A stretch of DNA of 64,000 nt. Source: Sinomonas sp. ASV322 (GTDB lineage Bacteria > Actinomycetota > Actinomycetes > Actinomycetales > Micrococcaceae). Below are positions 1 to 64,000 of this stretch, in pieces (positions within the stretch are counted from its first letter, which is position 1; each line of letters begins with the position of its first letter). The stretch lies in contig NZ_JAVFJJ010000006.1 of NCBI RefSeq assembly GCF_030908245.1, positions 1 through 64,000 on the forward strand, written 5' to 3'. The position numbers were made by a program, and so were the translations under genes. The notes under the pieces are model-generated. The model saw only the letters and a program-made list of their open reading frames with translations. It was not told the origin of the DNA and ran no database searches.

Positions 1-2750
<2,750 letters not shown>

Positions 2751-3120
2751 CATGTGAAACAGAAGAAAACCAGGACCACCGCGGAAAAACGGGGCCCGGC
2801 AATCCGATCCCAGCCGAAAAAACCATCCCAACACACGGGGGTGCATCAGGACAGCAACAATCGGCCATCAAAAAAAATGGCATCGATCGAACATGGCACA
2901 CTATTGAGTTCTCAAACAACAAGCCCCAACGGAATAACCAGAGTGAATTTCTCTTCTGGCATCGCCCCGCGGAACGAGGTTCTAATTTACCTTCCCAAAC
3001 GCATCGGCGCAAATCCTCGGTTTGAACCGAGAAGGCCGAATTGGCTAATAGGGAGGATTTCCGTCCCCGCCCTTCGGCGGCGACTCGAAATACAGTACAC
3101 GCCCAGGGGACAGACAGCAA
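2751..3120 (-). other. rRNA operon leader and promoter region
   Basis: This 370-bp stretch between 16S and the tyrS terminator has no protein gene. It is AT-richer than the surroundings, as expected for a strong stable-RNA leader. It contains a conserved leader element at 2899-2923 (minus GTTGTTTGAGAACTCAATAG, also found in the ITS) and a candidate promoter at 2984-3012. An inverted repeat TCGGTTTGAACCGA lies at about 3017-3030, just upstream of the -35. Confidence 0.7.
2984..3012 (-). promoter_or_regulatory. Candidate rRNA promoter (-35 TTGCGC, -10 TAAATT)
   Basis: On the minus strand, TTGCGC (3007-3012) and TAAATT (2984-2989) are separated by 17 nt and point toward 16S. The spacing is ideal for the housekeeping sigma factor and the -10 is good, but the -35 is imperfect. 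Transcription would start about 225 nt before 16S, leaving room for the conserved leader element. Other promoters may exist in the 3030-3110 stretch. Confidence 0.4.
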
Positions 3121-3165
3121 ATCCGCCCAGACTCCCGGGCGTGTCGCTCGGGAGCCTGGGCGGAT
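3121..3165 (-). terminator. Rho-independent terminator after tyrS
   Basis: A 17-bp stem (ATCCGCCCAGACTCCCG / CGGGAGCCTGGGCGGAT, one mismatch) with an 11-nt loop lies 20 bp past the tyrS stop. On the minus strand it is followed by TTTGCTGTCTGT, a modest T-rich tail. It insulates the tyrS operon from the rRNA promoter immediately downstream. Confidence 0.8.
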
Positions 3166-3185
3166 GAGGTGCTAAGCCCGCCGGG

Positions 3186-4514
3186 TCAGCCCATGAGGAC
3201 GGCAGTCGCGAGGCTCTTCTTGCCGCGGCGGACGAGGAAGTATCGGCCATGCAGCGCGAGCTCCGAATCCACCACGGCCTCGGGATCGGTGACCTTGATG
3301 TTGTTCACGTACGCGCCGCCCTCCCCCACGGTGCGCCGGGCCGCGGACTTGCTCTCGGACAAGCCCGTGGCGACCAGAAGGTCGACGATGCCGAGCTGAT
3401 CGGGAGTGACCGCCGCCGTCGTCAATTCGGCGGTCGCCGCCTCAAGCGTGCCCTCGTCGAGGACGCCCAAGTCGCCATTGCCGAACAGGGCGGCCGACGC
3501 CGCGATGACCTTTTCTGTCGCATTGACCCCGTGGACCACCGACGTCACCTCGAACGCGAGCCTACGCTGCGCCTCGCGAGCGAAGGGCCGCTCCCTGACC
3601 GCGGTCTCGAGCTCCTCGATCTCGGCCCGCGTGAGGAACGTGAAGACTTTGAGCCGGTCGATCACGTCTGCGTCCGCGGTGTTGAGCCAGAACTGGTAGA
3701 ACGCGTACGGCGAGCACATGGCCGGGTCAAGCCAGATGGCGTTGCCTTCGCTCTTGCCGAACTTCGTCCCGTCCGCATTCGTGATGAGCGGCGTTCCGAG
3801 GGCATGCACCACCTTGCCCTCGACCTTGCGGATGAGCTCCGTTCCGCTCGTGAGGTTGCCCCACTGGTCCGAGCCTCCCGTCTGGAGGACACAGCCATAG
3901 TCACGGTACAGCTCGAGGTAGTCCATGCCCTGGAGGATCTGGTAGCTGAACTCGGTGTACGAGATGCCCTCGTCCGACGCGAGCCGGGACGCGACCGCAT
4001 CCTTGCGCAGCATCGTCCCGACGCGGAAGTGCTTGCCGACGTCGCGGAGGAAGTCAATCGCCGAAAGCGGCGCGGTCCAGTCGAGGTTGTTGACCATGCG
4101 CGCGGCGTTGTCCCCCTCGAAGCTCAGGAAGCGCTGCACCTGGGCCTTGAGGTAGCCGACCCACTCGGCAACGGTGTCCTTCGTGTTGAGGGTGCGCTCC
4201 GCCGTCGGCCGCGGGTCGCCGATGAGGCCCGTCGAACCGCCCACGAGCCCGAGCGGCTTGTGGCCCGCGAGCTGGAGACGGCGCAGGAGCAGGAGCTGGA
4301 CGAGGTTGCCGAGGTGGAGGCTGGGCGCCGTGGGGTCGAAGCCGCAGTAATACGTGATCGGATCCCCGGCGAGGAGGGCCTCGAGCTCGGCCTCGTCGGT
4401 CGAGACGTGCACGAGGCCACGCCACACAAGCTCCTGCCAGATATTCGGGAAGCTCGGATCGTTCTTCTGCGTATCGAGTAGTGTCTGCGGCACGACTTCT
4501 ACGGTATCAGTCAC
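3186..4514 (-). CDS. tyrS: Tyrosyl-tRNA synthetase
   Basis: This cytoplasmic class I aminoacyl-tRNA synthetase charges tRNA-Tyr with tyrosine using ATP. The 442-residue product has the family length. It shows the HIGH-type signature (HLGN, near residue 67), the KMSKS-type loop (KFGKS, near 248) and a C-terminal S4-like RNA-binding end (RRTVGEGGAYVNN). The GTG start at 4514 was chosen because it overlaps the stop of the upstream helicase gene as GTGA, and the protein then begins MTDTVEVVPQ. A much longer upstream reading frame exists but runs through the helicase gene and is a shadow. The gene is likely co-transcribed and translationally coupled with helD, and it ends at a clear hairpin terminator. 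Confidence 0.97.
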   Translation of the reverse strand: MTDTVEVVPQTLLDTQKNDPSFPNIWQELVWRGLVHVSTDEAELEALLAGDPITYYCGFDPTAPSLHLGNLVQLLLLRRLQLAGHKPLGLVGGSTGLIGDPRPTAERTLNTKDTVAEWVGYLKAQVQRFLSFEGDNAARMVNNLDWTAPLSAIDFLRDVGKHFRVGTMLRKDAVASRLASDEGISYTEFSYQILQGMDYLELYRDYGCVLQTGGSDQWGNLTSGTELIRKVEGKVVHALGTPLITNADGTKFGKSEGNAIWLDPAMCSPYAFYQFWLNTADADVIDRLKVFTFLTRAEIEELETAVRERPFAREAQRRLAFEVTSVVHGVNATEKVIAASAALFGNGDLGVLDEGTLEAATAELTTAAVTPDQLGIVDLLVATGLSESKSAARRTVGEGGAYVNNIKVTDPEAVVDSELALHGRYFLVRRGKKSLATAVLMG

Positions 4515-6766
4515 GCCACGGCCAATTCGGCCTCGATGCCGGCCGGGAGCGGCTCCGACGAAATGAGCCGGAGCCGCTGCGTCGGGCGGGTCATCGCAAC
4601 GTACAGATCGCCGACACGGCCATGGTGCGAGTCCACGAGCCGGGAGGGCTCGAGGACCACGACGACGTCGAACTCGAGCCCCTTCGCCTCGCGCGGGTCG
4701 ATCACGACGATGTCCTGGTCGAAGCTGCCCGCGCCTGCCCCGACACGCGCGCCGTACACGCCGCGGAGGGCCGTCCGCGCGGACTCGACGAGCCCGTCGG
4801 GCGCGATCACGGCGACGAGGCCGCCGTCGGCCGCTTCGAGCTCTCCCGGCATCGCGGCAACCAAGCGCTCGACGACCCCGCCCGGGGGGACCGTGTCCAC
4901 GAGGGGCGGCCACTGCCCCTCGCGCACCGCCTTCGGCGCGGAGACCGTGAGGCCCGCCGCGGCGGCCATGCGGGCCGCCGCCTCCGCGATCTGGCTCGGC
5001 GTGCGGTAGTTGACCGTGAGCTCCTCGAGCTGCCAGCGATCGCCGAAGAACGGCGTGAGCGCGGCGCCCCACGACGACGCCCCCGCCGAGGCGCTCGTCT
5101 GTGCGATGTCGCCGACGATCGTGAACGACTTGAGCGGGCAGCGGCGCACGAGCAGCCGCCACTGCATGTACGAGAGCTCCTGGGCCTCGTCCACGATGAT
5201 GTGCCCGTACGCCCACGTCCGGTCGCCGACCGCCCGCTCGGCTGCCGTGAGGCGCGCCTCGGGGGCCTGCTGGAAGTCGGCGAGGTCCTCGGCACTCACG
5301 ACGCCGTCGATCCCCTGCTCACGCAAGGTGCTGTTGAGGTTCGCGAGCGTGCGCTCGGCGTTCTCGAGGTCGCGCCTGCGCTCGGCCTCGCGGCGCGCGG
5401 CCTCGGTTCCCCCGCTCGCGTCCGCCTCCCCGAGCAGTTCCGCCGCCTCGTCGAGCAGCGGGACATCGGCCTCGGTCCACGGGGCATCGACCGACCGCAC
5501 GAGGAGTTCGCGCTCCTCGTCCGTGAGATTCGCCGCGACGGCATCCAGGATCGCCCGCTTCGAGAAGAGCTCCGAGACGAGCTTCTCCGACGTCATCGGC
5601 ATCCAGCAGAGGTTGAGCGCAACCCTCACGTCCCGCGACTGCCGGACGTCCTCGGCGAGATACGCGCGATCCGCGTTGTTCCCGACGCTCGCGGCCTCGA
5701 TCTTCGACTGGAGCTGCTCCGTGAGCTCGCGCAAGAGGATCTTGACAAACGTGTTCCGGGCCTCGTTGTACGGCTTGCCGGTCGCGCGCGCCTTGTCGCG
5801 CGCACGGCGCACCTGCCGCGGAGTGAGGAGCAGCTTCTGGCCGTCGACGTCGAGGATCCGGTCGCCCGCGGGAATGCGCTGCCGGTTGGCGACCGCGGCC
5901 GCGATGACCTCGACCATGCGCTTGCTCCCCTTGAGCTTCGCGATGCGGGCATCGTCTTCGGGCACCGCGCTGATGCCCGGCATGAGCCGGCCGAGGCTCG
6001 ACATGACAACGCCGGTCTCGCCGAGGGAGGGCAGCACGCGCTCGATGTACTTCATGAAGGACGGCGAAGGGCCCACGAGGAGGACGCCCGCCGACTTGAG
6101 GCGGTCCCGATGGCTGTACAGGAGGTAGGCGGCGCGGTGGAGCGCGACGGCGGTCTTGCCCGTGCCGGGCCCGCCCTGCACGACGAGCGCTCCGGGCATG
6201 GGGGCCCGGATGATGCGGTCCTGCTCGGCCTGGATCGTGCTCACGATGTCCGCCATGCGACCCGTGCGCTTGGTGTTGAGGGCCGCAAGGAGCGCGCCCT
6301 CGCCCTGGTGGTGATGCGCGGCGTCCAGCATGTCGGAGTCGAGGATGTCGTCCTCGATGGCCTTGACATCGCGCCCCTGCAGGATGAGGTGTCGACGGCG
6401 TCGCACGCCCTGCCGGTCGAACGCCGTCGCCTGGTAGAAATGGCTCGCCTCGGGGGCCCGCCAATCGACCATGAGGCGCCGGAGGTCGTCCGTGCTGAGG
6501 CCAATGCGCCCGATGTACTGTGCTTCGCCGTCGTCCAGATCGAGCCGGCCGAACACGAGCCGGTCCTCGACCGCATCGAGCTGGGCGAGCCGGTCTTCAT
6601 ACATCGCCGCGAAGGCGTCCCGCTCCGAGATGTTCTGCACGGAGCCGATCGCGCCAGCCTTGCGCACCGCCGCGAGCTGACCGCGCTTCTCGTCCCGCAG
6701 CTCATCGAGCCGGCGGTAGAGACCCTTCACGTAGTCGCGTTCGTGAGCCAGATCGGCGTCGAGCAT
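4511..6766 (-). CDS. helD: HelD-family RNA polymerase-associated ATPase/helicase
   Basis: This 751-residue superfamily 1 UvrD/Rep-like ATPase is of the HelD type. The N-terminal ~190 residues contain the coiled-coil arm typical of HelD (LAHERDYVKGLYRRLDEL at the start) and the conserved segment YIGRIGL. Walker A is GGPGTGKT near residue 198, and the Walker B/Q-region is IIVDEAQELSYMQW near 523. The C-terminal helicase half ends with YVAMTRPTQRL. HelD enzymes remove RNA polymerase from stalled or post-termination complexes; the actinobacterial relative HelR protects RNAP from rifamycins. Which subtype this is cannot be decided from motifs alone. The gene overlaps tyrS by GTGA and sits one gene away from an rRNA operon, which fits a role in RNAP recycling but does not prove it. 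Confidence 0.88.
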   Translation of the reverse strand: MLDADLAHERDYVKGLYRRLDELRDEKRGQLAAVRKAGAIGSVQNISERDAFAAMYEDRLAQLDAVEDRLVFGRLDLDDGEAQYIGRIGLSTDDLRRLMVDWRAPEASHFYQATAFDRQGVRRRRHLILQGRDVKAIEDDILDSDMLDAAHHHQGEGALLAALNTKRTGRMADIVSTIQAEQDRIIRAPMPGALVVQGGPGTGKTAVALHRAAYLLYSHRDRLKSAGVLLVGPSPSFMKYIERVLPSLGETGVVMSSLGRLMPGISAVPEDDARIAKLKGSKRMVEVIAAAVANRQRIPAGDRILDVDGQKLLLTPRQVRRARDKARATGKPYNEARNTFVKILLRELTEQLQSKIEAASVGNNADRAYLAEDVRQSRDVRVALNLCWMPMTSEKLVSELFSKRAILDAVAANLTDEERELLVRSVDAPWTEADVPLLDEAAELLGEADASGGTEAARREAERRRDLENAERTLANLNSTLREQGIDGVVSAEDLADFQQAPEARLTAAERAVGDRTWAYGHIIVDEAQELSYMQWRLLVRRCPLKSFTIVGDIAQTSASAGASSWGAALTPFFGDRWQLEELTVNYRTPSQIAEAAARMAAAAGLTVSAPKAVREGQWPPLVDTVPPGGVVERLVAAMPGELEAADGGLVAVIAPDGLVESARTALRGVYGARVGAGAGSFDQDIVVIDPREAKGLEFDVVVVLEPSRLVDSHHGRVGDLYVAMTRPTQRLRLISSEPLPAGIEAELAVA

Positions 6767-6853
6767 CGGCGCATTCCCCTTACTGCAATGACGGACCGTC
6801 CATTCTACAGCGATTTGGGTGAACGCGCCGGAAACCGGATTCCGCGGCCTCCT

Positions 6854-7456
6854 CTAGGTCTCGATGCGCTGGAGCGAGCGGACCCGGTGGCCCCCGAGCG
6901 CGGCCCGCCCGTGGAGGCCTGTGAGCTCCAGGACGACGCCGATGCCTGCCACGTGCGCGCCCGTTCGCTCCATGAGGCGCGTCGCCGCGGAGAGCGTGCC
7001 TCCGGTGGCTAGGACATCGTCAAGGAGGAGGACACGCGTTCCCCGGGGGATGTCCTCCTCGTGCACCTCGAGCGTCGCCGTCCCGTATTCGAGTGCGTAG
7101 TCCTCGGAGATCGTGCGTCGCGGGAGCTTCCCCTTCTTCCGCACTGTGATGACCCCGGTCCCCGTCGCGAACGCGGCGGCGGCCGCGAGGAGGAAGCCGC
7201 GGGCCTCGACGCCCGCGACGAGGTCGAACTGACCCGCGAACGGCTCCGTGAGGGCGCGCACGATCGTGTTGAAGCCCTCCGGGTCGGCGAACACCGGCGT
7301 GAGGTCCTTGAAGGTGATCCCGGGCTTCGGATAGTCCTCCACAGTGGCGCACAGCCGGTCGAGGATTTCGTCGACTGCAGCCGCTCGAGAGGCGGATTTC
7401 CGCGGATCCGAGGGGGTCGATGTGGGACGGGAAGGGGTACTCTCACGGGTCACCAT
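6854..7456 (-). CDS. apt: Adenine phosphoribosyltransferase
   Basis: The product converts adenine and PRPP to AMP in purine salvage in the cytoplasm. Its 200 residues include the class I PRTase PRPP-binding motif VLLLDDVLATGGT and the adenine-site region YPKPGITFKDLTP, which is characteristic of APT. The first ~25 residues are Ser/Pro/Arg-rich and extend beyond the family core; a downstream start near the sequence AAAVDEIL is possible. It lies 87 bp upstream of helD on the same strand and is divergent from the GNAT gene at 7536. In many actinobacteria apt sits near relA and secDF, but not here. Confidence 0.93.
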   Translation of the reverse strand: MVTRESTPSRPTSTPSDPRKSASRAAAVDEILDRLCATVEDYPKPGITFKDLTPVFADPEGFNTIVRALTEPFAGQFDLVAGVEARGFLLAAAAAFATGTGVITVRKKGKLPRRTISEDYALEYGTATLEVHEEDIPRGTRVLLLDDVLATGGTLSAATRLMERTGAHVAGIGVVLELTGLHGRAALGGHRVRSLQRIET

Positions 7457-7535
7457 TCCACGTTACCGAATGTTCATGTCCACATGGCCCCGAATCCCAT
7501 TCCACGCGGGTCAGGCAGGTGCTTCAATATTCCGC

Positions 7536-8135
7536 ATGCATCATACGGTTGCGCTCGCCGGGCACGGCGTCCGCCTGCTGCCGCTTGCACCTCTGCAGGC
7601 CGAGCAGCTCTTTCCGCTCATCGACGCCGAGCTCTGGTCAGGCATGGCCGCGCGGCGCCCCGAATGCGTCGAGGAGCTCGCCGGGCTCTTCGTCGCGCGG
7701 CTCGACGACCCGGCGGCACTCCCCTTCGCCGTCGCCGACGCGTACACGGGCTCGCTCGCAGGCACGACCGGTCTCTACGAGCTCAGCCCCCAGCATGGGC
7801 GAGCCGAGATCGGCGGGACCTTCTTCGGGCGGGCCTATTGGGGTGCGGGCATGAATCCCGCCTCGAAGCTCCTCCTGATGGGCCACGCCTTCGAGGACAT
7901 CGGCGTGAGCCGCGTGGCCTTCCGCGTGGACACGCGCAACGGCCGCAGCGCGAAGGCGCTCCTCAACCTCGGCGCCGTCTACGAGGGGACACTTCGCGAA
8001 TACCGCCCGGGCCACGATGGCGTGCGCGTCGACACCGCGATGTTCTCCGTCCTGGGCCACGAGTGGTCCGAGGTGAAGGCACGCTTGCTCGAGCGGCTCG
8101 CACCCCGCACCGAGGCTCCGCTCGACGCGGCGTAG
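7536..8135 (+). CDS. GNAT family N-acetyltransferase, RimJ/RimL type
   Basis: This 199-residue acetyltransferase belongs to the Acetyltransf_3 group. The acetyl-CoA-binding stretch is GRAEIGGTFFGRAYWGAGMN (about 88-107). It is followed by the family-typical segment FRVDTRNGRSAKALLNLGA, in which the Asn-Xaa-Xaa-Ser of the RimJ/L fold is visible. The ATG at 7536 was chosen because the conserved fold begins right after it; upstream in-frame codons run into the apt promoter region. The substrate cannot be read from sequence: relatives acetylate ribosomal protein N-termini, amino sugars or aminoglycosides. It is a single gene with 18 bp to the convergent azlD. Confidence 0.85.
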   Translation: MHHTVALAGHGVRLLPLAPLQAEQLFPLIDAELWSGMAARRPECVEELAGLFVARLDDPAALPFAVADAYTGSLAGTTGLYELSPQHGRAEIGGTFFGRAYWGAGMNPASKLLLMGHAFEDIGVSRVAFRVDTRNGRSAKALLNLGAVYEGTLREYRPGHDGVRVDTAMFSVLGHEWSEVKARLLERLAPRTEAPLDAA

Positions 8136-8153
8136 ACGGCGTCAGAACACAGG

Positions 8154-8480
8154 TCAGAGCGCAAGATTCGCAAGCACGAGGCACACCGCGGTTCCCGCGG
8201 CGATGCTCAGGACGGCGTTGCGCCGCCACACATGGAACGCGATGGTCACCATGACCCCCGCCCCTTCCGGGACTCCGTGCTGGCCGCCCGCGAAATCGAT
8301 GGTCGCGAGGCCGTAGACGGCGAGGATCGTGACCGCCCCGAGCGGCATCCATCGGCCGAGGTCGTGGAGGAGGGCCGATTCCCTCACGAGCGCCTTCATG
8401 CCGAACGGGATCGCCCGCAGGGCAACCGTGATGGCGACGCCGATCGCGAGGGCGGCGGCAATGTAGCCGGCGTCAGGCAT
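8154..8480 (-). CDS. azlD: AzlD-type branched-chain amino acid exporter small subunit
   Basis: This 108-residue, four-helix membrane protein starts MPDAGYIAAALAIGVAITV. It has the AzlD/YgaH hallmark order: a helix, the loop with FGMKAL, then ILAVYGLA, and two C-terminal helices. AzlD pairs with AzlC to export branched-chain amino acids or analogues. It overlaps the 3' end of azlC by 8 bp, so the two subunits are translationally coupled, and regulation is shared through the divergent Lrp/AsnC gene. Confidence 0.87.
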   Translation of the reverse strand: MPDAGYIAAALAIGVAITVALRAIPFGMKALVRESALLHDLGRWMPLGAVTILAVYGLATIDFAGGQHGVPEGAGVMVTIAFHVWRRNAVLSIAAGTAVCLVLANLAL

Positions 8481-9204
8481 TGTGGGCCGCCCGGTTGGTG
8501 CCGCGGCAGTGACGGCTGCGGCGGTTCAGGCTGTGGCGGGCGACGAATGCGAGCGAGAGGGCGCTCAGCGCGACGAGAAGCATTGATCCTGGCGTGAGAG
8601 CGAGCGCGAGGAGCCCCGCGCCGCCCGCGAGCGCAGCGGTGAGCTTGTCCGGATTCTCACGGAAGGCGTCGATCGTCAGGACGACGAAGAGCGCGGTGAG
8701 CAGGAAGCCCATGCCTTTGAGGCCGCCCAGGAGAGTCGCGCCGACGAGGCCGCCCGCGAGTGCCCCGCTCGCCCATGAGGCATGCAGCCCGAGCTGGGTC
8801 CAGAGGATCCGCCCGCTCGTGAGGGTGTCGGGGTTCTTGCTGGCGATGAGGGCGAAGGCCTCGTCGCACAGGGCGAACACGCTGTAAGCCTTGCGGAGGC
8901 GCCCGCGGACGCGATGCAGCGGGAAGGACAGGCCGTAGAACAGGTGGCGGGCGTTGACGAGGAAGGTCGTCAGGGCGACGGCGGCGAGGGGCGCGCCGGC
9001 GGCGAGCATTCCCACGAGGATGAACTCGACCGACCCGGCGAACATCACCGCGGAGATGACGGGGGCGAGCCACCACGGGAACCCGTGGCTCGTGACCAGG
9101 ACGCCGAATCCGATCCCGAGTGCGAACAGGCCAAGCCAGATGACTCCCGTTTCGCGAGCGGCCACGACCAGGTCCGAGCGCGCTTCGCCAGCTGAATCGT
9201 TCAT
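8473..9204 (-). CDS. azlC: AzlC-type branched-chain amino acid exporter large subunit
   Basis: This 243-residue polytopic inner-membrane protein belongs to the AzlC/YgaZ family. Visible segments include GLFALGIGFGVLVTSHGF, the conserved FVGSxEF-like stretch MFAGSVEFILVGML, and NARHLFYGLSF, a family signature. Together with AzlD it forms an exporter for branched-chain amino acids. The start ATG at 9204 directly abuts a cluster of GAGCAAT repeats shared with the divergent Lrp/AsnC gene, so it is very likely controlled by that regulator. Confidence 0.9.
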   Translation of the reverse strand: MNDSAGEARSDLVVAARETGVIWLGLFALGIGFGVLVTSHGFPWWLAPVISAVMFAGSVEFILVGMLAAGAPLAAVALTTFLVNARHLFYGLSFPLHRVRGRLRKAYSVFALCDEAFALIASKNPDTLTSGRILWTQLGLHASWASGALAGGLVGATLLGGLKGMGFLLTALFVVLTIDAFRENPDKLTAALAGGAGLLALALTPGSMLLVALSALSLAFVARHSLNRRSRHCRGTNRAAHNA

Positions 9205-9276
9205 GGAGCAATAATAGGAAAATCATTGAGCAATGGGATTGCTATTTGTTGCTCTTCCTATCCATCTTGAGCAATG
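9205..9276. promoter_or_regulatory. Divergent operator with GAGCAAT repeats (Lrp/AsnC site)
   Basis: This 72-bp AT-rich gap between azlC and the Lrp/AsnC gene holds five copies or near-copies of one word in both orientations: GAGCAATAAT (9206), TTGAGCAATG (9227), ATTGCTA (9238), TTGCTC (9249) and TTGAGCAATGA (9267). Spacing is about 10-20 bp, suggesting wrapped or cooperative binding by an octameric Lrp-type protein. The repeats are seen directly; the binding protein is inferred from the divergent arrangement. Confidence 0.7.
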
Positions 9277-9284
9277 ATTTACCT

Positions 9285-9725
9285 ATGGATTCGCTTGACC
9301 TCGCAATCATCGATCAGCTTCAGCAAGACGGTCGTCTCACCAACCAGGAGCTGGCGGCGAGGGTCGGTCTCACGCCCGCGCCGTGCCTTCGCCGCGTGCG
9401 GCGGCTCGAGGCCGAGGGAATCATCACGGGATACACGGCAACGGTCGACCCCGGGGCCCTCGGCCGAGGGTTCGAGGTGATCATCCATGCCGACCTCGTA
9501 GCGAAAGACCTCGCCACGGTCGAGGCTTTCGAAGGGCGGGTGGCCGCGATGAGCGAGGTGGCCGAGCTCAGGAGGATGTTCGGGATTCCCGACTACCTCC
9601 TCCGGGTCCAAGTGGCCGACGCCGAGGCCTACGAGCGCTGGCTCACGACCCAGATCCTCGGCGACCCCGCGATCGCGAGAGTCGACTCGCGCATCACGAT
9701 GAAGCTCCTCAAGCTGCGTAGGTGA
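9285..9725 (+). CDS. Lrp/AsnC family transcriptional regulator
   Basis: This 146-residue regulator begins MDSLDLAIIDQLQQDGR. It has the N-terminal winged HTH (NQELAARVGLTPAPCLRRVRR) and a C-terminal RAM/AsnC ligand-binding domain (VAAMSEVAELRRMFGIPDYLLRV). Such proteins respond to amino acids and often control a divergent AzlCD exporter, exactly the layout here. The ATG at 9285 was preferred over one at 9246 because the latter lies inside the operator repeats and adds no conserved residues. It probably represses or activates azlCD and itself through the repeats at 9205-9276. Confidence 0.93.
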   Translation: MDSLDLAIIDQLQQDGRLTNQELAARVGLTPAPCLRRVRRLEAEGIITGYTATVDPGALGRGFEVIIHADLVAKDLATVEAFEGRVAAMSEVAELRRMFGIPDYLLRVQVADAEAYERWLTTQILGDPAIARVDSRITMKLLKLRR

Positions 9726-9745
9726 CGGCGCAACCGAGGCGGCGG

Positions 9746-10405
9746 TCAGCGGACGACGGCGTCTCCCGCAGCCCGCGCCCGAGTCCTCGGCTTCGCGGCG
9801 CGGTAGGCGGAAACGCTGGGCTCGCCGGGAAGCCAGAAGCGCCACGGATACTCGGCCGAGCCGCCGGCACCGGCTACGCCCACGCGCGGCCCGTTCAGCA
9901 CCGACGCGGCGCGCCGGGGCGGGGGCTCGAGCCGGAATTCTCCGCCGTCGAGCGCCGACCCGTTGTGCGCGCGCCCGATCGCGAGCGACTGCGCCAGGCG
10001 CGCGGGTCCCCGCGCGAGCTCGGCATCCCTCCGCGCAGAAGGCCGGCGCGAGCGTGCGAGCTCGAGGCCGTCCACGATTTCCCCCGCCCGCAGGAGACAC
10101 CCGGACGAGCGGCCGGCCGGGCCGCACACCACGTTCGCGCAGAAGTGCATCCCGTAGGTGAAATAGACGTACAGATGACCGGGCGGCCCCCACATGACCT
10201 CGTTGCGCGCCGTGCGTCCGTTGTACGAATGCGAACCCGGATCGGCGTGCTCGGAATCTCGGTGGCCGCGGTAGGCCTCGACCTCGGTGAGCCGGACGCT
10301 CACGCTGCCCTCCGTCGTCGTATGCGTGAGCACCGCGCCGAGGAGCTCGGGCGCGACGGCGACGGGGTCGCGGAGGAGCCAGTGGACCAGATCAGTCTCA
10401 TTCAT
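9746..10405 (-). CDS. mpg: DNA-3-methyladenine glycosylase (AAG/MPG family)
   Basis: This 219-residue base-excision repair glycosylase removes alkylated purines. Typical elements are visible: [21 protein letters not shown] (the catalytic Glu region), [20 protein letters not shown], and [18 protein letters not shown]. The start at 10405 ([11 protein letters not shown]) matches the family N-terminus; the upstream in-frame stretch is Arg-rich and overlaps the neighbouring gene. It lies 16 bp downstream of the DinB-fold gene, so the two are probably co-transcribed. No LexA box is seen before it. Confidence 0.93.
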
Positions 10406-10421
10406 GCGCCGGCGGCACCCG

Positions 10422-11162
10422 TCACGTGAACGCGAACGCGGACGGCCACGGCCCGATCTCAGGAAGCGCGATCGCCGCCCCCTCCCGTTCCGCGCGCACC
10501 GCACCGTGGCCCACGCGCCGTCCCGCGAGCCACGCCGCGACGTCCTCGAGCCGCCCTTCGAAGAGGACGACGTCGTTGCCGTCGCCGAGGCGGACCTCCC
10601 CGGCGTGGGTCTCGAACACGAACGTGCTCGACTCGGGCACCCGCGGCTCGAGGAAGTTCAGGAGATGGCGACAGAAATCGGCGCCCCATTCCTGCTGGGT
10701 GCAGCCCGTTCCCAAGTCGCTGTGGTGGATCACGAGTTCGCGCCACACGGCGAGGGCGACGTCGCGCACAGCTCCGTTGCGGAAGCGAACGGGCAGCTCC
10801 CACTGCTCGGGTTCGAGCGAGTCGAAATCGGCGAGGACCCGATTGAGGGCCGAGCCGACACGCTCACGGTGCTCGTCGGCCGAGGCGTCCGCTCGATCCT
10901 CGATCGCCCGGTCGCGGGCTGGCTGGCCGCCGTCATACAGGTCGACCTCCTCGCCCCGCCGCGCGGACTCGACCTGCCGCGCGAGCGCGTCAGCGATGCC
11001 CTCGAGATGGGCGAAGATGTGGCCGCGCGACCAGCCCGGAAGTTCGGACGGCTGGCGCACGGACTCATCGGTGAGGCGCTCGAGCTCCGCTCGGACGCCC
11101 ACCGCTGCGGCGTGGATCTCGCCGAGGAGACGCTCATCGCTGAGGGCGGCTTCAGTTCCCAT
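10422..11162 (-). CDS. Maleylpyruvate isomerase-family, DinB-fold mycothiol-dependent protein
   Basis: This 246-residue protein has the N-terminal MDMPI/DinB-like four-helix domain ([20 protein letters not shown], with the histidine-containing [13 protein letters not shown] motif near 43-56). A second conserved His motif ([11 protein letters not shown]) would complete the metal site, and a C-terminal domain follows. Members use mycothiol as cofactor in actinobacteria; only some are true maleylpyruvate isomerases. No other gentisate or aromatic-degradation genes are near, so the substrate is unknown. The start at 11162 was set by the conserved N-terminus. It lies 40 bp downstream of argH on the same strand. 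Confidence 0.82.
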
Positions 11163-11202
11163 GCCATCAGGGTAGCCAGTCGCCGCCCTCAGCGATGAGG
11201 CG

Positions 11203-12624
<1,422 letters not shown>

Positions 12625-13830
12625 CTACTCCCCCGCGACCCGCTGGTCGCGGCCCGACGCGACCTTCGACGCCATGCCCCAGATGTCGATGAAGCCCTTC
12701 GCGCTCGACTGGTCGAACGTATCGCCCGTGTCGTACGTCGCGAGGCTGAAGTCGTAGAGCGACGTGTCCGAGCGGCGGCCGTTGACAATGGCCTGGCCGC
12801 CGTGGAGGGTCATGCGGATGTCGCCCGAGACATACTGCTGGCTGTCCTCGATGAAGCCGTCGAGCGCGCGCTTGAGCGGCGAGAACCACTGGCCGTCGTA
12901 CACGAGCTCGGACCAGCGCTGGCCCACGGTCGCCTTGAAGCGCGCGTGCTCGCGCTCGATCGTGACGTCCTCGAGGTGCTTGTGCGCCGTGATGAGGGCC
13001 ATCGCGCCGGGAGCCTCGTAGATCTCGCGGCTCTTGATGCCCACGAGCCGGTCCTCGACGACGTCGATGCGGCCCACGCCCTGCGCGCCCGCGCGGCGGT
13101 TGAGCTCCTGGATGACCTGGAGCGGGCTCAGCGCCACGCCGTCGAGCGCCGTCGGCACGCCCTGGACGAACGTGATCGTGACCTCATCCGGCGCCGGCGG
13201 GAACTCGGGGCTCGCCGTGTAGTCGTAGATGTCCTTCGTCGGCGCGTTCCAGATGTCCTCGAGGTAGCCCGTCTCGACGGCGCGGCCCCACACGTTCTGA
13301 TCGATCGAGTAGGGGTTCTTCTTCGTCGTGACGATCGGGAGGTGCTTCTCCTCGGCGTACGCGATGGCCTTGTCGCGCGTAAGCGCGAGATCACGGACGG
13401 GAGCGATGCACTTGAGGTCCGGGCCGAGCGTCTGGATGCCGACCTCGAAGCGGACCTGGTCGTTGCCCTTGCCCGTGCAGCCGTGCGCCACGGTCGTCGC
13501 GCCGAACTCGCGCGCGGCCTTGACGAGGTGCTTGACGATGACGGGGCGAGAGATCGCCGAGACGAGCGGGTAGTGGCCCTGGTACAGGCCGTTTGCCTTG
13601 AGGGTCGGCACGCAGTACTCGTTCGCGAACTCGTCGCGCGCGTCCGCGACGTAGGCCTCGACGGCGCCGCAGCCGAGGGCGCGCTGGCGCACGGTCTCGA
13701 GGCTCTCCCCGCCCTGCCCGACGTCGACGGCGACGGCGATGACCTCGGCTCCGGTGGCGTCGGCGATCCAGCCGATCGCGACGGAGGTGTCGAGGCCGCC
13801 CGAGTAGGCGAGGACGATGCGATCCTTCAC
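12625..13830 (-). CDS. argG: Argininosuccinate synthase
   Basis: The product joins citrulline and aspartate using ATP. Its 401 residues carry the PP-loop AYSGGLDTS (8-16) and the citrulline/aspartate-binding segments [14 protein letters not shown] and [13 protein letters not shown]. The GTG start is well placed behind AAGGAG. It is separated from the upstream SRPBCC gene by 72 bp that contain ArgR-type half sites, so argGH has its own arginine-responsive promoter in addition to any read-through from argC. Confidence 0.98.
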
Positions 13831-13868
13831 GGTGTTCTCCTTGCAGATGTCGTGGGAGGTGACGAATT

Positions 13869-13896
13869 GTTATTCAGAAGTCTACATAACTATGCA
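13869..13896 (-). promoter_or_regulatory. ArgR operator before argG
   Basis: Two adjacent half-palindromic ARG-box-like words lie just upstream of argG: TGTTATTCAGAAGTCT (from 13869) and TACATAACTATGCA (13883-13896). The second closely matches the TGCATA-type boxes upstream of argC. Assignment to ArgR is inferred from motif similarity and the presence of argR in the same operon. Confidence 0.7.
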
Positions 13897-13902
13897 GCAG
13901 GT

Positions 13903-14367
13903 TTAGATCGCGGCTTCGCACGCGGTTCTCGCGACGCCAAGCTCGACGTCCCACCCCTCGCTGTTGCCGTCGAACGCCGCCCGGCGCTCCGCGTCGCTCC
14001 CGGGCAGCGACGCGAAGCCTGTCTCGACGACGCGGAGGGTCGTGCCGCCGTCGCGCGGATCGACGAAGAACTCCACCAGGGTCGTTCCCGCGCCCTCGCC
14101 GACCCACCTGAAGGCCGCGTGGCGCGGCGCGTCCAGCTCCACGGCCCGGAACCCGAAGTCGCCGTGGACCGGGTCCCGCACGAGGCTCACGTCGCCGTCG
14201 TGCGTGATCTCGTGGGAGCGGTAGGCGCCGTCGTTGATGAACCACCCGGGTTCCGAGACGAACTCCCAGACGCGGTCGGCGGGAGCGGCGATGTCGATGG
14301 ACTTGTCGATGCGGTCAAAGGCAGACATGTCGGTAACAGCCATGTCCCCATCGTGCCGGTCGCTCAT
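13903..14367 (-). CDS. SRPBCC (START/Bet v1-like) domain protein inside the arg operon
   Basis: This 154-residue protein has the SRPBCC fold pattern: IDKSIDIAAPADRVWEFVSEP at the N-terminus, the central WVGEGAGTTLVEFFV strand and a C-terminal helix after LPGSDAERRAAF. The family binds hydrophobic ligands in a cavity or acts as AHSA1-like adaptors, and no ligand can be named. The start at 14367 overlaps the argR stop codon as ATGA, so it is translationally coupled to argR; a second ATG at 14343 is also possible. It is an unexpected member between argR and argG. Whether it influences arginine metabolism is unknown. Confidence 0.85.
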   Translation of the reverse strand: MSDRHDGDMAVTDMSAFDRIDKSIDIAAPADRVWEFVSEPGWFINDGAYRSHEITHDGDVSLVRDPVHGDFGFRAVELDAPRHAAFRWVGEGAGTTLVEFFVDPRDGGTTLRVVETGFASLPGSDAERRAAFDGNSEGWDVELGVARTACEAAI

Positions 14368-14882
14368 GCGCCTTGGGAAGCGAGCTCGAGGAAGCGCGCC
14401 GCGACCGCCTCGCCTCCGAAGGGGTCCCGCGTCACGATCATGACCGTGTCGTCGCCCGCGATCGTGCCGAGGATCGCCGGGATGACGGAGTGGTCGATCG
14501 CGAGCGCAAGGAAGTTCGCGGCGCCCGGCGGGGTGCGGAGGACGACGATGTTCGCGCTCGACTCGGCGGTCACGAGCAGTTCGGCGCACAGCTTCGCGAG
14601 CCGTGCGTCGAGCACCTCGGGGGCGAGCCCCGAACGGGGGCTCCGGTCGCCGCCCTCGCCGCGCACCGCGTACACGAGCCCGCCGTCCGTGCCGCGGACG
14701 CGGACCGCGCCGATCTCGACGAGGTCGCGGGAGAGCGTCGCCTGGGTGACCTGCACGCCGTCGTCCGCGAGCAGCGCCGCGAGCTCCGCCTGCGAGCGCA
14801 CAGACTGCCCCGCGAGCAGCGCACGGACGCGCGCCTGGCGGGCGGCCTTCGTCTGCGGGGCGGGACCGGAAGCGACGCTCAC
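14364..14882 (-). CDS. argR: Arginine repressor
   Basis: This 172-residue hexameric repressor senses arginine and binds ARG boxes. The N-terminal winged HTH includes RSQAELAALLADDGVQVTQATLSRDL. The C-terminal arginine-binding/oligomerisation domain includes NIVVLRTPPGAANFLA and the key GTIAGDDTVMIV motif, whose Asp pair binds arginine. A GTG start at 14882 leaves 5 bp to the argF stop. It autoregulates via the operator upstream of argC, since it lies in that operon. Confidence 0.97.
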   Translation of the reverse strand: MSVASGPAPQTKAARQARVRALLAGQSVRSQAELAALLADDGVQVTQATLSRDLVEIGAVRVRGTDGGLVYAVRGEGGDRSPRSGLAPEVLDARLAKLCAELLVTAESSANIVVLRTPPGAANFLALAIDHSVIPAILGTIAGDDTVMIVTRDPFGGEAVAARFLELASQGA

Positions 14883-14887
14883 GGCAC

Positions 14888-15853
14888 TCAGCCCAGCCCG
14901 TCCACCACTGCCTGGCCCGACCGGTGCAGGAGCCACGCGAGGAGCGCCTTCTGGGCGTGCAGCCGGTTCTCGGCCTCGTCCCACACGATCGACTGCGGGC
15001 CGTCGATGACGTCGGCCGAGACCTCGTAGCCCCGATAGGCGGGGAGGCAATGGAGGAACACGGCGTCCGGCGCGGCCTTCGCCATCGCAGCCGCATCGAC
15101 GCTGTAGTCGCGGAAGAGCGTGAGCCGTGCCGCCTTCTCGGACTCCTGGCCCATCGAGACCCACGTGTCCGTCGCGACGACGTCGGCGCCGGCGAGGGCG
15201 GCGGACGCGTCGGTCGTGACGAGCACGGATCCCCCGGTCTCCGCGGCGACCTTCTCGGCCTCCGCCACGATCTCCGCCGCAGGGAGGTAGCCATCCGGAC
15301 CCGCGACGCGCACGTGCATGCCGGCGGTGACCCCCGCAAGGAGGTACGAGTTGGCCATGTTGTTCGCGGCGTCGCCGACGTACGCGAGCGAGAGCCCCGC
15401 CAGCTCGCCCTTGTGCTCGCGGACGGTGAGCAAGTCCGCGAGGAGCTGGCACGGGTGATAGTCGTCGCACAGCGCGTTGACGACGGGAACGCGCGAGTTC
15501 GCCGCCATGTCGACGAGCCCCTGATGGGCCCCCGTGCGCCACACGATCGCCGCGACCATGCGCTCGAGCACCTTGGCCGTGTCCTCGACGGACTCCTTGT
15601 GACCGATCTGAGCCTCGCCCGGGTTGATGATGAGCGGAGCGCCGCCCAAGTCCGAGATGCCGGTCGCGAACGAGACCCGCGTACGCGTCGACGTCTTGTC
15701 GAAGATGACGGCGACGGTCTTGCGCGCGGAGCCTTCTCCCGCGAGCGGCTGCGCCGAGTAGGGAGCCGCCTTGAGCCTGACCGCGAGGTCGAGGACCTCG
15801 GCCTGCTCGGCCGGGGTGAGATCGGTGTCCTTGAGGAAGTGCCGGACAGTCAT
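14888..15853 (-). CDS. argF: Ornithine carbamoyltransferase
   Basis: The product makes citrulline from ornithine and carbamoyl phosphate. In its 321 residues the carbamoyl-phosphate motif STRTR (near 55), the DDYHPCQ segment and the ornithine/active-site motif FLHCLPAYRG (near 264) are present. Start ATG at 15853 overlaps the argD stop as ATGA and is preceded by AGGAGG. It is the fifth gene of the argCJBDFR operon. Confidence 0.98.
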   Translation of the reverse strand: MTVRHFLKDTDLTPAEQAEVLDLAVRLKAAPYSAQPLAGEGSARKTVAVIFDKTSTRTRVSFATGISDLGGAPLIINPGEAQIGHKESVEDTAKVLERMVAAIVWRTGAHQGLVDMAANSRVPVVNALCDDYHPCQLLADLLTVREHKGELAGLSLAYVGDAANNMANSYLLAGVTAGMHVRVAGPDGYLPAAEIVAEAEKVAAETGGSVLVTTDASAALAGADVVATDTWVSMGQESEKAARLTLFRDYSVDAAAMAKAAPDAVFLHCLPAYRGYEVSADVIDGPQSIVWDEAENRLHAQKALLAWLLHRSGQAVVDGLG

Positions 15854-17178
15854 GAATCCTCCTGGTGGGAGAGCTGCTGGGTGAGCGCGGCGGCGGCCCG
15901 GGAGACTAGCTCGGGAAGCGCGGCAAGGAAGGTGTCCGCCTGATCGGGAGTGAGGATGAGCGGCGGCGCGAGGCGGATCGTACGCGGGCCGGGCGCGTTG
16001 ACGATGAAGCCGGCCGCGAGGCCAGCCTCGACGACGGCGGCCGCGAGATTCGCATCCCCGGGCACCCCGCCTGGGAGCGCCAGGTCGAAGCCGATGAGGA
16101 GACCGCGGCCGCGCACCTCCGCGACCTCGGGGAGCTTCGCGAGGGCCGAGCGCACATGGTCCCCCACAGCCCGCACGTTGGCGAGCACGCCCTGGCTCTC
16201 GATCACGTGCAGCGTCGCGAGGGCCGCCGCGGTCGCGACCGGGTTGCCTCCGAACGTCGTGCCGTGCTGACCGGCGGAGAGGAGCGCGCTGTTCTCGGGA
16301 CCGAACGTGATGAGCGCGCCGATCGGGAATCCGCCGCCGAGGCCCTTCGCGAGGGACATCGCGTCCGGGACCACACCCGAATCCCCGATGGCAAACCACT
16401 CGCCCGTGCGCCCGACGCCCGTCTGGACCTCATCGACGATGAGGAGGGCGCCGACGTCGCGCGTGATGCGTCGCGCCTCGGCGAGGTAGCCCTCGGGAAG
16501 GGGCACGACGCCGGCCTCGCCCTGGATCGGTTCCAGGAAGAGGGCCTGCGTCGTCTCGTCGACTTCGGCGCGGAGGGCGTCGAGGTCGCCGAACGGGACA
16601 TGGACGACGCCGGCAGGCAGCGGGGCGAACGGCTCGCGGTACGCCTTCTTGGCCGTGAGCGCGAGCGCCCCCATCGTGCGCCCGTGGAATGCGCCCTCCA
16701 GGGCGACGATCTTCGTGCGCCGCGCGCCGCCGTCGCCCGCGTTCCTGGTGTTCATCCGGGCCAGCTTGAACGCGGCCTCGTTCGCCTCGGTGCCCGAGTT
16801 CGCGAAGAACACCTTCGAGCCCGCAGGGGCGTTGGCGAGCTCGAGGAGCTTCTCCGCGAGCGCGACCTGGGTCGGGCTCGTGAAGAAGTTCGAGACGTGG
16901 CCGAGGGTCGCGAGCTGCGACGAGATGACACTCGTAACGAAAGGATGCGCGTGGCCGAGCGCGTTGACCGCGATTCCGCCGAGCAGGTCGAGGTACTGCT
17001 TGCCGTCCGCGTCCCACACGTAGCAGCCCTGCCCGCGCACGAGGACGCGCTGCGGGGTGCCGAACACGCCCATGAGCGAGTTCGAGTAGCGGGCGAGCCA
17101 GGACTCTCCCGTCGACGTGCCGACGAGGTCAGAGATCGGACGGACCGGACGGGTTTCGGGGGTGTTGGGGGTGCTCAT
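15850..17178 (-). CDS. argD: Acetylornithine aminotransferase
   Basis: This 442-residue class III PLP aminotransferase converts N-acetylglutamate semialdehyde to N-acetylornithine. It shows the PLP-binding Lys in [14 protein letters not shown] (near 274), the [13 protein letters not shown] motif and [13 protein letters not shown]. The N-terminal ~25 residues are a Pro/Arg-rich extension compared with compact homologues. It is coupled to argB by an ATGA overlap at 17175-17178 and to argF at its 3' end. Confidence 0.97.
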
Positions 17179-18131
17179 AGTACTCCTTCTGCGTCGGGCA
17201 CGACCTGCGTTCCGACGCCCGCATCGGTGAAGATCTCGAGGAGCATCGTGTGAGGGCTGCGCCCGTCGACGATCGCCGCGCGGTCCACGCCTTCCGAGAC
17301 CGCCTTGAGGCAGGCCGCCATCTTGGGGATCATTCCCGATTCGAGGCTCGGAAGCATGTCCCGCAGCTCGGAGGCGGCGATCTGCGAGACGAGCGAATCC
17401 TTGTCCGGCCAGTTCCGGTAGAGCCCCTCGACGTCGGTGAGCACGACGAGGCGCGACGCGTTGAGGGCGACCGCGACGGCGGCCGCGGCCGTGTCCGCGT
17501 TGACGTTGAGGACCTGGCCCGTGGGCACATAGTGCTCGACGCCGTCGTCGCCCGCTGCCAGGGCGACCTCCGGCGCAACCGTCGAGATGACCGGGATGCG
17601 ACCCGCCTCGAGGATGTCGTGCACCGCGCCCGGGTCGACGCCGACAACCTCGCCGACGAGCCCGATGTCCACCGGCTCGCCGTCAACGACGGCGCCGGTC
17701 CTGACCGCGCGCAGGAGCCCGGCGTCCTCGCCCGAGAGGCCGACAGCGTACGGGCCGTGCGAATTGATGAGCCCGACGAGCTCGCGCCCGACTTGGCCCG
17801 TGAGGACCATGCGGACGACGTCCATCGTCTCGGGCGTCGTCACGCGCAGGCCGCCCTTGAACTCGCTCTCGATCCCGACGCGCTTGAGCATCGCGTTGAT
17901 CTGGGGGCCACCGCCGTGGACGACCACGGGGTGGATGCCCGCGTGGTGGAGGAACACGATGTCCTGGGCGAACGCGCGCCGGAGCTCGTCGTTGACCATC
18001 GCGTTGCCGCCGTACTTGACGACCATCGTGCTGCCCGCGAACTTCTGGATCCACGGGAGCGCCTCGATGAGCGTGGCCGCCTTGTCCATCGCGAGGCGGA
18101 TGTTGTGGGGAGCCGTCTCAGCCTGGGTCAT
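17175..18131 (-). CDS. argB: Acetylglutamate kinase
   Basis: This kinase phosphorylates N-acetylglutamate, usually the arginine-inhibited step in organisms that recycle acetyl groups with ArgJ. The 318-residue amino-acid kinase fold shows VVKYGGNAM (phosphate loop), [11 protein letters not shown] (substrate loop) and [13 protein letters not shown]. An N-terminal helix ([22 protein letters not shown]) like that of arginine-sensitive, hexameric NAGKs is present, so feedback inhibition is likely. The ATG start at 18131 lies 7 bp after the argJ stop. Confidence 0.98.
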
Positions 18132-18138
18132 GGGGGCC

Positions 18139-19305
18139 TCAGCTCGAATACGCGCTGTTCTCATGCACGTAGTCGTGCGTGAGATCGTTCGTGAGGATCG
18201 TCGCCTCCGCGTCGCCGGCCTGGAGGTCGATCTCGACGAGCACATCGCGCGGCCCGAGGTCCACGAGCGAGCGGTCCTCGCCGATGCCGCCCTTCCGGCA
18301 GACCTCGACGCCGTTGATCGTGACGCTCAGCTCATCCGGCTCGAACACGGCGTCCGTCGTGCCCACGGCCGAGAGCACGCGGCCCCAGTTGGGGTCCTTG
18401 CCGAAGATCGCCGTCTTGAAGAGGTTGGAGCGGGCGACGGCACGCGCGACGACTTCGGCGTCGCTCTCGGACGCCGCGTTGAAGGCGCGGATCGCGATGT
18501 CGTGGCTCGCGCCCTCGGCGTCGGCGATGAGCTTGCGAGCGAGCTCGGCGCAGACCTGCGTGAGGCCCTCCGTGAAGTCGACGGCGTCCGGGACGGCGCC
18601 GGAGGCGCCCGACGACAGCAGCACGACGGTGTCGTTCGTGGACATGCAGCCGTCCGAATCCGCGCGGTTGAACGTCACGCGCACGGCGTCGCGCAGCGCG
18701 GCGTCGAGCATCTCCGAGTTCGTCACGGCGTCGGTCGTGAGGACGACGAGCATCGTCGCGAGGCCCGGCGCGAGCATGCCGGCGCCCTTCGCGATCCCTC
18801 CGATCGTGAACTCCGCGCCCTCCGAGTCCGTGCCCGTGAAGACCGCCTCCTTCGGCACCGTATCGGTCGTCATGATGGCGACGGCGGCGTCGTGCCCGCC
18901 GTCGGCCGCGAGCCCGGCGGATGCCGCGTCGACGCCCGCGAGGATCTTGTCCATGGGGAGCTGCTCGCCGATGAGGCCCGTCGAGCAGACGACGACGTCG
19001 CCCGCCGAGATCCCGAGCCGTTCCGCGGTCTTCTCCGCCGTCGTGTGCGCATTCTGGAAGCCCTGCGGGCCGGTGCATGCGTTCGCCCCGCCCGAGTTGA
19101 GGATGACGGCGTCCGCGCGGCCGTCGGAGATCGCCTGGCGGGACCAGTGGACGGGCGCGGCCGCGACGCGGTTCGAGGTGAACACCGCGGCGGCGTTCTT
19201 GTCTGGCCCGTCGTTGACGACGAGCGCGACGTCGGGCTTGCCCGAGGCCTTGATCCCGGCGGTGACGCCGGCGGCCCGGAAGCCCTTGGGTGCGGTGACG
19301 GTCAC
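18139..19305 (-). CDS. argJ: Bifunctional ornithine acetyltransferase/N-acetylglutamate synthase
   Basis: This 388-residue protein recycles the acetyl group from acetylornithine to glutamate. ArgJ matures by self-cleavage just before a nucleophilic Thr; the ATM site is visible in [11 protein letters not shown], about residues 178-188. Other conserved parts are [16 protein letters not shown] near the N-terminus and the C-terminal end [11 protein letters not shown]. The GTG start at 19305 overlaps the argC stop as GTGA. Whether it also makes N-acetylglutamate from acetyl-CoA cannot be told from sequence. Confidence 0.97.
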
Positions 19306-20414
19306 GGTGCAACTCCCAGCTGTGCGAGGCCGGCGCCCTCGGGAAGGCCCAGCGCGATGTTCATGGACTGCACCGCGCCGCCCGCGGTGCCCTTGGTCAG
19401 ATTGTCGATGACGGAGCTCACGATGACGCGCCCCGCGTGCTCGTCGAACGCAAGCTGCATGGCGGCGTTGTTCGAACCGAGCACCATCTGGGTCGCGGGC
19501 CACTGGCCTTCGGGAAGAACGTGGACGAAGGCCTCGTCGCGGTAGGCCGTCTCCCAGGCCGCCCGCAGTGCGGCCTCGTTGACGCCCGGCTTGACCCGCG
19601 CCGTCGCCGTCGTCAGGATCCCGCGGCTCATGGGGGCCAGCGTCGGCGTGAACGAAATCCGCACCGACTCGCCGGCGGCGTTCGAGAGGCCCTGTTCGAT
19701 CTCGGGCGTGTGGCGGTGGCCGCCGCCCACGCCGTACGGGCTCATGGAGCCCATGACCTCGGAGCCGAGAAGATGCGGCTTGACCGACTTGCCCGCGCCG
19801 GACGTGCCCGAAGCCGAGACAATCACCACGTCCTCGGGCTCGAGCAGCCCGGCGGCGAAGCCGGGAACGAGCGCGAGGAGTGCCGACGTCGGGTAGCAGC
19901 CGGGCACCGCGATGCGGCGGGCGCCGCGCAGCTTCTCGCGCTGCTTGTCTATCTCACCCGCCCCGCCACCCGAACCCACCCCACCACCCGAACCCGCCCC
20001 GCCACCCGAACCCGCCCCGCCACCCAAAAGAAGCTCAGGCAGGCCATACGGCCACGTCCCGGCGTGCTCCGAGCGGTAGAACTTGAACCACGCCTCGGGA
20101 TCCTCGAGGCGGTGATCCGCGCCCGCGTCGATCACGAGCGTGTCCGCGGGGAGCTGGGCCGCGACCTCGGCGGACGCGCCGTGCGGAAGGGCCAGGAACA
20201 CGACGTCGTGCCCTGCGAGGTTCTCGGCCGTCGTATCGACGATGACGCGGTCCGCGAGCGGCAGGAGGTGAGGCTGGAGCTCGCCGAGGCGGGCGCCCGC
20301 GCTGCTGTGCGCGGTGATCGCGCCGATCTCGATCTCGGGATGGTTGGCGAGCAGGCGGAGGACCTCTCCCCCGGCGTAGCCGCTGGCCCCGGACACTGCT
20401 GCGGTAATAGTCAC
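19302..20414 (-). CDS. argC: N-acetyl-gamma-glutamyl-phosphate reductase with Gly/Ser repeat insert
   Basis: The product reduces N-acetylglutamyl phosphate with NADPH. The 370-residue product has the Rossmann motif [15 protein letters not shown], the catalytic Cys in [13 protein letters not shown] (near 170) and a C-terminal [19 protein letters not shown]. It is longer than usual because of an in-frame run of GGGAGS-type hexapeptide repeats at about residues 129-151, encoded by the 18-bp repeats at 19967-20026. This lies in a surface loop between GLPELL and the catalytic Cys strand. A GTG start at 20414 is favoured: the promoter -10 lies only 6 nt upstream, so the mRNA appears leaderless. It is the first gene of the arg operon. 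Confidence 0.95.
19967..20026 (-). repeat. 18-bp tandem repeat inside argC
   Basis: Three units of 18 bp (plus-strand CACCCGAACCCGCCCCGC; 19967-19984, 19985-20002, 20003-20020, the first with two substitutions) plus a partial fourth. Each unit adds six residues of the GGGAGS type, so copy-number change keeps the frame. The coding strand has regularly spaced G-runs and could form a G-quadruplex. Confidence 0.9.
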
Positions 20415-20465
20415 CTGGCCACTATAGGCAAAGTTATGCAGAAGTATCAATATTTATGCATGAAA
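20415..20465 (-). promoter_or_regulatory. argC promoter with ArgR boxes, leaderless start
   Basis: On the minus strand, -35 TTGATA (20445-20450) and -10 TATAGT (20421-20426) are 18 nt apart. The -10 ends 6 nt before the GTG start of argC, matching the TANNNT-N6-7-RTG pattern of actinobacterial leaderless mRNAs. ARG-box-like words overlap the promoter: plus-strand TTATGCAGAAGTAT (from 20434) and TTTATGCATGAAA (from 20453). Repression by ArgR plus arginine is therefore expected. Confidence 0.75.
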
Positions 20466-20552
20466 GAATCGGGGGTGCTGCCTCCTAGGATGGGGCACGG
20501 ACGAGAACGCAAGAAAACTCAAGGAAGCATCGCTAGCAATAGGAGCGAACCC

Positions 20553-21518
20553 ATGATCAACGCCATCGTCGCCACCGCGCCGGGAGGTCCCGAAGTCCTT
20601 GTGCCGACGGTCGTCGAAAAGCCCGAGGCGGGCCCGGGCCAGCTCCTCGTCAAGGTCGCCGCGACGGGCGTCAACTTCATCGAGACGTATCAGCGTCAGG
20701 GCATCTACAGCGTCCCGTTCCCGTTCATTCCCGGCGAGGAAGCTGCCGGAACGGTCGAGGAGGTCGGTGAGGGGATCGAGGGCTTCGCGGTCGGCGATCG
20801 CGTCGCGACAGCCGAGGGTTCCCGCGCCTATGCCGACTACCTGCTCGTGGAAGCAGACAAGGCCCTCCCCGTCCCCGAGGGACTCGACCTCGCGGCGGCC
20901 GCAGCCCTCCCCCTCCAGGGCATGACGGCCCACTACCTCATCAACTCGAGCTTCCGCGTCCAGCCGGGCCAGACGGCCCTCGTCCACGCGGGCGCGGGCG
21001 GCGTCGGGCTGCTCCTCATCCAGCTGCTCAAGGCCAAGGGCGCCCGGGTCATCACGACCGTATCGAGCGACGAGAAGGCCGAGCTCGCCGTCGGGGCTGG
21101 GGCAGACCACGCGATCCGCTACTCGAGCTTTGACCGGCAGGTCCTGGAGCTCACCTCGGGCGAGGGCGTCGACGTCGTGTACGACGGCGTGGGACGCGAT
21201 ACGTTCGATGGCTCCCTTGCGTCGCTGCGCGTCCGAGGCACGCTCGTGCTGTTCGGCGGGGCCTCGGGGCCGGTTCCTCCCGTCGATCCGCAGCGCCTCA
21301 ACGCAGGAGGCTCGCTCTTCCTGACCCGCCCCACCCTCAAGCACCACCTCCTCAACCCGCAGGAACGCCTGTGGCGCTCGTCCGAAATCTTCGCGGCGGC
21401 CCTCGACGGCACCCTCTCTGTGCGCGTTGGCGCGACCTATCCGCTCGCAGCGGCCGCGGAGGCACATCGTGCCCTCGAGGGACGCGCCACGACGGGCAAG
21501 GTGCTCCTCGTCCCGTGA
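20553..21518 (+). CDS. qorA: NADPH:quinone oxidoreductase (zeta-crystallin-like MDR)
   Basis: This 321-residue, zinc-free medium-chain dehydrogenase/reductase begins MINAIVATAPGGPEVL. The quinone oxidoreductase signature GVNFIETYQRQGIY is present, as are the NADPH Rossmann motif HAGAGGVGLLLIQL (near 145) and the C-terminal GRATTGKVLLVP. It probably reduces quinones by one or two electrons in the cytoplasm. A good AGGAG lies 8 nt before the ATG at 20553. It overlaps the Pls-like gene by GTGA and so would be co-translated with it, although quinone reduction has no obvious tie to that pathway. Confidence 0.93.
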   Translation: MINAIVATAPGGPEVLVPTVVEKPEAGPGQLLVKVAATGVNFIETYQRQGIYSVPFPFIPGEEAAGTVEEVGEGIEGFAVGDRVATAEGSRAYADYLLVEADKALPVPEGLDLAAAAALPLQGMTAHYLINSSFRVQPGQTALVHAGAGGVGLLLIQLLKAKGARVITTVSSDEKAELAVGAGADHAIRYSSFDRQVLELTSGEGVDVVYDGVGRDTFDGSLASLRVRGTLVLFGGASGPVPPVDPQRLNAGGSLFLTRPTLKHHLLNPQERLWRSSEIFAAALDGTLSVRVGATYPLAAAAEAHRALEGRATTGKVLLVP

Positions 21519-24500
21519 GCGATTCTCTGCCCCTTCCCGCCGACGCGGCAGCGCGGCCTCATCGGCCGCAGCTCCCAGCCTCTGAGCGGACCCCGCCGGC
21601 GAGGACGCTCGTCGACATCCTCGTCGCGACCGCGGAGGCGTTCCCCGAATCGCCCGCGCTCGACGACGGCACGCGGGCGCTGAGCTACGCCGAGTTGCTC
21701 GACGAGGTGCGTGCGACCGGCCGGAAGCTTCACGCGGCAGGCCTCGGTGCCGGCGACCGCATCGGCGTGCGCATCCCCTCGGGAACGAACGAGCTGTACA
21801 TCGCCATCCTTGCGATCCTGCTCGTGGGCGCCGCCTACGTGCCCGTCGACGCCGACGACCCCGACGAACGCGCGAAGCTCGTCTTCAGCGAAGCCCACGT
21901 CGCCGGCATCATGCGCGGCGAAGGCTCGCTCGTCGTTGGCAAGGAGCGACCCGCTCCGCACCCGAGCCCGAGGACTCCCCAGCCCGAGGACGACTGCTGG
22001 ATCATCTTCACGTCAGGCTCGACCGGGACGCCCAAGGGCGTCGCCGTCCAGCACCGCTCCGCGGCCGCGTTCGTCGACGCCGAGGCACGCCTGTTCCTGC
22101 AGCCCGAGCCGATCGGCCCCGAGGACCGGGTCCTCGCCGGCCTCTCGGTCGCGTTCGACGCCTCGTGCGAGGAGATGTGGCTCGCGTGGCGGCACGGCGC
22201 GTGCCTCGTCCCCGCGCCGCGCGCCCTCGTCCGGACGGGCATGGACCTCGGCCCGTGGCTCGTCCAACGCGGCATCACGGTCGTCTCGACCGTCCCGACC
22301 CTCGCGGCGCTCTGGCCGGGCGAGGCCCTCGAGAACGTCCGCCTGCTCATCTTCGGCGGCGAGGCGTGCCCGCCTGAGCTCGCCCAGCGTCTCGCGGTCG
22401 AAGGCCGCGAAGTCTGGAACACGTACGGGCCCACGGAGGCAACCGTCGTCGCGTGCGCGGCACAGCTCGGCGACGGAGGGCCCGTGCGGATCGGCCTCCC
22501 GCTCGACGGCTGGGACCTCGCGATCGTCGACCCCGAAGGCGTCCCGGTGTCCGAGGGCGGCGTCGGGGAGCTCATCATCGGCGGCGTCGGGCTCGCGAGA
22601 TACCTCGACCCCGCGAAGGACTCCGAGAAGTACGCCCCCATGCCCTCCATCGGCTGGGATCGCGCGTACCGCTCGGGCGACCTCGTGACGTTCGAGCCGA
22701 CCGGCCTCATCTTCCAGGGGCGCGCCGACGAGCAGGTCAAGCTCGGCGGGCGCCGGATCGAGCTCGGCGAGATCGACGCGGCCCTCCAAGCGCTTCCGGG
22801 CATCGCGGGCGCCGCCGCGGCCGTGCGGACGACGGCGGCCGGGAACCAGGTGCTCGTCGGGTACCTCGCGCCGTCGGACGGCGCCGAGCCGGATCTCGCA
22901 GCGTGTCGTGAGCGGCTCGCGCACGCGCTCCCGGCCGCGCTCGTGCCGCTCCTCGCCGTCGTCGACACGCTCCCGACCAAGACGAGCGGCAAGGTGGACC
23001 GCGGCGCGCTCCCGTGGCCGCTCCCGGGGGCCGACTCGACCTCGGCCGAAGCGCTCGAGCTTCCCGAGGATGCTGCGTGGGTCGTCGAGCAGTGGTCCGC
23101 CGTGCTCGGAACACAGGCGTCGAGCCTCGATGCCGACTTCTTCGCCCACGGCGGCGGCTCCCTCGCGGCCGCGCAGCTCGTCTCGGCGCTGCGCCGCCGC
23201 TACCCGACCGTCACGGTCGCGGACGTCTACGCCCATCCGCGCGTCGGCGCCCTCGTCGAAGCGATCACGGGGAGCGCGCGCTCCACGGCTGCTCCCGCCG
23301 TCGAACGCTCGGTCGAGCCCGCCTCGGCGCGGACCCAGCTCGCCCAGACCCTCCTCGGGGTGCCCCTGTTCATCCTCGTCGGGATGCGCTGGCTCACGTA
23401 TCTCATGGCCGCGAACAACGTCCTCGCGGCCATCGCGGGCTTCTCGGCGGCGCCCACCGTCTCGTGGTGGTGGGTCGCGGCGTCGTGGCTTGTGTTCGTG
23501 AGCCCGCTCGGGCGCATGGCGATCTCGGTCGTCTCGGCCCGATTGCTCCTGCGGGGCCTGACGCCCGGCGTATACCCGCGTTCGGGCAGCGTGCATCTGC
23601 GGCTGTGGCTCGCCGAACAGATCGCGGATCTCGCGCAGGCCGTGAGCCTCGCGAGCGCGCCGTGGGTCCCGTACTACGCCCGGGCCCTCGGCGCGAAGAT
23701 CGGCCGCGACGCCGTGCTGCACTCCGTTCCGCCCGTCACCGGCATGCTCGAGCTCGGGAAGGGCGCCTCCGTCGAGCCCGAGGTGGACCTCGCGGGGTGG
23801 TGGATCGACGGCGACTCGGTCTTCGTGGGGCCCGTGCGGATCGGCCCCGGAGCGACGATCGGCTCGCGCAGCACCCTGCTTCCGGGCGCGCAGATCGGCG
23901 CGAACGCCGTCGTCGAGCCTGGTTCGGCGGTCTCGGGGCGCGTCAAGGCCGGCCTGTTGGTCTCCGGCTCCCCCGCCGAACGGATCGGCAAGGCCAAGCA
24001 CGACTGGCCCGAGGCCACACAACAGCGTTCGCGGCTCGCCGAGGCACTCTGGATCGCGGCCTTCGCGGCGGGTTCGTCCCTGCTCGCACTCATCCCGTAC
24101 GCTGCGGGGGCCGCGGCCGCAGGAGTCCTCGTGTGGGCTGCCGCGGGGCACACGAGCCTGCACGATGCGCTCCCGTCCATCCTCGCCGCGTCACCGCTCG
24201 CAGCGGCCGCGTGGTTCGCCGCGAACCTGCTTCTCGTCGCGGGCTGCACGCGAGTGCTCGGCCTCGGGCTCCGCGAGGGCACCTACCCAATCCGCAGCCG
24301 CATGGGCTGGCAGGTGTGGGCGACCGAGCGCGTCCTCGATATGGCCCGGGATCTCCTGTTTCCCCTCTATGCGAGCCTGTTCACCCCCACGTGGCTCCGT
24401 CTGCTCGGCGCGACCGTGGGGAAGGACGTCGAGGCGTCGACAGTCCTGCTCGTGCCCAAGATGACGACGGTGGGCGACGGCGCATTCCTCGCCGACGACA

Positions 24501-25447
24501 CGATGGTCGCCTCATACGAGCTCGGCGGCGGCTGGCTGCGGATCGCTCCGGCCAAGGTCGGCAAGCGCGCGTTCCTCGGGAACTCGGGCATGACGGCGCC
24601 GGGCCGATCGGTCCCGAAGAACGGGCTCGTCGCGGTCCTCTCGGCGACGCCCAAGAAGGCCAAGTCGGGATCGTCATGGCTCGGGAGCCCGCCCGTGCGG
24701 CTCCGCCGCACGTCGCTCGAGTCCGACACCGCGCGGACCTTCAGCCCGCCGTCGCGCCTCAAGGTGGCGCGAGCACTCTGGGAACTGTGCCGCGCGGTTC
24801 CTGTAGTGCTAACGGTGGCGATCGCCGCCGTCGTGCTCGTGGTGCTCGACTGGCTTGCCGCGCAGTGGGGCTACCTGCCCGCGGCGCTCGTGTGCGGCGC
24901 CGTGATGCTTGCGGCGGGCGCGCTTGCCGCGGGTTCCGCCGTCGTCGCGAAGTGGCTCCTCGTGGGCCGCATCCGCGCTGGAGAGCATCCGCTGTGGAGC
25001 TCGTTCGTGTGGCGCAACGAGGTCGTGGACGCGTTCGTCGAGATGGTCGCGGCGCCCTGGTTCGCACGAGCCGCGGCCGGCACGCCGGCCCTCGTGTGGT
25101 GGCTGCGCGCGCTCGGGGCGCGAATCGGCCGGGGCGCCTGGTGCGAGAGCTACTGGCTTCCTGAAGCGGACCTCGTGGAACTCGGCCCGAGCTCGACCGT
25201 GAATCGGGGCTGCGTGGTCCAGACCCACCTGTTCCACGACCGGATCATGAGCATCGGGACCGTCGCGATCGGCGAGGGAGCGACGATGGGGCCGCACGGC
25301 GTCGTCCTTCCGGGCGCGGCCATCGGCTCGGGCGCAACGGTCGGGCCGGCGTCGCTCGTCATGCGCGGCGAGGCCATCCCGGCTGGGACATATTGGCGGG
25401 GCAATCCCGTGGTTCCGTGGTCGAGGCCGAAGGGACCGACCCGGTGA
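21515..25447 (+). CDS. Pls/PosA-family membrane NRPS, predicted poly(basic amino acid) synthetase
   Basis: This 1310-residue single-module synthetase has the architecture of Streptomyces albulus epsilon-poly-L-lysine synthetase (about 1,320 residues). An adenylation domain spans about 30-500 (IIFTSGSTGTPKG near 162, YGPTEAT, and the catalytic Lys in TKTSGKVDR near 490). A thiolation site, HGGGSLAAAQ, lies near 543. Six membrane helices occur in three pairs (about 612-675, 845-918 and 1090-1150), and three tandem C-terminal domains contain left-handed beta-helix hexapeptide repeats. The Stachelhaus-type residues read D-A-E-S-I-G-T-V-V-K, close to published lysine codes with acidic Glu at 239, so a basic diamino acid is the predicted substrate (inference). 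The GTG start overlaps qorA and the stop overlaps the M1 peptidase gene, both as GTGA. A convergent PPTase lies nearby. Confidence 0.88.
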   Translation: MSDSLPLPADAAARPHRPQLPASERTPPARTLVDILVATAEAFPESPALDDGTRALSYAELLDEVRATGRKLHAAGLGAGDRIGVRIPSGTNELYIAILAILLVGAAYVPVDADDPDERAKLVFSEAHVAGIMRGEGSLVVGKERPAPHPSPRTPQPEDDCWIIFTSGSTGTPKGVAVQHRSAAAFVDAEARLFLQPEPIGPEDRVLAGLSVAFDASCEEMWLAWRHGACLVPAPRALVRTGMDLGPWLVQRGITVVSTVPTLAALWPGEALENVRLLIFGGEACPPELAQRLAVEGREVWNTYGPTEATVVACAAQLGDGGPVRIGLPLDGWDLAIVDPEGVPVSEGGVGELIIGGVGLARYLDPAKDSEKYAPMPSIGWDRAYRSGDLVTFEPTGLIFQGRADEQVKLGGRRIELGEIDAALQALPGIAGAAAAVRTTAAGNQVLVGYLAPSDGAEPDLAACRERLAHALPAALVPLLAVVDTLPTKTSGKVDRGALPWPLPGADSTSAEALELPEDAAWVVEQWSAVLGTQASSLDADFFAHGGGSLAAAQLVSALRRRYPTVTVADVYAHPRVGALVEAITGSARSTAAPAVERSVEPASARTQLAQTLLGVPLFILVGMRWLTYLMAANNVLAAIAGFSAAPTVSWWWVAASWLVFVSPLGRMAISVVSARLLLRGLTPGVYPRSGSVHLRLWLAEQIADLAQAVSLASAPWVPYYARALGAKIGRDAVLHSVPPVTGMLELGKGASVEPEVDLAGWWIDGDSVFVGPVRIGPGATIGSRSTLLPGAQIGANAVVEPGSAVSGRVKAGLLVSGSPAERIGKAKHDWPEATQQRSRLAEALWIAAFAAGSSLLALIPYAAGAAAAGVLVWAAAGHTSLHDALPSILAASPLAAAAWFAANLLLVAGCTRVLGLGLREGTYPIRSRMGWQVWATERVLDMARDLLFPLYASLFTPTWLRLLGATVGKDVEASTVLLVPKMTTVGDGAFLADDTMVASYELGGGWLRIAPAKVGKRAFLGNSGMTAPGRSVPKNGLVAVLSATPKKAKSGSSWLGSPPVRLRRTSLESDTARTFSPPSRLKVARALWELCRAVPVVLTVAIAAVVLVVLDWLAAQWGYLPAALVCGAVMLAAGALAAGSAVVAKWLLVGRIRAGEHPLWSSFVWRNEVVDAFVEMVAAPWFARAAAGTPALVWWLRALGARIGRGAWCESYWLPEADLVELGPSSTVNRGCVVQTHLFHDRIMSIGTVAIGEGATMGPHGVVLPGAAIGSGATVGPASLVMRGEAIPAGTYWRGNPVVPWSRPKGPTR

Positions 25448-26790
25448 GCCCCAAGAGCGGCGCCCGCCTTCCAGACCCCTACACGCCAGGGCACGGAACG
25501 GCCGCTTACCGCGTGCGGCGCTACGACCTCGACCTCGACGTGAGGCTCGCGAGCAACCGCCTGAGCGGGCAGGCACGGATCCGCGCGGAAGCCCGCGAGA
25601 AGCTCGACACCGTGTCACTGAGCCTCGCGGGACTCCGGGTGACGAAGGTCTTCGTCGACGGGGCGAAGCCGGCCAAGTCGGCGCAGCGCGGCGACCAGCT
25701 CGTCGTCACCCCGCGGAACCGCATTCCCAAGGGGCGTGCCTTCGACCTCGAGATCCGCTACGAAGGCAGCCCGCGCCCCATCGACGGCCGCTGGGGCGAA
25801 GTCGGGTGGGAGGAGCTCGACGACGGCGTGCTCGTCGCGGGGCAGCCCGTGGGCGCCCCGACGTGGTTCCCGTGCAACGACCACCCGAGCCAGAAGGCCG
25901 CCTTCCGCATCGCCGTGACGGCCGACGCGGGCTACCGCGTGGTCTCGAACGGGGTCCTCACGTCGCGCCGCACGCGGTCGAGCCGCGAGACCTGGGTCTA
26001 CGACCAGCCCGAGCCGATGTCCCCGTACCTTGCGACAGTGCTCATCGGGCGCTATCGCGACCTCGAGCTCGGCCGCCTTCCCGACCGGGGTTCCGGCCGC
26101 GTCCGCGTCCTCGCGGCAGTGCCGCCCGAGCTGCGCGCCGAGGCGGCCACGGGCCTCAAGGACCAGGTCCGGATGGTCAAGCTCTTCTCGGAGCTCTTCG
26201 GGCCGTACCCCTTCCGCGACTACACGGTCGTGGTCACGGAAGACGAGCTCGAGATCCCGCTCGAGGCCCAGTCCCTCTCGATCGTGGGGCGCAACCACAT
26301 CAAGCGCACGTGGGAGGCCCAGCGGCTCCTCGCCCACGAACTCGCGCACCAATGGTTCGGCAATTCGGTGACCGTGCGCTGCTGGGCGGACATCTGGCTG
26401 CACGAGGGCTTCGCGTGCTACGCCGAATGGCTCTGGAGCGAGGAGGCCGGGATCGCGCCGGTCAAGGAGCGGGCGGCCGCCGCCTGGAAGCTCCTCGCGA
26501 CGAAGCCGCAGGATCTCCTGATTGGCGTGCCGGGCCCCGATCACATGTTCGACGACCGGGTCTACAAGCGCGGGGCCCTCGCCCTGCACGCCGTGCGCCG
26601 CGCCGTCGGCGACGACCGCTTCTTCCGCTCGCTCAGGGCCTTCGCGTCGGAGTATCGGCACGGCCTCGCCTCGACGGCCGATTTCGTCGAGATCTTGGAC
26701 CGCGTGTGCGCCGGCGCGCGGAAGTTCGACGCCGCCGCCGTCCTCCGCCCGTGGCTCTACCAGCGCGCCCTGCCGGCGCCGCCGAAGTAG
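25444..26790 (+). CDS. M1-family zinc metallopeptidase coupled to the Pls-like synthetase
   Basis: This 448-residue gluzincin has the zinc site HELAHQWFG (near 298) with the third ligand Glu in WLHEGFACY (near 321). An N-terminal beta domain (YDLDLDVRLASNRLSGQARI) resembles that of aminopeptidase N. The exopeptidase signature GAMEN is not present; the equivalent position reads LEIPLEAQSLSI, so substrate recognition may differ from classical aminopeptidases. There is no signal peptide, so it is probably cytoplasmic. The GTG start overlaps the synthetase stop codon (GTGA). Zn aminopeptidases associated with pls loci degrade the polycation and protect the producer; that role is inferred here from coupling. 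Confidence 0.88.
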   Translation: MSPKSGARLPDPYTPGHGTAAYRVRRYDLDLDVRLASNRLSGQARIRAEAREKLDTVSLSLAGLRVTKVFVDGAKPAKSAQRGDQLVVTPRNRIPKGRAFDLEIRYEGSPRPIDGRWGEVGWEELDDGVLVAGQPVGAPTWFPCNDHPSQKAAFRIAVTADAGYRVVSNGVLTSRRTRSSRETWVYDQPEPMSPYLATVLIGRYRDLELGRLPDRGSGRVRVLAAVPPELRAEAATGLKDQVRMVKLFSELFGPYPFRDYTVVVTEDELEIPLEAQSLSIVGRNHIKRTWEAQRLLAHELAHQWFGNSVTVRCWADIWLHEGFACYAEWLWSEEAGIAPVKERAAAAWKLLATKPQDLLIGVPGPDHMFDDRVYKRGALALHAVRRAVGDDRFFRSLRAFASEYRHGLASTADFVEILDRVCAGARKFDAAAVLRPWLYQRALPAPPK

Positions 26791-26792
26791 CG

Positions 26793-26822
26793 CGAGGGCC
26801 CGATCAGCGAGGGCCCGATCAG
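26793..26822. repeat. 15-bp tandem duplication at convergent gene ends
   Basis: CGAGGGCCCGATCAG occurs twice head to tail (26793-26807 and 26808-26822), filling the 28-bp gap between the M1 peptidase and PPTase stop codons; the second copy supplies the PPTase stop. Each unit contains the palindromic GGGCCC. Confidence 0.9.
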
Positions 26823-27472
26823 AGGAGGGCCGCTGCCGCGACAAAGCCTGTGGGGAGGCCTAGGTTGTGCGGGGCGACGTCGACGACGCGCGGATCGCCG
26901 AGGGTCTCGACAGTAGCCGGATCGGTGCGGAGTCCCGTTCCCAAAGCCTTAAGGAGGGCCTCCTTGCGCGCCCACAGGCGCGCGGCCTCGACCCGCGCGT
27001 CACGCGAGTCGGCGAGGCGCACGCGTTCCGAGGGCGAGAAGGCGGCTTCCGGGATCGTTGCGAAGTCGGCGGGACGCGCAAGGTCGACGCCGACGCGCAC
27101 CGAAGCGGAGCCGCCGGCTGGCTCGACCGCGAGGAGCGCCCACCCCGCGGCACGCGACATGCTCGCGGCGACGGGAAGGCGTGCCGGACGCGGGACGTCG
27201 AGGCCGTCGTCGTCCGATGCCGCGAGCGCAAACCCGGGTGCGCCGTGCTCACCCGCGCCGCACGCAGGGCACCAGTAGAGCGGGACGATGGCTTCCGGCT
27301 CGGCGCCCACCGCCTCCGCGACGAAGCCGCGCAGGGCGAGGCGGCCGGCGAGGAACTCGTGCGCCTGCCGTGCGTCCGTGAAGGCGCGCGCGCGAAGGGC
27401 CTCCCCTTCCGTCGGCAGGCCGACCGGAAGAGGAGACCCTTGGTGCCCTAGCGGCACCGCGCGGAGCATCAT
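26819..27472 (-). CDS. 4'-phosphopantetheinyl transferase, Sfp type
   Basis: This 217-residue enzyme transfers phosphopantetheine from CoA to carrier-protein serines. Its Sfp-superfamily motifs are GVDLARP (Mg-binding Asp) and the (W/F)ARKEALLKALGTGL motif. The middle segment FSPSERVRLA matches the FxxxE substructure. The start is uncertain: two consecutive ATG codons at 27472/27469 lie 22 bp after the pheT stop. It converges on the Pls-like/M1 operon, whose thiolation domain needs exactly this modification, so it is the likely activating enzyme; it may serve other carrier proteins too. Confidence 0.85.
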   Translation of the reverse strand: MMLRAVPLGHQGSPLPVGLPTEGEALRARAFTDARQAHEFLAGRLALRGFVAEAVGAEPEAIVPLYWCPACGAGEHGAPGFALAASDDDGLDVPRPARLPVAASMSRAAGWALLAVEPAGGSASVRVGVDLARPADFATIPEAAFSPSERVRLADSRDARVEAARLWARKEALLKALGTGLRTDPATVETLGDPRVVDVAPHNLGLPTGFVAAAALL

Positions 27473-27494
27473 GCGCAGCAGATCGCTGGAGGCG

Positions 27495-30041
27495 TCAGCG
27501 CTGGACCGCCCCAAAACGCTCGGCGGCGAGGGCGACGGCGGCAGCGCGGGCTTCCGAGGCCTCGTCCGACGTGAGCGTCCGGTCCGGGGCACGGAAACGG
27601 AGCCCGAACGCGAGCGACTTCCTGCCGTCCTCGATGCCCCTGCCGACGTAGACGTCGAACAGGTGCACCTCCTCGAGGAGCTCGCCCGCGCCCTCGCGCA
27701 AGGCGTCCTTGACGTCGTCGGCGGGGATCGCGGCATCGACGATGAGCGCGACGTCCTGAGTCGCGACCGGGAACGTCGAGATGTGCTTCGCGACGACGAC
27801 GTCCGGCGAGGCGTCGAACAGGGCGTCCGCGTCGAGCTCGACGGCGACTGAGCGCGCGGGCATGTCGTGGGCCGCAAGCAGCTTGGGGTGAAGCTCGCCC
27901 GCGAAACCGACGACCTCGCCCGAACGCAGCGCGAGCTGAGCCGTGCGGCCCGGGTGGAACGCCTGGTGCGAGCCCTGGGTGACGACGAGGTCGACGCCCA
28001 GGAGGTCGCCCGCGAGCCGCGCGACGTCGATTGCGTCGGCCCAGTCCCACGCCCGGGGCGTGTGCTGGGCGGCGGCGGGCGAATCGTGGCCCGTCATGAT
28101 CGCCCCGAGGTGGAGCGGCTGGCGCGGGAGCCCCGCGTCGAGCGCGTCGAGCACCTCGTCCGAGGGCAGGGCCCCGAGCGGCGGGATCGTCGCCGTGCCG
28201 ATCTCCCCGCCTTCGGGCAGGAACACGAGGCCCGTCTCGAAGAGTGCGAGGTCGCGGAAGCCGCGCGAGTGGTTGCGCTTGGCCACGTCGATGAGGCCGG
28301 GCAGCACAGAGGTGCGCAGCCAGCCGAACTCCTCGCTCAGCGGGTTCGCGAGCTTGACCGCGGGGCGCGGCGCTCCTGCCTCCGCGACGCCGAACGTCTC
28401 GTTCGCTGCCTTGGTCACGAACGGGTACGCGAGCACCTCGGTGAGGCCCGCGTCGGCGAGCGCCTGCACGAGCCGGCGGCGCTGCTGCTGCGTGCGCGTG
28501 AAGCCGCGTCCCGGGGGTGCGACCGGGAGACGCGACGGGATCTTGTCGTAGCCGACAAGCCGCGCGATCTCCTCGGAAAGGTCTTCCTTCGTCTCGAGGT
28601 CGTTGCGCCAGCTCGGCGGAGTCACGAGGAAGTCGGAACCGCGCCGCTTGACCTGTGCGCCGAGGTCGCCGAGCGTGCGCGCGATGAGCTCCTCGGAGAA
28701 CTCCATGCCGATCCGCTCGGACGCGAACTCTTCGGGGAGCACGATCGTGACGGGCTGCGGCTCGGTGCCGACATCGGTCCCCGTCTCGTCGGCCACGCCG
28801 CCCCCGAGTTCGACGAGGAGATCGACGACGCGCTGCGCGGCCTCGTCCGCGACCTGCCAGTCGACCCCGCGCTCGAAGCGCTTGGACGCCTCGGACGGGA
28901 GCTTGTGGCGACGGCGCGAGCGGCCAACGGTGACGGTGTCGAAGTGGGCCGCCTCGACGAGGACGTTGACGGTCGAGCCGGAGCACTCGGTCGACGCACC
29001 GCCCATGACGCCCGCGATGCCGATCGGGCCCGCCGCGTCCGCGATGAGCAGATCCTCGGGGTCGAGGTCGCGGATCTTCCCGTCGAGGGTCTCGATCTTC
29101 TCGCCGTCTTCGGCCCGACGGACCGTGATCGGGCCCTCGAGCTTGTCGAGGTCGTAGCAGTGCGTCGGCTGGCCGAGCTCGAACATCACGTAGTTCGAGA
29201 TGTCGACGGGCAGCGAGACCGATCGCATGCCGGCGAGCCGCAGGCGCGAGACCATCCACTGCGGCGTGGGACGCGTCGGGTCGATGCCGCGGACGGTGCG
29301 TGCCACGAAGCGATCGCATCCGGGCACGCCGTAGACCGGGGCGCGGTCATCGAGCACGACGTCGAAGCCGCCGTCGAGCTTCTCCGGCACCTTGACCTGC
29401 GTGGCCGGGTCCTCGAACACCGTGCCCGTGGCATGCGCGAACTCGCGCGCAATCCCTCGGATCGAGAAGCAATAGCTGCGATCCGGCGTGACATTGATCT
29501 CGGCGGCCTCGTCGGTCAGGCCGAGGAGCTCTAGCGCATCCGTGCCGATCTCGGGGTCGAGGCCAAGGCGCGAGAGCACGATGATGCCGTCGTGGTCCTC
29601 GCCGACGCCGAGCTCGCGCGCGGACGCGATCATGCCCGCGGAGACGTGGCCGTAGGTCTTGCGCGCCGCGATGTGGAAGTCGCCCGGGAGGGTCGCACCC
29701 GGAAGCGTCACAACAACCTTGTCGCCCTCGACGAAGTTGTGCGCGCCGCACACGATGCCCTGGACGCCGGATGGGTCGATTCCCTTCCCCGTGAGGGTCT
29801 GCTCGTGGCCCTCGGGGACCACGCGGACCTGGCACCAGTTGATCGTCTTGCCGTTGGACTGCGGCTCCTTGACGAGGCTCAGCACCTGGCCGACGACGAC
29901 CGGGCCCTTGATGGAGTCGGCGGGCCGGTGGACGGCCTCCTCTTCGAGCCCGACCGCGACAAGGTCTGCCATGACATCCTCGGCGGTCGCGCCGGCGGGG
30001 AGCTGCGTGTACTCGCGCAGCCATGAAAGGGGGATTCGCAT
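27495..30041 (-). CDS. pheT: Phenylalanyl-tRNA synthetase beta subunit
   Basis: This 848-residue beta subunit of the (alpha-beta)2 PheRS starts MRIPLSWLREY. It carries an N-terminal tRNA-binding domain (about 40-150, with VCGAHNF), the B3/B4 editing domain, the B5 domain (RPVTIVLPEEFASERIG-like region), the inactive synthetase-like core, and a C-terminal FDX-ACB anticodon-binding domain ending LTSDEASEARAAAV. It is 5 bp downstream of pheS in the same transcript. Nothing is missing compared with the family. Confidence 0.98.
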   Translation of the reverse strand: MRIPLSWLREYTQLPAGATAEDVMADLVAVGLEEEAVHRPADSIKGPVVVGQVLSLVKEPQSNGKTINWCQVRVVPEGHEQTLTGKGIDPSGVQGIVCGAHNFVEGDKVVVTLPGATLPGDFHIAARKTYGHVSAGMIASARELGVGEDHDGIIVLSRLGLDPEIGTDALELLGLTDEAAEINVTPDRSYCFSIRGIAREFAHATGTVFEDPATQVKVPEKLDGGFDVVLDDRAPVYGVPGCDRFVARTVRGIDPTRPTPQWMVSRLRLAGMRSVSLPVDISNYVMFELGQPTHCYDLDKLEGPITVRRAEDGEKIETLDGKIRDLDPEDLLIADAAGPIGIAGVMGGASTECSGSTVNVLVEAAHFDTVTVGRSRRRHKLPSEASKRFERGVDWQVADEAAQRVVDLLVELGGGVADETGTDVGTEPQPVTIVLPEEFASERIGMEFSEELIARTLGDLGAQVKRRGSDFLVTPPSWRNDLETKEDLSEEIARLVGYDKIPSRLPVAPPGRGFTRTQQQRRRLVQALADAGLTEVLAYPFVTKAANETFGVAEAGAPRPAVKLANPLSEEFGWLRTSVLPGLIDVAKRNHSRGFRDLALFETGLVFLPEGGEIGTATIPPLGALPSDEVLDALDAGLPRQPLHLGAIMTGHDSPAAAQHTPRAWDWADAIDVARLAGDLLGVDLVVTQGSHQAFHPGRTAQLALRSGEVVGFAGELHPKLLAAHDMPARSVAVELDADALFDASPDVVVAKHISTFPVATQDVALIVDAAIPADDVKDALREGAGELLEEVHLFDVYVGRGIEDGRKSLAFGLRFRAPDRTLTSDEASEARAAAVALAAERFGAVQR

Positions 30042-30046
30042 GGTGC

Positions 30047-31108
30047 TTAGATCTCCATCCCGAAGTGCTCGCTGAACCGGAGGTCGCCCTCGATCATGTC
30101 GCGCATGTCAACGACGTCGTTGCGGAACATGAGGGTCCGCTCGATGCCCATGCCGAACGCGAAGCCCGAGTAGACGTCGGGGTCGATGCCCGCCGCGCGC
30201 AGAACGTTGGGGTTGACCATGCCACAGCCGCCCCACTCGATCCAGCGGGGCCCGCCCTTCGCACCCGGGTGCCAGATGTCGAGCTCGGCGCTCGGCTCAG
30301 TGAACGGGAAGAAGTTCGGGCGGAGCCGGATCTGGGCCTCCTGGCCGAACATCTGGCGCGCGAAGTGCTCGAGCGTTCCGCGCAGGTCTGCCATGCTCAG
30401 GCCCTTGTCGATCGCGAGGCCCTCGAACTGGTGGAAGACCGGCGTGTGTGTCGCGTCGAGCTCGTCCGTGCGGAACACCTTGCCCGGGCACAGCACGTAG
30501 ATCGGCACCTCGCGCTCAAGCATCGAGCGAACCTGGACGGGCGAGGTGTGCGTGCGCATGAGCACGTGCCGCTCGACGGGCTCGACGAAGAACGTGTCCT
30601 GCATCTCGCGGGCCGGGTGGTCCGGCTTGAAGTTGAGCGCGTCGAAGTTGAACCACTCGGACTCGACCTCGGGGCCTTCGGCGATTTCCCAGCCCATGCC
30701 GACGAAGATCTCGCACACGCGGTCCTGCAGCGTCGAGAGGGGGTGGCGCGCGCCCGCACGACGGCGGCGCGGCGCGGCGGTGACATCGACCGTCTCCTCG
30801 ACGAGGATCCGCGCGTCGTTCTCCACCTCAAGCACCTCAGCGCGCGCCGCGATGGCCTGATTCACGCGTCCGCGTGCCGAGCCCACAATCTTCCCCGCCG
30901 CCGCCTTGGACTCCTTGCCGAGCGAACCGATCGCACGGTTGGCCAGCGCGAGCGGCGACTTCTCCCCCGTGTGGGCGATGCGGACGGCCTTGAGCTCGTC
31001 CAGGGTGGGCGCGCCCGAGATCTCCTCGAGGGCGCGTTCGACGGCGGCGGTGACAGCGGCCTCGTCCAGGGGATCCGGGACGGCGACGCCGGGCAATGTA
31101 TCAGTCAT
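30047..31108 (-). CDS. pheS: Phenylalanyl-tRNA synthetase alpha subunit
   Basis: This catalytic alpha subunit has 353 residues, with an N-terminal coiled-coil tRNA arm and class II motifs: motif 2 region [19 protein letters not shown] and motif 3 [13 protein letters not shown]. The phenylalanine pocket segment [10 protein letters not shown] is present. The ATG at 31108 lies 78 bp after the upstream membrane-protein gene, across a strong inverted repeat (31137-31182). No T-box or Phe-rich leader peptide is evident. Confidence 0.98.
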
Positions 31109-31136
31109 GGACCGTTCTTACGCGTGCGGGTTGGTC

Positions 31137-31182
31137 GGCAGGGAGCCAGCCGCGGGCACGCCGCGCCGTTCGGCTCCCTGCC
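31137..31182 (-). terminator. Inverted repeat between ABC cassette and pheS
   Basis: GGCAGGGAGCC (31137-31147) and GGCTCCCTGCC (31172-31182) form a perfect 11-bp stem with a 24-nt loop, 5 bp after the stop of the upstream membrane gene. No strong T-tract follows. It could terminate the peptide/ABC transcript or act in the pheS leader; its position at the cassette edge is suggestive. Confidence 0.55.
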
Positions 31183-31186
31183 CAGT

Positions 31187-31801
31187 CTAGCGTTGCCCTC
31201 CGAGCGCGATCGCCCGCCCACGTCGCCCGCACTCGACAAGGAGGACCACCGCGGCTGCCGCAGACAGGATCAAGACCGGCAGGTCCGCCTCCTCGCCGCG
31301 CTGCAGGGGCCAGGCCCACCAGGCAGGCAATCCGCCGCTGGTCCGTCCGAAGATTGACGACGCGAGGAGGTATCCGGTGGGGACCGTGGCCGAGTAGCGG
31401 CCGAGTGCGAGCGTACGCCCGACGACGAGGAGCGCGAGGCAGCCGGCGGTGTCCCGCAGCAGGAGCCACGCGTGCTCGACCGGGACGCCCAGGGGAAGCG
31501 CCATCGCACTGGTCAAGCCGACGACGGCAAACGCGCCGAAGAGATAGGCCGCATTGAGGGCGTGCGCATTGCGCGCTGCAGCTCGCACGATGGCCTCGTC
31601 GCCCGACGACAGGCCGGCCGCGACGATGACTGTCGCCAGCGTCGCGAGGACCGCAACAAGCGGAACCGGTGCGAACGGCATGGACCCGGAAAGCGCGGGA
31701 AGGGCCAGATTGAGGCGCGCTGTCGCGAGCGCAGTCGCGCTCGTCCCAAAGACGAGTACGAGGACGACGAGCGCCTTATGCGCAGCCAGCCACCACCTCA
31801 T
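31187..31801 (-). CDS. Hypothetical polytopic membrane protein of the peptide/ABC cassette
   Basis: I do not recognise a family for this 204-residue protein. Five or six hydrophobic helices are visible: about 8-30, 44-64, 84-104, 112-128 and 176-194. An N-terminal MRWWLAAHKALVVLVL lacks a cleavage site. It overlaps the preceding permease-like gene by 4 bp (ATGA at 31798-31801), so it is the last gene of the four-gene cassette. It could be a second transport subunit or an immunity protein. It is slightly less GC-rich than the flanking core genes. Confidence 0.7.
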   Translation of the reverse strand: MRWWLAAHKALVVLVLVFGTSATALATARLNLALPALSGSMPFAPVPLVAVLATLATVIVAAGLSSGDEAIVRAAARNAHALNAAYLFGAFAVVGLTSAMALPLGVPVEHAWLLLRDTAGCLALLVVGRTLALGRYSATVPTGYLLASSIFGRTSGGLPAWWAWPLQRGEEADLPVLILSAAAAVVLLVECGRRGRAIALGGQR

Positions 31802-33120
31802 GGTGCGTCATCCGGCGAAACCGCCTCGCATCGTTTGAGCGATTCGAGCGCACTCCGAATCCACTCGCGCTGCTCCCCCAAGGGCCGGGCCTGCAAGTGA
31901 TCGAGATCGTCCAATGTGTCGCGCGCAACCCCCGCCCTAACGCGTTCCGGCGCGACAACCCCCTTCGAGGCTTCCAGTTCAAGCCACGCCGACAGAATCC
32001 CGTAAGCCCGCAGCCATGGCCGGTAGTCAGTCGCTCCGCAGTCGATCCCCGTCAGGGGCGCCGTGTAGGCCGAAGCCGCCGCATGAATCAGTTCTGCCTC
32101 GCTCGATCTGATTCCGACGGCGACCACGGCGATGGCATCGGTTGGGTTGGAATCGCCCACTCCTGCATTCACTGCCATGAATAAGGGCATCCCGGCGGCC
32201 TCCAACCGCGAGAAGGCAGCCGCAAGGACGGGGCGAGGGTCCGAGCTGGCAAGCTGTTCTGGAAAGAGGCAAATCCGAGGTCGCTGACCGCTGCATTCAA
32301 GCTCGGACTCGGGGCGGTCCTGATAGGCAAAGGCCCCCACGTTGCGCGCAAGGAAGAGTGAACACGCCGTCACCACGGCGAGACAGGCGACAAGGCCGGA
32401 GGCGACGGCCATCGCTGCGCGAGCGCGTCGCCGGCCGACCCTTGCACGCTCCGCTCTGCCGACGGGTGGGTTGAGCGCAACGAGGGCGAGCAGAAGGACT
32501 CCGGCCGGAATGCTGAAGGCGATGGGGGCCCAGACCGCGAGGGGGTTGAGTTCGCTCGCAGGTCCGCAACAGCTGGCGAGCGCGGGCCCCGCCAGATGCC
32601 TGAGCGGGAAGTAGGGCACGGACCATGTGAACCCGAGCCAGCCGTAGGAAGACAGCATGCTCAGGGGAATCGCCGCGATAGCCGGAAGGAATCTCCCGAG
32701 CGCATATCCGAGCGATGCGTGAAAGAACACGATGGCGACATAGGCAACCGGGAGTTCCCACGGCGGACGTCCTGGTGCGCCGAAGGCGGCGGATGCGAGA
32801 AAGAGTGTTCCAACAGTCTGAACTGTGGCGCCGGCGAGCAGCGAGGGCCACAGCCGCTGTGCCGCAATGTGCCACGATGAACGCACGACGGCCAGATCGC
32901 CCAGCTTCCCCGAACGATCCCGCGATCCCTCAATCGCTGCGGAAAGCGCCGCGAGCCCGCACGAGAACAGCAGGAACAGCGCGGCGTTGCTCATAGCGGC
33001 GACCCAATGTCCTCGGATGGCTGCGTCACTGATGTAAAGCGCCGCGTAGACCCACACCAGGATCAGGCCGGGGAAGACAAGCCAAAGGGCAGGGCGGGAA
33101 GGAAGAGGGAGCACGCTCAT
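31798..33120 (-). CDS. ABC permease-like membrane protein with large C-terminal extracytoplasmic domain
   Basis: This 440-residue protein has about six helices in the first 225 residues (e.g. LWLVFPGLILVWVYAALYIS, AALFLLFSCGLAALSAAI, AYVAIVFFHASLGYALG, IAFSIPAGVLLLALVAL). A seventh helix near 243-260 is followed by a soluble tail of about 180 residues with four Cys (in ECSGQRPRICLF, IDCGATDY and KRCEA), which suggests an oxidised extracellular domain. This layout resembles permeases of ABC-2-like bacteriocin exporters but I cannot name a family. The start overlaps the ATPase stop (ATGA). It probably exports, or protects against, the peptide encoded at the head of the operon. Confidence 0.72.
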   Translation of the reverse strand: MSVLPLPSRPALWLVFPGLILVWVYAALYISDAAIRGHWVAAMSNAALFLLFSCGLAALSAAIEGSRDRSGKLGDLAVVRSSWHIAAQRLWPSLLAGATVQTVGTLFLASAAFGAPGRPPWELPVAYVAIVFFHASLGYALGRFLPAIAAIPLSMLSSYGWLGFTWSVPYFPLRHLAGPALASCCGPASELNPLAVWAPIAFSIPAGVLLLALVALNPPVGRAERARVGRRRARAAMAVASGLVACLAVVTACSLFLARNVGAFAYQDRPESELECSGQRPRICLFPEQLASSDPRPVLAAAFSRLEAAGMPLFMAVNAGVGDSNPTDAIAVVAVGIRSSEAELIHAAASAYTAPLTGIDCGATDYRPWLRAYGILSAWLELEASKGVVAPERVRAGVARDTLDDLDHLQARPLGEQREWIRSALESLKRCEAVSPDDAP

Positions 33121-33875
33121 TCCTCCCCCACGACGTAGCGGGAATAAGCCTGCCGGACCCTGTCCCGGAGGTCGATTCCGTCGGACGCCACGGAGACGAA
33201 ATCTTTTACCGTCCCGTGGAACCGCAAGACACCCCGATCGAGGATCGCGACGTACCCATACGAGTCATGAACATCCTCGGTCTGATGCGTTGAGACCACC
33301 ACGACCTTCTGGGGTTCAATCCGCCGGAGAAGCGCGGCGAACCTCTCGCGCTGCAACGGGTCGAGGCCCGCGGTCGGCTCGTCGAGCAGAATCACGTCGG
33401 CGTCATGGACCAGCGCACCGGCCAGTCCCATTCTCCGGCGCTGTCCGCCGGACAGCTGCTTCACAGGACGATCGCCCAGTGAGGAAAGGTCCACCGCCTC
33501 GAGGGCCGCGCCGGTGCTCGCCCGGGCATCCCCCGCGCTCATCCCCTTGAGCCAGCCGCAGTATGCAACATGCTCGGCCACCGTGAGCCCCGGGAACGGG
33601 CAGAAGTCCTGCGGCAGCCAGGCCACCTGACGCCTGTATCGGCGGCGTTGCCTCGAATCTGTGCGCCTGCCCCGTTCGGGCTCCACGAAAGTGGAGCCCG
33701 AACGGGGCATCAGGACGCTGGCCGCTATCCCTAAAAGGGTGGACTTCCCCGCGCCATTCGGCCCCAACAACACAGTTCTTCCCGAAGGGATCTCAAGTGA
33801 GAATCCGTCGAACACCGGCGTCGCAGAATAAGAAAATCCAATATTGTCAAGTCTCAGATTCAAGTCCCCCCACAT
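33117..33875 (-). CDS. ABC transporter ATP-binding protein (peptide cassette)
   Basis: This 252-residue nucleotide-binding domain has Walker A GPNGAGKST (near 38), the Q-loop in WLPQDFCPFP, signature KQLSGGQRRRMG, Walker B VILLDEPTAGLD and the H-loop VVVSTHQTEDV. It is of the kind that pairs with ABC-2/CcmA-like permeases for efflux. ATG at 33875 was used, but a TTG 12 bp downstream sits behind a better SD (GGGGGGA) and may be the real start. The gene begins 29 bp after the secreted-peptide gene and overlaps the permease-like gene by 4 bp. Confidence 0.93.
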   Translation of the reverse strand: MWGDLNLRLDNIGFSYSATPVFDGFSLEIPSGRTVLLGPNGAGKSTLLGIAASVLMPRSGSTFVEPERGRRTDSRQRRRYRRQVAWLPQDFCPFPGLTVAEHVAYCGWLKGMSAGDARASTGAALEAVDLSSLGDRPVKQLSGGQRRRMGLAGALVHDADVILLDEPTAGLDPLQRERFAALLRRIEPQKVVVVSTHQTEDVHDSYGYVAILDRGVLRFHGTVKDFVSVASDGIDLRDRVRQAYSRYVVGEE

Positions 33876-33904
33876 TCATGATCTAGACACTGAACGGAGC
33901 GAGA

Positions 33905-34321
33905 TCAGTAGTATTGGCTGATGCCGGCAATGCTGATCGAATTGCCCCAAGATCCGCCGTTGATCGCAGAGATTGTCCAGTGATAGCTGTCTGGGCGGGT
34001 CATGACACCCCAATTGTGAGCACCGCACGCACTCGTCCTGGTGCCGACGTTATAGTCGGGAAACCATCCGAACTCGTCGTAGAGATCGAGGCTCACGGAC
34101 GAGAAGCCCGCGGGGACTGAGCACCCCGACAAGTAGGTCACCGTTGATGCAGAGTCGAGATGATTGTCTTGCCACGAGCGCGAGCTGAAGCCGATCACCG
34201 CCCCGTAGACGGAGGAATACCAAGAACCCTCCGCTACGGCCGGCGCGGCCAACATGAACAAGGATGCCACAACAGACGCAATGAGCGCAGCGAAACGCCT
34301 CCGAGACTGACGTGTTCGCAT
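33905..34321 (-). CDS. Secreted Cys-pair peptide, candidate bacteriocin (possibly lactococcin 972-like)
   Basis: The 138-residue precursor starts with a classical signal peptide: Arg-rich MRTRQSRRRF, a hydrophobic core, and a predicted cut after APAVA at residue 30. The mature ~108 residues begin EGSWYSSVYG, are rich in Ser, Trp and Tyr, contain only two Cys (67 and 99, possible disulfide), and end SISIAGISQYY. The mature N-terminus EG[S/T]W and a following SA-TV segment recall lactococcin 972 (starts EGTW), whose operons also carry an ABC transporter and a membrane protein; the resemblance is weak and unproven. Codon use is clearly AT-richer than in neighbours. The ATG at 34321 has GGGGGAT before it, and it heads the cassette. 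Confidence 0.75.
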   Translation of the reverse strand: MRTRQSRRRFAALIASVVASLFMLAAPAVAEGSWYSSVYGAVIGFSSRSWQDNHLDSASTVTYLSGCSVPAGFSSVSLDLYDEFGWFPDYNVGTRTSACGAHNWGVMTRPDSYHWTISAINGGSWGNSISIAGISQYY

Positions 34322-34342
34322 GTTATCCCCCAGATGTCCTAG

Positions 34343-34348
34343 TTTATA
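34343..34348 (-). promoter_or_regulatory. Candidate -10 element for the peptide/ABC operon
   Basis: Minus-strand TATAAA lies 21 bp upstream of the peptide ATG, in an AT-rich stretch. A convincing -35 is not visible 17-18 nt upstream (ATCGAC at best), so activator dependence or an alternative sigma factor is possible. Confidence 0.4.
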
Positions 34349-34699
34349 GCTTACTGGCCACCGCGGGTCGATTGCCGACGGTAAAGACAATCTAAGCCCA
34401 GCCTCCAAATTTTCAGGAGGGTCGAAGAAGGCCAGTTTCACCACGTGACGGCCGCACCAGACATCCGCACGTTCTCGAATGCACGAATGTCACCACTTAG
34501 ACGGCTCTCCCGCGGATTCCCGCGGATCGGTACATCCCCCGGCGCCGCATCTAGGTACTGGGCGCGAAATATTTGTCCAGATTCCGTGGTGCTAACCCTT
34601 GAATCTCCGTGGATACTTCGAGATAAAATTCGCCGAGCTCATTCCTAGGCCGATCGAACGCTCCGGGGATACCGTGGGAGGACCGTCGAGGAGGCCAGC
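34349..34699. other. Intergenic region between peptide cassette and SIMPL gene
   Basis: These 351 bp hold no credible gene on either strand: short frames have no Shine-Dalgarno site and no conserved composition. Base composition is noticeably lower in GC than the core genome, especially 34370-34440 and 34560-34640, consistent with an acquired segment edge. No repeat or att-like direct repeat was found at its borders. The SD for the SIMPL gene (GAGGAGG) lies at its right end, about 34689-34695. Confidence 0.6.
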
Positions 34700-35365
34700 A
34701 TGGGCAGAATGCACGACACCGTGACCGTCACTGGGACTGGAACGGCGCGCGCCACACCGGACGTCGCCGTCCTCCGCCTCTCCGTCGAGGTTCGGGCCGC
34801 CATCCTGGCGGAGGCCTACGAGGGAGCGGCGGCCACGGCCAAGAAGGTCGTCGACGCCGCGCTCGAGGCCGGAATCCCGCGTTCCGACCTCGCGACGAGC
34901 GGCCTGTACGTCCGACCGGAGATGGACTGGCAGTACCGTTCCGGAAAGATCGTGGGCTACTTCGCGGGCGAGGGGTTCACGGTCAAGTCCCGCGACCTCG
35001 GCCGCACGCCCGAGCTGCTCGACGCCGTCGTCCGCGCCGCAGGCGATGCGCTGCGGATCCACGGACTCGCGCTCGAGGTGGACGACCCGGCCGCGGCGCT
35101 CGCGGCCGCCCAGGAGGCCGCGTTCGACGACGCGCGGGCGGCGGCCGAGCGGCTGGCCCGCCGGGCGGGCCGCTCCCTTGGCCCCGCCATCCGGATCGAC
35201 GTCGCGGGGCCCTTGGCGCCGGGCATGCCGGTCCCGTTTGTCCGCGCCGCCGCGGTGGCGAGCTCTGCCGAGCAGATGCCGATCGAGGCGGGCGAGGCCG
35301 AGCTGCGGGCCACCGTCACGGTCGCGTGGCGGCTCGCCGAGCCCGACGACGCCTCCTTGACATGA
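34700..35365 (+). CDS. SIMPL (DUF541) domain protein
   Basis: This 221-residue protein has the SIMPL fold from its first strand: HDTVTVTGTGTARATPDVAVLRLSV, then an Ala-rich helix with the DLATSGLYVRPEM segment and the VVRAAGDALRIHGLALEVDD stretch. SIMPL proteins include the periplasmic stress protein Omp28/BP26 and IRAK-associated proteins; the bacterial function is poorly defined. There is no signal peptide, so this one is likely cytoplasmic. SD GAGGAGG precedes the ATG at 34700. A LexA box begins immediately after its stop and belongs to the next gene. Confidence 0.85.
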   Translation: MGRMHDTVTVTGTGTARATPDVAVLRLSVEVRAAILAEAYEGAAATAKKVVDAALEAGIPRSDLATSGLYVRPEMDWQYRSGKIVGYFAGEGFTVKSRDLGRTPELLDAVVRAAGDALRIHGLALEVDDPAAALAAAQEAAFDDARAAAERLARRAGRSLGPAIRIDVAGPLAPGMPVPFVRAAAVASSAEQMPIEAGEAELRATVTVAWRLAEPDDASLT

Positions 35366-35367
35366 CT

Positions 35368-35383
35368 TCGAACATGTATTCGA
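35368..35383. promoter_or_regulatory. LexA box (SOS box) before the radical SAM gene
   Basis: TCGAACATGTATTCGA matches the actinobacterial/Gram-positive SOS consensus TCGAAC-N4-GTTCGA with one mismatch. It ends 9 bp before the start codon of the radical SAM gene, in a position to block its transcription. It is the best LexA site in the window after those near lexA. Confidence 0.8.
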
Positions 35384-35392
35384 ATAGTCTGC

Positions 35393-36472
35393 ATGCGATG
35401 GAACACGCAGACGGCGCAGTCCGAATCCGCTGACGGCGGGACGGACAGCGTTCCGCTCATTCCGCTCGCGGGGCTGCTGCGCGCCGTCCGGACGCCGGAG
35501 TTCCACGGCATCACATTCCACGAGGTCGCCGCGAAATCGGCGCTCAACAAGGTGCCGCCGGCGTCCTCCATGCCGTTCCGGTGGACGATCAATCCCTACC
35601 GGGGGTGCAGCCACGCGTGCGTCTATTGCTTCGCGCGCGGAACGCACCAGTACCTCGACCTCGACTCAGGCCTTGACTTCGACCGGCAGCTGGTGGTCAA
35701 GGTGAACGTTGTCGAGGTCCTGCGGGCCGAGCTCGCGCGGCCCTCGTGGTCGCGCGAGCACGTAGCCCTCGGCACCAGCACCGATCCCTATCAGCGGGCT
35801 GAGGGCCGTTACGCGCTCATGCCGGGCATTATCCGAGCGCTTGCGGACTCGGGGACGCCGTTCTCGATCCTCACGAAAGGGACGCTCCTCGCGCGCGACC
35901 TGCCGCTGCTCAAGGCTGCGGCCGCCCACGTCACCGTCGGTACGGCGATCTCGCTCGCGGTCCTGGATCAGTCGCTTCAATCCGTGCTCGAGCCCGGGAC
36001 GCCTACACCTTCTGCGCGGCTAGCGCTCATCCGCAAGCTGCGCGACGCCGGGCTCCCCTGTGGCGTCATGGCCATGCCGATCCTCCCCTGGCTCACGGAC
36101 GGCGAGGAGCATCTCGACGGTCTGTTCGCCGCGCTCGCCGAGGCCGGGGCCAGCGAGGTGACCGCAGGGGCGCTCCATCTGAGGCCAGCGACGAAGGAAT
36201 GGTTCATGCAATGGCTTGCGCGCGAGCATCCCCAGCTCGTTGGCCGCTACCGACGGCTCTACGGCCAAGGCTCCTACGCGCCCAAGGACTACCGGATGTG
36301 GCTCGGCCGCCGCGTCGCGCAGGCCAAAGCGCGCCACGGCTTCGGAGGTCGCGACACCGTGGGCCACCGCATGCTGGACCCCGCTCCGCGCGCCGCGCGA
36401 GACCACCTTGAGGAGACGACGGCGCCTCACCGCGCCGCGCGAAAGCCGACCGACCAAGGAGTGCTGTTCTGA
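35393..36472 (+). CDS. Radical SAM protein, Rv2578c/spore-photoproduct-lyase-like family
   Basis: This 359-residue radical SAM enzyme has the 4Fe-4S motif CSHACVYC (CX3CX2C, about 71-78), preceded by the family-typical NPYRGC. Later conserved parts include LGTSTDPYQRAEGRYALMPGI and FSILTKGTLLARD. It belongs to the group containing mycobacterial Rv2578c, annotated as related to DNA repair radical SAM proteins; its substrate is unknown. The SOS box immediately upstream supports a DNA-damage role (as I recall, Rv2578c is also reported LexA-controlled). No intein is present here, unlike some mycobacterial members. It converges with the Nudix gene 10 bp away. Confidence 0.88.
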   Translation: MRWNTQTAQSESADGGTDSVPLIPLAGLLRAVRTPEFHGITFHEVAAKSALNKVPPASSMPFRWTINPYRGCSHACVYCFARGTHQYLDLDSGLDFDRQLVVKVNVVEVLRAELARPSWSREHVALGTSTDPYQRAEGRYALMPGIIRALADSGTPFSILTKGTLLARDLPLLKAAAAHVTVGTAISLAVLDQSLQSVLEPGTPTPSARLALIRKLRDAGLPCGVMAMPILPWLTDGEEHLDGLFAALAEAGASEVTAGALHLRPATKEWFMQWLAREHPQLVGRYRRLYGQGSYAPKDYRMWLGRRVAQAKARHGFGGRDTVGHRMLDPAPRAARDHLEETTAPHRAARKPTDQGVLF

Positions 36473-36482
36473 GCCCGGACCC

Positions 36483-36950
36483 CTACCACATACGGCGCGA
36501 GAGTCGCTCGGCTTCCACTCGGACGGCTTCGACGATCGGGTAGTCTGCGGGGATCCAGGGAAGGCCCGTGAGGCGGTCTTCCGACTCTCGAGCGAGCGGA
36601 ACCCAGCGGAGCTCGTCGTGGTCTTCGAGCGCAACGGGCGAGCCCTCGATGATTTCAGCGAACCACACCCTCATCGCCGCCTTCGCGTTGAGGCGCCAGC
36701 CGTCGCGCCCCGGCCCGGCGATCTCGGAACCGAGCCGGACGGCAACCCCGAGCTCTTCGCGGAGTTCCCGGCGGAGCGCATCCTCGTGCTCCTCGCCCGG
36801 TTCGACCTTGCCGCCCGGGAACTCCCACATCCCTGCGAACTGGGGCGGCGCGGTGCGGCGTGCGGCGAGAAGCGCCGTGGGCCGCGCGAGCGAATCGACA
36901 ATCGCCCCTCCCACGACGTGCACGATCGTCTCGATTCCTTCCACGCCCAC
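36483..36950 (-). CDS. mutT: Nudix hydrolase (MutT-like NTP pyrophosphohydrolase)
   Basis: This 155-residue protein has a clear Nudix box: [20 protein letters not shown] with EELG completing GX5EX7REUXEEXGU (about 45-68). MutT-type segments MWEFPGGK and [10 protein letters not shown] suggest cleavage of 8-oxo-dGTP or similar damaged nucleotides to sanitise the pool. Placing it beside an SOS-type radical SAM gene is consistent with, but does not prove, a repair role. Start ATG at 36950; the MFS gene diverges from it. Confidence 0.88.
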
Positions 36951-37077
36951 AGTCTAGGGCGGTGGAATGAGCCGACAGCGAATAGAGTTGAAGGACCCGA
37001 GGGCCGATGCTGCCCCTCCCCCGCGCGGCCACGCCGGCGGGCCCTTTCGACGACAGCACCGACCCCCAAGGATCAGC

Positions 37078-38328
37078 ATGACGACGCCCCCTGCCCAAAG
37101 CACTAAGGGCACCGCCTCGCCCCCAGAGCTCACCCACAGCCGCAGCGGCCGCGCACCTCTTGCACCGAGGCCTCTCTTCTGGGCCATGCTCTCGCTCGCG
37201 ATCGGCGGATTCGGCATCGGCACGGTCGAGTTCACGACGATGGGACTGCTCAAGGAGATCGAACGCGGCCTCGCCGTCTCGACCCCGCAGGCGGGCCAGC
37301 TCATCTCCGCGTACGCGCTCGGCGTCGTCGTCGGCGCACCCATCCTCGCGGCCGTCGGCGCACGGCTCCCGCGCAAGTGGCTCGTCATGGCGCTCGCCGC
37401 GTTCATCGGACTCGCCAACCTCTCCTCGGCGTTCGCCGGCGACTTCGGCTCGATGATGGTCTCGCGCTTCGCGTCGGGCCTCCCCCACGGCGCGTACTTC
37501 GGAGCGGCAGCCGTCCTCGCGGGAACCCTCGTCGCCCCGACGAAGCGGGGATGGGCCATCGCAACCGTCATGTCCGGCCTCACGATCGCGAACGTGCTCG
37601 GCGTGCCGTTCGCAACGTGGCTGGGCCAGGCTTTCGGCTGGAGGCTCCTCTTCGTCGTCACGGCCGTCATCGCTCTCGCCGCCGTCGCCATGATCTGGCG
37701 CTTCGTGCCATTCGAGCCGGCTCACCCGGAGGCCAGCATTCGGCGCGAACTCGGCGCCCTCACCCGGGTCCAGATGTGGCTCGCCCTGCTCATCGGAATC
37801 GTCGGCTTCGGCGGCTTCTTCGCGACCTACACCTACATCGCCCACACGATGACGAGCGTCGCCGGGCTTCCCGAGAACCTCATGCCCCTCGTCGTGGGGC
37901 TCTATGGCCTGGGCATGGTCGCGGGCAACATCATCGGCGGGCGGCTCGCCGACCGCTCGGTCATGGGCGCGATCTACCGAGGGCTCGCGGTCGTCGCAGT
38001 GGTCATGGTGCTGTACGGCCTCGCCGCGCACTGGTGGCCGACGGCGCTCCTCATGGTTTTCGTCGTCGGCGGCTCCGGCTCCACGATGATCCCGGCGCTC
38101 CAGACGAGGCTCCTCGATTCGGCCCCGAAGGCCCCGACACTCGCCTCCTCGCTCAATCACTCCGCGCTCAACGTCGCGAACGCCCTCGGGGCGTTCGTCG
38201 GGGGCCTCGTGATCGGCTGGGGCTGGGGCTTCACGGCCCCGGCGTACGTCGGTGCTGTCCTCGCCGTTCTCGGGCTCGCGATCGCGGCCCTGAGCGGGTG
38301 GCTTGAGCGGCGCACGCCTCTCGGCTGA
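37078..38328 (+). CDS. MFS transporter, drug/arabinose-efflux (AraJ/Cmx-like) type
   Basis: The 416-residue protein has about 12 helices after a polar 32-residue N-terminus. MFS landmarks are FGIGTVEFTTMGLLKEIERG in helix 1, the GVVVGAPIL helix, and the GRMxDRxGR-like loop GGRLADRSVMG between helices 6 and 7. This is the AraJ/YdhP-like efflux group; the substrate is not predictable. The start at 37078 gives a normal N-terminus; a frame-extending ATG at 36967 would add a poorly conserved Arg/Pro segment. It diverges from the Nudix gene across a GC-rich gap. Confidence 0.85.
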   Translation: MTTPPAQSTKGTASPPELTHSRSGRAPLAPRPLFWAMLSLAIGGFGIGTVEFTTMGLLKEIERGLAVSTPQAGQLISAYALGVVVGAPILAAVGARLPRKWLVMALAAFIGLANLSSAFAGDFGSMMVSRFASGLPHGAYFGAAAVLAGTLVAPTKRGWAIATVMSGLTIANVLGVPFATWLGQAFGWRLLFVVTAVIALAAVAMIWRFVPFEPAHPEASIRRELGALTRVQMWLALLIGIVGFGGFFATYTYIAHTMTSVAGLPENLMPLVVGLYGLGMVAGNIIGGRLADRSVMGAIYRGLAVVAVVMVLYGLAAHWWPTALLMVFVVGGSGSTMIPALQTRLLDSAPKAPTLASSLNHSALNVANALGAFVGGLVIGWGWGFTAPAYVGAVLAVLGLAIAALSGWLERRTPLG

Positions 38329-38370
38329 TGCTCCTATGGTGAACGTGGGGCAGCCGTACTACCCGCCGTC

Positions 38371-39318
38371 TTACCCGCCAGCGCGGTCCTCGCGCCGCTG
38401 CGCCCGGGCGCTCGCGTAGAGGCACACGGTGGCAGCCGTCCCCACATTGAGGCTCTCCGCCTCGCCGTACACGGGGACCGCCACGCGTGCGTCCGCGAGG
38501 GCAAGCTCGGCGTCCGAGAGGCCCTGGGCCTCGTTGCCGAAGAGCCAGACCGTGGGCGCCTCGAGCGCGGGACCGGCGGCAACGGACGACGGCGCGTCCC
38601 CGCCGTCGTGCTGGTCCTCGCTGCGCTGTTCCCCCTCGCGCGCACCGAGGCGCCGAGCCGCGCTCTCGTCTTGGAGGACGTCGAGGTCCACGGTTCCGTA
38701 GCCGTCGGCCGCGAGGACGCCCAGGCCGGCGGCTCGCGCCCTGCGCACAAGCTCGTCGACGTCCACGCCGACGACGACGGGCACGTGGAAGAGGGAGCCT
38801 GCGGTGCTGCGCACGGCCTTGGGGTTGTAGATGTCGACGCTGCCGTCGGTCAGGACAACGGCGTCGGCGCCGGCCGCGTCCGCCGCGCGCAGGATCGTTC
38901 CGGCGTTGCCCGGATCCTGGACCCGGCACAGCACGGCGAGCAGCCTCGGCGATTGTGCGAGCACCTCATCGAGGCCAGCATCGAGCTGTCTGCACACGGC
39001 CACAATGCCCTGCGGGTTGACCGTGTCTGCCATTGCGGCCAGAACTTCATCGGTCGCGAGCCGGAGGGCTCCGGTCGCGTGGGCCAGGTCGTCGAGCTCG
39101 GGATACCGCTCGAGACAGGCCTCGCTCGCGTACACCTCGGCGACCGCGGTCGAGCCAAGCCTGAGCGCCTCGCGCACAGCCTGCGGTCCCTCGGCGAGGA
39201 ACAGCCCCCGCCTCGCCCGGGCAGAGCGCTGGGCGAGCTTGGCCACGTCGCGCACGCGATCTGCCTTCGGATTGGTCATCGGTTCGGCCGGATGCGGGCC
39301 GCGCTGCGAAGAGGTCAC
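38371..39318 (-). CDS. TrmH/SpoU family RNA 2'-O-methyltransferase
   Basis: This 315-residue SPOUT methyltransferase has an N-terminal substrate-binding domain (RGLFLAEGPQAVREALRL) and a C-terminal catalytic domain. SPOU motif 1 is VQDPGNAGTILRAADAAGADAVVL (first part), motif 2 is VWLFGNEAQGLSD, and motif 3 lies at the C-terminus (ESLNVGTAATVCLY). It probably methylates a ribose in 23S rRNA or tRNA. A less conserved insert (about 205-235, rich in Glu/Gln/Ser) sits between domain parts. A GTG start at 39318 was used; an internal ATG (MTNPKADRV) is a possible alternative. It is on the same strand as infC-rpmI-rplT but beyond their terminator. Confidence 0.92.
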   Translation of the reverse strand: MTSSQRGPHPAEPMTNPKADRVRDVAKLAQRSARARRGLFLAEGPQAVREALRLGSTAVAEVYASEACLERYPELDDLAHATGALRLATDEVLAAMADTVNPQGIVAVCRQLDAGLDEVLAQSPRLLAVLCRVQDPGNAGTILRAADAAGADAVVLTDGSVDIYNPKAVRSTAGSLFHVPVVVGVDVDELVRRARAAGLGVLAADGYGTVDLDVLQDESAARRLGAREGEQRSEDQHDGGDAPSSVAAGPALEAPTVWLFGNEAQGLSDAELALADARVAVPVYGEAESLNVGTAATVCLYASARAQRREDRAGG

Positions 39319-39327
39319 TGACCTACA

Positions 39328-39391
39328 TTAGTCCGAAGCAGCACAGCGCTTATCCGAAGAGGCACAGCGTTAGTCCGAAGAGGCACAGGCG
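39328..39391. repeat. Three imperfect ~21-bp direct repeats
   Basis: TTAGTCCGAAGAGGCACAGCG-type units follow each other at 39328-39349, 39350-39369 and 39370-39391 (the first has CAG for AGG, the second lacks one G). They fill the gap between the TrmH gene start and the rplT terminator. No open frame, tRNA or protein-binding palindrome is apparent in the unit. Confidence 0.85.
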
Positions 39392-39426
39392 AACGCCCGC
39401 GCAGCCACAGGGCTGCGCGGGCGTTC
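39391..39426 (-). terminator. Terminator of the infC-rpmI-rplT operon
   Basis: GAACGCCCGCGCAGCC (39391-39406) and GGCTGCGCGGGCGTTC (39411-39426) form a perfect 16-bp stem with an ACAG loop, 19 bp after the rplT stop. The tail is weak in T (GCCTGTGCCTCTT on the minus strand), as is common in high-GC actinobacteria. Confidence 0.85.
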
Positions 39427-39445
39427 GGAAAGGTGTTGGCGAAGC

Positions 39446-39832
39446 CTACTTCGCGGCGACCGGAGCGTTGACGTCCGACGGGAGGGCCTTCTTGGCGACC
39501 TCGACGAGTGCCGCGAACGCAGCAGCGTCGGAGACGGCGAGCTCGGCGAGCATGCGGCGGTCGACCTCGACCTCGGCGGCCTTGAGGCCCTGGATGAGGC
39601 GGTTGTAGGTCAGGCCGTTCGCACGGGCTGCAGCGTTGATGCGCTGGATCCAGAGACGGCGGAAGTCGCCCTTGCGCTTGTGGCGGTCCTGGTAGCTGTA
39701 GACGAACGAGTGGAGCAGCTGCTCCTTCGCCTTGCGGTAGAGACGCGAGCGCTGGCCCCGGTAGCCGGACGCGCGGTCAAGGACGGTGCGGCGCTTCTTG
39801 TGGGCGTTGACCGCCCGCTTCACACGTGCCAT
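39446..39832 (-). CDS. rplT: 50S ribosomal protein L20
   Basis: This 128-residue L20 starts [21 protein letters not shown] and contains the RNA-binding signature [22 protein letters not shown]20 is an early 23S assembly protein. It has a slightly longer Ala-rich C-terminus than E. coli L20. It is the third gene of infC-rpmI-rplT, 37 bp after rpmI, and is followed by a strong terminator hairpin. Confidence 0.99.
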
Positions 39833-39869
39833 GTGTGTACTCCTTCAAAAATCCTGGCTGGGAACTGAC

Positions 39870-40064
39870 TCAGATGCCGAGCATCCGCTTGATGACCTTG
39901 GCGTCACCCGTCGCCACGATCTTGTCCGCGTGGAGGCGGCGCGTGAGCGTGGTCGGCTTGTGCTCAAGGTAGTGGCGGCGGTTAGCCTGCTGCCGCTTGA
40001 GCTTGCCCGAGCCAGTCAGCTTGAAGCGCTTCTTGGCGCCACTGTGGGTCTTCATCTTCGGCAT
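39870..40064 (-). CDS. rpmI: 50S ribosomal protein L35
   Basis: This is a 64-residue, highly basic L35 ([20 protein letters not shown], then the HYLEHKP segment). It is located between infC and rplT, the universal order. A purine-rich SD (AAGGAGATCGG on the minus strand) lies just upstream of the ATG. Confidence 0.99.
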
Positions 40065-40190
40065 AGGAACCGATCTCCTTCGCTTCCCGCGGCACGAGGC
40101 CGCGGCTTCTCTGGCGGACCGCTTTCGCGGGCCGACTCGTGGTACCGCTGGCCGCTGACGACCTCATCGGTCTTCAGCGGCCCCGGTGGG

Positions 40191-41339
40191 CTAGCTGCCC
40201 CGGCGGCCGGACGGCCGAGGGGCTGATGGCTTGGGCGCCGAGGGCCGAGGGGCACCCGGCTTCGGGGCCTGCGGGCGCGGCGCCGACGGCTTGGGAGCAG
40301 CCGGCTTCGTCGCCTCGCCGGGCTTGGGGGCCTGGGGACGCGGCGCAGGCTTCACGGTGGCCGACTCCGCGGCCGGCTGCTTCTGGGCGGCCGGTTGCTT
40401 CGGGGCGACCGGCTGCTTCGGGGCGACCTGCTGCTTCGGGGCGACCTGCTTCGGAGCCGGCTGCTCCGCGACAGGCCGCTCTTGGGCGGGCTGCTCTTCA
40501 GAGGGCTGCTCTTCAGAGGGCTGCTCTTCGGAGGGCTGCTCTTCGGCGGGCGCGGGCGCCGCCTCGGGAGCCTCCAGTTCCTCCGCGATCTCGGTCACTT
40601 CCGCAACCTCGGGAGTCTCCAAGACCTCAACGGCCTCGAGCATGCCCTCGGCGTCCGCGACCTCGTCGGCCTCGGCTGCGGCCAGCAGAAGCTCAGCGGG
40701 CAGCGCATCGCCAAGCGACTGCGTCATGGGCGCCTTGTCGGCTGTGATGCCGGCAGCCTTGGCCGCCTCAGCCTTGGCCTTGTCAGCCGCACGCTGGGCA
40801 GCGCGACGAGCCTCCGCCTTGGCCTCGGCCTTGTTCTTGAGCGGGCCGATCACCATGACCATGTTGCGCCCATCGATGCGCGGAGCGGACTCGACCGCGC
40901 CGACCTCGGCGACGTCGTCCGCGAAGCGCTGGAGCAGGCGGATGCCCATCTCCGGACGCTGCTGCTCGCGACCGCGGAACTGGATCATGGCCTTGACCTT
41001 GTCCCCGGCGCCGAGGAAGCGGAGCGCGTGGCCCTTCTTCGTCTCGTAGTCGTGGGTATCGATCTTGAGCCGGAACCGGATCTCCTTGAGAACCGTGTTC
41101 GTCTGGTTCTTGCGCGCCTCACGGGCCTTGACCGCGGCCTCGTACTTGTACTTGCCGAAGTCCATCAGCTTGCACACCGGCGGCTTGGCCTGGGGTGCTA
41201 CTTCAACGAGATCGAGGTCTGCCTCCGCGGCAAGACGCAACGCATCCTCGATGCGCACAATGCCGACCTGCTCGCCTGCAGGCCCGACGAGGCGCACCTC
41301 GGGAACGCGGATTCGCTCATTGATGCGTGGATCGCTAAT
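40191..41339 (-). CDS. infC: Translation initiation factor IF-3 with long repetitive C-terminal tail, AUU start
   Basis: IF-3 binds the 30S subunit, prevents 50S joining and checks start codons. The N-domain ([20 protein letters not shown]) and C-domain ([18 protein letters not shown]) end near residue 190. The protein then continues for about 190 more residues of low complexity: an Ala/Glu-rich part, four EEQPS units, PKQPVA-type units and a Pro/Lys/Ser-rich basic end (APRPSAPKP). Typical IF-3 is about 180-220 residues. The start is ATT at 41339: GAGGAG lies 7 nt upstream, and the conserved N-terminus follows directly. AUU starts underlie IF-3 autoregulation in E. coli. The leader carries a hairpin at 41385-41414. 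Confidence 0.93.
40489..40548 (-). repeat. 15-bp tandem repeats in the infC tail
   Basis: Four 15-bp units (plus-strand GGCTGCTCTTCAGAG or GGAG variants; 40489-40503, 40504-40518, 40519-40533, 40534-40548) encode EEQPS-type pentapeptides in the C-terminal extension of IF-3. A second set of CTTCGGGGCGACC-containing units follows nearby at about 40393-40452 and encodes PKQ-type repeats. Confidence 0.9.
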
Positions 41340-41551
41340 GTTCAAGCTCCTCAAGTAGTCAAGGACTGGCCCGGCAACGAGGAAGGCCCCCGATTGCCGG
41401 CGCAATCGGAGGCCTCAGAAGGTGCGCGCCGTCGGGGGCGCGGTGCCCTGCCATGGTGGTTTCCGTGGCGAGCCAACCTGAGTACCCGGCAGCAATGCGA
41501 TACGCACGCCGACGCGGGTGGGAGAAATCTCCGCTTGCAAACTGTCAATCA
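41340..41551 (-). promoter_or_regulatory. infC leader with attenuator-like hairpin
   Basis: The long leader runs from a candidate -10 TATACT (41552-41557, minus) to the ATT start. It contains a stem of 12 pairs (GGCCTCCGATTG / CAATCGGGGGCC, one U-G pair, 6-nt loop) at 41385-41414, followed by TTCCTCGTT. That could be a transcription attenuator or an L20/IF-3-responsive structure. No leader peptide was identified. Evidence is structural only. Confidence 0.5.
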
Positions 41552-41641
41552 AGTATACAGGGTCCCCTGCCCACGACTGACCACCGTGGGTGGACACGCT
41601 GAAATAACGACATCCAGTCGGTCTGTGCCAAGCTTATCAGC

Positions 41642-42034
41642 ATGACCCCGACTGATCAGAGCTCCACTTCCGACGACCAGCTGAGCCAGGACAGCCGTGC
41701 CGATGTGGGCACCCAGGTACGCGACATCGCCGAAGTGCCGGCGGTCGAGGTGATCACGACGACGGCGGTGCACCTCATGAGTGCCGCAGCGGTCAAGGTG
41801 GGGCTCGCTGAAGGACCCGAAGGCGAGGCCCTCAAGGATCTCGACGAGGCGCGCAAGCTCATCACGGCACTGGCCGGACTCGTGACGGCTGCCGCTCCCG
41901 AAATCGGCTCGCAGCACGCGGCGCCCCTGCGGGACGGCCTTCGGTCCCTTCAGCTCGCCTTCCGGGAGTCGTCCCTCATCCCGGACGAGCCCGGCAAGGG
42001 CCCCGGCGAGAAGTACACCGGCCCCGTCAACTGA
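41642..42034 (+). CDS. DUF1844 domain protein
   Basis: This 130-residue acidic protein has the DUF1844 helical core (about 33-105): VITTTAVHLMSAAAVKVGLAEG, then LDEARKLITALAGLVTAAAPEIG and LRDGLRSLQLAFRE. The family is found widely in actinobacteria next to infC; its function is unknown. It diverges from the infC operon, and the two promoters share the 41552-41641 gap. Its last codons (GTCAACTGA) form part of a 25-bp direct duplication. Confidence 0.9.
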   Translation: MTPTDQSSTSDDQLSQDSRADVGTQVRDIAEVPAVEVITTTAVHLMSAAAVKVGLAEGPEGEALKDLDEARKLITALAGLVTAAAPEIGSQHAAPLRDGLRSLQLAFRESSLIPDEPGKGPGEKYTGPVN

Positions 42035-42075
42035 CGGCGCCGCCATCGAAGTCAACTGACGGCACCGCCGTCGAA
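42026..42075. repeat. 25-bp tandem duplication at the DUF1844 stop codon
   Basis: GTCAACTGACGGCGCCGCCA followed by TCGAA (42026-42050) is repeated at 42051-42075 with two substitutions. The first copy contains the DUF1844 stop codon. A related segment occurs inverted at about 42090-42120 at the 3' end of the convergent MFS gene. Confidence 0.85.
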
Positions 42076-42087
42076 CGGCGGGGCGGG

Positions 42088-43410
42088 CTAGTTGACGGCT
42101 GCGCGGCGCCGCCGTCGAACGGCCTGCGCAACGAGCCCCGCGACGCAGAGCAGCACCCCCAGCGCACCAATCCCCGCGAATCCGGCCCAGGGCCCCGCCG
42201 TGTCGATCATGACGCCCGTGAGGGGCGAGCCGAGCGCGGTACCCGCCGTGAGCGCCGAGCCGTACCAGCCCATCGCCTCGCCGCGCTTGCCCTCGTCGAC
42301 GAGCGCTGCGATGGCCTCGGACGCTGCCGAGAGCGTCGGCGCGCAGAGGAGACCCCCCGGGATGGAGAGCAGGCTCAGGCTCCAGACGTCGCTCGCGAAG
42401 CCCATCGGGATGGTGAGCGCGGCCATGGCAAGGAGCAGCACGAGGGGCGGAATGCGCCGCGTCATCGCGCCGTAGATGAGGCCGCCCACAAGCGACGCAA
42501 GGCACCACGCGAGGAACACGAAGCCAAGCTCCTGGCCCTGGCCGTGGCCGCGCAGCACAGCAACGATCCCGACATCCGTGCCGGAGAGCACGATGCCCGA
42601 GCCGGCGGCGACCACGAGAACGACGACGACCGACACCGTGAGCCATGCGAACCCGCGGCGCAGGCCGCGCGGCGCGCGCCGAAGCAGTCGCCGGAGCCCC
42701 GACGCCCCGTCCGCCTGGCCGGCCGCGACCTCGGCGGGTGCCGCGCTCTCGGCCGATTCGAGAGACGACGCCACGTCGTCGTCCTCGTCCGCGGCGAAAC
42801 CGTCCCTGGCTTGGGCGGCCCCGACCCGATCGGAACGCGTCGGCGGGTTGAACCAGACGAGTGCGAGACCCGCGAGGGCGGCGGAAATTCCGACGCCCGT
42901 GAGGCCGACGACGGTCGAGAGCTGCACGGCGACGAGGGCCGCCAGGGCCGGGCCCACCATGAACGTGATCTCGGTGCAGATCGAATCGAGGGCGAACGCC
43001 GTGCGGCGTTCCGCGGACGCGGTCATGGCACCGAGCGACTGCCGGACGACGGAGAAAATCGGCAGCGAGAACACCCCGCCCACGAGCGCGGCCGCGAGAA
43101 GGCCCGGGTAGCCGAGGTGCGGCGCCACTGACCACACAACCGCTTCGGCGATGATCGAGGGGATGAGCGCGATCCGAAGTCCCACGGTATCGACGCGCCG
43201 GCCGCGCCACGGCGCCCCGACGGCGATTCCGATCGTGAGGAGCGCCGCGACAGTTCCCGCCGCGCCGTAGCCGAGGCCGAGGGTCTGCACGACGTGGAGC
43301 GTGAGAAGGACGCCCGCTGCCGAATGCGGAAGCCTCGCCACCATCGCGACGAGGAGCAGATTCCGCACCGGTCGGCGTCGCCACAGCCGCCTGTACAGGC
43401 CGAAGTCCAT
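42088..43410 (-). CDS. MFS transporter
   Basis: The 440-residue protein has about 12 helices and the MFS pattern with a large polar central loop (about 195-250, with an acidic DEDDD segment and an Arg-rich stretch) between the two halves. The region AALVDEGKRGEAMGWYGSALTAGTALGSPL matches helix 10-11 of efflux-type MFS proteins. The substrate is unknown. The ATG at 43410 has GGGGGG as a possible SD; longer in-frame upstream sequence is made of translated 16-bp repeats and is unlikely to be protein. It converges with DUF1844 and follows the tandem repeat at 43429-43492. Confidence 0.82.
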   Translation of the reverse strand: MDFGLYRRLWRRRPVRNLLLVAMVARLPHSAAGVLLTLHVVQTLGLGYGAAGTVAALLTIGIAVGAPWRGRRVDTVGLRIALIPSIIAEAVVWSVAPHLGYPGLLAAALVGGVFSLPIFSVVRQSLGAMTASAERRTAFALDSICTEITFMVGPALAALVAVQLSTVVGLTGVGISAALAGLALVWFNPPTRSDRVGAAQARDGFAADEDDDVASSLESAESAAPAEVAAGQADGASGLRRLLRRAPRGLRRGFAWLTVSVVVVLVVAAGSGIVLSGTDVGIVAVLRGHGQGQELGFVFLAWCLASLVGGLIYGAMTRRIPPLVLLLAMAALTIPMGFASDVWSLSLLSIPGGLLCAPTLSAASEAIAALVDEGKRGEAMGWYGSALTAGTALGSPLTGVMIDTAGPWAGFAGIGALGVLLCVAGLVAQAVRRRRRAAVN

Positions 43411-43428
43411 TGATCCCCCCCTTTTTCT

Positions 43429-43492
43429 CACCCACCCCGCCGCCCACCCACCCCGCCGCCCACCCACCCCGCCGCCCACCCACCCCGCCACC
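43429..43492 (-). repeat. Four 16-bp G-rich tandem repeats in the MFS leader
   Basis: CACCCACCCCGCCGCC (plus strand) occurs four times without gaps (43429-43444, 43445-43460, 43461-43476, 43477-43492, the last with one change). On the transcribed minus strand this gives regular GGGG-T-GGG runs just 20 bp before the start codon, able in principle to form a G-quadruplex in DNA or RNA. A 16-bp unit is not frame-neutral, supporting a noncoding role. Confidence 0.93.
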
Positions 43493-43526
43493 CACGCGCT
43501 AGACAAAGCCGGTGGGCTCAGGCGGG

Positions 43527-44396
43527 TCAGATCCCGGCGGCGCGGAGGGAGATCTCGATCGAGTCCACGGCCTCCGCGAAACGCTCGCTAGCGGCAAGTC
43601 GGCCGTTCAGCTCTGTCACGATGCCACGCACGGCGTCGGCAGGCAAACCGGGCTCAAGCTCGAGCACGATCCGCAACTCTGGCCCGGCTCCTCCCCCGGC
43701 CAGAATGCGCCCCGAGCGATCGCGGGTTGGGACGCCCTTGCCTGGTTCGAGCCGGGCCGCGCGGATCGGAGCGATGTCCGCGATGGCCGCTCCGACGACG
43801 CCAGCCAGAGCCTCATCCTTGTACGACGGCGTCCACGGCTTCTGCTGCGCAAGCGCCCAGACCGCGGGGCGGCGCAGCACGAACGTCACCTCGGCGCCCG
43901 GATCGACGACGATGAGCTCGGCGCCCTCGGAGACGGCGGAGAGCGCCGCGCGCGGAGCGAACACCGCGACCGGCCGGGCCTCCGCATGCCATGCCTCGAG
44001 CCGAGCGACGGACGTGAAGGCCGGGAGGGCCTTGCGTCCGTCTGGGGCGCTCAGTGTCACGAGCGCCATGTCGGCTTCCTTGTCCTCGGCGAAGCCGTGG
44101 GCGCCGAGGCCCCCCTCGGCGAGCGAAGCCACAACGGGGACAAAGACGCGCGCCGTGGCGAGGGCCTCCACGACGGCCTCTTCGGGCCCGCCCGTCGCGA
44201 GTGCCGCGATGGCGGCCTCGACGCCCGGGTCGGCGGCGCCGTCGTCCGCGTCGAAGCGGTGCAGGGGGTTCCCCGCTCCGCCAAGGTCGCGCCCGGCCCA
44301 TGGCCGACCTGCCGAGTCGGTCGCCTCGCCGGCCCGCGCGAGCGCGGCGGCGATGTGCCCCGGGAGGTGGCGCTCCGGCTGGCTTTGCGAGTTCAC
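43527..44396 (-). CDS. SseB family protein
   Basis: This 289-residue protein has two SseB-like segments: one near 80-160 (VFVPVVASLAEGG, then ALPAFTSVARLEAW, typical of the SseB N-terminal domain) and a C-terminal part ending ERFAEAVDSIEISLRAAGI. SseB-like proteins are found in many actinobacteria beside hisA; their molecular role is unclear. The GTG start at 44396 directly follows the hisA stop with a 1-bp gap, so it is the last gene of this his cluster. Confidence 0.82.
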   Translation of the reverse strand: MNSQSQPERHLPGHIAAALARAGEATDSAGRPWAGRDLGGAGNPLHRFDADDGAADPGVEAAIAALATGGPEEAVVEALATARVFVPVVASLAEGGLGAHGFAEDKEADMALVTLSAPDGRKALPAFTSVARLEAWHAEARPVAVFAPRAALSAVSEGAELIVVDPGAEVTFVLRRPAVWALAQQKPWTPSYKDEALAGVVGAAIADIAPIRAARLEPGKGVPTRDRSGRILAGGGAGPELRIVLELEPGLPADAVRGIVTELNGRLAASERFAEAVDSIEISLRAAGI

Positions 44397-44397
44397 G

Positions 44398-45138
44398 TCA
44401 GCGGCGGCCGGCGACGTCGAGCGCCTCTGGGAGTGTGAACTTGCCCGCGTAGAGCGCCTTGCCGACGATCGCACCCTCGACGCCGAGCGGGACGAGCTCG
44501 CGCAGCACCCGCAGGTCGTCGAGGCTCGAGATGCCGCCAGAGGCCACGACGGGCTTGTCGGTGCGCTCGCACATCTGCTTGAGGAGCTCGACATTCGGGC
44601 CGCGGAGCGTGCCGTCCTTCGTCACGTCCGTCACGACGTAGCGGGCGCAGCCAGCGTCCTCGAGGCGCGCGAGGACCTCCCAGAGATCGCCGCCCTCCTT
44701 GGTCCAGCCGCGGGCGGCAAGCGTCGTTCCGCGCACGTCGAGGCCGACAGCGATCTTGTCGCCATAGCGCTCGATCGCACGCGCGGTCCACTCCGGATCC
44801 TCGAGCGCCGCGGTGCCGAGGTTGACGCGGGCAGCGCCGAGTTCGAGCGCGGCGTCGAGCGATGCGTCGTCGCGGATTCCGCCGGACAGCTCGACCTTGA
44901 TGGTGAGCTGGCGCACAACGTCGGCGAGCAGCTCGCGATTGCTGCCGCGTCCAAACGCCGCGTCGAGGTCCACGAGATGGACCCACTCGGCGCCGGCGTT
45001 CTGCCACGCGAGCGCAGCCTCGAGCGGTGCGCCGTAGCTCGTCTCGCTCCCCGCCTCGCCCTGGACCAAGCGGACGGCCTGCCCATCGGCGACGTCGACG
45101 GCGGGCAGGAGCTCGAGGATAGGCTCCCCAGCGGTCAT
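44398..45138 (-). CDS. hisA: ProFAR isomerase, probably bifunctional HisA/TrpF (PriA)
   Basis: This 246-residue (beta-alpha)8 barrel isomerises ProFAR in histidine synthesis. Actinobacterial PriA also performs the TrpF reaction of tryptophan synthesis. The phosphate-binding motifs ELSGGIRDD and [13 protein letters not shown], and the catalytic Asp regions [13 protein letters not shown] and TDVTKDGT, are present. The dual role is inferred from taxon. SD AAGGAGATC precedes the ATG. It lies downstream of a 51-residue membrane-protein gene. Confidence 0.95.
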
Positions 45139-45158
45139 AGATGATCTCCTTGCGGTGC

Positions 45159-45192
45159 GATGTGCTGTGCGAATTGATGTGCTGTGCGAATT
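45159..45192. repeat. 17-bp perfect tandem duplication upstream of hisA
   Basis: GATGTGCTGTGCGAATT occurs twice head to tail (45159-45175 and 45176-45192) in the 69-bp gap between the small membrane-protein gene and hisA. The unit is less GC-rich than its surroundings. Confidence 0.93.
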
Positions 45193-45207
45193 ACTGTGCG
45201 CCGGCCG

Positions 45208-45363
45208 TCAGGCCGACAAGGTCAACAAATAGGCCGCGACCAGAGCGGCGGCCGCGAGGATGCCGAACGAGATCCACGTCCAGTTCGGCAGCCTCTGCTT
45301 GCGGAACGAGACGACCCCGCCCACGAGCAGGCCGGCGAGGCCGAACAGCAGGACGGACCACAT
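45208..45363 (-). CDS. 51-residue membrane protein between hisH and hisA
   Basis: This short gene starts immediately after the hisH stop codon (TAGATG). The product begins MWSVLLFGLAGLLVGGVVSF, continues with a basic-aromatic loop (RKQRLPNWTW) and has a second helix ending LVAAYLLTLSA, so it is a two-helix membrane hairpin. Translational coupling to hisH and the clean hydrophobic pattern support a real gene. I do not know its function; a small membrane protein at this place occurs in related genomes as far as I recall. Confidence 0.7.
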   Translation of the reverse strand: MWSVLLFGLAGLLVGGVVSFRKQRLPNWTWISFGILAAAALVAAYLLTLSA

Positions 45364-46098
45364 CTAGCGGGAGGTCTTCGGCTTGAGCGAAGCGACCCAG
45401 TTCCGGAGGAGCCGCGCTCCCGCGTCACCGGACTTCTCAGGATGGAACTGCGTCGCGCACAGCGGACCGTTTTCGACCGCGGCGACGAACGGTGCCCCGT
45501 GCTCGGACCACGTGACGAGCGGCGCCGCCATGCGCGGCTGGCTCACGTCGAACTCCCACTCCTGGACGCCGTACGAATGCACGAAGTAGAACCGCTCATC
45601 CTCGATGCCCTCAAACAGCTTCGACCCCTCGGCGACCTTCACGGTGTTCCACCCCATGTGGGGCACCACCGGCGCCGGCAGGAGCTCGACCGTTCCGGGC
45701 CACTCGCCCAGGCCCTCCGACTCGACACCGTGCTCGACGCCACGTTCGAACATCACCTGGAGTCCCACGCAGATCGCGAGCACCGGGCGGCCCCCGGCCA
45801 CGCGGCGCCCGATGATGCGCAGCCCGTCCACTGACTTGAGCTCGTCCATGACGGTCGCGAAAGCGCCCACGCCGGGCACCACGAGCCCGTCCGCATTGAG
45901 CGCGTCTTCCGGCTTCGCGCTGAGCGTCACGGCGGCGCCGGCCCGTTCGAGCGCGCGCACCGCCGAGCGCACGTTGCCCGAGCCGTAATCGAGCACGACG
46001 ACGGTGGGTCGCCCCTCCGGATCCGGCGCCGGCCCGCCGAGATTGCGCGCGTCCACCGCCACGCCGTCACGCGGCTGAGGCGTGGCGGGCTCGCTCAC
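45364..46098 (-). CDS. hisH: Imidazole glycerol phosphate synthase, glutamine amidotransferase subunit
   Basis: This 244-residue class I amidotransferase supplies ammonia to HisF. The catalytic triad is visible: Cys in [12 protein letters not shown], His in [11 protein letters not shown] and the following Glu. The oxyanion region is PGVGAF. The N-terminal ~30 residues are a Pro/Arg/Asp-rich extension before [10 protein letters not shown]. HisF itself is not in this window. It overlaps hisB by ATGA at 46095-46098. Confidence 0.96.
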
Positions 46099-46727
46099 AG
46101 CGCGCCCTTCGTCGACGGGATCGCGTCGCCGATGCGCGGATCGGCTTCGACGGCCGCCCGCAGGGCACGGGCGAACGCCTTGAACTGCGCCTCGACGATG
46201 TGGTGGGGATCGCGCCCCGCGAGAACCGTCATGTGGAGGCAGATCCCGGCGTGCAGCGTGATCGCCTCGAACACGTGCCGCGTGAGGGAGCCCGTGAAGT
46301 GGCCGCCGATGAGGTGGTATTCCTGTCCCGCGGGCTCGCCCGAGTGCACGAGGTACGGACGGCCGGACACGTCGACGACGGCGTTCGCGAGGGCTTCGTC
46401 GAGCGGGATGGTGGCCTCACCGTAGCGGCGGATGCCCGCCTTCGTCCCGAGGGCCTGCTTGAGCACCTCGCCGAACGTGATCGCGATGTCCTCGACGGTG
46501 TGGTGGACGTCGATGTGGGTGTCCCCCGTCGCCTTGACCGTGAGGTCGATGAGCGAGTGCTTCGCGAGCGCCGTGAGCATGTGGTCGTAGAACGGGACGC
46601 TGCTGGAGATGTCGGACCGGCCCGTGCCGTCGAGGTTGATCTCAACGAGGACGGAGGACTCGGACGTCGTGCGCTCCATCCGCGCGGTGCGCGACAGGCG
46701 CTGCGCGGTCTGCAGCTCGATGCTCAT
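46095..46727 (-). CDS. hisB: Imidazoleglycerol-phosphate dehydratase
   Basis: This 210-residue monofunctional IGPD has Mn-binding His motifs: [23 protein letters not shown] and [21 protein letters not shown] (split across the second repeat). It catalyses dehydration of IGP. The start at 46727 gives [14 protein letters not shown]. It is preceded 74 bp upstream by hisC and coupled to hisH. Confidence 0.97.
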
Positions 46728-46801
46728 GGATGTATGCCCTTCATTCGAGGCGATCGCTGGGGATGAACCTATTCTAGGTGGGCGTTCCAGATGGGCGCGG
46801 C

Positions 46802-47959
46802 CTAAGACTCGTCGGCGAGGAGCTCCTCGAGCCGCGTGAGGAACGCCGTCGTCTCGAGTTCGGTGCCCGCCGTCACCCGCAGGCTTCCAGGGATGCCGAC
46901 GTCCCGTACGAGGATGCCGGCCTCAAGAAGGCCGCGCCAGATGCGCCGCGGATCGCGGAGTCCCGTGAAGAACACGAAGTTCGAATCCGACGACGCCGGC
47001 TCGAGCCCGAGGCGATCGAGTTCTTTGACGATCCTGTCGCGCTGGTGCTTGATCTCCTCGACCTCGGACATGAGCGACGCACGGTGCCTGAGCGCGGCCA
47101 GGGCCGTCGCCTGCGTGACCGCCGAGAGGTGGTACGGAAGGCGCACGAGCCGCAGCGCGTCGATGACCTCGGGCGCGGCCGCAAGGTAACCGAGGCGCGC
47201 CCCCGCAAGGGCGAAGGCCTTGCTCATCGTGCGTGTCACGACAAGGCGCGGGCGGCCCGGGAGGAGAGTGAGCGCGCTCTCGGTGCCGAGCTGGGCAAAC
47301 TCGGCGTACGCCTCGTCGACGATCACGATGGCCTGGCTCGCCTCCCCCGCCTCGTACACGGCTTCGACGACGTCGAGTCCGAGGGCCGTCCCGGTCGGAT
47401 TGTTCGGCGAGCAGAGGAAGACGAGATTGGGAGCGAGATCGCGCACCTGGCGCGCGGCGGATTCGGCATCGAGCGAGTAGTCTCCGGCGCGCACGCCTTT
47501 GAGGTAGGCCGTGCCGGTTCCCGCGGCGAGCAGCGGATACATCGAGTACGTCGGAGGAAAGCCCATCGCCGTACGACCGGGGCCGCCGAACGCCTGGAGA
47601 AGCTGCTGGAGCACTTCGTTCGAGCCGTTCGCGGCCCACAGCTGCTCGGCGGCAAGCCCATGCCCGAGGTACTCGGCAAGGGCCTCGCGCAGCTCCGTGA
47701 ACTCACGGTCCGGATAGCGGTTGAGCCCTCCCACGGCCTCGCGAACCGCCTCCGTGATCGCCTCCTGGACGTCGGCGGGGACGCCGTAGGTATTCTCGTT
47801 GACGTTGAGCATGATCGGCACATCGAGCTGAGGCGCGCCGTAGGGGTGCTGTCCACGCAGATCGTCACGGAGCGGAAGGCGGGCGAGGCGCTCCTCCGGA
47901 GTGAGATCGTCCGGCTGCACGAGACCGGACGCAGGTTGTTGGACAGTCTGCTCGTTCAC
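46802..47959 (-). CDS. hisC: Histidinol-phosphate aminotransferase
   Basis: This 385-residue PLP class I/II aminotransferase carries the PLP Lys in [18 protein letters not shown] (near 240-257). The NLNENTYG-like motif [12 protein letters not shown] and [11 protein letters not shown] are present. It is the first gene of the his cluster here, on the minus strand; hisD is absent from the window. The LysM gene lies 38 bp upstream on the same strand. Confidence 0.96.
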
Positions 47960-47997
47960 CGGTCCAGCCTACGCCCGCTATGGGCGGCGCCCCGCAT

Positions 47998-48417
47998 TCA
48001 TGACTTGGGCACCATGAGCTGCTGGCCCGGCTGCACCCGGGTCGAATCGAGCCCATTGAGGTCGACAATCTCGCTGATGACCACCCGGGGATCGCGGTCC
48101 GGAGCGTACTGCGCCGCGACCGACCAGAGCGACTGTCCCTGCTGCACGGTCACCTGGACCGCGTCGATGCGTGCGGGCGCCGTATCCCCCGCGTGGGCCG
48201 GCGACATGAACGCCGCAAGGCCCACGAGAAGGAGCACCGAGACAATGAACATCGGCATCGCGATGAGCACGAAGCGGCCCCGCCGCGTCAGGCGCAGCTT
48301 GGACTGCGCACCCGCGCGCCGCGCAGGCTCCTCATACGCTTCGGCCCGCTCCCCCAACAGGGCATCTAGCAGGCTCACGGGCTCTCCTCCGAGCGGTGCT
48401 GCGAATGCGTGTGCCAC
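47998..48417 (-). CDS. LysM-domain membrane-anchored protein under LexA control
   Basis: This 139-residue protein has a cytoplasmic basic N-terminus, a single membrane segment (about 57-80, [20 protein letters not shown], ending SPAHA) and a C-terminal LysM domain ([21 protein letters not shown] to [18 protein letters not shown]) that would bind peptidoglycan. GTG at 48417 was chosen because AGGAGGAAGAACC lies directly in front. A LexA box lies 25 bp upstream. In mycobacteria and corynebacteria the gene divergent from lexA often encodes a LysM cell-division suppressor (YneA/DivS/ChiZ type). An SOS division-inhibitor role is likely but inferred. Confidence 0.88.
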
Positions 48418-48441
48418 GGTTCTTCCTCCTGAGCAATTCGT

Positions 48442-48457
48442 TCGAATGTGTCTTCGA
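48442..48457. promoter_or_regulatory. LexA box before the LysM gene
   Basis: TCGAATGTGTCTTCGA is a 16-bp palindrome-like match to TCGAAC-N4-GTTCGA with two mismatches, 25 bp from the LysM start codon. The same intergenic region holds a second box nearer lexA. Confidence 0.75.
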
Positions 48458-48507
48458 ATCACCTAGGAACTTTTTAGCACCTCTCAACGAATCGTGTCCA
48501 GACTCGA

Positions 48508-48523
48508 TAGAACAAATGTTTGA
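48508..48523. promoter_or_regulatory. LexA box before lexA
   Basis: TAGAACAAATGTTTGA fits the core GAAC-N4-GTTYGA and lies about 100 bp upstream of the lexA ATG. This provides autorepression, as in most lexA genes. Confidence 0.75.
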
Positions 48524-48580
48524 AAGGAGCCGCTTCGTCCCCTACGGTGGGATCAGGATGCCGAAGGGGTCCGACAAAAT

Positions 48581-48608
48581 AAGCACGGTCTCGAAAGCAC
48601 GGTCTCGA
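48581..48608. repeat. 14-bp tandem duplication in the lexA leader
   Basis: AAGCACGGTCTCGA occurs twice consecutively (48581-48594, 48595-48608), ending 15 bp before the lexA start codon and just before the SD GAAGGAG. Confidence 0.9.
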
Positions 48609-48623
48609 AAGAAGGAGCACGGC

Positions 48624-49331
48624 ATGGCAGGAGCGACCCGCGCAGCCAAGGGTCTGACGGTGCGCCAGCGGAAGATCCTCGAGACGATCCAGCGTTCTGT
48701 CCAGACCAATGGCTATCCGCCGTCGATGCGGGAGATCGGCGACACGGTCGGCCTCGCGAGCCTCTCAAGCGTCACCCATCAGCTCGCCCAGCTCGAGAAG
48801 CTCGGGTATCTCCGGCGCGACCCCAAGCGCCCGCGGGCGATGGAAGTCCTCATGCCGCTGAGCCTCGATGAGGGCCCGCTCACGATCGAAACGGAGCGGA
48901 GCGCTCCGGTGCTCGGAGTGGGCGGCATCAGCGTCGACGAGATGGCGAGCGCGGCAGATACCGCCATGGTGCCGCTCGTGGGCCGCATCGCGGCGGGCGG
49001 CCCCATCCTCGCCGACCAGGTCGTCGAGGACGTCATGCCCCTTCCGCGGCAGCTCGTGGGCTACGGCGAGCTGTTCATGCTCAAGGTCAAGGGCGATTCG
49101 ATGATCGATGCCGCAATCTGCGACGGCGATTGGGTCGTCGTCAGGCGCCAGAACAACGCGGAGAACGGAGACATCGTCGCGGCGCTCCTCGACGACGAGG
49201 CGACGGTCAAGACGTTCCGTCAGCGCGACGGCCACACGTGGCTGCTTCCGCAGAACACGCGCTACGAGCCGATCCTCGGCGACCACGCCACGATCATGGG
49301 CCGTGTGGTCTCCGTCATGCGCTCTGTCTAA
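48624..49331 (+). CDS. lexA: SOS repressor LexA
   Basis: This 235-residue repressor/autoprotease controls the DNA-damage response. The N-terminal winged HTH ([20 protein letters not shown] to [20 protein letters not shown]) binds SOS boxes. The Ala-Gly cleavage site lies in RIAAGGPIL (near 125), with the catalytic Ser in KGDSMID (near 158) and Lys in EATVKTF (near 195). ATG at 48624 is preceded by GAAGGAG. It diverges from the LysM gene with two LexA boxes between, and other boxes in this window lie before recA and before the radical SAM gene. Confidence 0.98.
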
Positions 49332-49360
49332 TCTGGCCTATCTGGTCTAGCCCGTCTGAC

Positions 49361-51457
49361 CTAGCCCGTGCTCTCCTGGGGCCCAGCCGACGCGAGCCGT
49401 TCGAGGGCCTTGAGGACGATGGCACGGTCGGTTGTCCCCCACATCGGTGGAAGAGCCGAACGCAGGAACGCGCCGTAGCGCTCGGTCGCGAGGCGCGAGT
49501 CGAGCACGGCAACGACGCCGCGATCCTGGGTGGAGCGGATGAGGCGCCCCGCTCCCTGCGCCAGCCGGACCGCTGCGTGGGAAGCCGATACGCTCATGAA
49601 GCCGTTGCCGCCGGCTTGAGCCACGGCACGCGAACGAGCGGTCGTCATGGGGTCATCGGGGCGCGGGAACGGGATGCGGTCGATCACAACGAGCCTGCAT
49701 GAATGGCCGGGAACGTCGACGCCCTGCCAGAGGGACATGGTGCCGAAGAGGCAGGTGTCCGGTTCATCGGCGAACTGGCGCACGAGCGCGCTCATGGACG
49801 ACTCGCCCTGGCACAGGATCTCCAGGTCGAGCCGCGTGCGGAGTTCGTCGGCGGCTTCCTCCGCCGCGCGCCGCGACGAGAAGAGGCACAGTGCCCCGCC
49901 CGACGAGGCGCGGATGAGGGCCTCGAGCTCGTCGAGCGCCTCGGGCGCAAGCCCGCGGCCGGGCTTCGGCAGATGCCTCGCAACGTACAGCATGCCCTGC
50001 TTCGGATAATCGAACGGCGAGCCGACGTCGATGCCCGTCCAGCTCGGCGCACCGTTCCCGAGGAGCCCGAGGCCACCCGCAACGGGCTCGAACGCGGCAC
50101 CGATCGCAAGAGTGGCCGAGGTCAGGATGACCGTGTGATCGGCGAACAGCCCGTCGCGGAGCTTGCCGCCGACGTTGAGGGGCGCGATGCTCAGGGTCGC
50201 CGGGGCGTCGTCGGCGGGCGCGGAGTAGCCCGTCGACGGGTCGAAGCTTCCCGTGCGCGAGACCCACACGACCTCGCCGTTCGCCTGGGCATCGAGCAGC
50301 CGCTCGCAGCACTCGAGGATCGCGAGGAGACGCGAGCGCGCAACCTGCCGCCCGCCGTCGGCCGCTCCCTGCCTGTCGCCCGACCCCTCGCCCGCCTTCG
50401 CATCGGAGAGGGCAGCACGGCTCGCGTCGCGGAGGAGTTCGATCCCCTGCGCTAGCTCCTCCGTGAGCCCCCGGGCGAGGAGTCCCGTGGGCACGGACGC
50501 CAGCGCGAGCTCAAGCTGGGAGGCCGAGGACTGGAGCGCCTCGGCCGAGATCCCGAAGTTCCGCCGCGCGCTCGTTGCGGCGGCCGTGACCATCGACACG
50601 GAGAGCTGGGCGCTCACGGCCCCAGTCACGCGGTCCTGTAGCTCGTGCGCCTCGTCGACCACGACGACGTCGTACTCAGGGAGCACGCTGAGCCCCTCGA
50701 ACGCGTTGATGGCGAGCATCGCGTGGTTCGTCACGACGATATCCGCCTCGTTGCCGCGCTGCCGCGCGAGCTCGCTGAAGCACTCCGCCGCGAGCGGACA
50801 CTTCTGGGCTCCGAGACACTCGAGTGCCGTGACGGAGACGTGCCGCCACGCGCGATCCGATACCCCCGGCACGAGATCGTCACGGTCGCCTGTCTCGGTC
50901 TCCTCGGCCCACTCGCGAAGGCGCTTGACCTCCCGGCCGAGCTGGGTCGCCGGTCCGGCCCCACCCGGGGTGGCAGCCGGATGGACGACGGCGGTGTCCT
51001 CCCCGAGCGCGAAGAGCGCGCCGTCGGATCCGTCCTCGCTCGCGAAGCCGCCTGAGATCTTGTGCTTGCACAAATAGTTCGAGCGGCCCTTGATGAGGGC
51101 GACGTCAAGCGGGTGGTCCAGTTCGGGCGCGACCGCTTCGAGCAGCCGAGGAAGGTCGCGGCCCACGATCTGGGCCTGGAGCGCGAGCGTCGCGGTGGCG
51201 ACGACGGCGGGACGCGACCCCGCGCTGACCGAATGCGCCTCTCGCGCCCGCGCGATGAGCGGCACGAGATACGCGAGCGACTTGCCCGTGCCGGTGCCCG
51301 CTTGGACGAGAAGGTGGGTCCCCTCTTCGATGGCCCGGGCGACGTGACGCGCCATCTCGTGCTGCCCCTCGCGCTGCTGGCCGCCCATTGCGGCCACGGC
51401 GACGTCGAGGAGCGCGAGAGCGGCCTCCTCAGCTTCCTTACTCATGGACGGCTTCAC
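49361..51457 (-). CDS. dinG: DinG-like (XPD-family) ATP-dependent DNA helicase
   Basis: This 698-residue superfamily 2 5'-3' helicase has Walker A VQAGTGTGKSLAYL (near 50) and DEAH box VVVDEAHEL. The Fe-S cluster cysteines lie between motifs I and II (NYLCKHK and CLGAQKCPLAAEC). Motif VI, RLAQGAGRLIRS, includes the arginine finger. It unwinds DNA/RNA structures in repair. The GTG start at 51457 overlaps the hflX stop (GTGA); an internal ATG 12 bp downstream (MSKEAEE) is an alternative. No LexA box was seen before this hflX-dinG pair. The locus is convergent with lexA. Confidence 0.92.
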   Translation of the reverse strand: MKPSMSKEAEEAALALLDVAVAAMGGQQREGQHEMARHVARAIEEGTHLLVQAGTGTGKSLAYLVPLIARAREAHSVSAGSRPAVVATATLALQAQIVGRDLPRLLEAVAPELDHPLDVALIKGRSNYLCKHKISGGFASEDGSDGALFALGEDTAVVHPAATPGGAGPATQLGREVKRLREWAEETETGDRDDLVPGVSDRAWRHVSVTALECLGAQKCPLAAECFSELARQRGNEADIVVTNHAMLAINAFEGLSVLPEYDVVVVDEAHELQDRVTGAVSAQLSVSMVTAAATSARRNFGISAEALQSSASQLELALASVPTGLLARGLTEELAQGIELLRDASRAALSDAKAGEGSGDRQGAADGGRQVARSRLLAILECCERLLDAQANGEVVWVSRTGSFDPSTGYSAPADDAPATLSIAPLNVGGKLRDGLFADHTVILTSATLAIGAAFEPVAGGLGLLGNGAPSWTGIDVGSPFDYPKQGMLYVARHLPKPGRGLAPEALDELEALIRASSGGALCLFSSRRAAEEAADELRTRLDLEILCQGESSMSALVRQFADEPDTCLFGTMSLWQGVDVPGHSCRLVVIDRIPFPRPDDPMTTARSRAVAQAGGNGFMSVSASHAAVRLAQGAGRLIRSTQDRGVVAVLDSRLATERYGAFLRSALPPMWGTTDRAIVLKALERLASAGPQESTG

Positions 51458-53091
51458 CCATCGACCGCGAACGGCTCCAGTTCCGCCACGAACTCGTCCC
51501 GCACGACGACATGGGCCAGAGTTCCGTCCGCCGTGTGTTCGAGCGAGCGGATCTCCGAGCTGCTCTCGTGCAGTCGGCTCAGGAGATCGCCACGGCTGTA
51601 CGGGATGAGGATCGTGAGCGCGACGTGGGGACGCGGGATCGACTCGCTGATGAGCGCTCGGAGTGCGTCCATCCCGAGCCCTGTTCGGGCCGAGACGACG
51701 ACGTGCCTCGGCTCGCGCTGCCGCAGTCGTTCGAGGACGAAGGGATCCGCCGCGTCCGCCTTGTTGAGCACGATGATCTCGGGGATCTTCCGCGCGTCGA
51801 CCTCGGCGAGCACTTCGCGCACCGCCGCGATCTGCCCTTCGGGATCAGGATGCGAGGCATCGACGACGTGCAGGACGAGGTCCGCGTCGGCGACCTCCTC
51901 GAGAGTCGAGCGGAATGCCTCGACGAGCTGCGTCGGGAGCGAGCGCACGAAGCCGACCGTGTCCGCGAGCGTGTATGGAAGCCCGTCCGGCGTCTCCGCG
52001 CGGCGCACGGTGGGATCGAGGGTCGCGAAGAGGGCGTTCTGGACCAGCACACCCGCATCAGTGAGGCGGTTGAGCAGCGAGGACTTCCCCGCGTTGGTGT
52101 AGCCCGCGATCGCGACAGAGGGCACCTCGTTCCGCTTGCGGTTGGCCCGCTTGGTCTCGCGCGCGGGCTTCATCCCCGCGATCTCGCGCCGCAGCTTGGC
52201 CATGCGAGTGCGGATGCGGCGGCGGTCGAGTTCGATCTTGGTCTCACCGGGGCCACGAGAGCCGATCCCGCCGCCAGCAGCACCCACGCGGCCACCGGCC
52301 TGCCGGGACATCGACTCGCCCCAGCCGCGGAGACGCGGAAGCAGGTACTCGAGCTGCGCGAGTTCAACCTGTGCCTTGCCCTCGCGGCTCTTGGCGTGCT
52401 GGGCGAAGATGTCGAGGATGAGCGCCGTCCGGTCGATGACCTTGACCTTGACGATGTCCTCAAGCCCTCGCCGTTGGGACGGTGAGAGCTCGGAGTCCAC
52501 GATCACGGTGTCCGCCCCCGTCGCTGCGACGATGTCCTTGAGCTCCTGAGCCTTGCCCGAGCCGAGGAACGTCCCGGCATCCGGCTTGAGCCGCCGCTGC
52601 ACGACGCCGTCGAGCACTTCCGAGCCTGCCGTCTCTGCCAGCGCAGCGAGCTCGTGCAGGGAGTTCTCGGCGTCCTCGAGCGTCCCCTCGCTCCACAGGC
52701 CAGCCAAAACGACACGCTCAAGTCGGAGCTGCCGGTACTCGACCTCGGTGACGTCTTCGAGTTCAGTCGAGAGGCCGCCGACGCGCCGCAGAGCGCGGCG
52801 CTCCTCAAGGTCGCGCTGCTCGCCGTCGAACTCACTGTGCTCCTCGGCGAGCTCAGAAATCGCAAGCGCCTTGCCTCCCGCCACGGTGCCGCGGCCGGCC
52901 GACTGGGCGGTGTCGCCGTCGTCCGCCTGGCTCTGGTCCCGCGCGCTCGACCCGCTGCTCGCCCCCTTCGCCGCGGCAGCCTCCTCCTTCGCGAGGATCC
53001 GGTCGATGACGGCCTGAATGTCCTGCGCGCTGAGGTCCTGGGCGCTGTGCTCATTGCCCTTCGCGTGATTGGTCCTGGGCTGGTTGGTCAT
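51454..53091 (-). CDS. hflX: Ribosome-associated GTPase HflX
   Basis: HflX splits stalled 70S ribosomes under stress. The 545-residue protein has a ~100-residue disordered Ser/Gln/Asp-rich N-terminus and the HflX domain (GSGKAQELK, and SRQAGGRVGAAGGGIGSRGP, a Gly-rich loop). The GTPase domain has G1 GYTNAGKSSL, G3 DTVGF and G4 LNKAD. Start ATG at 53091 with GAAGGAGAAC in front was preferred to an upstream ATG lacking a good SD. It is coupled to dinG through GTGA. Confidence 0.94.
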   Translation of the reverse strand: MTNQPRTNHAKGNEHSAQDLSAQDIQAVIDRILAKEEAAAAKGASSGSSARDQSQADDGDTAQSAGRGTVAGGKALAISELAEEHSEFDGEQRDLEERRALRRVGGLSTELEDVTEVEYRQLRLERVVLAGLWSEGTLEDAENSLHELAALAETAGSEVLDGVVQRRLKPDAGTFLGSGKAQELKDIVAATGADTVIVDSELSPSQRRGLEDIVKVKVIDRTALILDIFAQHAKSREGKAQVELAQLEYLLPRLRGWGESMSRQAGGRVGAAGGGIGSRGPGETKIELDRRRIRTRMAKLRREIAGMKPARETKRANRKRNEVPSVAIAGYTNAGKSSLLNRLTDAGVLVQNALFATLDPTVRRAETPDGLPYTLADTVGFVRSLPTQLVEAFRSTLEEVADADLVLHVVDASHPDPEGQIAAVREVLAEVDARKIPEIIVLNKADAADPFVLERLRQREPRHVVVSARTGLGMDALRALISESIPRPHVALTILIPYSRGDLLSRLHESSSEIRSLEHTADGTLAHVVVRDEFVAELEPFAVDG

Positions 53092-53309
53092 GTTCTCCTT
53101 CGTGCGAGGTGCATTTCCAGAATAGTTCTCAGGGGTGACAGAAGAGAGGTCACGCGTCATGAGGGTCTCCAAACGGGGTGTCCTGTTTTGCCCGGCCGGA
53201 CAATGCTCAACGGCATGAGCTCAGTGCTCGATGGCGTGAGGTCGACGGCGGGGCGGGGCCAAGGGCTGTGTCGGCTCAACTTCTGAGTCGGCTCTACTTG
53301 AACAGGCGC

Positions 53310-53945
53310 ATGGATCTATCCTACTGGACGATGGAATCTGCTCATTACTTCAACGCACAGCCCGGCGTGCCCGATGTTCGCAAGCCGCTCACGGTCGTCC
53401 TCGACGGCGTCGAGCGCCGTCTCGAAACCTCGGCCGGCATTTTCAGCCCAGACGGCGTGGACAAGGGCACGGCCGTGCTCCTCGACGAGGTTCCCGACCC
53501 CGCCACCGAGGGCGAGCTCCTCGACATCGGCTGCGGCTGGGGCCCCATCGCGCTCACCATGGCGCTCCGCTCCCCCAACGCGACCGTATACGCGGTCGAC
53601 GTCAACGAACGCAGCCTCTCGCTCACGGCTGCGAACGCCCAGCGCCTCGGGCTCCCCAACGTCCGAACATCGCTTCCCGACGGCGTTCCCGCGGAGACGC
53701 GCTTTGCGACGATCTGGTCCAACCCGCCGATCCGCATCGGGAAACAGGCGCTCCACGAGCTCCTCCTGCGGTGGCTCCCCCGCCTCCAGGCGGGCGGCGA
53801 GGCATGGCTCGTCGTGCAGAAGAACCTCGGCGCGGATTCCCTGCTCCGCTGGATCGCCGACGAACTCGGCGACAGCTACGATGTCTCGCGCGAGTCGACC
53901 TCCAAGGGCTTCCGCATCCTGCGTGTCATGCGTCGAGCGGACTGA
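53310..53945 (+). CDS. Class I SAM methyltransferase, RsmC-like
   Basis: This 211-residue methyltransferase has motif I LLDIGCGWGPIALTMAL (near 70), motif II AVDVNERSL and motif IV SNPPIRIGK (the NPP[FY]-type site of nucleic-acid N-methylases). This is the 16S rRNA m2G1207 methyltransferase (RsmC C-terminal domain) group; in actinobacteria only one such domain is present. The start is uncertain: MDLSYWTME at 53310, or MESAHYF at 53331, which would be close behind TATCCT and might be leaderless. It diverges from hflX. Confidence 0.85.
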   Translation: MDLSYWTMESAHYFNAQPGVPDVRKPLTVVLDGVERRLETSAGIFSPDGVDKGTAVLLDEVPDPATEGELLDIGCGWGPIALTMALRSPNATVYAVDVNERSLSLTAANAQRLGLPNVRTSLPDGVPAETRFATIWSNPPIRIGKQALHELLLRWLPRLQAGGEAWLVVQKNLGADSLLRWIADELGDSYDVSRESTSKGFRILRVMRRAD

Positions 53946-54005
53946 TCCCAAGGTTCTCGACGCGAAGGGTCCCGCCGCGTGCCAGCGGACGGGCATAGTG
54001 GTGAT

Positions 54006-54344
54006 ATGGCCAGAGAGCTCAACAACATCGCGATCCCGGTCACCGACATCGACGGCGCGAAGGCCGTCTACACCGCGCTGCTCGGCGAGCCGTTCTCGGA
54101 TACGCCGTACTACATCGGGTACATGGCGGACGGTGTCCAGATCGGCCTCGACCCGCACGGCCACCGGCACGGTCACACTGGGCCGATCGCGTACTGGAAG
54201 ACGCGGGACATCGCGGCGGAGATCGAGACACTCACGGGAGCCGGAGCCCAGGTGCTCGACGAGCCCAAGGACGTCGGAGGCGGCATGCTCGTCGCCGTGC
54301 TCAAGGACGCCGACGGCAACTTCATCGGACTCGCACAGACCTGA
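54006..54344 (+). CDS. VOC (glyoxalase/bleomycin resistance) family protein
   Basis: The 112-residue protein has the beta-alpha-beta-beta-beta VOC pattern: NNIAIPVTDIDGAKAVYTALLG, then IGYMADGVQIGLDPHG and the C-terminal MLVAVLKDADGNFIGLAQT. Potential metal ligands (His in the first strand) are replaced here, so it may be non-metal-dependent or bind another ligand. It lies downstream of the methyltransferase gene and converges with dapF. No function can be assigned beyond fold. Confidence 0.83.
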   Translation: MARELNNIAIPVTDIDGAKAVYTALLGEPFSDTPYYIGYMADGVQIGLDPHGHRHGHTGPIAYWKTRDIAAEIETLTGAGAQVLDEPKDVGGGMLVAVLKDADGNFIGLAQT

Positions 54345-54367
54345 GCCCGCTGCGAACCAGACCTCGG

Positions 54368-55312
54368 TCAGCCGAGGGTGCCGTGGGCGACGATGACGGC
54401 GGGGCCGCTCAGCTCGACGCGCTCCGCCCCGCTGGCACCACCGACGAATGCGACGCCGACGGTGCCCCCGGGAACGCGGACGTTCCAGCGATCAGGCGCC
54501 CCCGCGCCGGCCCAGTGCCGGATCGCGACGGCGGCGGCGCAGGCGCCCGTGCCGCACGATTGCGTCTCGCCCACGCCACGCTCATGCACGCGCATGGAAA
54601 CGGTCCCCACGCCGTCTTGGACGAGCGGCTCGGCCGGGACCACGAACTCGACGTTGGTCCCGTGGGGTGGAATCGGCTCGACGCTCGGCGCCTCGAAGAG
54701 CCGCAGCTGGGTGAGTTCGGCGTCCGCTGCGAGCGCGACGACAGTGTGGGGGTTGCCCATGCTCACGCTCAGCGCCGGACGCGCGACGTCGAGTCCGTCG
54801 GCCGTGACGAGGGAATCACCCGCGTCGGCCTCGGCCCGCGCGGGGAAGATGAATTCCCACGGCCCCATGTCCACGGCGAAGCCTTCCTCGCGCCGTTCGA
54901 CCCGCTTGATCCCAGCCCGGGTGCCGACGGGCAGGGTCTGCCCCGGCTCAAGCACAACGAGACCCTGGTCGAGGAGGAACGCAACAAAGACGCGCACGCC
55001 GTTGCCGCACATTTCCGACACCGATCCGTCCGCATTGCGGTAGTCCATGAACCACTCGGCGCTGCCGTCCTCGGCGAGGATGGCCCGCCCCTCGGGCACT
55101 AGCTCGGAACGGACGGCTCGGATGAGTCCATCGGCGCCGATGCCGAGGTGCCGGTCGCAGAGGGCTGCCGACTGTGCCGCGCTGATGTCGAGCGCGCCGT
55201 CGGGGTCCGCGACGAGGACGAAGTCATTGCCCGTGCCGTGGCCCTTCGCGAACGCGAGGCCTGCGAGCTGGGCGAGCGGGCTGTCGGCAATGGCAATCAC
55301 GGGCAGGGTCAT
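54368..55312 (-). CDS. dapF: Diaminopimelate epimerase
   Basis: DapF converts LL-DAP to meso-DAP for lysine and peptidoglycan synthesis. The 314-residue protein has the two catalytic Cys motifs: [10 protein letters not shown] (near 101-110) and [14 protein letters not shown] (near 252-265). [11 protein letters not shown] is the conserved N-terminal loop. It overlaps miaA by ATGA at 55309-55312 and is the last gene of miaB-miaA-dapF. Lysine or DAP supply is not obviously linked to the Pls system 30 kb away. Confidence 0.97.
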
Positions 55313-56208
55313 GCCTCAAGGATACCGAGCGCGGCACCGACGACGTCGGGGCGCAGCGCGTCGAGCCAGTGGACGCGGGGATCGGCGCGGAACCAGGTCA
55401 CCTGCCGACGCGCGAACTGGCGCGTCGCGACGATCGTCTCGTCACCCGCCTGCTCGACGGTGGACTCCCCGTCGAGCACACGGAGGAACTGGGAGTAGCC
55501 CAAGGCCCGTGAGGCTGTCCTTCCTTCGCGCAATCCCTCGCCGTCCAGTCGCCGCACCTCGTCGACCAGGCCGGCATCGACCATGCGATGCACTCGCCGT
55601 TCGAGCCGCGCGTGAAGCGCCGCGCGCTCCATGTCGAGGCCGATCTGGACGGCTGGCTCGACATACTCGCGCCGCGGCATGAAGGCGCTAAACGGGCGCC
55701 CAGTGACCTCGAGGACTTCAAGGGCCCTGATCACACGCCGCGCGTCGTGAACCTTCGAGGCCGACGCGGGGTCCGCCTCGGCAAGCCTCCGGGCCAGCAC
55801 GCCGATCCCGTCGCGCTCGGCCTCGGCCTCGAGTCTCGAGCGAACCACAGGGTCCGTGCCGGGGAACTCGAGGACATCGAGGGCGGCGCGGACGTAGAGC
55901 CCCGATCCACCCGCGAGAATCGGGCGGCGGCCCCGAGCGCGGATGTCCGCGATGGCCTCGCGCGCCGCCGTCTGGAAGGCGGAGACGCTTGCCTCCTCAC
56001 GCACGTCGAGGATGTCGAGCAGGTGATGGGGCACGCCTCGGCGCTCGTCGGGCGTGAGCTTCGCCGTGCCGACGTCCATGCCCCGATAGAACTGCATCGA
56101 ATCGGTGTTGACGATCTCGCCGTCGAGGGCGAGCGCCAGTTCGACCGCAAGATCCGATTTGCCCGTGCCGGTGGGACCGACGACGGCGATCACGGGCAAT
56201 GCGTCCAA
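55309..56208 (-). CDS. miaA: tRNA dimethylallyltransferase
   Basis: MiaA adds a dimethylallyl group to A37 of tRNAs reading U-initial codons, giving MiaB its substrate. The P-loop [16 protein letters not shown] is near the N-terminus, followed by [17 protein letters not shown] and the [12 protein letters not shown] segment. A TTG start at 56208 gives the best fit ([11 protein letters not shown]); GTG at 56193 is an alternative, since no SD decides. The gap to miaB is 2 bp. Confidence 0.93.
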
Positions 56209-56210
56209 GG

Positions 56211-57716
56211 TCAGCCCGCGCGGACCGGCAGCGCCGGCATCCCGAGGTTCACCGCGCCCTTCGAGGGCGCGTCGCTGCCCGGGGAGGGCACCCCACAGGA
56301 CTCGGCCTGGGCACGGTCCCACGCGTCGCCGGCCCGCGAACGGCGCACCGAGTACTCGGCGGGACGCGCCGGATCCGCGATGAGGTGATGCGGGGCGGCA
56401 TCCGTCACGGTCAGCGTCACGAGGTCACCAGGGCGTGGCTCCTCCGCGCCGGCGGGAACGCTGAAGTGCACGAGGCGGTGGTCCTTCGCGCGGCCGGAAA
56501 GCCGATGGGTCTCCCCCGCCTTGCGGCCGCTCTGGGCTGTCACGAGCAGCTCGACCTCGCGACCGACCTGGCGGGCGTTCTCCTCAGCGGAAATCCGCTC
56601 CTGGAGCGCGATGAGGCGCTCGTAGCGCTCCTGCACGACCTCCTTGGGGAGCTGGTCGGGCATGTCGGCAGCCGGCGTGCCCGGGCGCTTCGAGTACTGG
56701 AACGTGAAGGCGCTCGAGAAGCGGGCGCGCTCGACGACGTCGAGCGTCGCCTGGAAGTCCTCTTCGGTCTCGCCGGGGAAGCCGACGATGATGTCCGTCG
56801 TGATCGCAGCGTGCGGAATCCGCTCGCGGACCCTGTCGAGGATGCCGAGGAACTTCGCCGAGCGGTACGAGCGTCGCATGGCGCGAAGAAGGCTGTCCGA
56901 GCCGGACTGGAGCGGCATGTGCAGCTGCGGCATGACGTTGGGTGTCTCGGCCATCGCGTCGATCACGTCGTCGGTGAAGGCGGCCGGGTGCGGGCTCGTG
57001 AAGCGCACGCGCTCGAGACCCTCGATCTCGCCGCAAGCCCGGAGCAGCTTGCCAAAAGCGAGTCGATCGCCGAACTCGACGCCGTACGAATTGACGTTCT
57101 GACCCAACAGCGTGACCTCGATCGCGCCGTCGTCGACGAGGGCCTGCACCTCGGCGAGGATCTCGCCCGGCCGGCGGTCGCGCTCCTTACCACGGAGGCT
57201 CGGGACGATGCAGAACGTGCACGTGTTGTTGCAGCCCACCGAGATGGACACCCACCCGCTGTAGACCGAGTCTCGCTTCGTCGGAAGCGTCGACGGGAAC
57301 ACCTCGAGGGACTCAAGAATCTCGAGCTGGGCCTCATGGTTGTGGCGCGAACGCTCGAGGAGTGCGGGCAGGGCGCCGACGTTGTGGGTCCCGAAGACGG
57401 CGTCGACCCAAGGGGCCTTCTCGAGGATCGTCTCGCGGTCTTTCTGCGCGAGGCAGCCGCCGACGGCGATCTGCATCCCTGGGTGGCGATCCTTGACGGG
57501 GCGGAGCTGGCCGAGGTTGCCGTACAGACGGTTGTCGGCGTTCTCGCGGACCGCACACGTGTTGAAGACCACGACGTCGGGCTCTGCCCCCTCTGCGGCA
57601 CGCACATAGCCCGCGGCCTCAAGGAGGCCGGACATACGCTCAGAGTCGTGGACGTTCATCTGGCAGCCGAAGGTGCGCACCTCGTAGCTGCGGGGCTCGT
57701 CGATCGTGGAACTCAC
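56211..57716 (-). CDS. miaB: tRNA-2-methylthio-N6-dimethylallyladenosine synthase
   Basis: This 501-residue radical SAM methylthiotransferase has three N-terminal cluster Cys ([22 protein letters not shown]), the radical SAM motif [12 protein letters not shown] and a C-terminal TRAM domain. It adds the methylthio group to ms2i6A37 in tRNA. The C-terminus extends past TRAM with a Ser/Pro-rich tail. It is co-transcribed with miaA. Confidence 0.96.
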
Positions 57717-57767
57717 CCATCAAGGGTACTGGCTCGTCCGGTCTAGTGGCTCGTCGGGCGTAGTGGC

Positions 57768-58985
57768 TCAGTACCAGCCGATCGCCACCTCGTGCCCCCA
57801 CGCGTTGCAGGGGCTGGCGTAACGGTCCCGGATGTAGCCGAGCCCCCAGTTGATCTGGGTCCTGTAGTTCGTCAGCCAGTCGCTGCCGGCGGAGTAATAC
57901 TTGCCTGCGGGAAGGGCCTGCGCGATGCCGTACGCGCCACTCGACGGATTGGTGGCGTCGGTCATCCAGCTCGACTCTCGCGTCCACAGCTGGAGGAGGC
58001 ACTGGAACTCGGATCCGCCCCATCCATAGCCGCCGATCTGCGAGCCCGCATAGGACTGGGCGCCTCTGGGATCGTTGACGACCAATCCGACGCCCGGGCT
58101 CACGGCCGTCGCGGCCGGCCCAACCTGGACGGCTGTTGCGGCGGCTGCTGCTGCCTGTTCCCTCTGCAACTCGACCTGCTCGGCAGCCCGTCTCTTCGCC
58201 TCCTGAGCGGCCTGATACGCCGCAAGCGCCGCCTGACCCGCCTCGTACTGCTGCTCGACGCCCGCCGACGTGTTCTTGAGATCGGCGAGCTGAGCCGTGA
58301 GTGTGTCCTGCTGCTGCTGCGTCTGGGCGACCACGTCCTGGGCGTGCTTTTGCGCTGCCCCGGCGGCCTCGAAGTCCTGCTTCGCGGCGTCCGAAAGCTT
58401 TGCAAGGGCGTCTTCGGCCTGCTGGGACTGTGCCTCGGCCGCATTCGCGTTGTTGGCCGCCGCCTTGTATTGGGCAACGGCCTTGGCGGCCTGGTCGCCG
58501 AGGATCTGGAGGGTCCCCAGCCGGTCGAGGCCGTCCGACTGCCCGAGAACCGAGAATGCGTCGAGCATCCCCGAGGTGCTTCCACCCGTGTACGCGGCCG
58601 CGGCCACTCGACCGGCCGTCTGCTGGCTCGCGTCGCGTTCCTTGACGCGCTGAGCCGCAACCGCGTGGAGCGCGTCGACGACCTTCTGCTGATCCTTGAC
58701 GGCCTGCGCCGCCTTTGCGTACGCCGCGCCAGCAGCTACCGCCTTTGCCGACGCGTCGGCCGCGCTGGCCTGCACGTTCGCGAGAAGGCCAGTGATCTTC
58801 GTGACCTCAGCCTGCGCAGTCCCGACGTTGGCCTTCGCCGCCTGCACGTCGTCCCACGAAGGAAACCCTGTGGGCGGCCCATCGTCGGCCACAGCGGACG
58901 TCACGCATGAGCCCAGCACCAGAAGGGCGCTGAACATCGCCGCGAGGGCGGGTCCGTGCGGGGAAATCGGCCAGACGCGTCGCAT
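57768..58985 (-). CDS. Secreted coiled-coil lytic transglycosylase-like protein
   Basis: The 405-residue protein has a signal peptide (MRRVWPISPHGPALAAMFSALLVLGSC..., predicted cut near ADDGPP), a long Ala/Gln-rich coiled coil (about 35-265) and a C-terminal SLT-like domain (LLQLWTRESSWMTDATNPSSGAYGIAQ, with the catalytic Glu in ESSW, and GLGYIRDRYASPCNAWGHE). The architecture is like that of the actinobacterial lytic or RipA-associated cell-wall factors; it probably acts on peptidoglycan, perhaps at division. The start at 58985 is chosen because the signal peptide begins there. It lies on the same strand after recX. Confidence 0.87.
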   Translation of the reverse strand: MRRVWPISPHGPALAAMFSALLVLGSCVTSAVADDGPPTGFPSWDDVQAAKANVGTAQAEVTKITGLLANVQASAADASAKAVAAGAAYAKAAQAVKDQQKVVDALHAVAAQRVKERDASQQTAGRVAAAAYTGGSTSGMLDAFSVLGQSDGLDRLGTLQILGDQAAKAVAQYKAAANNANAAEAQSQQAEDALAKLSDAAKQDFEAAGAAQKHAQDVVAQTQQQQDTLTAQLADLKNTSAGVEQQYEAGQAALAAYQAAQEAKRRAAEQVELQREQAAAAAATAVQVGPAATAVSPGVGLVVNDPRGAQSYAGSQIGGYGWGGSEFQCLLQLWTRESSWMTDATNPSSGAYGIAQALPAGKYYSAGSDWLTNYRTQINWGLGYIRDRYASPCNAWGHEVAIGWY

Positions 58986-59051
58986 AGTGTCTACGAGTAT
59001 TAGACGTCCACACCCGCAGAGTCCACGAGGCGCGCGCACGGCACCCGCAAT

Positions 59052-59570
59052 TCATCGGGTATTCACAGAGTCGGACCCGAGCACCTCGGAAACGATTCTG
59101 AATGCCCGGCCCGGTGAGTGACCCTTTCGGGCGAGCATGCCGACGAGTCGGCGAACCTCACGATCGATGGCCGCCCGATCGTCCGCGGGGACCTCCCGTC
59201 GACGCCGTTCCACGAGCAGCCTCGCCGCGTCGTCCTCCTCGTCCATGCTCACCGTGGCCAGAGCCTCTTCGGCCGGGGCGCCCGTGATCCCCTTGGTGGC
59301 GAGCTCTCGACGGAGCGCCGAGCGCGAGAGCGCCTTCGCACCGGACCGGCTGCTCACCCACAGCGCGGCGAACTCCGCGTCATCGACGAGGCCGACCTCT
59401 TCGAATCTCTCGAGAACGGCCTCCGCCGCCTCCTCAGGGACGTTGCGCTCCCTCAGCTTCGTGGCCAGCTGGTGCCGGCTCTTCCGCCCAAGCGTGAGCT
59501 GGCGAAGGAGGATCGCTCGCGCCACCGACTCCGGATCGGCGTCGCGATCCTCCGGATGAGGATCGCTCAC
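59052..59570 (-). CDS. recX: Regulatory protein RecX
   Basis: This 172-residue all-helical RecX modulates RecA filaments. Repeated three-helix motifs include [21 protein letters not shown] and [17 protein letters not shown]. The start overlaps the recA stop (ATGA at 59567-59570), as usual, giving translational coupling and SOS control from the recA promoter. Confidence 0.95.
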
Positions 59571-60613
59571 TCCCCGTCGACTGCCTTGAGACGAGGCTCC
59601 TCGTCGGCTTCCTTCTTGGCACCAACCCCGAGCTTCTCCTTGATGAGCCGCTCAAGCTCATCCGCAAGTTCCGGGTTATCTCGGAGGAAGCGGCGTGAGT
59701 TCTCCATGCCCTGGCCGAGCTGATCGCCGTCGTAGGTGAACCACGAGCCCGACTTCTTGATGATTCCGTGCTCGACACCCATGTCGATGATCCCGCCCTC
59801 GCGCGAGATGCCCTGCCCGTAGATGATGTCGAACTCGGCCTGCTTGAACGGCGGGGCCATCTTGTTCTTGACGATCTTGGCCTTTGTGCGGTTGCCGACG
59901 GAGTCAGCCCCCTCCTTGAGGGTCTGGACCCGACGCACATCAATGCGCACCGACGCGTAGAACTTGAGCGCCTTACCACCCGTGGTCGTCTCGGGCGAGC
60001 CGAAGAACACGCCGATCTTCTCGCGGAGCTGGTTGATGAAGATCGCCGTCGTCTTGGTCTGGTTGAGACGACCGGTGACCTTGCGGAGTGCTTGGCTCAT
60101 GAGGCGGGCCTGAAGGCCAACATGGCTGTCGCCCATCTCACCCTCGATCTCGGCCCGGGGAACGAGAGCCGCGACCGAGTCGATGACGATGATGTCGATC
60201 GAGCCCGAGCCCACAAGCATGTCCATGATCTCGAGCGCCTGCTCACCGGTATCGGGCTGGGAGACAAGAAGGGCGTCGGTATCGACGCCGAGCTTCGCGG
60301 CGTATTCGGGATCGAGGGCATGCTCCGCGTCGATGAAGGCCGCGATTCCGCCGTTGCGCTGCGCGTTGGCCACGGCATGGAGGGCGACCGTCGTCTTACC
60401 CGAGGATTCCGGGCCGTAGATCTCGACGACGCGTCCTCGAGGAAGGCCTCCGATGCCGAGCGCGACGTCGAGGGCAATGGAGCCAGTGGGAATCACTTCA
60501 ATGGGGGCTCGGGTGTCATCTCCGAGCCGCATGATCGAGCCCTTGCCGAACTGCTTGTCAATCTGCGCGAGCGCCGCCTCAAGGGCCTTCGCACGCTCTG
60601 GCGATGCCGCCAT
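59567..60613 (-). CDS. recA: Recombinase A
   Basis: This 348-residue RecA catalyses strand exchange and triggers LexA self-cleavage. Walker [10 protein letters not shown] is near 66, Walker [13 protein letters not shown] near 142, loop L2 is [20 protein letters not shown], and the acidic C-terminal tail is [16 protein letters not shown]. There is no intein. A LexA box at 60755-60770 lies about 140 bp upstream of the ATG. It is followed by recX. Confidence 0.99.
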
Positions 60614-60754
60614 GGTCCACCTCCGGTCGGGTTGCCGTTCAATCCACTCGCTACGCTACCGAGGCCCACCGACAAAACACGCTGCGTGCTCGGCTATGTG
60701 GATGGTTCGGCCTGAAATCGCGAATTCTCGTCCTGTTGAGGACAATACATCGAA

Positions 60755-60770
60755 CCGAACACATCTTCGA
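60755..60770. promoter_or_regulatory. LexA box before recA
   Basis: CCGAACACATCTTCGA matches TCGAAC-N4-GTTCGA with two mismatches and is flanked by a second partial site (ATCGAACC) at 60749-60756. It lies between recA and the upstream DUF3046 gene. Confidence 0.75.
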
Positions 60771-60827
60771 ATAGCGTCGCGGCGTGTCGCGCGGAGAATT
60801 GGGCGCACCCGGGCTGACGACGGCGGA

Positions 60828-61049
60828 TCAGCCCTTGAGCGGGCGATCCTTGCCGAACCGTCGCTCCGGCGGGACGTCCTGCATGTCGCATACCGCAAGC
60901 CACACTTCCCGCGGACTCCGTCCTGCCCGGAGCGCCTCGTCTGCTGTGCGTCCGCCGACCGAGGTCAGCACGAGCGTCGCGGCAAGCACGCGCGCGTATG
61001 CCGCCCCGAATTCATCCTCCATGAGTCGCCAGAAGTCACTGTGCCGCAC
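60828..61049 (-). CDS. DUF3046 protein upstream of recA
   Basis: This 73-residue protein begins MRHSDFWRLMEDEFGAAYAR and contains the conserved segment LVLTSVGGRTADEALRAG and the terminal VPPERRFGKD. DUF3046 occurs in actinobacteria almost always directly upstream of recA; its function is not known to me. It ends about 210 bp before recA with the LexA box between, so it is outside the SOS-controlled unit unless read through. Confidence 0.9.
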   Translation of the reverse strand: MRHSDFWRLMEDEFGAAYARVLAATLVLTSVGGRTADEALRAGRSPREVWLAVCDMQDVPPERRFGKDRPLKG

Positions 61050-61082
61050 CGGTCAATTCTCCCTCACTTCTATGATGGGCTC

Positions 61083-61631
61083 ATGCCCACCCCCAGCCAG
61101 AGCCCCCAAGAGTTCGACGCGGCTTTCGAAACGATCGAACAGCAGCTGAGCCTCTTCTGGCGTCGTGCCAGGGCCGTCTCACACGGGATTTCCCGCTCAC
61201 TCCACCCTGACATGGAGCCTGGGGCATATGGCCTCCTGATGATCCTTCGCCGCGAGGGCCCCCTGCGCGTTACCGAGCTCGCGGCGCTCATCGGCATCGG
61301 GAAGCCGTCCGTGAGCCGTCAGGTGGCCCTCCTCGAGCAGCTCGGCCTCGTCTTCAAGGAAGACGATCCCAACGACCGGCGCGCCCAGCGTGTGACTCTC
61401 AGCGCGGCCGGCGCGTCCGAAGTCGACGAGCTCCGCCGTCGGCGCCTCTCCTTCTTTCGTGACGCCTTGGGATCGTGGGATCTGGCCGATCTGTCGCAGC
61501 TCGCGGACTATTTCTCGCGCGTCAACGAGGCCCTCGCCGCGGCAAAGCAGCGTCGGCAGAGCACAACGCCGGAGGGACCGGGTGAAAACCCGGTCCCTCC
61601 GGCGGACGAAGAATCGGTGGGCGAGGACTGA
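61083..61631 (+). CDS. MarR family transcriptional regulator
   Basis: This 182-residue regulator has the MarR winged HTH (MEPGAYGLLMILRREGPLR, then TELAALIGIGKPSVSRQVALLEQLG and the wing KEDDPNDRRAQRVTLSAAG). It is flanked by dimerisation helices, and the C-terminal ~20 residues are unstructured. No target is obvious; it diverges from DUF3046 at 61049. The last codons lie inside a perfect hairpin (61569-61602). Confidence 0.9.
   Translation: MPTPSQSPQEFDAAFETIEQQLSLFWRRARAVSHGISRSLHPDMEPGAYGLLMILRREGPLRVTELAALIGIGKPSVSRQVALLEQLGLVFKEDDPNDRRAQRVTLSAAGASEVDELRRRRLSFFRDALGSWDLADLSQLADYFSRVNEALAAAKQRRQSTTPEGPGENPVPPADEESVGED
61569..61602 (+). terminator. Perfect 15-bp hairpin with GAAA loop in the 3' end of the MarR gene
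   Basis: CCGGAGGGACCGGGT (61569-61583) and ACCCGGTCCCTCCGG (61588-61602) pair perfectly around a GAAA tetraloop. The hairpin sits about 30 bp before the stop codon, within the coding sequence, and no T-run follows. It is seen directly; a terminator or mRNA-stability role is inferred. Confidence 0.8.
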
Positions 61632-61665
61632 CGCGCCCGATCAGATCAGGGGATCCGCGATCCGC

Positions 61666-61980
61666 TCAGCTCATCAGCTCTGCCGAGAGGTCCCGGCCGT
61701 AACGCTGCGAGAACTCCTGAGGAACCGTGTCGGGCACCGCAATCCCCTCAGCGACGGCAACGCGATCACTCACCTCGCGGAGCATTGCGGAGAGCGGAAC
61801 GTCGAGAGCCCCGCAGATCGACGAGAGCAGCTCGGAAGAAGCTTCCTTCTGGCCACGCTCGACCTCGCTCAGATAGCCGAGCGAAACCCGTGCATTGTGA
61901 GAGACTTCACGGAGCGTGCGGCCCTGGCGCTGGCGGACGTCGCGCAGGACGTCTCCAATCTCATGACGCAGAACAACCAT
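61666..61980 (-). CDS. clgR: XRE-family transcriptional regulator ClgR-like
   Basis: This 104-residue regulator has the HTH_XRE domain [20 protein letters not shown] to [22 protein letters not shown]. It strongly resembles ClgR, which activates clpP and other proteolysis/stress genes in actinobacteria and is itself degraded by ClpP. The C-terminal end ELMS is short and hydrophobic, as expected for a degron. ATG at 61980, with GGAG 6 nt upstream, was preferred over an upstream start that adds an unconserved segment. It sits two genes from pgsA, the usual ftsK-pgsA-cinA-clgR order. Confidence 0.9.
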
Positions 61981-62220
61981 CTTGCGCTCCTTCTTCTCTT
62001 CAGGGGCGATTTCAGCCAAGCCCACATCGCGCCAGCGGACTACTCCATTGACGGTTACGGGCTGCTTGACCATGCGAATCAGTGCGCTCCTTGTCGTTGG
62101 AAGCCGGCCTCCCGGGCTTCCGTGTCACCCATCCTAGTGGTGCCGCCGCTCACGGCGACACTAACAACAACTCCCAGCTGCGATTCTTTGTTCCCCTGCG
62201 GACCCCGCTCCGGGCCAAAT

Positions 62221-62697
62221 TCACAGCTGGCTCTCAGTAAGCGCCGCCAGCAGTGCCGCGAGGGCGGCGTCCCGTGCGGCTTCCCTGATCTCGGCCCGAG
62301 ATCCCGAAAAGCGGTATTCGCGCGCACTCGCGGCGCCGGGCCCAGCGATGCCCACGAAGACGGTCCCGACAGGCTTGCCATCGTGGGCCTCGGGCCCAGC
62401 GACCCCCGTCGTCGAGACCGCATAGTCGGCACCGCAGGCCAAGCGGGCACCCGAGGCCATCTCCCGCGCGACCCGCGCATCCACCGAACCGGCCTCGGCG
62501 AGCAACGCCGTCGACACGCCGAGGAGTCCGGACTTCACCTCGTTCGCGTAGCTCACCACTCCCCCGCGCAGCATGGCGGAGGCCCCCGGGACATCGGCGA
62601 GGCTCGCCGCGACAAGGCCCGCCGTGAGGGACTCGGCCGTCGCGGCAGTAAGGCCTCGGGCGATGTAGGCCGCGACCACGTCCTGCGGGTTCACCAT
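62221..62697 (-). CDS. cinA: CinA/PncC-type nicotinamide-nucleotide amidohydrolase
   Basis: This 158-residue, single-domain C-terminal CinA family protein has ATAESLTAGLVAASLADVPGAS near the N-terminus, the catalytic Ser region in ESLTAG, GGVVSYANEVK, and STTGVAGPEAHDGKPVGTVF. It probably deamidates NMN in pyridine-nucleotide recycling. The N-terminal competence/ADP-ribose domain is absent, as in many actinobacteria. ATG at 62697 has AGGAG upstream; 10 bp separate it from pgsA. Confidence 0.93.
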   Translation of the reverse strand: MVNPQDVVAAYIARGLTAATAESLTAGLVAASLADVPGASAMLRGGVVSYANEVKSGLLGVSTALLAEAGSVDARVAREMASGARLACGADYAVSTTGVAGPEAHDGKPVGTVFVGIAGPGAASAREYRFSGSRAEIREAARDAALAALLAALTESQL

Positions 62698-62707
62698 GGC
62701 TGGGCTC

Positions 62708-63295
62708 CTAGTCCCCTCGCAGGGCCGCAGCACGGAGCCGGGCGGCCTTCACAACATAGTCGACGCCCGTCACCACCGTGACGGCCGCCGCGGCGAGCAT
62801 GACGACGAAGGCCACGGGCGGTAGTGCGGGGATTGCGTCCCGCAGCGGCAGCAGGTACAGGAAGAGCGCGATGGTCTGGAGGACCGTCTTGAGCTTTCCT
62901 CCCCGAGAGGCAGGCATCACACCGTAGCGGATGACGACGAAGCGCAGCACCGTGATGCCCCATTCGCGCACAAGGATGACGATCGTGATCCACCACGGGA
63001 GCTCGCCGAGCCCGGAGAGCAGGATGAGCGCCGCGCCGGTCAGGAGCTTGTCCGCAATCGGATCAGCGATCTTGCCGAAGTTCGTCACGAGGTTCCGACG
63101 GCGGGCGATCTGCCCATCGAGCTGGTCCGTGTACATCGCAACCGCGAACGCGAGCAGGGCAAACCACCGCAGCGGTCCCTGATGGGAACCGTCGGCCACC
63201 ATGAACCAGACGAACACCGGGACGAGGACGATGCGGAACATCGTGAGAACGTTGGGCAAGTTCCAGAGCTGGGACGGCCCCCTGCTAATCATCAC
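62708..63295 (-). CDS. pgsA: CDP-diacylglycerol--glycerol-3-phosphate 3-phosphatidyltransferase
   Basis: This 195-residue membrane enzyme makes phosphatidylglycerol phosphate. The CDP-alcohol phosphotransferase motif DG-x2-AR-x8-G-x3-D-x3-D is complete (in LDGQIARRRNLVTNFGKIAD, with a D four residues on). About five helices are visible. It is 6 bp downstream of ftsK and co-transcribed with cinA. Confidence 0.95.
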   Translation of the reverse strand: MMISRGPSQLWNLPNVLTMFRIVLVPVFVWFMVADGSHQGPLRWFALLAFAVAMYTDQLDGQIARRRNLVTNFGKIADPIADKLLTGAALILLSGLGELPWWITIVILVREWGITVLRFVVIRYGVMPASRGGKLKTVLQTIALFLYLLPLRDAIPALPPVAFVVMLAAAAVTVVTGVDYVVKAARLRAAALRGD

Positions 63296-63301
63296 CCAAG
63301 C

Positions 63302-64000
63302 CTAGCGGCCGGTGAGCTGCCAGGCGTCTTCCCCGCCGTCGTCGTCGTCATCGTCGTAGTAGTCGACCGCCTGCGGGCGCGAGTCGAGATCCTTGGCGAC
63401 GAGGTCCTCCGCATAGGGCGAGTCGATCGCGTGCTCGCCGAGCTGGTGGTTCGCGTTCGCGTTGTCGGCGAGGGCCCGATCCGCTGGGTTCGCTGGGGAG
63501 GCGGACGACGGCGAGTCCTCGCCCCGGAGAGCTGCGAGGACGGCGGGCAGGTCGTCCGGCTTGACGAGCACGTCGCGCGCCTTCGACCCCTCCGACGGGC
63601 CGACGACGCCGCGGCTCTCGAGAAGGTCCATGAGCCGCCCCGCCTTGGCGAAGCCGACGCGAAGCTTGCGCTGGAGCATCGACGTCGAGCCGAACTGCGT
63701 TGTCACGACGAGCTCGGTGGCCTGGAGCAAGACTTCGAGGTCGTCGCCGATCTCCTCGTCGATCTGCTTCTTCTCAGGTTCTGCGGAGACATCCTCGCGG
63801 TAGGTCACCTGGAGCTGGCCCTTGACGTGCTCGACGACCTGGTGGATCTCCGACTCGGAGACCCACGCGCCCTGGACGCGCATGGGCTTGGACGCCCCCA
63901 TGGGGAGGAACAGCGCGTCGCCCTGGCCAATGAGCTTCTCGGCGCCCGGCTGATCGAGCACGACGCGCGAGTCCGTCACCGAGGACGTCGCGAACGCCAT
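63302..64000 (-). CDS. ftsK: DNA translocase FtsK, C-terminal fragment (cut by window edge)
   Basis: These 232 residues are the C-terminal end of FtsK/SpoIIIE. The first part belongs to the RecA-like motor ([22 protein letters not shown]). The winged-helix gamma domain that reads KOPS/FRS orientation sequences includes [20 protein letters not shown] and [19 protein letters not shown] long acidic tail ends in a DDDDDD run. FtsK is the septal DNA pump for chromosome dimer resolution. The remainder of the gene lies beyond 64000. Confidence 0.97.

What the first reader, a model, noticed from the sequence alone, without database searches (positions are those of the whole stretch)
31187..34321. Four-gene secreted-peptide/ABC cassette of lower GC inserted between pheS and core genes
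A 138-aa precursor with a clean signal peptide and only two Cys heads an operon with an ABC ATPase, a permease-like protein with a large Cys-containing extracytoplasmic tail and a second membrane protein. Gene order, 4-bp overlaps and AT-rich codon use show it travels as one unit. The peptide does not match any family I know well: EG[S/T]W plus an SA-TV segment recall lactococcin 972, and the rest is different. It may be a new branch of exported bacteriocin with dedicated transport and immunity.
Basis: partly seen in the sequence, partly recalled or inferred. Interest (0 to 1): 0.82.

Follow-up and report, generated by a model that had tools for sequence, protein, structure and literature searches.

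The report
Secreted-protein plus ABC-immunity cassette in actinomycetes
A small horizontally acquired gene cassette makes a secreted two-cysteine protein of an unnamed family together with a three-part membrane pump; the way the parts are kept or lost in relatives suggests a bacteriocin with its self-protection, built like the lactococcin 972 system from unrelated parts.

Summary
The four genes are real and lie where stated, on the minus strand: a 138-aa precursor with a signal peptide, an ABC ATPase, a permease with a DUF7224 domain, and a 204-aa membrane protein. They form a ~3.5-kb insertion: in all 14 congeners sampled pheS lies 0.1-0.6 kb from the flanking SIMPL gene, without the cassette. 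The cassette recurs patchily: 13 other genomes of 394 Actinomycetes, nine other of 295 Micrococcaceae (five of these copies damaged), and Streptomyces plasmids. The precursor family (14 members tested) has no match above chance in Pfam, NCBIfam or PDB sequences, and its mature part does not align with lactococcin 972; this genome carries a true lactococcin 972 locus elsewhere, with other partners. A complete precursor gene had ATPase and permease beside it in 30 of 30 loci. Of 11 close Micrococcaceae permease loci six are damaged: the precursor is broken or missing in all six, the pump still open in three. That fits toxin plus immunity better than peptide plus exporter. Best reading: a Sec-secreted, probably beta-sandwich bacteriocin with ABC immunity, analogous but not homologous to lactococcin 972. 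Killing, target and the pump's role are inferred.

The parts
33905..34321 (-). 138-aa secreted precursor (signal peptide about 1-30, AVA|EGSW cleavage inferred; mature ~108 aa, Cys67 and Cys99 conserved)
   Evidence: all-beta model, mean pLDDT 64
33117..33875 (-). ABC ATPase, 252 aa, Walker A / LSGGQ / Walker B present
31798..33120 (-). ABC permease, 440 aa: helical membrane part followed by a DUF7224 domain (residues 283-431) with conserved Cys276, 284, 361, 431
31187..31801 (-). second hydrophobic membrane protein, 204 aa, no known family
34322..34660 (.). low-GC (0.552) leader region of the cassette; presumed promoter region, no sigma-70-like site found
31187..34660 (.). extent of the insertion relative to congeners; left edge at the conserved AGTCTAG upstream of pheS, right edge approximate (about 34640-34670)

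Best explanation
A mobile bacteriocin-immunity cassette. The precursor is exported by its own signal peptide (Sec, inferred from the sequence), loses it, forms one disulfide (inferred from the two conserved Cys) and folds as a small beta-sandwich (predicted, moderate confidence) that attacks the envelope of related actinobacteria (inferred). The ATPase, the permease with its cysteine-rich outer domain and the 204-aa protein form an ABC-2-type pump that protects the producer by binding or displacing the protein at the outer face of the membrane (inferred). Shown: cassette architecture, recurrence, insertion, lack of any known sequence family, and the asymmetric loss of precursor and pump.
For: Recurring unit: 11 of 12 Streptomyces plasmid records with a precursor hit carry the four-gene unit. 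Class sample: 14 of 394 genomes have the precursor, own included. Of 36 loci with a precursor or its remains, 30 have a complete precursor frame (own; L023, L025, L026, L030; 11 plasmids; L133-L145; L124), and 30 of 30 have ATPase and permease just downstream on the same strand; the third gene was found in 29 of 30, not in L144. Asymmetric loss: of 11 close Micrococcaceae permease loci (E < 1e-100) 5 are intact; in the other 6 the precursor is broken or not found, while the three pump genes are open in 3 (G214, G029, G169). The precursor is only 13% of the cassette's coding length, so neutral decay would more often hit the pump. Between two loci with differently broken precursors (L027, L029) the pump genes show dN/dS of 0.14-0.17; an intact pair (L025, L026) gives 0.06-0.19. 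Own signal peptide; tandem precursors in five loci (two in L022, L032, L133, L134; three in L135). Published parallel: of 571 pneumococcal genomes 157 keep only the non-bacteriocin genes of the lactococcin 972-like scb locus (passage of PMC11796350).
Against: No activity data and no homologue of known function. The mature precursor is more conserved (mean identity 0.32 over 24 cassettes) than the membrane proteins (0.24-0.27), where a fast-diversifying toxin would be expected to vary more. Orphan pumps of the class sample are remote (permease E about 1e-73 or weaker) and may do other things. In three of the six damaged close loci the pump is damaged too: G010, G160 and G253. The asymmetry rests on few loci, some in draft genomes, where a stop may be a sequencing error. 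dS of the compared pairs is saturated or nearly so (1.4-2.4), and the precursor losses may be recent.
Confidence: 0.6

Rival explanations
1. The pump is a dedicated exporter or processing machine for the secreted protein.
For: Linkage in 30 of 30 loci with a complete precursor; distance correlation of mature precursor with the pump proteins 0.83-0.87 over 24 cassettes.
Against: The precursor has its own signal peptide; open pump genes persist beside broken precursors (L027, L028) or with none adjacent (L147).
Confidence: 0.12
2. The secreted protein is not a weapon but a signal, developmental factor or envelope-protective protein, and the pump senses or recycles it.
For: The precursor is fairly conserved across the class; tandem copies could be dosage; no toxin homology in sequence.
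Against: Patchy distribution, plasmid carriage and absence from all 14 congeners sampled are unlike a developmental factor; loss of the precursor with retention of the pump in some loci.
Confidence: 0.15
3. A general antimicrobial-peptide resistance pump that happens to be co-transcribed with a secreted accessory (for example a decoy that soaks up peptides).
For: Related permeases are more frequent than the precursor (39 against 14 of 394 genomes), and many lie in loci where no precursor was found.
Against: No complete precursor was seen without the pump (30 of 30), whereas a decoy could travel alone.
Confidence: 0.1

Closest known systems
Lactococcin 972 family (PF09683 / TIGR01653) and its ABC partners
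   Same: Small precursor with signal peptide followed by ABC genes thought to give immunity; plasmid-borne in Lactococcus; partner genes can outlive the bacteriocin gene (passages of PMC11796350 and PMC4055356)
   Different: No sequence similarity of the mature parts; mature part about 108 residues against a 62-position family model; partners are a 440-aa DUF7224 permease plus a 204-aa protein instead of one ~700-aa membrane protein; 0 of 10 true loci examined carry these partners
Lactococcin 972-related clusters of Brevibacterium (PMC5719810, passages read)
   Same: Structural gene in an operon with two transmembrane proteins and an ABC ATPase; in some strains on a genomic island
   Different: Authors report weak homology to PF09683; I could not compare sequences, so these clusters may or may not be the same type as this cassette
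DUF7224 (PF23866)
   Same: Window permease scores 42.1 bits against a cut-off of 27
   Different: A domain of unknown function; no paper in the library held names it
ABC-2-type transporters (Wzm, PmtCD, ABCG2)
   Same: They appear among the best fold matches of the permease model
   Different: All matches weak (best E 0.34); the outer domain is not accounted for

Membership tests
Lactococcin 972 | match to PF09683 or TIGR01653 | tested here: not met
   neither family listed for any of 14 precursors with E limit 10 (HMMER filters drop most above 0.1); positive control: own-genome locus scores 39.5 bits for PF09683 (cut-off 22) and 43.1 for TIGR01653 (cut-off 32.1)
Lactococcin 972 | profile similarity of the mature part | tested here: not met
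   hhalign of 36 precursor rows against 3 members (of 10 loci known here): mature parts below 0.1% probability; full-length local match 11% and confined to the signal peptides
Lactococcin 972 | ~700-aa membrane protein plus TIGR03608-type ATPase | tested here: not met
   P0002 scores 97 bits for TIGR03608, the own-genome lcn972 ATPase 181.6 as its best hit, both below the cut-off 254.85; that locus's membrane protein is itself only a weak TIGR01654 match (17.5 bits, cut-off 189); no permease or 204-aa homologue at E <= 0.01 in 10 lcn972 loci
Lactococcin 972 | signal peptide (Sec type) | tested here: met
   sequence read by eye; no signal-peptide program was available
Lactococcin 972 | beta-sandwich fold | tested here: inconclusive
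   8-strand all-beta model, mean pLDDT 64; no Foldseek match at E <= 0.001
Lactococcin 972 | binds lipid II, blocks septation | not testable with these tools
   bench assay needed
DUF7224 permeases | score above Pfam cut-off | tested here: met
   42.1 bits vs 27
ABC transporters | Walker A, signature, Walker B in the ATPase | tested here: met
Bacteriocin-immunity systems (functional) | killing of sensitive strains and self-protection | not testable with these tools
   only genomic signs of it:

The most novel reading that the evidence does not exclude
An undescribed, class-wide family of disulfide-bonded beta-sandwich bacteriocins of Actinomycetes, with its own two-permease ABC immunity pump whose cysteine-rich outer domain recognises the toxin: an independent solution with the same logic as lactococcin 972, spreading on Streptomyces plasmids and as chromosomal insertions, with orphan pumps acting as resistance genes.
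Probability: 0.45. Interest if true: 0.72.

Novelty: new variant of a known kind. Interest (0 to 1): 0.56.

Why it matters
If true, it adds an unnamed family of secreted antibacterial proteins in a class rich in antibiotic producers, one that the bacteriocin models tried here do not see, together with a candidate resistance pump. It also offers a clean test of what the ABC genes beside signal-peptide bacteriocins do. For lactococcin 972 loci that point is only partly settled: PMC11796350 says data on the two partner genes are lacking, while PMC4055356 reports MICs of 800-1600 AU/mL for strains carrying the cluster against 12.5 without it (rows seen), which shows immunity of the cluster, not gene by gene.

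Tried and rejected
Lactococcin 972 kinship: rejected. Phage origin: no hit in 50,697 phage records, and four scans of viral contigs found no relative. Six family hits in one genus (L011-L016, E 1.3e-4 to 9.1e-4) were dropped before counting: five lie in frames of 857-907 aa of a larger membrane protein (seen), and L014 is a 67-residue match with a stop; so 10 of the 16 genomes count. Fold searches gave only weak, generic matches and were not used as evidence of function; some weak matches bear toxin names and I draw nothing from them. No tRNA in the window, no flanking repeat pair that would show the insertion mechanism, no sigma-70-like promoter or terminator in 33800-34720. Papers: eight searches; I saw listings and abstract starts, and passages of PMC5719810, PMC11796350 and PMC4055356. 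None of the listings names this cassette; that is no proof that it is unpublished. Genome counts are lower bounds: searches scored only part of the first-look candidates of each genome (10 for the precursor profile, 4-5 for the permease profile); L124's precursor and L145's permease were missed there and found.

Full report
What is there. On the minus strand lie a 138-aa precursor (34321-33905), an ABC ATPase (33875-33117), a permease (33120-31798) and a 204-aa membrane protein (31801-31187), then pheS from 31108. ATPase/permease and permease/204-aa gene overlap by 4 bp; precursor and ATPase are 29 bp apart. The ATPase matches PF00005 and has Walker A, signature and Walker B. The permease carries DUF7224 at residues 283-431 (42.1 bits, cut-off 27). 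Its outer domain has four conserved cysteines: 276, 284 and 361 are invariant and 431 nearly so among 14 homologues. Precursor and 204-aa protein match no Pfam family with the E limit at 10; in NCBIfam the precursor has only chance-level hits (E 0.02-0.04, far below cut-offs) and the 204-aa protein none.

It is an insertion. In the genus sample (15 genomes, 14 besides this one) pheS and the SIMPL gene (PF04402) of 34700-35365 are present in all 15. In all 14 others they lie on one contig 0.1-0.6 kb apart, instead of 3.6 kb. Neither precursor nor permease was found in any of the 14 (the permease search scored five candidates per genome). At the left junction the window agrees with the congeners up to AGTCTAG, a string kept upstream of pheS in all eight congeners printed; its CTA now supplies the stop codon of the 204-aa gene. 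The right edge is approximate. GC3 of the four genes is 0.71-0.82 against 0.84-0.92 for five neighbours.

Relatives. In a sample of 295 genomes of the family, 16 had precursor hits; I dropped six spurious ones, leaving 10 with this genome. Of these 10, five precursors are complete (own, L023, L025, L026, L030) and five are damaged (L024, L027, L028, L029, L031). Three named loci show that the family is Micrococcaceae: Glutamicibacter protophormiae, Galactobacter caseinivorans and Paeniglutamicibacter terrestris. In a class sample of 394 genomes, 14 have it, this one included. Twelve Streptomyces plasmid records hit; 11 have the order precursor-ATPase-permease-third gene, and the twelfth (L021) has a truncated precursor and no ABC genes nearby; some of the 11 are identical or nearly so. 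Some loci have the order precursor-permease-third gene-ATPase (L138, L139, L141). Tandem precursors occur twice in four loci (L022, L032, L133, L134) and three times in L135. Both cysteines are invariant in the 14 precursors; in the wider set L144 has none, and a few rows have three or four Cys in all.

A family without a name. None of 14 precursors matches Pfam or NCBIfam above chance (best E 0.017), and the profile finds no PDB sequence below E 0.3. A model from four sequences is all-beta with eight strands (mean pLDDT 64, pTM 0.55) and has no confident PDB match. The permease model (mean pLDDT 72.8) resembles ABC-2 transporters only weakly, best E 0.34.

Not lactococcin 972. The same genome carries a true lactococcin 972 gene on another contig (PF09683 39.5 bits, TIGR01653 43.1 bits), followed by a ~670-aa membrane protein and an ATPase whose best NCBIfam hit is the lactococcin 972 ATPase model, below its cut-off (181.6 of 254.85). 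All ten distinct lactococcin 972 loci found were examined. Eight have the large membrane protein by homology, shortened or split in two of them (L204, L206); a ninth, L203, has a 716-codon frame and an ATPase in the same positions; L196 has neither; none has a homologue of this cassette's permease or 204-aa protein at E 0.01. Profile comparison of the mature parts, with only three lactococcin 972 members, gives under 0.1% probability.

Why toxin plus immunity. First, the precursor has its own signal peptide, so it needs no exporter (inference from sequence). Second, of 36 loci with a precursor or its remains, 30 have a complete frame with start and stop, and in 30 of 30 ATPase and permease follow on the same strand, the first pump gene within 360 bp; the third gene was found in 29. 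The counted set is led by precursor searches, and some plasmid loci are near-copies. Third, of the 11 closest Micrococcaceae permease loci, five are intact. The other six all have lost or damaged precursors: G214 and G029 have a stop in it, G160 a frameshift, G010 no usual start codon, and in G169 and G253 none was found in the fetched flank. The pump is open in G214, G029 and G169, and damaged in G010 (open ATPase frame begins after Walker A), G160 (permease ends early) and G253 (stops in the permease). G169 also has a broken precursor on another contig (L031). The precursor is 13% of the coding length, so three single hits on it by neutral chance would have a probability near 0.002; this is a sketch, with few loci and draft genomes. 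Fourth, pump genes of L027 and L029 show dN/dS of 0.14-0.17, and the intact pair L025/L026 0.06-0.19; L029's permease is shortened and the losses may be recent, so this is only supportive. Fifth, published scb loci show the same pattern: 157 of 571 pneumococcal genomes keep only the partner genes (passage of PMC11796350).

Evidence that does not fit well. The membrane proteins vary more than the mature precursor (mean identity 0.24-0.27 against 0.32). Permease relatives are more widespread than the precursor: 39 of 394 genomes in the class sample against 14 (both lower bounds). I fetched 31 loci of such permeases without a precursor hit in the first search (20 class, 11 family). One, L124, proved to have a precursor. 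By a crude hydrophobicity rule most of the others have no secreted protein in front, but most are remote, two lie near contig ends (L148, L149), and they may do something else. Three remote ones have a different small secreted protein in front (L126, L132, L155); only L132 of these also has a detected third gene.

Co-inheritance. Over 24 cassettes the distances of the mature precursor correlate with those of the pump proteins (0.83-0.87); partial correlations given the ATPase are 0.33-0.51, permutation P 0.0005, the least that 2000 permutations can give. The species tree was not controlled for, so this shows travel as a unit, not contact.

Verdict. A real, mobile, recurrent cassette with an unnamed secreted protein. 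The likeliest function is a bacteriocin with ABC immunity, similar in logic to lactococcin 972 and built from other parts. Killing, target and immunity are untested.

Noticed in passing
G000 contig C6:27743-27919 (L193:5744-5920): The window's own genome has a true lactococcin 972 locus with a ~670-aa membrane protein and an ATPase, separate from this cassette.
   Followed up: yes
window 33668-33709: A perfect 19-bp inverted repeat with a 4-nt loop lies inside the ATPase gene, in a variable loop after Walker A; none of 11 homologous ATPase genes has a perfect stem longer than 10 bp.
   Followed up: partly
L126, L132, L155: Remotely related ABC gene pairs are preceded by other small secreted proteins (163, 106 and 137 aa; 4, 4 and 2 Cys) with no clear Pfam match, which hints at further secreted families paired with this kind of pump.
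   Followed up: partly
window 31187-31189: The 204-aa gene's stop codon is made from the CTAG conserved upstream of pheS in the eight congeners printed, so the cassette joined close to the presumed pheS promoter.
   Followed up: partly
L204, L206: In two lactococcin 972 loci the large membrane protein is split or shortened, unlike the other loci.
   Followed up: no
L147 and L031 (genome G169): One genome has an open orphan pump on one contig and a broken precursor without this pump on another.
   Followed up: yes
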